DNA of 32,721 nucleotides from Verrucomicrobiales bacterium (GTDB lineage Bacteria; Verrucomicrobiota; Verrucomicrobiia; Verrucomicrobiales; DEV007), in assembly GCA_029213195.1 (NCBI GenBank), contig JARGNI010000054.1, forward strand, positions 1 through 32,721, in the 5' to 3' direction. Positions 1 through 32,721 of this stretch are shown here, in pieces. A program made the position numbers and the translations under genes. The stretch's first letter is position 1. Each line of letters begins with the position of its first letter. A model generated the notes under the pieces. That model was given only the letters and a program-made list of their open reading frames with translations, did not search any database and had not been told where the DNA came from.

Positions 1-31
1 CGAACATTTTCCGCAAATTGGAACGAATCAC

Positions 32-93
32 AAGAAGAATGACCAAACAGGGTTGAGTCTCGCAGCAAACAGGGTTGGAATGAAGAAGAATGA
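32..93. repeat. Pair of short direct repeats
   Basis: AAGAAGAATGA occurs at 32-42 and again at 83-93, and CAAACAGGGTTG occurs at 44-55 and again at 66-77. The two blocks are arranged one after the other around the second copies, so the whole 62-bp stretch is built from repeated segments. The second copy of the first block contains the ATG of the small ORF at 90. No known function; it may mark local duplication or an assembly edge. Confidence 0.6.
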
Positions 94-218
94 AATCCGC
101 TATCCTCGCCCTACTGATCGCAAATCTTGCCGGGATCGCTTTCCTGATCGTTCGCCCGCTACCGACAGCGCCACCCGAAAGAAGAACACTGGCAATATGC
201 TCGCCTAGTTCCCACTGA
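90..218 (+). pseudogene. Small membrane-anchored ORF, probably the 5' remnant of a longer gene
   Basis: The ATG at 90 opens a 42-residue frame. Its first 21 residues form an almost ideal signal anchor: MKSAILALLIANLAGIAFL, then Ile-Val-Arg-Pro. After a short Pro-rich stretch (PLPTAPPE, ending near 179) the sequence becomes unremarkable and stops at 218. It faces the TPR gene fragment and overlaps it antisense; both lose protein character near 180-195. I infer a truncated inner-membrane or exported protein. It could instead be a genuine short membrane peptide. No clear Shine-Dalgarno site is present, although AAGAAG lies just upstream inside a direct repeat. Confidence 0.35.
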
Positions 219-370
219 GAGAGGCCGGTTAGGATGCGGAGGCGAATCACAAGGACGGGTTCACTCGTTCTCTCTTCCGGCGGTAGATCCTCGATCACCT
301 GCCAGGCATCCGAGAACATGCCGAGTTCAATGAATCCTTCGGCTTGTTCCAGTGAATCGGAATGGCTCAT

Positions 371-805
371 CGAAACACCTATCGATTGATCGGATCGACA
401 GGCAAGAATGAAGATCGGAAAAGCTTAATGCAAGTTACTTGCTGTTGCGTCCTATAGGGCAACCCACAGCAGCCGCGAAACGAAAATCGCCCCTGGAGGG
501 GCAGGGATGCCCCCGGGGGACCCGTAAGCCTTTTCTCAGCCATCCCCCTGCCACCTGATCGCATTCCCCTGCCTTTTCAGGCTATTCACTCGGGATCTGG
601 GCATATTTCCCAACGGTTCGAGATCGTCGCAGACAATACCGGACAAAATCGGAACGTTACCATTGAGTTACCAAAACGGCTATTCTGACCGATTGGAAGA
701 CACCAAACCCCCGTTGAATAAAGGATCTTTCCAATTCCGTTTACTTCTGCTGATTGTAAACGGGATTCCTCGAATCTGCCCGTCTCCGGAAAACCGGTTT
801 CCGGC
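371..805. other. 435-bp intergenic region with hairpins and a GC-rich possible leader
   Basis: No convincing gene is seen. Read on the minus strand, 371-600 would be the leader of the TPR gene. It is unusually G/C-blocked (at 486-525 several C-runs face G-runs that can pair) and contains the palindrome CCTATAGGG near 451. GCAGGGGGATG and GCAGGGGAATG are near-repeats at about 539-575. It does not match a riboswitch class I know. Nearer the MerR gene are two hairpins, listed separately. A 61-residue minus-strand frame (379-564) is present but has no protein-like character. Confidence 0.4.
733..804 (-). terminator. Two hairpins 3' of the MerR-family gene, terminator-like without a T-run
   Basis: A 12-bp stem (733-744 with 756-767, one G-T pair, 11-nt loop) and a second inverted repeat CCGGAAA/TTTCCGG (786-792 with 798-804), the latter starting one base after the stop codon of the MerR-family gene. 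Neither is followed by a T-tract on either strand, so intrinsic termination is uncertain; they may stabilise the 3' end or assist Rho-type termination. Confidence 0.35.
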
Positions 806-1807
806 CTAACTTTTCAGGCTGATCCCCTCTTGGGAGATCACTTTCGCGAGAGCTCCCTCCATCTGGGATCGGCATTCCGCTGTCGTCTGGTGGAGAAAGG
901 CGTGGAGCTCGGCATCCTCCTGGTTTCGATCTTCACACTGTTCGCTGTATTTTTCGAAAGCAAAGAGACTGGAAAGCAGGTTTGCCAGGTGCTGCGGGCA
1001 TTCACATTTCACCACCGCTGACATCTTTCCGACCTCGACAAGCTGGTCATCCGTGAAAGCGCGCGCCGGGATGGGACCTTCGGGACGTCGAATTTCCTCC
1101 TGGGGATCCCCAAGAACGACTCCAGCCTGCCCGGATCGAAGGGCAAGCTGGATATCTGCGATGCAGGCCAGCTGGATTTCTGCCGCATCGACCGGAGCAC
1201 GAAGCGCGGTGATTCTCTTGATGTCGAGAGGCTGGATCACAGCCTCTTGGGCAAAACGATACACAAGGATGGCGCGACGAACTTTCATTACCGAGATCAA
1301 GTTCTGCACCTCTTCGATGTCCTCGGGGAAAATCGTATCCCGCTCCAGGATCAGGAGATCGACAGCCCCTGGACGGAGGCTCGTCGCAATCTGAGACATT
1401 TCCTGAACCTCCCCCACGATGCGAAGGGCCGGGGTGTTCTCGACGGCTTCACGAACAGAATGTCTCATTATTGTACCAGCCAGGCCAATACGACAAACAC
1501 CTACCGGTGCTGACTCTTCCAATTGATCGTCCCCAGCCCTCGAACTCAGGACGTTGGAGAGTCTTTCCTCCAGCTGCTCCGTAGACAGAGAGGCAATGGT
1601 TCCGATTGCATGGCCATTGTCGACCAAAGTTTTCAACAATGAGAGCCGCTGGATGTCAGACTGAGTATACTGGCGTCTCTTGCTCTCGCTTCGTTGGGGA
1701 TCTACGACGGAATACCTCCGTTCCCACACACGAAGCACGTGTGACGAGATGCCGGTGAGGCGTGCGACCGCGCTGATCTCGAAGACTTCATGTTCCGTGT
1801 TCTCCAT
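806..1807 (-). CDS. MerR-family regulator with receiver-like middle domain and Cys/His-rich C-terminal domain
   Basis: Residues 8-75 are a MerR-type winged helix (VARLTGISSHVLRVWERRY, then RRQYTQSDIQRL), the subtype seen in LitR/CarH/CarA carotenoid regulators. Residues 102-225 alternate beta and alpha segments like a degenerate receiver or Rossmann-type domain. Residues 250-330 form a helical domain opening with KCECPQHL (Cys268, Cys270, His273) and containing Cys291, His302, His306 and Cys312, which could hold a metal or other cofactor. I see no typical B12-binding motif (no DxHxxG), so it is not a plain CarH. It is divergent from an ECF-type sigma gene and next to a carotenoid desaturase, with repeated TTGTCTA/TAGACAA sites between. 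I infer control of the sigma factor and carotenoid genes; the signal sensed is unknown. Confidence 0.85.
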   Translation of the reverse strand: MENTEHEVFEISAVARLTGISSHVLRVWERRYSVVDPQRSESKRRQYTQSDIQRLSLLKTLVDNGHAIGTIASLSTEQLEERLSNVLSSRAGDDQLEESAPVGVCRIGLAGTIMRHSVREAVENTPALRIVGEVQEMSQIATSLRPGAVDLLILERDTIFPEDIEEVQNLISVMKVRRAILVYRFAQEAVIQPLDIKRITALRAPVDAAEIQLACIADIQLALRSGQAGVVLGDPQEEIRRPEGPIPARAFTDDQLVEVGKMSAVVKCECPQHLANLLSSLFAFEKYSEQCEDRNQEDAELHAFLHQTTAECRSQMEGALAKVISQEGISLKS

Positions 1808-1848
1808 AACTGATGACTTTAAATGATTTTAACAGGTTACGCTGGAAG

Positions 1849-1924
1849 TTAGACAAAAATAAGAAATAAGAAAAAAATACTTGTCTAAGTCTTGTTCATA
1901 GACAATTTGTCAAGTAAGACAAAA
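1849..1924. promoter_or_regulatory. Cluster of TAGACAA/TTGTCTA half-sites, probable MerR-family operator
   Basis: The gap between the divergent regulator and sigma genes carries TTAGACAA at 1849-1856, TTGTCTA at 1881-1887 facing TAGACAA at 1899-1905 (a perfect 7-bp inverted repeat with 11-nt spacer), the odd palindrome GACAATTTGTC at 1901-1911, and AAGACAA at 1916-1922. Repeated half-sites of one word within 75 bp between two divergent regulator genes are what an autoregulating dimeric repressor would use. Binding by the MerR-family protein is inference. Confidence 0.6.
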
Positions 1925-1936
1925 CCTTTACACGAC

Positions 1937-2560
1937 ATGAGCACGACCCAAGACCGAAAAGAGCAACGAAAGTTCGAAGCCAACCTGATGGAAAGGGTAG
2001 CCGCGAAAGATCAGCAAGCATTTGCCGAGCTGTCCGAAAAATATTCCGCCCTGATTTTCTCCACCGCCTTCAAGGTGCTCAACCACTACGAGGACACCGA
2101 GGATGTCATGAACGAGGTTTTGACCACGATCTGGAAAAAGGCGGACACCTACCGTCCCAAGAAGGGAAGTCTCGTGACCTGGATCTGCACAACAGCACGA
2201 AATCGAGCCATCGACCGAGTGCGCTCCGTTCAGCGCCGAAGCGCTCTCTACGACCGGTTTGAAGAAAAACTGGAGGGTGACGCTCCGGAAAAGCGAACCA
2301 CTGGCCGCGAGGAGCTCTACCGCTCCGACGCACGCCAGGTTCTGCAGAATGCGGTGGTTGCCCTCTCTCCCGAACAACGCGAGGTCATCGAGCTTGCCTA
2401 CTTCGAAGGCCTGACCCAGAAGCAAATCGCGGAGCGGATCAACAGTCCTCTTGGCACGGTAAAAGCTAGAATCCGAAGAGGTGTCGAGAGATTGCGTTTG
2501 TCGATCAACGACCGTCTGCGAGGAGAAGGCCAGCTCCTCCTCTCGAGCGTGACAGACTAA
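1937..2560 (+). CDS. ECF-type RNA polymerase sigma factor
   Basis: The protein has 207 residues with the two sigma-70 domains of an extracytoplasmic-function factor. Region 2 runs at about residues 28-101: AFAELSEKYSALIF, then YEDTEDVMNEVLTTIW (the region 2.2 core-binding helix) and TWICTTARNRAIDRVRS. Region 4 is at about 135-187: LSPEQREVIELAYFEGLTQ followed by the HTH IAERINSPLGTVKARIRRG. I chose the ATG at 1937 because the upstream in-frame TTG at 1892 would lie inside the operator cluster. No anti-sigma gene follows, so activity is probably set by synthesis under the divergent MerR-family protein, as for LitS in Streptomyces coelicolor (known there, inferred here). Forty-five bases downstream lies the carotenoid desaturase gene, its likely target or operon partner. 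Confidence 0.88.
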   Translation: MSTTQDRKEQRKFEANLMERVAAKDQQAFAELSEKYSALIFSTAFKVLNHYEDTEDVMNEVLTTIWKKADTYRPKKGSLVTWICTTARNRAIDRVRSVQRRSALYDRFEEKLEGDAPEKRTTGREELYRSDARQVLQNAVVALSPEQREVIELAYFEGLTQKQIAERINSPLGTVKARIRRGVERLRLSINDRLRGEGQLLLSSVTD

Positions 2561-2605
2561 ATCGGAAGCGCCCCAGTCGATACCCGCGAGACCTGACTTG
2601 ATCCT

Positions 2606-4210
2606 ATGAACCGCAAACACGTTGTCGTTATCGGAGCCGGACCGGGAGGTCTGACTTCGGCCATGCTCCTAGCTCACCGCGGTTTCCGCGTCACCCTCGT
2701 GGAGAAGGAGTCTGTCGTCGGTGGGAGAAGCCGCGAAATCCGTCTTGGAGACTACTCCTTCGACACCGGACCCACCTTCCTTCACCAGAAATTCGTCCTC
2801 GACGAAATGTTCGGGGAAGTGGGGCGAAAGGCGGAGGACTATCTCGATTTCGTCAAGCTGAACCCCATGACGCGTCTGTCCTGGGGAGACACCACCCTCC
2901 ACACCTACCCGACGCGTGAGCAGATGGAGGCGGAGGTGGAGCGAGTCTTTCCGGGCGCCGGCGAAGGCTACCGTCGCTTCATGTCGGATCACGAAAATAA
3001 GCTGCGAGACATCTACCCGGTCCTGCAGCGGCCTTACGCGTCGCTCAGCTCCTACTTGAGCCCGCTTCTCTTGAAGTCGCTTCCCTACATCATGACCAAG
3101 CAGTCGGTCTTCGATGTTCTCGGCGACTACTTCAAAGACGAGAGGCTCCGCCTCGCGTTTACCTTCCAGGCCAAATACCTTGGGATGTCTCCGTGGAAAT
3201 GTCCCGCCCTCTTCTCCATCCTCGCTTACACCGAGTATGAGTTTGGGATCTACCACGTGCAGGGCGGCCTCTGCAAAATCTCGGAGGCGATGGCAGAAGT
3301 TATCGAAGAAGAGGGAGGAGACATCCGCCTCGAATCCGAAGTCGAAGAAATCCTTCAGAGTGGAAAGCGCATGACGGGAGTCAAGCTGACCTCCGGAGAA
3401 ATCATCGAGGCCGATGATGTCGTCGTGAATGCCGACTTTGCCCATGCGATGACGAGCCTCCTCAATGGAAGCAGCATCGCCCCGGAGAAGATGCGGAAGA
3501 AAGCGTTCTCCTGCTCGACCTTCATGATCTATCTCGGTGTCGACAAGCTCTACGAAGAAGAGCCCCACCATCACGTGCTTTTCGCTGACGACTACGAGTC
3601 CAATGTTCACGATATCCAGAGCGAACGGCGGATCTCGGATGACATGTCCATCTACATCCGGAACTCATCGATCACGGACCCTCACGTCGCTCCGGAAGGG
3701 CACTCGGCGCTCTACATTCTCGTGCCGACGATCAACCGCCGTCATGGACAGGACTGGGAATCCTTCCAGAAAGAATATCGCGACAAAATCATCGCGCGGA
3801 TCGAAGAGAAAACTTCGATGAAGGATCTCTCCGATCATATCGTGGAGGAAAAAGTCCTCACACCCGCGAGCTGGGAGAAGAGCGGGGTCTTCATGGGTGC
3901 GACATTCAACCTGTCGCACCATCTCGGCCAGATGCTCTATCTTCGCCCTCACAACCAATACCAGGGTTTCGAGAACTGCTACCTTGTCGGGGGCGGAACC
4001 CATCCTGGATCCGGTCTTCCCACCATCTACGAATCCGCGCGGATAAGCACCAACCTGATTTGCCAGAACTACGGAATGGAAACGGAGAATGTCGACTACG
4101 CCTCCGCCTATCTGAACGGAAGCGCGCGTCACAACGATTCCGAAGTCATCGAGCGCCAGCGGGAAGATGCCCACATCGAAGAAGAAGACAGGGTCATGTC
4201 GTCGACCTAA
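2606..4210 (+). CDS. crtI: Phytoene desaturase (CrtI/CrtN-type) FAD enzyme
   Basis: This 534-residue flavoprotein opens with the FAD-binding dinucleotide fold VVVIGAGPGGLTSAMLLAHR (residues 6-25), then Glu34 for the ribose and GGRSREIRLGDYSFDTGPT, typical of CrtI-type desaturases. The C-terminal FAD/substrate signature CYLVGGGTHPGSGLPTIYES lies at about 465-485. The family inserts double bonds into phytoene or, in C30 pathways, diapophytoene; which substrate is used here cannot be decided from sequence by eye, and a carotenoid oxidase or isomerase of the same fold is possible. No phytoene/squalene synthase is in the window. It lies 45 bp after the sigma gene. The end overlaps the convergent methyltransferase stop: CTAA holds both stop codons on opposite strands. 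About 40 residues past the FAD signature are polar and Glu-rich. Confidence 0.85.
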   Translation: MNRKHVVVIGAGPGGLTSAMLLAHRGFRVTLVEKESVVGGRSREIRLGDYSFDTGPTFLHQKFVLDEMFGEVGRKAEDYLDFVKLNPMTRLSWGDTTLHTYPTREQMEAEVERVFPGAGEGYRRFMSDHENKLRDIYPVLQRPYASLSSYLSPLLLKSLPYIMTKQSVFDVLGDYFKDERLRLAFTFQAKYLGMSPWKCPALFSILAYTEYEFGIYHVQGGLCKISEAMAEVIEEEGGDIRLESEVEEILQSGKRMTGVKLTSGEIIEADDVVVNADFAHAMTSLLNGSSIAPEKMRKKAFSCSTFMIYLGVDKLYEEEPHHHVLFADDYESNVHDIQSERRISDDMSIYIRNSSITDPHVAPEGHSALYILVPTINRRHGQDWESFQKEYRDKIIARIEEKTSMKDLSDHIVEEKVLTPASWEKSGVFMGATFNLSHHLGQMLYLRPHNQYQGFENCYLVGGGTHPGSGLPTIYESARISTNLICQNYGMETENVDYASAYLNGSARHNDSEVIERQREDAHIEEEDRVMSST

Positions 4211-4947
4211 CCCTCTTCCGTGGAAGATTTGTCCCGAACCAGGGCCGTCAGCAGTCCCTGCAGGAGTTGAACCTCTCGCTCCGTCGCCTTGGTTCGGGTG
4301 AAAAGTCCTCTCAGCGATTTTTCCGTGTGGGGTCGGAGATCTTCCGTGAGAAAGTAGTCTTTCTTTTCGAGCGACTCGAACAGTCTTCCGAGGAATCTCT
4401 CGAGGCTCTCTCTTGAGGCAGTGGATTCGGTTTCTTCCACTTCCCAGGTCTCACCCATAGCCCGACGCCATTCCCATCCGAAAAGCAACACCGCCTGGGC
4501 CAGGTTCAGAGAAGGAAACTCGGGATTGGTGGGAAATCGAACCAGGGTATCGGCCCGCGCGATCGCTTCACCGTCAAGACCTGACGCTTCCGGACCAAAC
4601 AGGATCGCCACCTCGCTCTGGTCGCTCCCCAGGCTTGCGATCTCCCTTGCCGCCGCCTCCGCCGTTTCCACCGGCTGAGCGAGAGACCGGCTCCGCGCTG
4701 TTGTCGCAAAGACTCGGCGACAATCCCGAATCGCGTCGTCGACCGAATCAAAAATCTCGACCCCTTCGAGGACCGCGTCGGCATCGGCGGCCGCGGCTCG
4801 AGCGTCTTCCTGCGGCCAACCGTCGCGAGGATTGACGAGCCGAAGCCGACTCCACCCGCAATTCAGCATCGCGCGAGCACACATCCCGATGTTGGCCCCC
4901 AGTTGAGGCTCGACGAGAATGATGACCGGCTGCGGATTGTCAGGCAT
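4207..4947 (-). CDS. trmJ: TrmH/SpoU-family RNA 2'-O-methyltransferase, TrmJ-like
   Basis: The protein has 246 residues if started at the ATG at 4947 (MPDNPQPVIILVEPQLGANI), where family similarity begins; an in-frame ATG at 4986 would add 13 unlikely residues and overlap the divergent gene. The SPOUT knot motifs are present: N-terminal VEPQLGANIGMCARAMLNCG with the conserved Asn, central ILFGPEASGLDGE, and C-terminal FPSLNLAQAVLLFGWEW. TrmJ enzymes methylate the ribose of nucleotide 32 in tRNA using S-adenosylmethionine. The C-terminal 75 residues are helical and acidic, as in the dimerising tail of TrmJ. It is convergent with the desaturase gene (stop codons overlap) and divergent from a small zinc-ribbon gene 25 bp away. 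Assignment to TrmJ rather than another SpoU enzyme is likely, not certain. Confidence 0.83.
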   Translation of the reverse strand: MPDNPQPVIILVEPQLGANIGMCARAMLNCGWSRLRLVNPRDGWPQEDARAAAADADAVLEGVEIFDSVDDAIRDCRRVFATTARSRSLAQPVETAEAAAREIASLGSDQSEVAILFGPEASGLDGEAIARADTLVRFPTNPEFPSLNLAQAVLLFGWEWRRAMGETWEVEETESTASRESLERFLGRLFESLEKKDYFLTEDLRPHTEKSLRGLFTRTKATEREVQLLQGLLTALVRDKSSTEEG

Positions 4948-4972
4948 GAAACAATGTGCGAAGGTTGGCGGA

Positions 4973-5215
4973 ATGGAGGTGCCCAAAACGATTGTGTGTG
5001 TCGATTGCGGCGAAACGGCCCACCTGATTTCCTATCCCCCGGAAGAGGGATGGGCGATTGGGGATTATGTCGCCTATCGTTGCCGGGGATGCAACGACCG
5101 TTGGGATCTCGTCGTCAGTGAAGAGGATCAGGACTCCCCCGCTCCGACCCATCCAACAATCGCCGAAGAAGCCCGCGCGATCCTGGCGGCCCGACGCGAA
5201 AACTCTTCCGACTGA
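4973..5215 (+). CDS. Small zinc-ribbon protein of unknown function
   Basis: This 80-residue protein starts at the ATG at 4973 (MEVPKTIVCVDCGETAHLI). Two CxxC pairs, CVDCG near residue 9 and CRGCN near residue 37, are about 25 residues apart with aromatic and Asp/Asn residues between, the pattern of a zinc ribbon. The last third is polar with a helical tail (TIAEEARAILAARRE). Function is unknown; single zinc ribbons often bridge nucleic acid or protein partners. It is divergent from the methyltransferase and lies 20 bp upstream of the DCC-family gene, so the two probably share a transcript. The in-frame ATG at 4919 would run into the methyltransferase gene and was rejected. Confidence 0.72.
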   Translation: MEVPKTIVCVDCGETAHLISYPPEEGWAIGDYVAYRCRGCNDRWDLVVSEEDQDSPAPTHPTIAEEARAILAARRENSSD

Positions 5216-5235
5216 CTCACTTTTTCTCTCCTCCC

Positions 5236-5640
5236 ATGTCACGCGCCAAACACGTTCTCCTCTTCGACAGCGATTGTCCGATGTGCACCTTTCAGAGTCG
5301 TCTGCTCGGCTGGCTCGATTGGTTCCACCTCGTGGAGATGATTCCTCTCAAGGATCCCCGGACCGAGGCCATCGCTCCCGGAATCACGCGGGAAGACCTG
5401 CTCGAGGCGATTCACTGTGTCACACCGGACGGGACTATCTACCGAGGTGCAAGAGCAATTCGATTCCTGGGCGTCCGCATCCCCCTTCTCCTCCCTGTTG
5501 GCCTGTTTCTCTGGCTTCCCGGAGTCATCTGGGTTGCCGAAAAGATCTACGCCTGGGTCTCACGGAATCGCCACCTGCTCAGCAAGCTCTTCGGATGCAA
5601 AGGAGCGTGCACGATTCTCCCCGAGAAAAAGGAGTCCTGA
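5236..5640 (+). CDS. DCC-family (DUF393) thiol-disulfide oxidoreductase-like protein
   Basis: This 134-residue protein begins with HVLLFDSDCPMCTFQSRLL. The DxDCPxC signature (Asp11, Cys14, Cys17) defines the DCC/DUF393 family, predicted to have a thioredoxin-like fold. The middle carries the family's usual YRGARAIRFLG segment, and a hydrophobic stretch at about residues 78-100 could sit on or in the membrane. A second Cys pair near the end (GCKGACTI) is also typical. The biochemical role is not established. It follows the zinc-ribbon gene by 20 bp and ends 8 bp from the convergent secretin-like gene. Confidence 0.85.
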   Translation: MSRAKHVLLFDSDCPMCTFQSRLLGWLDWFHLVEMIPLKDPRTEAIAPGITREDLLEAIHCVTPDGTIYRGARAIRFLGVRIPLLLPVGLFLWLPGVIWVAEKIYAWVSRNRHLLSKLFGCKGACTILPEKKES

Positions 5641-5648
5641 GACCGAGA

Positions 5649-6698
5649 TTACGGCTGAGGCGGCAGGGCTGAGGAAGTGCCGCCCGGAGTAACGGCCCCG
5701 GAGCCCAAAGTCGGTTCCTCGGGCAATTCGTCTGACGTCTCCTCCCCTTTCTCGTTCGGTCGCTTCAACTGGGCACGAACCTTGATGGCCGTGGATCCTT
5801 CTTCGAGATTCTTTGCCCCGAGGAAGTGCCGATTGAATTCCTCGCTGGCCCCGGAAAATCCGCGAACTCGCCCAACACTCCCGGGAGCCACCTCGATCGT
5901 CGTACGATAATCACGGAAGTCGACCTGCTCAGGCTCTCGCTCCGAGAGCGCTTCGGGCTCCGGTGCGATCGTGAGACGAGGGATCAGATCAACCTGAACA
6001 CTTCCACCCGCCAACCGAGGGCGAATTACAATCGAGGTCGAGATCCGGGTCGTAGACAGGATCGGCATCTGGATCGCTCCGGGCTGAATCAGGGGGGAGA
6101 AAAAACCGGGATTCCCGACCTGTCCCTGGACAGGAATCGTCCCCACTGCGCCAACCGGAAAGATCCCGGAGCCGTAGTTGACGAAGCCCTCAAACTCCGT
6201 GTTCTCGACATTGATGTCCATGGTGATGGACCCGTCTGGATTCAACGTACTCGTCGTCTCACTGGTCACCCCGATATTTCGTTTCTGAAATTTGGTCGGG
6301 GTCGCCGGAATCACCGCAAAGGGTCCATTCGGTCCGACGAGGATGGTGGGGGGCGCATACTCGGTCGGAAAAGGGACTTCCTGCGCCACGGTGATGGAAG
6401 TGGTCCGGGAAGGAAGCCCGGTCACAAACTCGAAATCCAGGGCAATATCCGGCTGCACGAAATCGGCTCCCGCTAGCGCCTGCTCTGCCGCAAGAACCCC
6501 TTCCGGCGTGTCGATGACCAGCACGCTGCCTTTCCGGCTCAACATCAGGAACTTCCCAGCCGGGCTGAGCACGCCTTCGAGGATCGGACGGACGTCCTCG
6601 ATCTTCGCCAGCCCCACGCTGATCTCTCTCTTGATCGTCGTTTGGGCAAAAAGAGTGCTGGCGAGCACCGATAGGAGGAGTGTCGCGAGCAGTTTCAT
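5649..6698 (-). CDS. Secretin-domain-like exported protein, short form
   Basis: The 349-residue protein has a signal peptide (MKLLATLLLSVLASTLFAQ). Residues 25-80 (VGLAKIEDVRPILEGVLSP, then a beta-alpha unit with VLVIDTPEGV) resemble the short N-domain found in secretins and NolW-like proteins. Residues 85-265 follow the secretin beta-domain order: ITVAQEVPFPTEY, then RNIGVTSETTSTLNPDGSIT and paired beta strands ending RLAGGSVQVDLIPRLTI. The tail is Pro/Glu-rich. A full GspD/PilQ is about twice as long and has several N domains; those and the usual C-terminal gate residues are not evident, and no type II or IV secretion genes are nearby. It may be an outer-membrane or periplasmic protein built from a reduced secretin module. 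Confidence 0.6.
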   Translation of the reverse strand: MKLLATLLLSVLASTLFAQTTIKREISVGLAKIEDVRPILEGVLSPAGKFLMLSRKGSVLVIDTPEGVLAAEQALAGADFVQPDIALDFEFVTGLPSRTTSITVAQEVPFPTEYAPPTILVGPNGPFAVIPATPTKFQKRNIGVTSETTSTLNPDGSITMDINVENTEFEGFVNYGSGIFPVGAVGTIPVQGQVGNPGFFSPLIQPGAIQMPILSTTRISTSIVIRPRLAGGSVQVDLIPRLTIAPEPEALSEREPEQVDFRDYRTTIEVAPGSVGRVRGFSGASEEFNRHFLGAKNLEEGSTAIKVRAQLKRPNEKGEETSDELPEEPTLGSGAVTPGGTSSALPPQP

Positions 6699-6776
6699 AT
6701 CGTCAGCATACCAAAAATTCGAACAAGGGGTTATAAAAAACGGACGATCGACCCGTCGGTGGTATGCCGTGAATAC

Positions 6777-6804
6777 AAAAAAAGCACCCCGTTTCCGAGG
6801 TGCT
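6777..6804 (-). terminator. Intrinsic terminator of the 530-residue MFS carrier gene
   Basis: On the minus strand a 9-bp stem (one G-T pair) closed by a GAAA tetraloop is followed by seven T, 33 bp past the carrier's stop codon. Stem arms on the plus strand are 6783-6791 and 6796-6804, with the A-run at 6777-6783. Confidence 0.9.
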
Positions 6805-6836
6805 TCTTCGAAATTCGAGATCGAATTCGGCGTAGA

Positions 6837-8429
6837 TCACGCGTCTTCGATCTTCACCGGACGGTATCCGCCCTTCATCTTGAAGTAGAGGAGAAGGAGC
6901 AGATAGATCACCGCCATGATGACAGGGATGAAAGCATCGGCCCGAAGGGTCTTACGGTCTCCTTCGATACTCGCCGCTTGTGCAGCAGCTTCCGCTTCCG
7001 TCAACTCGCCGCCACCATCAAGCTTCTCCTTGATCGCACCCATCTTCTTCCCGTCAAGCGCACCGCCCTTGAAGACGAAGAACGAGTTCTCAACGTCTTT
7101 CCCTTCCGCATCGACCGCCTTGTATTCAGCATACACAGCTGAATCTGCAGTTTGGAGAGCCTCTGAAGCAAACTTGTCTTTGGCGAAGCCAAGACCGACG
7201 GAACCGATGAGTCCCGCCGACATCATTCCAATACCTCCCATGAGTGACATCGCAACCGCGCCGGACTTGGGAAAGCGGTCTCCGACCACGGCCAACATCG
7301 TCGGCCAGAAAAACGTTTTACCAATGGCGTAAACAGCGAGAGCGAGGAAAGCCAAGCCGAAACTCTGGATGTTGCTCGCAAGGAAAAGACCCGCAACCGC
7401 AAGGATCGAACAGACAAAGAGCAGTCCGACGGGAGAAAGCCCCAGCTTGTTCTCAATGAAATCCGCACAGAAGCGGAGACCGAACATGATCAGCGAGGTG
7501 AAGACAAAGAGGATTTTGCCCTGCTCTGCCGTAAGAATATTTCCGGTGATATTCTGAATCCAGCCATCCGTTCCCAGCTCCACAGCACCCACCAGTGCGT
7601 GAGTGATGAAAAGGATGAAAAGGAGAAACGCTCCGAAAGAAAACTTGGTCATGACCGAAATCCCGATCACGAGAACGAAGCAAACGATCCAGCCGATCCA
7701 GCTGGGAAAATCCGGAGTGAAAACGCCACCTGCAAAGTTGACAAACAATCCGATAAGCAAGCAGACAACCAGTCCACCGAGGATACCCACATCCTTGAGC
7801 ATCTCTCCGAAGCTGAGTCCCTTTTCGGAAGCCTCGGACTTGGGCATCTTCTGGCCCATGAACATGATACCGTAAACGACGGTAGGAATGAGGAAAAGGG
7901 CGAGCTGGATTTTCCAGTCGAAGCTACCCATCGTCCAACCGATCAGTCCACCAAAGACAAGACCGAGTGGCCAGGAGGCGTGAAGGATGTTGAGATAGTG
8001 GGTTCGCTTCGTGGGGAAGAGAGTCGCCACAAGAGGGTTGGAGACTGCCTCGAGAACTCCGTTCGCGACAGCGAAAGTAAAGGTTCCCCAGAAGAGGAAT
8101 TGGAACGCCGTTTCTTGCGGCTGATCCCCCATCGCTCCGAAAGTCACGAAAGCAGAGAGCACGTGAAAGAGAAAGGCGGCGAAGACCAGTTTGCCATAGC
8201 CGAGCTTGTCGACCACGAGTCCTCCCAGGATAATCCCCGGGCAAAAGCCAAGAAGACCTGCCGCTCCGATCGAACCGAGCTGTGCGCCGGTGAAGCCAAA
8301 CTCGGAGGCCCAGTTGGCGAGAATACCGCCACGGACTCCAAAGCCGACACCTGCAGCGAGGATCGCGGTGAATCCGGCCCAGAGCAAACGGCCAGCGTTG
8401 GGAGTAATCCCATCTTGTTTAATGTTCAT
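6837..8429 (-). CDS. MFS transporter, sugar-type, with a large loop before the last helix
   Basis: The 530-residue protein has about 12 hydrophobic helices. The N-terminal half has the MFS motif-A region in [13 protein letters not shown], and the family-like [20 protein letters not shown] and [16 protein letters not shown], which resemble FucP-like sugar:proton symporters (substrate not predictable). Between the eleventh and last helices sits a hydrophilic insert of about 80 residues (roughly 420-500), rich in Ala, Glu, Lys and Gly, which ordinary MFS carriers lack. It has its own terminator downstream and is divergent from the orphan ATPase gene across a 320-bp gap. Uptake of a sugar or its derivative is inferred from family only. 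Confidence 0.82.
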
Positions 8430-8749
8430 AGAATTCTAGTTCGTAGTGTAGTTTTTTCGGTCTTCGTAATGTGAGCCCGGGTCGCAGAGATTCTCCATCT
8501 CCACTCGCCAGGCAGATCTAACTCACCGCGAAAGACAGTGAGACCTGCGCAGAGAGACAGGTTTCTTACCAAACAACAGGGCTTCCACAAGCACAAATCA
8601 GGACGAATTCACGGCGCGTAGGACGATCGTTCCACGGGCCAAAAGAGCGGGCCCCTGAGCGAGAAGTTTAAGATATGTTATCAAAAATATAAAAACTTGC
8701 GTAATTGAGATTAAAAATCGATAATTATTGCCATTACTGCTAAGACAGA
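8430..8749. other. 320-bp divergent intergenic region
   Basis: This lies between the MFS carrier (minus) and the ATPase gene (plus). The left 230 bp are of average composition with no gene or obvious structure. The right 80 bp (8670-8745) are strongly A/T-rich and contain the promoter listed separately. A promoter for the carrier was not clearly recognised. Confidence 0.5.
8697..8725 (+). promoter_or_regulatory. Sigma-70-type promoter of the orphan ATPase gene
   Basis: TTGCGT (8697-8702) and GATAAT (8720-8725) are separated by exactly 17 bp in an A/T-rich stretch. The predicted start of transcription is about 18 bases before the ATG at 8750, giving a very short leader. The same -35 word and spacing recur before mreB. 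Confidence 0.6.
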
Positions 8750-10894
8750 ATGCGTGATTTTACCCACCCTTCTTTGATGAATCAGGATCTGCGAAACCCA
8801 TTTCTCGATGATGTTTTCGTTCCGGGTTCGGATCGACTTCCGGGTGTCGCCCGAATCCACCATTCGGCATTCGAGCGTGTCGTTGCCTCGGTCGAATCCC
8901 TGGTTTCGCCGACGGAAGAGAACAGTCCTGCCGATTTCCTGGGCCGCCTCATTCTCGTCAAAGCGCCACGAGCAGGATACGGAAAAAGTCATTTCTCTGC
9001 TCGAATCGAAAAGCGACTTGCACCTCTCGCAACGACCTTTTCGCTCCCTTTCGATCCTTCGAGACCAATCAGTTGGCCGGTGGTCTTCAGTTCGGCACTT
9101 CGCCAACTGGGGCATGCGTCTCCGACGAAATCAGTTGCGACGTCCCTCCTCGACGAAACCAGTCGATTCCTGTTCGCCCAGCTGACCCTCGCGCATCGAC
9201 AGGAGGGATCTTCCCTGCTCGACGACTGCCCGGTCGACGACACCCAGTTGCGGTCTCAGTTCGCGCAGGTCCTTTCTCCTGATCACCCCTCCGGCGCCTT
9301 TGGCTGGATGGACAAGCGAGGACGCGAACTCTGCTACCAAGCCAGCCCTGGCTTCCAGGAGGCCATCGGCCTGCGCGGCAGCGAATTGGGATTCTGGACC
9401 CGCCTGCTGATGGATCAACAGCTACGGGGAGAAGCGGGACTCGAGTCGCTTCGCGGTCTTTCCAGCGGGGAAGCGAGAGAACGTCTTCTCCAGCTCCTCC
9501 GCATCCATTCGTTCTATCGCCCCGTCCTCCTCGTAGCAGACGGGCTCGATGGATTTTTCCAATCCGACTCTGCGGGACTCGAGATCGCGAATCTCCTCAC
9601 GGGAATTCGGCAATCGATTCCACGGAGTGTCACCCTCCTCTCCCTCAATGAGGACATCTGGGAGTCCGTTTTCGAGCAACGCCTCCCCTCTGCCTTGCTC
9701 GACCGACTCGATGGCGAGACCGAAACCCTGCGAGCGATCGCTCCGGAAGCGGCATCGGAATTGATCCGAAGTCGTCTCGAGTCCACGCCCCTTTCTTTCA
9801 CAGGCATCGATCGATTCCTGGATCGGCTCGAACACGAGCATCTCTGGATGGATGCGGAAACCAAGTTGTATCCCCGTGGCGTCCTGCGGCAGGCCAAGGA
9901 ACTGTGGGATCTGCATGCGAAAGACTTTCTCCAGCCTTCGGAAGAAGATGCGGACACCGACTCCCCGATCTCGCTCGCGGGTCTGACCGACAAGGCCGAG
10001 TTTTTTGAGGCGCTCCGGGATGAAAAGCCACTCCCGGCAACTCCTCCGCGCCCTCCGGCTCAGTCTCCTCCTCTCCCATCCTCCTCCCAGGAGCGAGGAG
10101 TGGAGAATCCTTTCTTCGCTCCTCCGGGAATGCCCCCGAGAGAGAAGCTTGCCGGTATCGACTCCATCATTGCCGATATCCGCGGAACCGGAAAACGAGT
10201 CGTCAGCGAACCGAGTGCGCCCTCTTCTCCTTCGGAAACGCCCCCTGAGACCCTGGAAGCGGGTGACCTCAAGGTCCGAACGATTTCAGAACCCTTCCCC
10301 ACTGCTCCCGTTGCTCCGCAAATTCTCGAGGACCTCGACGAGGAGAAACCCAGCGCACGGGTATCGAAAGCCGAGCTGGAAAGAGAGCTGAAGGAAACCC
10401 AGAAATCCGTCCTCGAATCGGCCCCTCTTGAACTCCAGCTGCCACGGATCGGCGAGTTGCTACGCATCGTCGGGGCAAACCACCGAGGGCTGCACCAGAC
10501 GGAGGAGCGCTTTCCGAGTAGCCAGACCACCTGTCTGCGATGGGCCGTCCGTGGTCTCTCGGTCCTCATCGGATTCGAAAGTCCGAAAAATGTTTATTTC
10601 TGGAATCACCTTCTCCAGCACTCTCTTGCGGCGAGCCCCCCCGAAAAGATCTCCGCCTTCTCCCACCACTCGCAAAGCTTCGACCCCGGACTCTTTGCGA
10701 GCTTTGGATTCAGCCCCTCAGTCATCGGTCGTCACATCGATATCATCGAGATGAATGACAAGGAGCTGTCGATGCTCTACGCCGCAGACGAGGTGCGAAA
10801 GAAATACGAGAACCGCCCGGAAAACGACCAGGCCACGGAACTCATCACCCTCTTCCTCGATCCGCTCTGGCGGCGAATCAGTCGCCCGGTCTGA
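8750..10894 (+). CDS. Orphan AAA+/STAND-like ATPase with Pro-rich linker and novel C-terminal domain
   Basis: The protein has 714 residues. An N-terminal P-loop ATPase is seen: Walker A-like APRAGYGKSH (72-81), Walker B-like LLVADGLDGFF (260-270), sensor-1-like VTLLSLN (294-300), and YPRGVLRQAKELW (374-386), which resembles the sensor-2 arginine region of ORC/Cdc6- and ExeA/TniB-type AAA+ proteins. Residues 395-545 are low complexity, rich in Pro, Ser and Glu. Residues 555-714 form a compact alpha/beta domain (LRWAVRGLSVLIGFESP, then FGFSPSVIGRHIDIIEM) that I do not recognise. It has its own promoter, a convergent sulfatase gene downstream, and no conserved partner in the window. Cytoplasmic location is likely, as no signal or membrane helix is seen. 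It could be a DNA-remodelling, regulatory or defence NTPase; the sequence alone does not decide. Confidence 0.6.
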   Translation: MRDFTHPSLMNQDLRNPFLDDVFVPGSDRLPGVARIHHSAFERVVASVESLVSPTEENSPADFLGRLILVKAPRAGYGKSHFSARIEKRLAPLATTFSLPFDPSRPISWPVVFSSALRQLGHASPTKSVATSLLDETSRFLFAQLTLAHRQEGSSLLDDCPVDDTQLRSQFAQVLSPDHPSGAFGWMDKRGRELCYQASPGFQEAIGLRGSELGFWTRLLMDQQLRGEAGLESLRGLSSGEARERLLQLLRIHSFYRPVLLVADGLDGFFQSDSAGLEIANLLTGIRQSIPRSVTLLSLNEDIWESVFEQRLPSALLDRLDGETETLRAIAPEAASELIRSRLESTPLSFTGIDRFLDRLEHEHLWMDAETKLYPRGVLRQAKELWDLHAKDFLQPSEEDADTDSPISLAGLTDKAEFFEALRDEKPLPATPPRPPAQSPPLPSSSQERGVENPFFAPPGMPPREKLAGIDSIIADIRGTGKRVVSEPSAPSSPSETPPETLEAGDLKVRTISEPFPTAPVAPQILEDLDEEKPSARVSKAELERELKETQKSVLESAPLELQLPRIGELLRIVGANHRGLHQTEERFPSSQTTCLRWAVRGLSVLIGFESPKNVYFWNHLLQHSLAASPPEKISAFSHHSQSFDPGLFASFGFSPSVIGRHIDIIEMNDKELSMLYAADEVRKKYENRPENDQATELITLFLDPLWRRISRPV

Positions 10895-10914
10895 TTCCGG
10901 TCGCGCCTCGGGCC

Positions 10915-12336
10915 CTACTTCGCGAGCGCCTTTCTTTCGGCTTCCTCGTCATACTCGGGATTGAGCTCTGTCGGGACCGGAGCCTGGATCTCCTTGCGCC
11001 AGGTTTCGAGATCCTGTTTCAGTTCCTCGAATCTCTCGGGCTCCGTCTCGACCAGGTTGGTGGTCTCTCCCGGATCCTTGCCGAGATGATAAAGCTCGAA
11101 CTCGTTCTTCTCGAAATACTGGTGGAGCTTCCAGTCGCCTTTTCGAATCACGGAACAGGGTCGGGACCGGAAGAGACGATCGCGCTGTTCCGTCTTGATA
11201 CTGTAACTCTGGAGGTAAGCCGGAAAGTGCCAGAAGAGCGCTCGCTCTCCGCCCTCGAGGCTCCCTCCGCGAAACAGCGGGACCAGGCTGACGCCGTCGA
11301 GGGGCTGCCCCTCGGGCAGGTCGGCTCCGAGGATTTCACAGAAGGTCGGAAACAGGTCCACTCCGATGATGGGTGTCTCCACGGTCTGTCCCGGCTCGAC
11401 CACTCCCGGCCAGTTTACAAAGAAGGGCACTCGAATTCCGCCCTCGTAGTAGGTCCCCTTATAGCCCTTGAGCGGGTCCATGTCCGTTGCCGGTCCATAG
11501 CCGCCGTTGTCCGAAAAGAAGATGATGACGGTTCGGTCTCTCGTTCCCGTTTCCTGCAAGGCAGACACAATTCTGCCGACTCCGGTGTCGACCGCCTCGA
11601 TCATGGTTGCCATCGCAACATGGTCATGAAGCTCGCCGGGCGGCTTGGCCTGGTATTTTGCGACCAGCTCTTTCTTGGGGTCGAGTGGGGTATGCACCGC
11701 AAAATGGGTCAAATACAGCATCCAGGGCTGATCCTGGTTCTCTTCGATGAAGTCGATTGCGCGATGGGTCAGGGTGTCGGTGAGATATTCCCCTTTCGGG
11801 ACCTCTCCGAGACCAGCCACCTTGGGATGAGGCGGGTAGTATCCCCTGGGTGGCCCTCCCGAGTGACTCCCTCCCACATTCACATCGAATCCGTAAGGGA
11901 GCGGATCGTCGCTGAGATGCCATTTTCCCATCGTCGCAGTCCGGTATCCTGAGGCCTGGATGCATTGTGCCCAGGTCGTGATCTCGGGATCGAGCGTGTC
12001 CACTCCCGGGATATGCTCGAGCCGACGATAGGCCGACTTTCCGCGCGGCCCCGTCCCGACATTGTAGACTTCGTGACGGGGCGTGTATTGCCCGCTCAAG
12101 AGGGAAGCCCGGGCCGGAGCGCAATTCGCCGAGGCAGAGTAGGCATGGGTGAAAATCATACCCTCCCTGGCCAGCGCATCGAGATGGGGAGTTTCGTAGA
12201 AATCGGATCCCATGAAACCCGTGTCGCGCCACCCGAAGTCGTCGAGGTAGATGAAAAGAAGATTCGGACGCTCTTCAGCAGCGAGAAGAGCCCCGGAGAG
12301 AAACAGGAGGGAGAAAACGATTCGGAAAAGCGTCAT
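10915..12336 (-). CDS. Secreted sulfatase (arylsulfatase A family)
   Basis: The product has 472 residues from the ATG at 12336, which gives a good signal peptide (MTLFRIVFSLLFLSGALLAA); the frame stays open 144 bp further upstream, but that extension is Arg-rich and unlikely. The mature part starts RPNLLFIYLDDFGW with the metal-binding Asp pair (Asp32-Asp33). The sulfatase signature NCAPARASLLSGQYTPR holds the catalytic Cys72 in CxPxR form, which must be converted to formylglycine by an enzyme not encoded here. IIFFSDNGGYGP supplies the second metal-binding Asp/Asn pair. The substrate is unknown, probably a sulfated carbohydrate given the family's abundance in such bacteria. It is divergent from an MFS carrier and convergent with the ATPase gene. 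Confidence 0.9.
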   Translation of the reverse strand: MTLFRIVFSLLFLSGALLAAEERPNLLFIYLDDFGWRDTGFMGSDFYETPHLDALAREGMIFTHAYSASANCAPARASLLSGQYTPRHEVYNVGTGPRGKSAYRRLEHIPGVDTLDPEITTWAQCIQASGYRTATMGKWHLSDDPLPYGFDVNVGGSHSGGPPRGYYPPHPKVAGLGEVPKGEYLTDTLTHRAIDFIEENQDQPWMLYLTHFAVHTPLDPKKELVAKYQAKPPGELHDHVAMATMIEAVDTGVGRIVSALQETGTRDRTVIIFFSDNGGYGPATDMDPLKGYKGTYYEGGIRVPFFVNWPGVVEPGQTVETPIIGVDLFPTFCEILGADLPEGQPLDGVSLVPLFRGGSLEGGERALFWHFPAYLQSYSIKTEQRDRLFRSRPCSVIRKGDWKLHQYFEKNEFELYHLGKDPGETTNLVETEPERFEELKQDLETWRKEIQAPVPTELNPEYDEEAERKALAK

Positions 12337-12478
12337 GTCCTCTTTCAAATCCAAATCGGGCAGCAGGGCAAGGAAATAGCCAACGGAGATCCGCGGATTC
12401 TTCTCCCTATCGGAGCAGGGTTCTTGACACCATCGAGAAAGCAACCGACGGCATCGACCGCGCCCGCTCCCCCCCTTC

Positions 12479-13828
12479 ATGTCCCTCTGGTCTCCCGACT
12501 TCCCCCTGTCTCCTCGACGCTCTCGCTTTTTCTACGGCTGGGTCATCGTGGGAATCGCCACGCTGGGAGTCGTCTTTTCCATTCCCGGTCAGACCATGGG
12601 CTTCAGCGTCTTTACCGACATCCTCATGGAAAAACTCGGGCTGACCCGGGTCCAGCTGAGCACCGCCTACTGCATCGGCACGGTGCTCAGCGGATTTACC
12701 CTGCCGTGGCTCGGGCGGGTCTTCGACCGATTCGGAGCCCGTAAGATGGTCGTCGGATCCGCAATCGCAACCGGGCTAATCCTGTTCTACCTCAGCGGGA
12801 CTCACCTTCTCCTCGAGAAACTGACGCAAACCTTTCCCTCAGTTTCGTCGACGGTGCTCGCCTTCCTCCTCATCACGATCGGCTTCTACCTGATTCGTGC
12901 CTCCGCCCAGGGAGTCCTCACAATGACGAGCCGCAACGCGATCGGGAAATGGTTCGACTATCATCGCGGCACCGCTCTCGCGATCAGCGGAACGGTGACT
13001 TCTTTTGCCTTCGCGATCGCCCCCAAGGTCCTCTATTCTCTCATCGAGATCCTCGATTGGTGGGGAACCTGGCTTGCCCTCGGAATCGCAAGCATCGGTG
13101 TCATGGCAGTACTGGGGTGGATCTTCCTCCGGGACAACCCCGAGGAATGCGGACTGACGATGGACGGGGTCGCCGCGGATACTCCCCGCCCCAAGGCCCA
13201 TGCAGATTCGCTGACTCACCGCGACTTCGAAAGAAAGGAAGCCCTGAGCACCTGGGCGTTCTGGGTTTTCAACCTGTCTTTTTCCTTCTTCGCCCTTTTC
13301 TCGACGGCCTTCACCTTTCACATTCTTTCCCTGGGCGAGGAGTTCGGCCGCGATCGGGGAGAAATCATCGGCTATTTCCTGCCGATGGCGATCCTGAGCG
13401 TGGTCACCAATCTGTTCTGTGGGTGGATCAGCTCCCGAACTCGATTGAAATACCTGCTCATTCTTCTCAATGCGGCCGCCCTGACCGGTGTCATCGGCAC
13501 CGTCACCCTCGCGAGCCCTCTCGGTCTGGTTGCCTACGTCGCTGGCAACGGGATCTGCGGAGGCTGTTTTTCGGCTCTCTCCGGTATCGTCTGGCCTCGA
13601 TTTTTTGGCCGGCGTCACCTCGGCGCAGTATCAGGAATCGGAATGTCCAGCATGGTCATCGCAAGCGGGATCGGACCCCTGCTTTTCAGCCTGTCCCTCT
13701 CCTGGACCCAGAGCTATTCCCCGATCCTCTGGGTTTCGGCACTTCTTCCCGCCCTCCTCCTCCTCGGAGCCTGCTGGGCAGACAATCCTCAACGACAGGA
13801 AACTCCCACGAGCACCCTTGATCCCTGA
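12479..13828 (+). CDS. MFS transporter, oxalate-formate/monocarboxylate type
   Basis: The 449-residue carrier has 12 predicted helices. The first helix, RFFYGWVIVGIATLGVVFSI, and the loop GRVFDRFGARKM (motif A) between helices 2 and 3 fit the OFA/MCT branch, as does RNAIGKWFDYHRGTALAISG at about residues 155-175, a hallmark of that branch. The usual cargo is small organic acids exchanged or co-transported with protons; the actual substrate is unknown. It starts 142 bp from the divergent sulfatase gene. A TTGACA at about 12424 lacks a matching -10. The HAD hydrolase gene follows after 41 bp, so the two may be co-transcribed. Confidence 0.87.
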   Translation: MSLWSPDFPLSPRRSRFFYGWVIVGIATLGVVFSIPGQTMGFSVFTDILMEKLGLTRVQLSTAYCIGTVLSGFTLPWLGRVFDRFGARKMVVGSAIATGLILFYLSGTHLLLEKLTQTFPSVSSTVLAFLLITIGFYLIRASAQGVLTMTSRNAIGKWFDYHRGTALAISGTVTSFAFAIAPKVLYSLIEILDWWGTWLALGIASIGVMAVLGWIFLRDNPEECGLTMDGVAADTPRPKAHADSLTHRDFERKEALSTWAFWVFNLSFSFFALFSTAFTFHILSLGEEFGRDRGEIIGYFLPMAILSVVTNLFCGWISSRTRLKYLLILLNAAALTGVIGTVTLASPLGLVAYVAGNGICGGCFSALSGIVWPRFFGRRHLGAVSGIGMSSMVIASGIGPLLFSLSLSWTQSYSPILWVSALLPALLLLGACWADNPQRQETPTSTLDP

Positions 13829-13869
13829 TCTGCACTTGGCATCCCGCGACCCCTGACGTATTTCTCCCC

Positions 13870-14547
13870 ATGCAATCCGACTACGGCGTACTCTTCGATC
13901 TCGATGGCGTGCTCATCGACTCCCACGATCAGCACCAGCAAAGCTGGTTTCTGCTTGCCGACGAAATTTCAAAACCCCTCACCGAGGAGCAATTCAAAGA
14001 GTCGTTCGGGATGCGAAACGAGATGTGTATTCCCCATGTCTTCGGCTGGGCCCTGCCGGAGGAACAGGAAAAAATCCAGGAACTCGGAGACCGGAAAGAA
14101 GAACTCTACCGCGAGCTTCTCGCCAGCAGCGGACTCGAGCCACTCCCGGGCGTGATGGATCTCGTTTCCGATCTCAAACAGGCCGGGATCCCTTTCTCCC
14201 TCGGCTCTTCAACATCGAGAAAGAACATCGAGGTCTGCTTTCGCTCGACAGGTCTCGACGCCTACTTTCGCTCTCACTACACGGGGGCCGAAGACGTTTC
14301 GAATGGTAAACCCGCTCCCGATGTCTTTCTCGAAGCAGCTCGCAAGATCGATCGCGCTCCCGAACACTGTGTCGTCATCGAAGACGCCCATGTCGGAATC
14401 GAGGCAGCGCAGGCGGGAAAGATGAAATCAATTGCCGTGACGACGACCCATCCCCGTTCGAGCTTCGTGGACCTTGCTCCCGAGCAGATCGTCGACTCGC
14501 TCGAGGAATTGAACGCCGAGAAAATTCGCGAGCTGCTGGCAAGCTGA
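13870..14547 (+). CDS. HAD-superfamily hydrolase, beta-phosphoglucomutase-like
   Basis: The protein has 225 residues. Motif I, FDLDGVLIDSHDQH, supplies the nucleophile Asp10 and acid/base Asp12. A helical cap of about 65 residues follows, as in subfamily IA enzymes. Motif II Ser/Thr is in LGSSTSRKN, motif III Lys in NGKPAPDVFLEAA, and the metal-binding acidic pair in VVIEDAHVGIEAAQAG. The family includes beta-phosphoglucomutase and sugar-phosphate phosphatases such as phosphoglycolate phosphatase; the substrate cannot be fixed from the sequence. It lies 41 bp after the MFS carrier and upstream of the DUF1015 gene in the same direction. Confidence 0.88.
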   Translation: MQSDYGVLFDLDGVLIDSHDQHQQSWFLLADEISKPLTEEQFKESFGMRNEMCIPHVFGWALPEEQEKIQELGDRKEELYRELLASSGLEPLPGVMDLVSDLKQAGIPFSLGSSTSRKNIEVCFRSTGLDAYFRSHYTGAEDVSNGKPAPDVFLEAARKIDRAPEHCVVIEDAHVGIEAAQAGKMKSIAVTTTHPRSSFVDLAPEQIVDSLEELNAEKIRELLAS

Positions 14548-14638
14548 TTCCTCGACCACCCAACACGACCATATTGTCAGTTGTGAACCCGTCGCATCCG
14601 TGTAGGGATTGCGTAGAACTGTCCCGAATTTCCAAGTT

Positions 14639-15877
14639 ATGAAAGTGAAAGCCTTCCCCTCCCTCGTTCCCGCGCCCGGCAAAGCCGAGACCATCGCCTC
14701 GGTCCCCTACGACGTGGTCAACACGCAGGAAGCCCGCGAACTTGCGGGTGAAAACCCCTACAGCTTCCTGCGGGTCGTCAGGGCAGAGATCGAGTTCCCG
14801 GATTCCACCGACCCCTACTCCGACGAGATTTACGAACGCTCCCGGACCAATCTGGAGAAGTTCCAGCAGGATGAAATGCTCGTCCGCGAGCCGGTTCCCT
14901 GCGTTTACCTCTACCGCCAGATCATGAACGGTCATTCCCAGGTCGGGGTGACCCTCGCCTGCCATATCGAGGACTACGAGAACAACATCATCCGGAAGCA
15001 CGAGAAAACCCGCCCGGTCAAGGAAGACGACCGGACTCGTCTGACCGACACTCTCAGCGCCAACACCGGCCCCGTATTTCTGACCTACAAGGACGAGGCC
15101 GCAGTCGACCAGTTCGTCGACGAATGGACCGCCTCCCACGAACCCACCATCGATTTCGTCGACGATGTCGACGTCCAGCACACCGTCTGGCGGGTCGAAG
15201 AGGCCTCGGCGGCCCCTCTCCTCGAGTCGCTCGGAGAAATCCCTCTTTCCTACGTCGCCGACGGTCACCACCGGAGCGCCAGCGCTGCTCGTGTCGGACG
15301 GGAACGCCGCGAAGCCAATCCCGATCACACCGGCGACGAAAACTACAACTGGTTCCTTGCCGTATTGTTCCCCGCCAGCCAGCTCAACGTGCTGCCTTAC
15401 AATCGAGTCGTCAAAGACCTCAATGGTCTCTCGTCTTCGGAATTCCTTGGGAAACTGAAGGAAGTCTTCGAAGTGGAGTCGAATGGGGAGAAATCGCCCG
15501 AATCGAGCGAGTCTCTCTGCCTCTATCTCGAAGGAGAATGGCATCACCTCACCTGGGCTCCGGTCGATTCCGAGAATCCCATCGATCGTCTCGATGTTTC
15601 CGTACTCCAGGATCGGGTTCTGACCCCTCTCCTCGGAATCGAAGACCCAAGAACGGACACTCGCATCGATTTCATCGGAGGGATCCGTGGAACCGCAGAA
15701 CTGGAGAAACGAGTCGACAGCGGAGATTGGAGCGCCGCCTTTTCGATGTATCCGACGACCGTCGATCAATTGATCGACATCGCGGACGCCGATGAGATCA
15801 TGCCGCCGAAATCGACCTGGTTCGAACCCAAGCTGCGCTCGGGACTCTTCGTCTACACCCTGGACGAAGACGCATAG
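14639..15877 (+). CDS. DUF1015 family protein
   Basis: The 412-residue protein starts at the ATG at 14639 (MKVKAFPSLVPAPGKAE); an upstream in-frame TTG at 14609 was rejected. It carries the family hallmarks VPYDVVNTQEARELA (residues 22-36), NPYSFLRVVRAE, the KHEKTRP segment (120-126) followed by DRTRLTDTL, and ADGHHRSASAA at 207-217. The family is widespread and often found with serine-biosynthesis genes, but its reaction is not established to my knowledge. The DGHHR core looks like the nucleotide-handling motif of ParB/sulfiredoxin-fold proteins, including free-serine kinases; this resemblance is my inference. It is convergent with the DUF151 nuclease gene, with 45 bp between the stops. Confidence 0.88.
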   Translation: MKVKAFPSLVPAPGKAETIASVPYDVVNTQEARELAGENPYSFLRVVRAEIEFPDSTDPYSDEIYERSRTNLEKFQQDEMLVREPVPCVYLYRQIMNGHSQVGVTLACHIEDYENNIIRKHEKTRPVKEDDRTRLTDTLSANTGPVFLTYKDEAAVDQFVDEWTASHEPTIDFVDDVDVQHTVWRVEEASAAPLLESLGEIPLSYVADGHHRSASAARVGRERREANPDHTGDENYNWFLAVLFPASQLNVLPYNRVVKDLNGLSSSEFLGKLKEVFEVESNGEKSPESSESLCLYLEGEWHHLTWAPVDSENPIDRLDVSVLQDRVLTPLLGIEDPRTDTRIDFIGGIRGTAELEKRVDSGDWSAAFSMYPTTVDQLIDIADADEIMPPKSTWFEPKLRSGLFVYTLDEDA

Positions 15878-15922
15878 AGACGTCTCGCTGAGAAGGAATA
15901 GCGGACAGCTTCCCGACTCCTT

Positions 15923-16393
15923 TTACTGGATGTCGGGGAAGTCGGTCCCCTCGTTGTTGTCCTCCATTTTCCTGAGGACAATCGACATGTCCTCGACGGC
16001 TTCCCAGACATGGGAAGCGACAAAAATGGGGGCCTCGGCTTGGATCCCGAGAGCGATGCTGTCGCTCGGACGAGCATCAATTTCGACAATTTTTCGCTCC
16101 TCGAGCTCGTTTTCTGCCACGATGATGATCCTGGCATAGTAGACCGTATCGGAAAAATCGTTGATTACGACCCTCTCAACGCGAGCGCCAAGAGCCACAA
16201 GGACATCTCCAAAAAGGTCATGGGTTTGGGGTCGGGGCTTGGGAGTACCGTGGAGGAACATGTTGATCGCGGATCCCACGGCATGGTCCACATAGATGAC
16301 AAAAACCTTCTCCTCGTTGCCGAGGAAAATCGCGGAACCAGCGCTCGTCGCGAGAACGTTTTTGACTTCAACTTCGACAACAGATTTTTCCAT
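15923..16393 (-). CDS. Bifunctional nuclease family protein (DUF151)
   Basis: The 156-residue protein matches the DUF151/BFN domain throughout its first 130 residues: FLGNEEKVFVIYVDHAVGSA, then RPQTHDLFGDVLVALGARVE, the strand pair VVINDFSDTVYYARIIIV, and EIDARPSDSIALGIQAEAPI, the most conserved block. BFN proteins from plants have reported RNase and DNase activity; the bacterial role is poorly known. The acidic tail (MEDNNEGTDFPDIQ) is variable. The gene lies 50 bp downstream of the carbonic-anhydrase-like gene in the same direction and is probably co-transcribed with it. Confidence 0.9.
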   Translation of the reverse strand: MEKSVVEVEVKNVLATSAGSAIFLGNEEKVFVIYVDHAVGSAINMFLHGTPKPRPQTHDLFGDVLVALGARVERVVINDFSDTVYYARIIIVAENELEERKIVEIDARPSDSIALGIQAEAPIFVASHVWEAVEDMSIVLRKMEDNNEGTDFPDIQ

Positions 16394-16442
16394 AAGGGGT
16401 AGCGAACTATCGCGATCGATTGCGGTCTTGGCAAATCAGGAG

Positions 16443-16979
16443 TCAGTCCGATTTCGCGAGATGATCACGATGCTCCCTGGAGACCTGGATATACTTTTCC
16501 GCCCACCCACGCAGATTCCCCTGCTCCTCTTCGGTGAGAGGACGAATCACACGCGCGGGAGACCCCATCACGAGCGAGCCCGGAGGAACCTGCAACCCCT
16601 TGGTAATCAACGATCCAGCCGCAACAAGAGACCGATCTCCCACTGTGGCCCCATCCATGACGATGGCCCCCATCCCGATCAATACCTCGTCTCCGATGGT
16701 ACAGGCATGGAGAAGAGCCCGGTGACCTACGGTAGTGAAGGCCCCCACCCGGGTCCCCTCGTTGCTGGCCAGGTGGATTACGGTGCCGTCCTGGATATTC
16801 GTCCCCTCGCCGATGACGATGGACTGGATGTCCGCTCGCAGAACACATTGATACCAGACACTGGAATGCTCTCCCAGGGACACATCGCCGGTCACCACGG
16901 CGCCGGGAGCGACAAACGAGGATGGATGAATGTCAGGGTCTCGGGAGAGATGAGTGCAGACCGGGGAGGGAAGATCCAT
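16443..16979 (-). CDS. Gamma-carbonic-anhydrase-like left-handed beta-helix protein
   Basis: The 178-residue protein is made of hexapeptide repeats (IVIGEGTNIQDGTVIHL, CTIGDEVLIGMGAIVMDGAT) forming a left-handed beta-helix, ending in a C-terminal helix (LTEEEQGNLRGWAEKYIQ). His69, His86 and His91, in VIHLASN and GHRALLHAC, match the three zinc/metal ligands of the gamma-carbonic-anhydrase branch (YrdA, CaiE, PaaY). Many members are not active carbonic anhydrases, so the role could be thioesterase-like or unknown. It is divergent from the HU gene and upstream of the DUF151 gene. Confidence 0.88.
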   Translation of the reverse strand: MDLPSPVCTHLSRDPDIHPSSFVAPGAVVTGDVSLGEHSSVWYQCVLRADIQSIVIGEGTNIQDGTVIHLASNEGTRVGAFTTVGHRALLHACTIGDEVLIGMGAIVMDGATVGDRSLVAAGSLITKGLQVPPGSLVMGSPARVIRPLTEEEQGNLRGWAEKYIQVSREHRDHLAKSD

Positions 16980-17037
16980 TGAGAGAATGTCAGGATTTTT
17001 TTACGAATTTTCCTATAAGTAACCTGAAAATTTAAGC

Positions 17038-17128
17038 TTGCTAAAGTAAAAAATCCTCCTTAGTAAGGGTCTGAGACTGAAGCTCAATCCGTTGATTTAC
17101 GGCGGTTTCACGCCGAATAGACCGTAAA
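17038..17128 (+). promoter_or_regulatory. Possible promoter and structured leader of the HU gene
   Basis: TTGCTA and TAGTAA lie 17 bp apart starting near 17038; the -10 match is weak. Downstream, TTTACGG (17095-17101) pairs with CCGTAAA (17122-17128) around an inner CGGCG/CGCCG repeat (17100-17104, 17111-17115), forming alternative hairpins within the HU leader. Function is inferred; abundant DNA-binding and ribosomal protein genes often have structured leaders. Confidence 0.35.
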
Positions 17129-17170
17129 AAACGGCTTTACTAACCAGAAGACCGAACCTACCAATCCGTA

Positions 17171-17446
17171 ATGAACAAGGGAGAACTAATTGAAGCAGTA
17201 CAATCCACTCTCGGTGGAGACACATCCAAGAAAGCCGCAGAAGAGGCCGTAAAAGCCGTGCTTGAGAACATCGCCAAAGGCGTCAAAAAAGATGGTAGCG
17301 TCCAGCTCCTCGGATTTGGCACTTTCGAAGTCCGCAAGCGCTCTGCAAGAACGGGTCGTAACCCCAAGACGGGTGAGACGATCAAGATCAAGGCTTCCAA
17401 GACTGTCGGTTTCAAGCCTTCTTCCGCCCTCAAAGGTTCTCTGTAA
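17171..17446 (+). CDS. hup: HU/IHF-family nucleoid DNA-binding protein
   Basis: The 91-residue protein has the full HU length. MNKGELIEAVQ and AEEAVKAVLENIAKGVKK give the helical dimerisation body, LLGFGTFEVRKRSARTGRNP is the conserved beta region, and GETIKIKASKTVGFKPSSAL covers the DNA-clamping arm and end with the usual Arg-Asn-Pro tip. The basic, Lys-rich composition fits a non-specific DNA-bending protein of the nucleoid. It has a long A/T-rich leader with hairpins and a strong terminator 40 bp after the stop, so it is transcribed alone. Confidence 0.96.
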   Translation: MNKGELIEAVQSTLGGDTSKKAAEEAVKAVLENIAKGVKKDGSVQLLGFGTFEVRKRSARTGRNPKTGETIKIKASKTVGFKPSSALKGSL

Positions 17447-17485
17447 CCTTCGGCGTCAGAAAGAAACCCTCAATAATTCGAGAAG

Positions 17486-17511
17486 CGCGGTGGGATTCCT
17501 ACCGCGTTTTT
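17486..17511 (+). terminator. Intrinsic terminator of the HU gene
   Basis: A 9-bp stem (17486-17494 with 17498-17506, one G-T pair) with a three-base loop, directly followed by five T. It lies between the convergent HU and YkgJ-type genes. Confidence 0.9.
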
Positions 17512-17529
17512 CATGTACGGCACTCCCAA

Positions 17530-17904
17530 TCACGAAGAACTCGTGGATTCCTTTTTGGGAATGGGAATCGCCTCGCACTTGTCTTTCCAGCCAGGAAAGT
17601 TCCATTCATTGGGAAATCCGGCGCACTGGCTCGGTTTGACGGGTTGAATGGTGCATTCGATCCCATCGAGAAAGATGCATTCTCCGTTGGGCTTGTCGAT
17701 CAGGGTCAAACCCGAACGATTGATCCTCAGGTCGGTATATTTCGCCACGAAGTCATAGAGCGGCAGGGAGAGAAACTCGGCGATTTTCTTCACCTCTTCG
17801 TCGGTGACCGGGACCTCTCCATGCCAGCGACAACAGTTGCCACAGCGCTGGCAGGCATAGTGCATCCCTTCCTCCATGTCGTAGAGACTCATGGGCGGAA
17901 ACAT
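17530..17904 (-). CDS. YkgJ-family cysteine-cluster protein
   Basis: This 124-residue protein begins near MSLYDMEEGMHYACQRCGNC. The CxxCxxCC cluster (Cys18, Cys21, Cys24, Cys25 from the ATG at 17904), with further Cys residues in NGECIF, IECTIQ and PSQCAGFP, defines the YkgJ/UPF0153 family, thought to chelate zinc or an iron-sulfur centre. The rest follows the family order: VTDEEVKKIAEFLSLPLYDF, then the Cys-containing beta region with CxxxxxxPxxCxxFP. The function is not established. The start could also be the ATG at 17892. It is convergent with the HU gene and divergent from mreB. Confidence 0.88.
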   Translation of the reverse strand: MFPPMSLYDMEEGMHYACQRCGNCCRWHGEVPVTDEEVKKIAEFLSLPLYDFVAKYTDLRINRSGLTLIDKPNGECIFLDGIECTIQPVKPSQCAGFPNEWNFPGWKDKCEAIPIPKKESTSSS

Positions 17905-17982
17905 GCATCGGAACGTCGAGAAACCCAGACTCCTTTGCTATTTTTTTCTTCATGAGCTTCCGGGCTGGTGGAATTTAAGGTT

Positions 17983-18033
17983 TTGCGTGTTATATTTATG
18001 ATTTTTAGAACCGCTACCTCGCGAGAGCGAGGT
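17983..18033 (+). promoter_or_regulatory. Promoter and 5' stem-loop of the mre operon
   Basis: TTGCGT (17983-17988) and TAGAAC (18006-18011) are 17 bp apart in A/T-rich DNA; the predicted transcript start is near 18018. A perfect 7-bp stem ACCTCGC/GCGAGGT with a GAGA tetraloop occupies 18016-18033, so the mRNA would begin in or beside a stable hairpin, which may protect it from 5' decay. The ATG of mreB is at 18066. Confidence 0.6.
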
Positions 18034-18065
18034 CATTTCTTTCGTCCCATCGTGACAATTTCTTT

Positions 18066-19100
18066 ATGATCAGTAAAATAATCGGAGCCTTTTCCAGCGA
18101 CATTGGAATCGATCTGGGAACCGCGAACACCCTGGTTTATGTGCGCGACCAAGGCATCGTTCTCCGCGAACCCAGCGTGGTTGCGGTCAAGTCTGGCACC
18201 AGCCTTGTTCTTGCCGTCGGAGATGATGCCAAAAGAATGCTCGGAAGAACGCCAGGAAATATCGTGGCGATCCGACCGCTCCGAGACGGGGTGATTGCGG
18301 ATTACGAGGTCACCGAAGCGATGCTGCGCCACTTCATTCGAAAAGTGCACAACCGCAAGGGCTGGATCCGTCCTCGCATCGTGATCGCCGTTCCCTCTGG
18401 AATCACGGAGTTGGAGAAGCGGGCCGTAAACGAGAGCGCTGCCGCGGCCGGAGCTCGCGAAGTGCACCTCATCGAGGAACCCATGGCTGCCGCGATCGGA
18501 GTCGGCCTTCCCGTCCAGGAGGCTGCCGCGAACATGATTGTCGATATCGGAGGCGGCACGACAGAAATCGCGATCATTTCACTCTATGGCCTGGTTTACA
18601 GCCGTAGCGTGCGAGTCGCTGGAGACGAGTTCGATGAGTCCATCGTCCAGTTCATGCGAAGAGCCTACAACCTCATGATCGGGGAACGAACCGCGGAAGA
18701 AATCAAGATTCGCATGGGATCCGCCTATCCCCAGGAGAAGGAAACTTCCGTCGAAGTCAAAGGCCGGGATCTCGTCGCCGGACTGCCGAAAACGATCAAG
18801 GTCACCTCCAGCGAGATTCGTGAAGCACTCCTGGAACCCATCAATGTCATTATCGAGTCGATCCGCATCACGCTGGAACGCTGTCCCCCGGAGCTTTCTG
18901 CCGATTTGGTCGATCGCGGGATCATGCTCGCAGGCGGTGGTGCCTTGCTCAAGGGATTCGATCAACTGATTTCGGAGGAAACCGGTCTCCCTGTTCATGT
19001 AGCCGAGGATCCTCTGAGCGCGGTCGCGGAGGGGACGGGACGTCTTCTTGACGAACTCGACTTTCTCAAGAAAGTCTCCCAACCTGGACGAACGAGCTAA
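18066..19100 (+). CDS. mreB: Rod-shape-determining actin homologue MreB
   Basis: The full-length 344-residue protein carries the actin-fold ATP motifs: phosphate-1 loop [15 protein letters not shown] (12-26), phosphate-2 [14 protein letters not shown], and the adenosine motif [11 protein letters not shown]. The typical MreB segments [31 protein letters not shown] and [11 protein letters not shown] are all present. It polymerises under the inner membrane and directs the elongation machinery. It is the first gene of mreB-mreC-mreD-mrdA, with a promoter and stem-loop upstream; mreC follows after 36 bp. Confidence 0.97.
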
Positions 19101-19136
19101 CCTGCCTGTATACTCCGTCTCGCGTTTCTCTTCTCC

Positions 19137-20012
19137 ATGAGCCGACTGAATATCGTCTTCCTGACCATTTTTGTCGGACTGCTTGTCTGGATCACTCTCT
19201 TTCAGCCTTCCGTCATCTCCCAGATCCAGAACGGGGTGATGGTCGCCTTCCGGCCGTTCATCAATGCCTCTTCGGCGGTGGAAACCGGCGTCCTCGAAGC
19301 CGGCACCGAACCCCTCAGCCCGGCCCAGCTACGCTATCTCGTCGATGAACTGGAACGGGAGCGAGATCGATTGAAGCTCGAAGTCATCCAGCTGGATGAG
19401 CTGATGGAGGAAAACAATCACCTCCGCCGCGCCCTCGTCTACAAAGAGAAAGTCCCCCGTTCCGTCATCGCCGCACGGGTCATGAGCCGCAAACCGCTGA
19501 CCTGGTACAACACCCTGATGATCAACAAAGGGAGTGCCGACGGGATCCAGGTCGACAGCCCTGTCATCGTGCCCGTCGGGGAGGAGGCGGGACTCGTGGG
19601 CAAGATTTCCGAGGTCGTCGGTGAGCATTCTGCCGTAGTCCTGCTGTTGACCGACGAAATGTGCCAGGTCTCGGCAAAATTCGAGAACAGCCAGGACCAG
19701 GGAATCCTCAATGGCCAGAGAGGAGCTCTCAAGCGGATGCCGAATCTCCAACTCCGCTACCTCTCCAAGGAAGCGGATGCAGCCGCCGGCAGGCGGGTCT
19801 TCAGCTCGGGTGCCGGTGGACTCTTCCCACCTGACCTGCTCCTTGGAAAAGTGATCACCCTGGAAATCGGTGCGATCGATGCCACGGCCACCGTGGCTCC
19901 AGCCGTGAATTTTGAAGAATTGCTCGACGTCTTTGTCATCCTGCCCAAGCCGGTCAGTCCAGAAGCCGGTACGCCGGACGATCCCGAAGCCGTCGCCAAG
20001 GAGAACGAATAA
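19137..20012 (+). CDS. mreC: Cell-shape protein MreC
   Basis: The 291-residue protein has one N-terminal membrane helix (IVFLTIFVGLLVWITLF), a coiled coil at about residues 60-100 (VDELERERDRLKLEVIQLDE) and the double beta-barrel periplasmic domain of MreC: VIAARVMSRKPLTWYNTLMI, INKGSADGIQVDSPVIVP, GLVGKISEVVGEHSAVVLLL, and near the end GAGGLFPPDLLLGKVITLE. MreC links the MreB filament to PBP2 across the membrane. The acidic tail of 25 residues is poorly conserved. It lies 5 bp before mreD. Confidence 0.95.
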   Translation: MSRLNIVFLTIFVGLLVWITLFQPSVISQIQNGVMVAFRPFINASSAVETGVLEAGTEPLSPAQLRYLVDELERERDRLKLEVIQLDELMEENNHLRRALVYKEKVPRSVIAARVMSRKPLTWYNTLMINKGSADGIQVDSPVIVPVGEEAGLVGKISEVVGEHSAVVLLLTDEMCQVSAKFENSQDQGILNGQRGALKRMPNLQLRYLSKEADAAAGRRVFSSGAGGLFPPDLLLGKVITLEIGAIDATATVAPAVNFEELLDVFVILPKPVSPEAGTPDDPEAVAKENE

Positions 20013-20017
20013 GGCTG

Positions 20018-20611
20018 ATGAAATTCTTTCTCGCCATTTTTCTACTGATCCCCGTCTCCTTCATTCTCCAGGAGTTCATCCCTGTCTTTGACTGGGCGTA
20101 CGGCTCGCGACTTCTCCTTGTCCACACGGCTTTTTACGCCATTGCCATCGCAGTCCCTTTTCCTGTGATGCTGCTTTTTGCCCTTCTCACCGGCTTTCTC
20201 TGGGACGCCCGATATCATCTGCCCATGTATTCGGTAGAGGGAGTTCCCGACGGGATCGCTGCGTCCGAGCTCCCCTTCGGATTCACGATTTTTCTCCTCG
20301 GACTCACCGGTGCTTTCATCCAGGGGGTCCGCCCACTCTTTCGACGAGGTCGGTGGGAACTCCCCATCTTCATGATCGGGCTCTGCACCTCGATTGTTTT
20401 GATCTTGGAATACCTCGTCCTCAGCTTTCATCGCGGGGCGCTCCTCATTCCGGGTGAGTTCTGGTGGAAAGTTGTGATGACGTCGCTTTTTTCCGCTCTC
20501 GTATCTCCCCTTTTGCTGCTATTATTGAGCCGCTTGGCGGATCAGACCCGCTACCGAATCGAAACGGAAGGTCTGAAACGACGGCATACCTACGATGGTG
20601 ACGCAATTTAG
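20018..20611 (+). CDS. mreD: Rod-shape membrane protein MreD
   Basis: The 197-residue, very hydrophobic protein has five or six membrane helices (for example MKFFLAIFLLIPVSFILQEF and VMLLFALLTGFLWDARYHLP). Sequence similarity to MreD is weak, as usual for the family; the call rests on size, topology and position between mreC and the PBP2 gene. The loop FRRGRWELP and the basic tail face the cytoplasm if topology follows the positive-inside rule. Its last 17 bases overlap the start of the PBP2 gene, suggesting translational coupling. Confidence 0.82.
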   Translation: MKFFLAIFLLIPVSFILQEFIPVFDWAYGSRLLLVHTAFYAIAIAVPFPVMLLFALLTGFLWDARYHLPMYSVEGVPDGIAASELPFGFTIFLLGLTGAFIQGVRPLFRRGRWELPIFMIGLCTSIVLILEYLVLSFHRGALLIPGEFWWKVVMTSLFSALVSPLLLLLLSRLADQTRYRIETEGLKRRHTYDGDAI

Positions 20612-22778
20612 AATCAGACTGTATCTCCTCGCGCTCCTCGTGATCGCGGGCTTCAGCCTGCTCGTCTACCGCCTGTATCAAATCCAGGTCGTCGAGCACG
20701 ACTATTACGCGGCCCGTGTCCCCGGGAGCAAATTTGAATCCGTCCGAATCCCCGGAATTCGTGGGGAAATCAAGGATCGCAATGGGATCACCCTCGTCGA
20801 CAGCACTCCGAACTACGAACTGCGTCTCGATCTGCGCGAAATCACCGCAGCGTATCTGAAGACTCACGACCGCCTCCCCAAGCACACCTGGGAGCGATTC
20901 GACCAGTATGGGCAGAAAGAGACCAAGACCGAGACGGATATCGTGAAGGTGGTGGAAGAGACCGTCTTTCCAGGTCTCCAGGACCTGGGGCTTCTTGCGG
21001 ACTACAGCTCCAGTTCGATGCGAGTGCACTACCGCTCCACCCGAGGCGTGGTCCCCTTCACCTATCGTAGGGATCTGAGCTTCAATGAGTTCGCCCAGTT
21101 TGCAGAGAACAATATTGGGATCCCCGGCGTTACGATCACCCGAACCGGTCGACGCCGATATCTCTACGATTCCCTGGCCTGTCATATCCTCGGCTACATG
21201 AACCTGGCGGACATCGATCAGGTCTCGGAGGAGCGTCGACGGGAGTTCAACTACTATGTCGGCGATGACTACGGCGTCATGGGCGTCGAGAAGACGATGG
21301 ATCACCATCTCCAGGGCAAACCCGGCAAGCTGGTCATCGAAAAGGACGAAAAAGGCAAGATCGTGGGCGAAGTCAGTCGAACCTCACCTCAACCCGGTTC
21401 GGATGTGTATCTCACGATCGACGCCCGGATCCAGCACGCCACAGAGCAGGCCCTGCGGAAAGTCGGTCGCGGAGCCGCCGTCGTTATCGATCCGGGCACA
21501 GGCGAGATTCTCGCGATGGCATCGGTCCCCTCGTTCAATCCCAACGTGTTCATTCCTGAGGTGAGCATGGACGATTGGAAACGCTACACCGAAGATCCGA
21601 CGAGCCCGATGTTCAGCCGGGCGATCAACCCCTATTCCCCCGGTTCCACCTGCAAGATTCCGATCGCCCTGGCCGGCTGCCTCGGAGAATCCTGGAAATA
21701 CCGCTTCAGCTGCGGTGCTGGTGCCCAATATGGGAACAAGTTCATGAAATGCTGGTGTGCCGGAAAAGGCTACACCCATGGATCGATCGATGTCAGTTCG
21801 GCGATCAAGGTCAGCTGCAATGGATTTTTCTATCGCTACGCCAACCATACCGGGATTCGAAACATCCAGACCATGACCGGGTTGCTGGGAATGGGCAAGA
21901 AGACCGGGATCAAGGTCACCGGAGAAAACCCCGGCAACATCCCCAATCCGGAGTGGCTGCGGATGCAGGGTCTGCTCTGGAGCGATGCCTTCACCGCCCT
22001 GGTCTCGATCGGCCAGGGAGCAACCGAGGCCAGCCCGCTGCAAATGGCTTCCGTGACAGGAACCGTTGCGAATGGGGGAAAGGTCTATCAGCCACGGATC
22101 ATCAAGAAGGTGATCGAGAAAAACGGGGAAGTCGTCCAGGAAGAGCCTCCGAAACTGAAGGCCGATCTCACCAGGGAAGGACTCTCTGCCGAGCAGGTGG
22201 AGATCGTCAAGAGAGGCATGTGGCGGGTCGTCAATGAGGGTGGGGGCACTGCAGGCCGCGCTCGATCGCAGTTCACCGTTCACTCGGGAAAAACCGGCAC
22301 CGCCCAGACCGCCAATCCCCGCCAACCCACCAACGCCTGGTTCATTTCTTTCGCACCCTACGACGATCCGAAGTATGCCGTCTGCGTCTTCGTCGAGAAT
22401 GGAAACTCCGGCGGAGGAGCCGCCTCCCCCATTGCCAAGCGGATCATCGAGGATGCCATCACCATGGAGCAGGGCCGGGAAGTGGAAATCACGGCCATTC
22501 CGGAAGCAATTGGCCGGACCGACCGGGTCATGAGCGTCTCCTTCGACAATACCGATCTGACCCAGTTCGCCCAGGCGGATGAAGATTCCGAATCGGCGGT
22601 CGATGTCGCCGCCTTTGTTCCCGATTCGCTCCAGCAGCGGACCTACCGTCCCCTCAGTGGCTCCCTGGCGAGCCCGACGATTCGTCGGTCGTCGGACAGC
22701 CGAGGCCGGGTCGGAAACCTCAACTCACGACCCAAACCCAAGTTCCAGCCTTTCAAGTGGCTCAGACAGAGAAGGTAA
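20595..22778 (+). CDS. mrdA: Penicillin-binding protein 2, elongation transpeptidase
   Basis: The 727-residue class B PBP has an N-terminal membrane anchor (YLLALLVIAGFSLLVYRLY), a pedestal domain (RIPGIRGEIKDRNGITL, the usual start) and a transpeptidase domain at about 290-630. Catalytic motifs: SxxK as S351-T-C-K354, SxN as S407-C-N409, and KTG as K566-T-G568 in HSGKTGTAQ. It cross-links peptidoglycan during side-wall growth together with RodA, which is not in this window. The residue between Ser-Thr and Lys is Cys353, where Phe is usual, and a Cys-rich loop (KCWCAGKGYTHG) follows. The C-terminal 110 residues are a variable, basic extension. The start overlaps mreD. Confidence 0.95.
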   Translation: MVTQFRIRLYLLALLVIAGFSLLVYRLYQIQVVEHDYYAARVPGSKFESVRIPGIRGEIKDRNGITLVDSTPNYELRLDLREITAAYLKTHDRLPKHTWERFDQYGQKETKTETDIVKVVEETVFPGLQDLGLLADYSSSSMRVHYRSTRGVVPFTYRRDLSFNEFAQFAENNIGIPGVTITRTGRRRYLYDSLACHILGYMNLADIDQVSEERRREFNYYVGDDYGVMGVEKTMDHHLQGKPGKLVIEKDEKGKIVGEVSRTSPQPGSDVYLTIDARIQHATEQALRKVGRGAAVVIDPGTGEILAMASVPSFNPNVFIPEVSMDDWKRYTEDPTSPMFSRAINPYSPGSTCKIPIALAGCLGESWKYRFSCGAGAQYGNKFMKCWCAGKGYTHGSIDVSSAIKVSCNGFFYRYANHTGIRNIQTMTGLLGMGKKTGIKVTGENPGNIPNPEWLRMQGLLWSDAFTALVSIGQGATEASPLQMASVTGTVANGGKVYQPRIIKKVIEKNGEVVQEEPPKLKADLTREGLSAEQVEIVKRGMWRVVNEGGGTAGRARSQFTVHSGKTGTAQTANPRQPTNAWFISFAPYDDPKYAVCVFVENGNSGGGAASPIAKRIIEDAITMEQGREVEITAIPEAIGRTDRVMSVSFDNTDLTQFAQADEDSESAVDVAAFVPDSLQQRTYRPLSGSLASPTIRRSSDSRGRVGNLNSRPKPKFQPFKWLRQRR

Positions 22779-22869
22779 TTCCCTCATGGACACTCCTTTC
22801 CTTCCCATGCCCTTGATCCTGGCACTCCTGCACTTTTTCCGAGATTCGGAAAAGAGACAGGATATTCCT

Positions 22870-22895
22870 ACCGCCCCTCCTCTGGAGCGGTTTTT
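22870..22895 (+). terminator. Terminator of the mre operon
   Basis: ACCGC and GCGGT form a stem with an inner CTCC/GGAG pair and a small loop, followed by five T (22891-22895). It lies 92 bp past the PBP2 stop and before the RNase E/G gene, marking the end of the shape operon. Confidence 0.75.
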
Positions 22896-22985
22896 CCATT
22901 TCGTATGTCACGAAGGAGATGCGCACCCACCCCTGGTGACGGGCGCACTCTCACTATCCAGCAAAAGCTTATCTCAAAACTCATC

Positions 22986-24629
22986 ATGTTTAGCAAAATC
23001 CGTAAATTTTTTGGTCCCAAGAAGCTCTCCGAAGGAAACAAGATCGTCGTCAATTGCGAGAAACTGGAGACTCGTGTCGCCCTCCTCGAAAGTGGCTCAT
23101 TAGAGGAGTACACCGTCGAGCGAGCCAACGATGAGAACATCGTCGGCTCCATTTTCAAAGGCATAGTCCGGAATATCGAGCCCGGGCTCAATGCGATGTT
23201 CGTCGACATCGGATTGGAGAAGAATGCCTTTCTCCATTTCTGGGACGCCATTCCTGAAGCACTCGACTCCGGTCTCGAAGAGATCCAGCGAGGCGGAGGC
23301 AAAGGACAGGGCAAGCAGCAGCAGGGTGGCGGCGGAAAGGGTCAGAATCGCGGCCGAGGAAGAGGGAAAGGAAAGGGCAAAGGAAAAGGCCGCATCCAGT
23401 CCAAGGATATTCCCAACCTTTACCCCGTCGGATCGGAAGTTCTCGTTCAAGTCACCAAAGGGCCCATCGGCACCAAGGGTCCGAGAATCACGACCAATAT
23501 TTCTCTCCCTGGGCGCTACATGGTTCTCATGCCGAGAAATGACCAACTCGGAATCTCACGCAAGATCGAGGATCCCAAGGAACGTGCGCGACTCCGGAAG
23601 ATCATGGGAGAAAAACTCACCGTTCCGGACAAGATGGGGGTCATCCTGCGAACCGTCTCTGCCGGACAGAAGGTTCGGTATTTCGTTCGCGATCTCGCCA
23701 TCCTCCTGGATGAGTGGGAAGAGGTCGAGGAAAAGGCGTCGAGCTGCAAGGCTCCGGCCTGTGTGTTCCGCGAACCCGACCTGATCGAACGTACCGTCCG
23801 GGATTTCCTGACCGACGAAATCGACGAAGTGCTCTGCGACGACGCAGAAGCAGCCGAGAGAATGAAAGATCTCATCGGAGTGATTTCGCGGAGATCGAAG
23901 AAGCGAATTCAATATTTTCAAACCCCGGTCCCCATCTTCGAAAAACTGGGCATTCAGCGGCAGATCGACAACGCCTTCTATCGCCAGGTCTGGTTGCCGA
24001 GCGGGGGTTACCTCGTGATCGACGAAACTGAGGCTATGATCGCCGTCGATGTGAATACGGGCCGAGCGAAGACCCAGGACAAGATGATCCTGCAGACCAA
24101 TATCGAGGCCGCCGAGGAAGTCTCCCGCCAACTCCGACTCCGAAACATTGGAGGTCTCATCGTGGTCGATTTCATCGATATGCGTTCGAGACGCGACCAG
24201 ATGGCCGTCTACAAAGTCGTTCGCGAACGGCTTCGCAATGACAAGGCCAAGACACAGGTGCTCCAGATCTCGCAACTGGGACTCATGGAGATGACCCGTC
24301 AGCGTCTCCATGAGAGCCTCTCCCTGACCGTCAATGAACCCTGCCACTACTGCCAGGGACGTGGAATGGTGAAGAGCGCAGAGTCGATGAGCGTTGAACT
24401 CCAGCGGAAGCTGAATGCCATTTTCGCTCGCAACGAGAATACCCAACGCGAGTTGATCGTGATCGTTCACCCCGATGTCATGGAGCGGTTGCGAACTCAC
24501 GATGGAGAGTTGTTCGTTGAACTCGAGAGACGCCACAATGCCCGGCTCACCTTCCGAAGCGACGCATCCTACTATCGCGAGCAGGTCGTCGTCGCCGACG
24601 CCAAAACGCAAAAGGAGATCCGGGACTGA
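22986..24629 (+). CDS. rng: Ribonuclease E/G family endoribonuclease
   Basis: The product has 547 residues from the ATG at 22986 (MFSKIRKFFGPKKLSEGNKI); the frame opens 81 bp earlier, but that part is unlikely coding. An S1 RNA-binding domain (about 35-180) is followed by the catalytic core. The metal-binding Asp are in MIAVDVNTGRAK and VVDFIDMRSRRDQM, and the zinc-link Cys pair is in EPCHYCQGRG. The enzyme cuts single-stranded RNA in mRNA turnover and rRNA/tRNA processing. The S1 domain is interrupted at about residues 102-138 by a Gly/Gln/Lys/Arg-only segment, likely disordered and RNA-binding. It is shorter than RNase E and lacks a degradosome scaffold, so it is closer to RNase G in layout. 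The mre-operon terminator separates it from PBP2. Confidence 0.93.
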   Translation: MFSKIRKFFGPKKLSEGNKIVVNCEKLETRVALLESGSLEEYTVERANDENIVGSIFKGIVRNIEPGLNAMFVDIGLEKNAFLHFWDAIPEALDSGLEEIQRGGGKGQGKQQQGGGGKGQNRGRGRGKGKGKGKGRIQSKDIPNLYPVGSEVLVQVTKGPIGTKGPRITTNISLPGRYMVLMPRNDQLGISRKIEDPKERARLRKIMGEKLTVPDKMGVILRTVSAGQKVRYFVRDLAILLDEWEEVEEKASSCKAPACVFREPDLIERTVRDFLTDEIDEVLCDDAEAAERMKDLIGVISRRSKKRIQYFQTPVPIFEKLGIQRQIDNAFYRQVWLPSGGYLVIDETEAMIAVDVNTGRAKTQDKMILQTNIEAAEEVSRQLRLRNIGGLIVVDFIDMRSRRDQMAVYKVVRERLRNDKAKTQVLQISQLGLMEMTRQRLHESLSLTVNEPCHYCQGRGMVKSAESMSVELQRKLNAIFARNENTQRELIVIVHPDVMERLRTHDGELFVELERRHNARLTFRSDASYYREQVVVADAKTQKEIRD

Positions 24630-24632
24630 TCA

Positions 24633-24660
24633 GGGTCTGATCTGAATCCGGGTCTGATCT
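24633..24660. repeat. Short direct repeat downstream of the RNase gene
   Basis: GGGTCTGATCT occurs at 24633-24643 and 24650-24660, 17 bp apart. No function is apparent. Confidence 0.5.
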
Positions 24661-24817
24661 TCTTTCCAAGAGGGACGGCTTTCGCTATCCTGTTGGTGGA
24701 TTCCTCGTTCGCGGAGGGAAAAGCGCCGAATATTCGCCTGAATTTCGACGCCGATTCGTCCAATCGGTGGATTTCCCAGCGAACTGCTATCCTCGATCAC
24801 CCGCCTTCCCGACCCCT

Positions 24818-25576
24818 ATGAATCTGCGAGCACTCATTTTCGGTACCACGATTCTCCTTCTTCTCGGTCAATCCCCCGCCTTTTCCCAACTTCGACGCCC
24901 GGGGTTCGTGACCGTCGAGCGTGAAGATCGCACCAAGAGCCGTCTCAACCGGGAAGAAGGAGCCATCTATCTCGACGGCATGGTGACCAACGAAGTGAAG
25001 GTGCGAATCGACAAGACCGCTCCTGCCTATTCAAACCTCACCGGGGATCGTTGGCTGGGAAATCTATTCGACAAGCAGAATGCGGTTCTCCTGGCCGTTA
25101 GCGATCGCGCCTACCGGGTGCGAGGCAAAGCCAAACAAGGCCAGATCGCTGGCTGGGTCAGCAAAGCCGCCGTCTCCGGGCTTCCAGCCGACTTTGAAAA
25201 GAAGCTCAAGGAGTTTCACGAGCGCTACGTGATCGTCGAGAAACTGATCGAAAACAAGCAGGTCGCCCTGGGAATGACGGTCGAGGAAGTCATTGCCTCG
25301 ATCGGCCCCCCCGACAAACGCTCTTCGAAGATTACGCAAACAGGAAGAACCGATACCCTCGAGTTCATTTCCTATGAAAGAGTGCCGCAGACGACCGTCG
25401 TCTACGACTCGTTTGGCAGGGCCTTTCCCTCGACCCAGTATGTCGAAGTCGAGTCCGGCCGGGTCGTGATCGAGTTCGCCAACGATGCGGTGAGCTCCAT
25501 CTCGGAATCGGAAGGACTGGAGATGGGAGAAGCGGGAGGATACCGCATCGTCCCTCCCCCCATCTTCCTCTTCTGA
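24818..25576 (+). CDS. Secreted BamE/SmpA-like protein of unknown function
   Basis: The 252-residue protein starts at the ATG at 24818, giving a signal peptide (MNLRALIFGTTILLLLGQSP, then AFSQ). Residues 45-125 could be an SH3-like beta domain (VRIDKTAPAYSN, VLLAVSDRAYRVRGKAKQG). Residues 155-230 contain VALGMTVEEVIASIGPPDKR, the SmpA/BamE repeat signature of small envelope lipoproteins, followed by paired beta strands. There is no lipobox Cys, so it is probably periplasmic. The envelope role is inferred from fold only. A GTG at 24767 would add 17 residues without signal-peptide character. It follows the RNase gene by 188 bp. Confidence 0.6.
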   Translation: MNLRALIFGTTILLLLGQSPAFSQLRRPGFVTVEREDRTKSRLNREEGAIYLDGMVTNEVKVRIDKTAPAYSNLTGDRWLGNLFDKQNAVLLAVSDRAYRVRGKAKQGQIAGWVSKAAVSGLPADFEKKLKEFHERYVIVEKLIENKQVALGMTVEEVIASIGPPDKRSSKITQTGRTDTLEFISYERVPQTTVVYDSFGRAFPSTQYVEVESGRVVIEFANDAVSSISESEGLEMGEAGGYRIVPPPIFLF

Positions 25577-25625
25577 AAAACCTTCCTGGCTTTTCAGAAT
25601 TCTGCTGAATCGTTGGGGCGACGAG

Positions 25626-25655
25626 TCCGCCTACAGAGGGCGGAGTGGTTTTGTT
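25626..25655 (+). terminator. Likely terminator after the secreted-protein gene
   Basis: TCCGCC (25626-25631) pairs with GGCGGA (25639-25644) across a seven-base loop, followed by GTGGTTTTG. The stem is short and the T-run broken, so efficiency is uncertain. Confidence 0.5.
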
Positions 25656-25698
25656 CGGCACGGAAAACAGAGCAGAATTCGATCAAATCTCTCTTTGC

Positions 25699-25718
25699 GT
25701 GCGTAACGCACTTTGACA
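25699..25718 (+). promoter_or_regulatory. Palindrome and consensus -35 upstream of the sod gene
   Basis: GTGCGTAACGCAC (25699-25711) is an inverted repeat immediately before a perfect TTGACA (25713-25718), about 75 bp upstream of the sod start. No convincing -10 lies 16-18 bp further on, so the promoter is tentative. The palindrome could be an operator. Confidence 0.35.
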
Positions 25719-25790
25719 ATCTGCCTTCCCCATTTCACCTTCGGGGACGGGTTTTGCGCCCGAATTTTTCACCCAAACGACCCAACTACT

Positions 25791-26417
<627 letters not shown>

Positions 26418-26486
26418 ATTCCAGATCCACCTGCCATTCTCCCTTTGAGAAGGCACTGACTCACCCTCAAAAAGTTAGCCTCAGCA

Positions 26487-26521
26487 AGAGGGCGGATCGA
26501 AATCGATCCGCCCTCTCTTTT
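26487..26521 (+). terminator. Strong intrinsic terminator of sodA
   Basis: A perfect 13-bp stem (26487-26499 with 26504-26516) with an AAAT loop, followed by CTTTTG. Confidence 0.9.
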
Positions 26522-26656
26522 GTCCTGCCCTGACGAGTGCGAAAATCTTGATAATCAACATTTCTGTAATTTCTCGTCCGTTTTCGGCAAAGATCCTGCT
26601 GGCATGGAATGAGGCGGAAAAAAATCGTCTTTTTCGAAGATTTAAACCTTGAACAA

Positions 26657-26703
26657 CCACTACATCTTGTGCATTTTGATGACCGCCCACCCAGATATGG
26701 TGT
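26657..26703 (+). promoter_or_regulatory. Tandem NrdR-box-like sites upstream of nrdB
   Basis: CCACTACATCTTGTGC (26657-26672) matches the NrdR box consensus, roughly ACACwATATwTwGTGT, at most positions. A weaker second copy, CACCCAGATATGGTGT, lies at 26688-26703, exactly 31 bp (about three helical turns) further on, the usual spacing of paired NrdR boxes. NrdR is an ATP-cone repressor of ribonucleotide reductase genes; its gene is not in the window. Inferred from sequence resemblance. Confidence 0.5.
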
Positions 26704-26880
26704 TTTTCACTAAATCTAGGAGGTCGACACCGGAACCCACTATCTAGCCATATTGTCACCGTTTTGAGCCGTTTTTCGTCTGATTTTTATGGCAGGTAGG
26801 AAGTTCGCAGAAGTTAGAGATTTATCTCACACACCCGTATTCGCAATCCAACAACACCAGCAATAGCAACCCTTCTACCT

Positions 26881-27963
26881 ATGGAAAAATCATTCACGAT
26901 TGGAGATCGCACCTTTGTCCTCGATCAAGACAAAGCAGAAGAAGCTTTCGCCGCCAAGAAAGTCATCAACGGCCGGAAAACAGAGGCCTTCAATCTTCTG
27001 CCCCTGAAGTATGCCTGGGCCTACGATCTTTATCGTACGATGAAGAACAATCACTGGGAGCCCGAAGACATCCAGATGCAGAAAGACATCGAGCAATGGC
27101 AGGGCTCGGAACTCTCCGAGAGTGAGCGCTGGATCATTCGGATGGGCATCGGCTACTTTTCCGCGGCCGAGGGAATCGTGGGGGACAACATCATCCACGT
27201 CGTCCGCGAGCTCGTGACGGCTCCTGAACTCAAGCTGGCCCTTGGTCGTCACGCTCATGAAGAGAATATTCATGCCGATAGCCTTCTCTACATGATCAGC
27301 AGCCTCGGGATCAATCCGCACGAGTGCGAGGCCATGTTCGAGCAGATCCCCACGATCAAGCGTAAGAACGAATTTGTCACCCGTACCTCTCACGAACTCC
27401 GTCGCGATGTCGACCTCACTGATCCAGCCAACAAGAAAGCTCTTGCCCGGAACATCTTCGTGTTTGGCCAGTGCATGGAAGGAACACAGTTCTATGGCCT
27501 CTTCGGGATGATCCTCTCCCTTTACCGCCAGAACAAGTTCCCGGGTATCGGGCAAATGTTCCGCTACACCCTTCGAGATGAGTCGAATCACATCGAACTT
27601 TTCAGAAACCTCTTCATGGATCTCATCAGCGAGAACATGGAAATCTGGACCGCAGAGTTCAAGCAGGAGCTTGTCGACACCATGAAGGAGGCCGTCGCCC
27701 TCGAGAAAGAGTTCATCAACGACTGTCTCCCGATCAGCCAGGTCGGCCTCAACGCTGCTGAGTTCTGCCAGTACATCGATTTCATTGCAGACCGACGCCT
27801 CGAGGGTATCGGCTTGAATCCTCTCAATCCAGGAGTTCAAAATCCGTTCCCCTGGCTTGCCGAGACCATGGATATCAAGAAGGAAGCCAATTTCTTCGAG
27901 CAGCGAGTCACCGAATACCAGAAGGCATCCGCCCTCTCGAGCGTAGACGACGACGAGTTGTAA
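26881..27963 (+). CDS. nrdB: Ribonucleoside-diphosphate reductase small subunit, class Ic-like (no radical Tyr)
   Basis: The 360-residue protein is strikingly like chlamydial R2: FSAAEGIVGDNI, then EENIHADSLLYMISSLG, MEGTQFYGLFGMILSLYRQN and YTLRDESNHIE. Metal ligands read as Glu97, Glu128, His131, Glu200, Glu234 and His237, with Glu rather than Asp as the first ligand. The residue four after His131, which is the radical Tyr in class Ia and Phe127 in Chlamydia, is Leu135; Tyr137 corresponds to chlamydial Tyr129. It should therefore use a radical-free high-valent metal centre (Mn/Fe or Mn/Mn) to drive nucleotide reduction with NrdA. nrdA follows after 107 bp with a large hairpin between. The acidic C-terminus (VDDDEL) is the usual R1-docking tail. 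Confidence 0.95.
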   Translation: MEKSFTIGDRTFVLDQDKAEEAFAAKKVINGRKTEAFNLLPLKYAWAYDLYRTMKNNHWEPEDIQMQKDIEQWQGSELSESERWIIRMGIGYFSAAEGIVGDNIIHVVRELVTAPELKLALGRHAHEENIHADSLLYMISSLGINPHECEAMFEQIPTIKRKNEFVTRTSHELRRDVDLTDPANKKALARNIFVFGQCMEGTQFYGLFGMILSLYRQNKFPGIGQMFRYTLRDESNHIELFRNLFMDLISENMEIWTAEFKQELVDTMKEAVALEKEFINDCLPISQVGLNAAEFCQYIDFIADRRLEGIGLNPLNPGVQNPFPWLAETMDIKKEANFFEQRVTEYQKASALSSVDDDEL

Positions 27964-27975
27964 TTTCGTTTCTTC

Positions 27976-28019
27976 GGAGCGGACTGATTTTCCGCAGATT
28001 CAGGAAAGTCAGTCGCTCC
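27976..28019 (+). other. Large stem-loop between nrdB and nrdA
   Basis: Positions 27976-27993 pair with 28003-28019 over 17 bp with one bulged G and one G-T pair, loop of nine bases, starting 13 bases after the nrdB stop. There is no T-run directly behind it, so it may be an RNA-processing or stability element, or a partial attenuator setting the NrdB:NrdA ratio, rather than a terminator. Confidence 0.7.
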
Positions 28020-28070
28020 CCTCCTCCCCTTTTCCCGTCCCCCCTATTCCCGAACCGCACCCACAACCGC

Positions 28071-31346
<3,276 letters not shown>

Positions 31347-31380
31347 GCCGGTTAGACCCAACAAGGATTTCTCCCTCAAT

Positions 31381-31430
31381 GGTTCGCCTCGGCGAACCTG
31401 GAAAGGCGCCCCTCTCCGGGGCGCCTTTTT
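31381..31430 (+). terminator. Tandem hairpins and terminator of nrdBA
   Basis: GGTTCGCC/GGCGAACC (31381-31398) forms a perfect 8-bp stem; immediately after, AGGCGCCCC/GGGGCGCCT (31404-31412 with 31418-31426) forms a 9-bp stem followed by a T-run to 31430. Confidence 0.9.
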
Positions 31431-31472
31431 CGTGCGCGATTCTGCCGATCTGGCTTACTCTTTTCGCGGCCC

Positions 31473-32519
31473 ATGATGCTCTTTCTTGCTTCGATCGCGC
31501 TCGGTATCGGCCCCATGGTTCTTTACGCCATCCTTATTTGGCGAATTGACCGATGGGAGCGAGAACCGATTCCCCTGCTTCTCGCCGCCTTTCTCTGGGG
31601 GAGCATCCCCTCCGTTCTCTTTGCCTTGATTGGACAGGCCGTCCTCGGAATCCCCATGAACGATCTCAGTCCCGATGGGGCTCTCTTTCGTCAGCTCTAG
31701 CAGGCCAGCTTTGTCGCGCCTCTCACCGAGGAGATCACCAAGGGCCTCGGCCTATTGCTTCTCTTTCTCTTCTTCGAGCGAGAAATCGACTCGGTCCTCG
31801 ATGGCCTCATCTACGGAAGCATGATCGGTTTCGGGTTTTCGGCGGTAGAGAATGTTCTCTACTTCGTAGGCCAGACCACTCCCTCCGAGCTGTTTCTTCT
31901 CTTCTTCCTGCGAGCCTTTGTATTCGGAATGCTCCACGCCCTGTTTACCGGACTCGTTGGGGTCGGTCTTGCTCTTGGAAAGTTCTCACGAAATCTCACC
32001 CTCCGAATCGCCTGGCCCCTCATCGGCCTCGTCCTGGCCATTTTTACCCATGCCCTTCACAACTTCTTTGCAACGCTTGGCGGAGAACATCTCTGGTATA
32101 CCGTCATCGGGATCAGCTTCGGCCTGGTGTGGTTTGGGGTCACCTCCGTGGTTTGTCTCTGGCATGAGAATCGCTGGATCCAGATTCACCTCGCCGAAGA
32201 AATGGAAAACGGAGTTCTCATTCCCGAACAAGCCTTCGATGCGGCCCATTTCTGGAAGCGAAGCAGCCTTTGCATTCTCACCGACGGATACAGGATCACT
32301 CGCCAACGGCACAAGCTCCTGCACGAAGCCACCAAGCTGGCATTTGAGAAACAACGGCACACTCGGTTTCAGGTCACCGAGGAATGTCTTCAGCGGATCG
32401 CGAGACTTCGTGTCTCCGTCAAAGAACTGAGTCGCCTCGATCCCTTGTTTCAGGATCTGAAACTCTCACAGCGCAAACCACCCCCCATTCCTCCCCCGCC
32501 CATCCGGCGAATTCGGTAA
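31473..32519 (+). pseudogene. prsW: PrsW-family membrane protease gene interrupted by one in-frame TAG
   Basis: From the ATG at 31473 the frame gives 75 residues (MMLFLASIALGIGPMVLYAI, then WRIDRWEREP), a TAG at 31698-31700, and then 272 more residues in the same frame without another stop. The active-site motif EExxK (PLTEEITKG) lies 10 residues after the TAG, followed by FEREIDSVLDGLIYGSMIGF, SAVENVLYF, FGMLHALFTG and THALHNFFATL, the conserved Glu/His helices of PrsW intramembrane proteases. The C-terminal 110 residues are cytoplasmic and end in a Pro-rich, basic tail. There is no frameshift and codon use is unchanged after the stop, so the change is recent, a base error, or read through. 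Translation starting at the internal ATG at 31755 would lose the EExxK site. Confidence 0.8.
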
Positions 32520-32667
32520 AGTTCCCAGGGCAAGCTCTGACGAAAAGGTCCGCCGAAAATCGCTTCGGAAACAGGATGATCTCTGTGAGAAGGATCCGGT
32601 GCGCCGCATTTTCAGCCGGCCACGAAGAATTCTCGGCCCCGTCATGAAACAGACCGCAGGATGAGTC
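32520..32667. other. Short non-coding stretch before the terminal repeat
   Basis: No gene, promoter or hairpin is convincing here. Minus-strand frames are open from the repeat into the PrsW gene but have no protein-like character. Confidence 0.4.

Positions 32668-32721
<54 letters not shown>

Follow-up and report, generated by a model that had tools for sequence, protein, structure and literature searches.

The nrdB-nrdA locus

Within the window, by which we mean the whole 32,721-nucleotide stretch of Verrucomicrobiales DNA that was analysed, the forward strand carries nrdB (26881..27963), encoding a 360-residue class Ic-like R2 subunit of ribonucleotide reductase (RNR) with leucine at the radical site, and nrdA (28071..31346, forward strand), whose 1091-residue product was identified as the R1 subunit by profile matches and by reading of its residues. 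The product of the 26881-27963 reading frame matched PF00268 in a profile search (E 6e-70) and scored 340 bits against the NCBI model NF005550/PRK07209, which has a cut-off of 309. Its top solved relative is the Chlamydia trachomatis (Ct) R2 (1syy, E 6e-81), and among the matches to solved structures the Ct entries (1syy, 4d8f, 2ani) come first, followed by 6y2n, from Saccharopolyspora erythraea. The assignment also draws on an AlphaFold model, built from a 45-row alignment (mean pLDDT 87.7, pTM 0.85, with residues 333-360 below 50), whose closest match was 4d8f, the Ct NrdB with Mn/Fe (Z 44.2, 2.4 Å, 326 residues, 38% identity). Comparison of the model with the Ct NrdB entries gave Z values of 43.1-44.2, the top two (Z 44) being those with Mn/Fe; 6y2n followed (Z 42.5), then tyrosine enzymes, class Ia among them, at Z about 34-38, and the class Id entries scored 33.7-35.3.

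Leu135 (codon CTT, 27283..27285, forward strand) takes the place of the radical tyrosine (E. coli Tyr122) and of Ct Phe127, as the original prediction had proposed; it lies on Phe127 in a local alignment that has no gaps around the first metal-binding motifs, and 2ani, whose title describes an F127Y mutant, has tyrosine in the same column. All six metal ligands are intact. By alignment these are, each on the forward strand, Glu97 (Ct Glu89; codon GAG, 27169..27171), which had rightly been named as the first ligand, Glu128 (Ct Glu120; 27262..27264), His131 (Ct His123; 27271..27273), Glu200 (Ct Glu193; 27478..27480), the bridging Glu234 (Ct Glu227; 27580..27582) and His237 (Ct His230; 27589..27591). 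The segment that the prediction had matched by eye to the chlamydial site does align there, but its start had been placed at 27262, which belongs to Glu128, whereas EENIHADSLLYM spans 27259-27294. Trp59 (Ct Trp51; 27055..27057, forward strand) and the C-terminal Tyr346 (Ct Tyr338; 27916..27918, forward strand), which we take to be electron-transfer pathway residues, were likewise found by alignment; Asp233 and Tyr229 are also in place, and the tail ends DDDEL. The presence of another tyrosine at the radical site, which would have undermined the prediction, was dropped as an explanation: the alignment places none there, and Tyr137, two residues past Leu135, aligns with Ct Tyr129, a position held by tyrosine in all 10 Phe-type rows of one alignment.

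The nrdA product has one clear ATP-cone at residues 163-249, a weak cone-like match at 50-140 that falls below the cut-off (E 0.006), a Tyr1032-Tyr1033 dyad, presumably the electron-transfer pathway residues of R1, and a CEAC motif at its C-terminus. In the window, as in 74 of the 80 named-genome loci, the gene lies downstream of nrdB and is read in the same direction; these loci are the 80 best-matching out of at least 568 relatives and hence close kin. No nrdA was found in the other six, of which L156, L189 and L192 stop shortly past nrdB and L152, L154 and L173 do not. The genome that contains the window (5.9 Mb in 115 contigs) has one R2 match and one R1 match, the latter adjoining the former, and an NrdR match; a search of it for NrdD gave no match, the control being positive in 6 of 14 genomes. 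The R1/R2 pair is likely, though not firmly, the sole RNR of this genome, since the assembly is 95% complete.

The surroundings of the pair offered little else. A putative NrdR box 5' of nrdB was rejected, the best 16-base match fitting the consensus at 12 of 16 positions and being equalled in 21 of 300 single-base shuffles. A gene for an Fe/Mn superoxide dismutase lies upstream of nrdB (25713-26417); a link between the two was dropped, with a dismutase match in only 5 of the same 80 best-matching named loci. The proteins encoded at 24767-25576 and 31553-32167 gave no Pfam match.

Distribution of the leucine type

An R2 match was found in 48 of the 56 relatives searched, the genome of the window included, and in 90 of 288 genomes across the phylum. 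The reading covered the former matches apart from truncated ones in G001, G002 and G009 (contig C108), and the latter apart from 14 of the 90 genomes, with matches of 23-41% identity (G091, G103, G120, G308, G185, G242, G100, G197, G058, G084, G207, G240, G278 and G290). Leucine was present in all 28 same-genus loci read, that of the window included, so that 28 of the 33 same-genus genomes searched read as leucine. The 125 R2-like reading frames from Verrucomicrobiota loci, counting fragments and the window copy, comprised 101 with leucine, seven with phenylalanine and full ligands, 10 with tyrosine, two metal-less proteins with phenylalanine and five that were unreadable at the site. Leucine with the same ligand pattern was found in 80 of 80 named-genome loci, the close-kin set drawn from at least 568 relatives. 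Since leucine is fixed across relatives, a sequencing error or a one-off change at Leu135 was dropped.

Beyond the phylum, matches were obtained in 15 of 121 genomes of Armatimonadota, the phylum of locus L154 (Fimbriimonadaceae; its record is labelled as a chromosome), with 10 leucine, four phenylalanine and one fragment. In the phylum of locus L146 (Planctomycetaceae) 36 of 246 genomes matched and 30 were read; three had leucine, and the other 27 were nine phenylalanine rows, 17 tyrosine rows and one exact duplicate. The leucine-type proteins of some genomes in these two phyla (L303-L312, L318-L320) may reflect gene transfer or, for some, mis-binned contigs; those of their rows that were kept in the 144-row tree fall inside the leucine clade, among Verrucomicrobiota. 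The 51 relatives on viral contigs had isoleucine (26), valine (7), phenylalanine (2) or tyrosine (16) at the site, and none had leucine. Some of these contigs (among L199-L249) carry an R2c clade with isoleucine or valine at the radical site and threonine in the pocket, many of its tails ending EDDF or similar. Searches of plasmids and phages matched 434 and 2279 records, and nine among the 120 matches listed were read, chosen for taxon spread.

Several relatives carry additional or divergent R2 proteins. Two same-genus genomes, G003 and G009, encode a metal-less R2 paralogue (L078:937-1998, reverse strand, and L079) that is 39% identical to the window R2 and is adjoined by a leucine-type paralogue (63-64% to the window R2), stretches of L079 being partly unread. 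In the metal-less protein the first Glu is replaced by Gly, the first His by Gly and the third Glu by Lys, L079 also being without the second His; the tyrosines at Ct positions 222 and 338 are lost, and the C-terminal SDDDL/SDDEL tail is kept. We take it to resemble yeast Rnr4. It appears, from codon comparison between the two species, to be kept as a protein, because pN is well below pS (0.14 and 0.47 over 354 codons; dN about 0.16, dS about 0.73). A beta-prime subunit that is unable to assemble the cofactor has been described (PMC3824934). Two other genomes, G164 and G252, have a tandem second R2 (L063:5209-6291, forward strand, and L064), 51-53% identical to the window R2, with all six ligands, Asn for Tyr at Ct position 222 and His at Ct position 129; the C-terminal region of the L063 copy is shortened.

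Finally, the same-genus genome G019 (96% complete), in which no match to the leucine-type R2 was found, encodes a class Id-like R2 fused to an ATP-cone (L113:3245-4957, forward strand) and preceded by an N-terminal PNPOx-type domain, PNPOx_N (PF01243, E 1e-15). Its pairing of Glu with Tyr, with Lys four past the first Glu and Trp three past the Lys, fits class Id as described in PMC6754362. The flavin-type domain could be an activating partner for an R2 of this superoxide-activated class, and our full-text literature search found no R2/PNPOx-type fusion.

First ligand, radical site and pocket

To relate the radical site to its neighbours we compiled 305 distinct R2 rows, the Ct and 6y2n stretches among them, leaving out sequences with fewer than 250 aligned residues or more than five X and exact duplicates. 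Listed as first ligand, radical site and pocket residue, the rows were Glu/Leu/Thr (182), Glu/Ile/Thr (22), Glu/Val/Thr (5), Glu/Phe/Ile (29), Glu/Phe/Val (1), Glu/Tyr/Thr (1), Asp/Tyr/Ile (50), Asp/Tyr/Val (8), Asp/Tyr/Ser (6) and one metal-less protein with Gly/Phe/Arg. A first-ligand Asp is thus accompanied by Tyr in 64 of 64 rows, and a first-ligand Glu with a full ligand set by a residue other than Tyr in 239 of 240, the exception being the class Id-like L113. The combination of Glu97 and Leu135 fits this pattern and, with it, the earlier suggestion that the enzyme needs no tyrosyl radical.

The pocket position is held in the window R2 by Thr230 (27568..27570, forward strand), which alignment places on Ct Ile223, four residues before the bridging Glu234. 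Phe204, Phe208 and Thr230 have the same spacing as E. coli Phe208, Phe212 and Ile234, a conserved hydrophobic pocket for dioxygen binding (PMC5623701), and as yeast Phe243, Phe247 and Ile269, which form the pocket round the tyrosyl radical (PMC3824934). Threonine occupies this position in all 209 rows with an aliphatic radical site (182 Leu, 22 Ile and 5 Val), in 0 of 30 Phe types and in 0 of 64 Asp/Tyr types. A scan of 339 positions found three at which one residue exceeds 90% in Leu types and in Ile/Val types and stays below 10% in Phe types; the two weaker columns are Ct positions 42 and 318, and only Ct position 223 is complete in Leu and Ile/Val types and absent from Phe and Tyr types. 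No description of the pairing of an aliphatic residue with threonine was found in the literature searched, as far as its available text goes; the primary surveys of 2009 and 2010 fall outside that body, and the pairing may be in print.

Phylogenetic analysis

Both trees were built with Ct columns 89, 127 and 223 masked. In a 144-row tree, thinned at 82% identity for Leu types and at 90% for the others and leaving out the metal-less R2 of L078, two starred clades stood apart from each other, one made up of the Leu rows (100) and one of the viral Ile/Val rows (99). A more careful 67-row tree was thinned at 76% and 80%, with 16 long or distant rows left out (L113 and the five Asp/Tyr/Ser rows among them) and no Ile-type row remaining; here too the Leu and viral Val groups came out as two starred clades, and the backbone was open. 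Both free trees place the Leu clade outside the Ct-like Phe enzymes, on a stem of 1.53 (144 rows) or 1.13 (67 rows), and the free tree does not unite all Glu/non-Tyr rows. Holding the 33 Glu/non-Tyr rows of the 67-row set together as one clade was not rejected (p-AU 0.266), and joining the aliphatic rows (12 Leu and 4 Val) cost 1.69 log units (p-AU 0.441). Because uniting the aliphatic rows costs so little, the large counts of aliphatic/Thr rows are to be read as copies of one or two events. The leucine type is widespread and in this set forms one clade, in which the residue is fixed and which, besides Verrucomicrobiota, takes in some Armatimonadota and Planctomycetota.

Class assignment

Class Ic is described from the Chlamydia enzyme, of the Phe/Glu type; instead of a tyrosyl radical this enzyme has a Mn(IV)/Fe(III) state whose Mn occupies the metal site closest to where the Tyr usually stands (PMC8463856). 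The window R2 resembles the Ct class Ic R2 structures (1syy, 4d8f, 4m1i) in its six ligands (Glu, Glu, His, Glu, Glu, His), its non-Tyr radical site, the pathway Trp and C-terminal Tyr, and its fold; it differs in having Leu135/Thr230 where Ct has Phe127/Ile223, in an identity of about 39%, and in belonging to a clade on its own long branch. The R2c protein 6y2n is a Phe-type relative with the same ligands but pairs its Phe with a pocket Ile and groups with Asp/Tyr enzymes on the trees. The RNRdb group NrdBzc, which corresponds to class Ic, is identified by a radical-site Phe, Leu or Val (PMC6370689, citing Lundin 2009) and is listed with Glu as first ligand; the window R2 has both. For R2c proteins Leu, Ile and Val are all on record (PMC3824934, citing Hogbom 2010), and with PMC6370689 this agrees with the statement made at the outset that Leu and Val variants had been noted. 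Phe or Leu occurs in phage class O proteins (PMC9531940). A literature search for Verrucomicrobia together with class Ic found nothing beyond a paper on how Chlamydiae evolved. The substitution itself is already on record; its clade-wide distribution and the second-sphere threonine deserve a test.

We conclude, with a probability of about 0.75, that the window encodes the R2 subunit (NrdB) of a working class Ic-type class I RNR whose oxidant is metal-only and most probably Mn/Fe. The protein has the fold and family of class Ic, its Glu-first ligand set and leucine at the radical site, and the partnership with R1 is represented by the R1 tyrosine dyad and by Tyr346 and the tail of R2. By analogy with the Ct enzyme, Glu97, Glu128, His131, Glu200, Glu234 and His237 would bind two metals, most likely Mn (site 1) and Fe (site 2), and reaction with O2 would yield a Mn(IV)/Fe(III) state that holds the oxidising equivalent, with no tyrosine beside the metals being oxidised. 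The equivalent would then leave through Trp59, Tyr346 and the R1 dyad Tyr1032-Tyr1033 to reach the active-site cysteine of R1.

An unlikely alternative is a dimanganese active cofactor of the kind found in class Id, whose oxidant is also metal-only (PMC6754362). The class Id NrdB of L. blandensis (6sf5) shares the first-ligand Glu with the window R2 and has Thr294 four residues before Glu298, just as Thr230 precedes Glu234, and L113, the sole class Id-like R2 of the 305 rows, has threonine in the pocket too. That threonine, which the window R2 has in common with class Id, a Mn2 enzyme, but with 0 of 30 Phe rows, would count against the Mn/Fe reading, as would the fact that the assignment is carried over at about 39% identity to a clade on a long stem. 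On the other side, class Id combines a radical-site Tyr with a first-ligand Glu (PMC8463856), and L. blandensis NrdB, 18% identical in the structural alignment, keeps both that Tyr and the loop Lys of the class Id subgroup that has been studied, Lys174, four residues after Glu170; the window R2 has Leu135 and, four after its first ligand, Gly101. As judged from these residues and from the predicted fold, Mn/Fe is likelier than Mn/Mn, because Ct NrdB is the best structural match (Z 43.1-44.2 against 33.7-35.3 for class Id), the class Id Tyr is absent and Gly101 stands in place of Lys174.

It is improbable that a radical forms on some other nearby residue. Tyr137 would be the obvious candidate, being nearly invariant in Leu types (98% of 181), yet the same tyrosine is found in 10 of 10 Phe-type rows, Ct with its metal-based oxidant (PMC8463856) among them, and is replaced by His in the Leu-type L065 and in the second copies of L063 and L064. 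Still less credible is a regulatory or degenerate protein that does not work as an R2; although metal-less R2 proteins occur in two same-genus genomes (L078, L079), the ligands and pathway residues of the window protein are complete and conserved, and it is the only R2 match of its genome, with the only R1 match adjoining. Class Ie, in which three metal-binding residues are lost (PMC11846895), was dropped since all six are present, as was R2lox (best model 60.5 bits with a cut-off of 194, an R1-type tail and an adjacent nrdA).

A possible role for the pocket threonine

Within the preferred Mn/Fe class Ic-type reading, Thr230, alone or with a water, would fill the space beside Leu135 and may help to position or protonate the Mn solvent ligand. 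The co-occurrence of Leu135 and Thr230 suggests coupling between the two positions. From the alignments this coupling is suggestive rather than proven, because the threonine pairing may reflect only one or two events on the tree. Repeated evolution of the Leu/Thr pairing was not borne out, given the p-AU for the aliphatic rows as one clade, and an independent-pairs test found one pair on starred branches and two on all branches, too few for significance. One point in favour of function over plain inheritance is that the sole perfectly shared column faces the radical site, which is an argument and not a test.

Tentatively, and with a likelihood that we put well below even, Leu135 and Thr230 may be coupled as a second-sphere pair diagnostic of a separate type of metal-only R2, in which the threonine hydroxyl would supply or relay a proton. 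Replacement of the aromatic ring by Leu, Ile or Val would be accompanied by a change of the facing Ile to Thr. The hydroxyl of that Thr, perhaps via a water in the vacated space, would contact the solvent ligand of the site-1 Mn and supply or relay the proton that accompanies Mn reduction. In Ct RNR, the Mn-bound hydroxide gains a proton when the cofactor is reduced; the origin of this proton is described as speculative, no nearby donor being obvious, and a water bonded to the ligand Glu193, with relay by Glu ligands, is mentioned as a route (PMC11883743). A threonine adjoining the Mn site, if the alignment is a guide to its position, is a candidate part of the proton path in aliphatic types.

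The threonine beside Leu135 thus bears on the open question of the proton source in Ct RNR. In L. blandensis NrdB, Thr294 hydrogen-bonds the silent Tyr207 (PMC6754362), and if the coupled pair is real, the class Id threonine that holds this tyrosine would be a parallel answer found by another family with a metal-only oxidant. More generally, the leucine type could reveal where in the metal-only mechanism the ring is indispensable.
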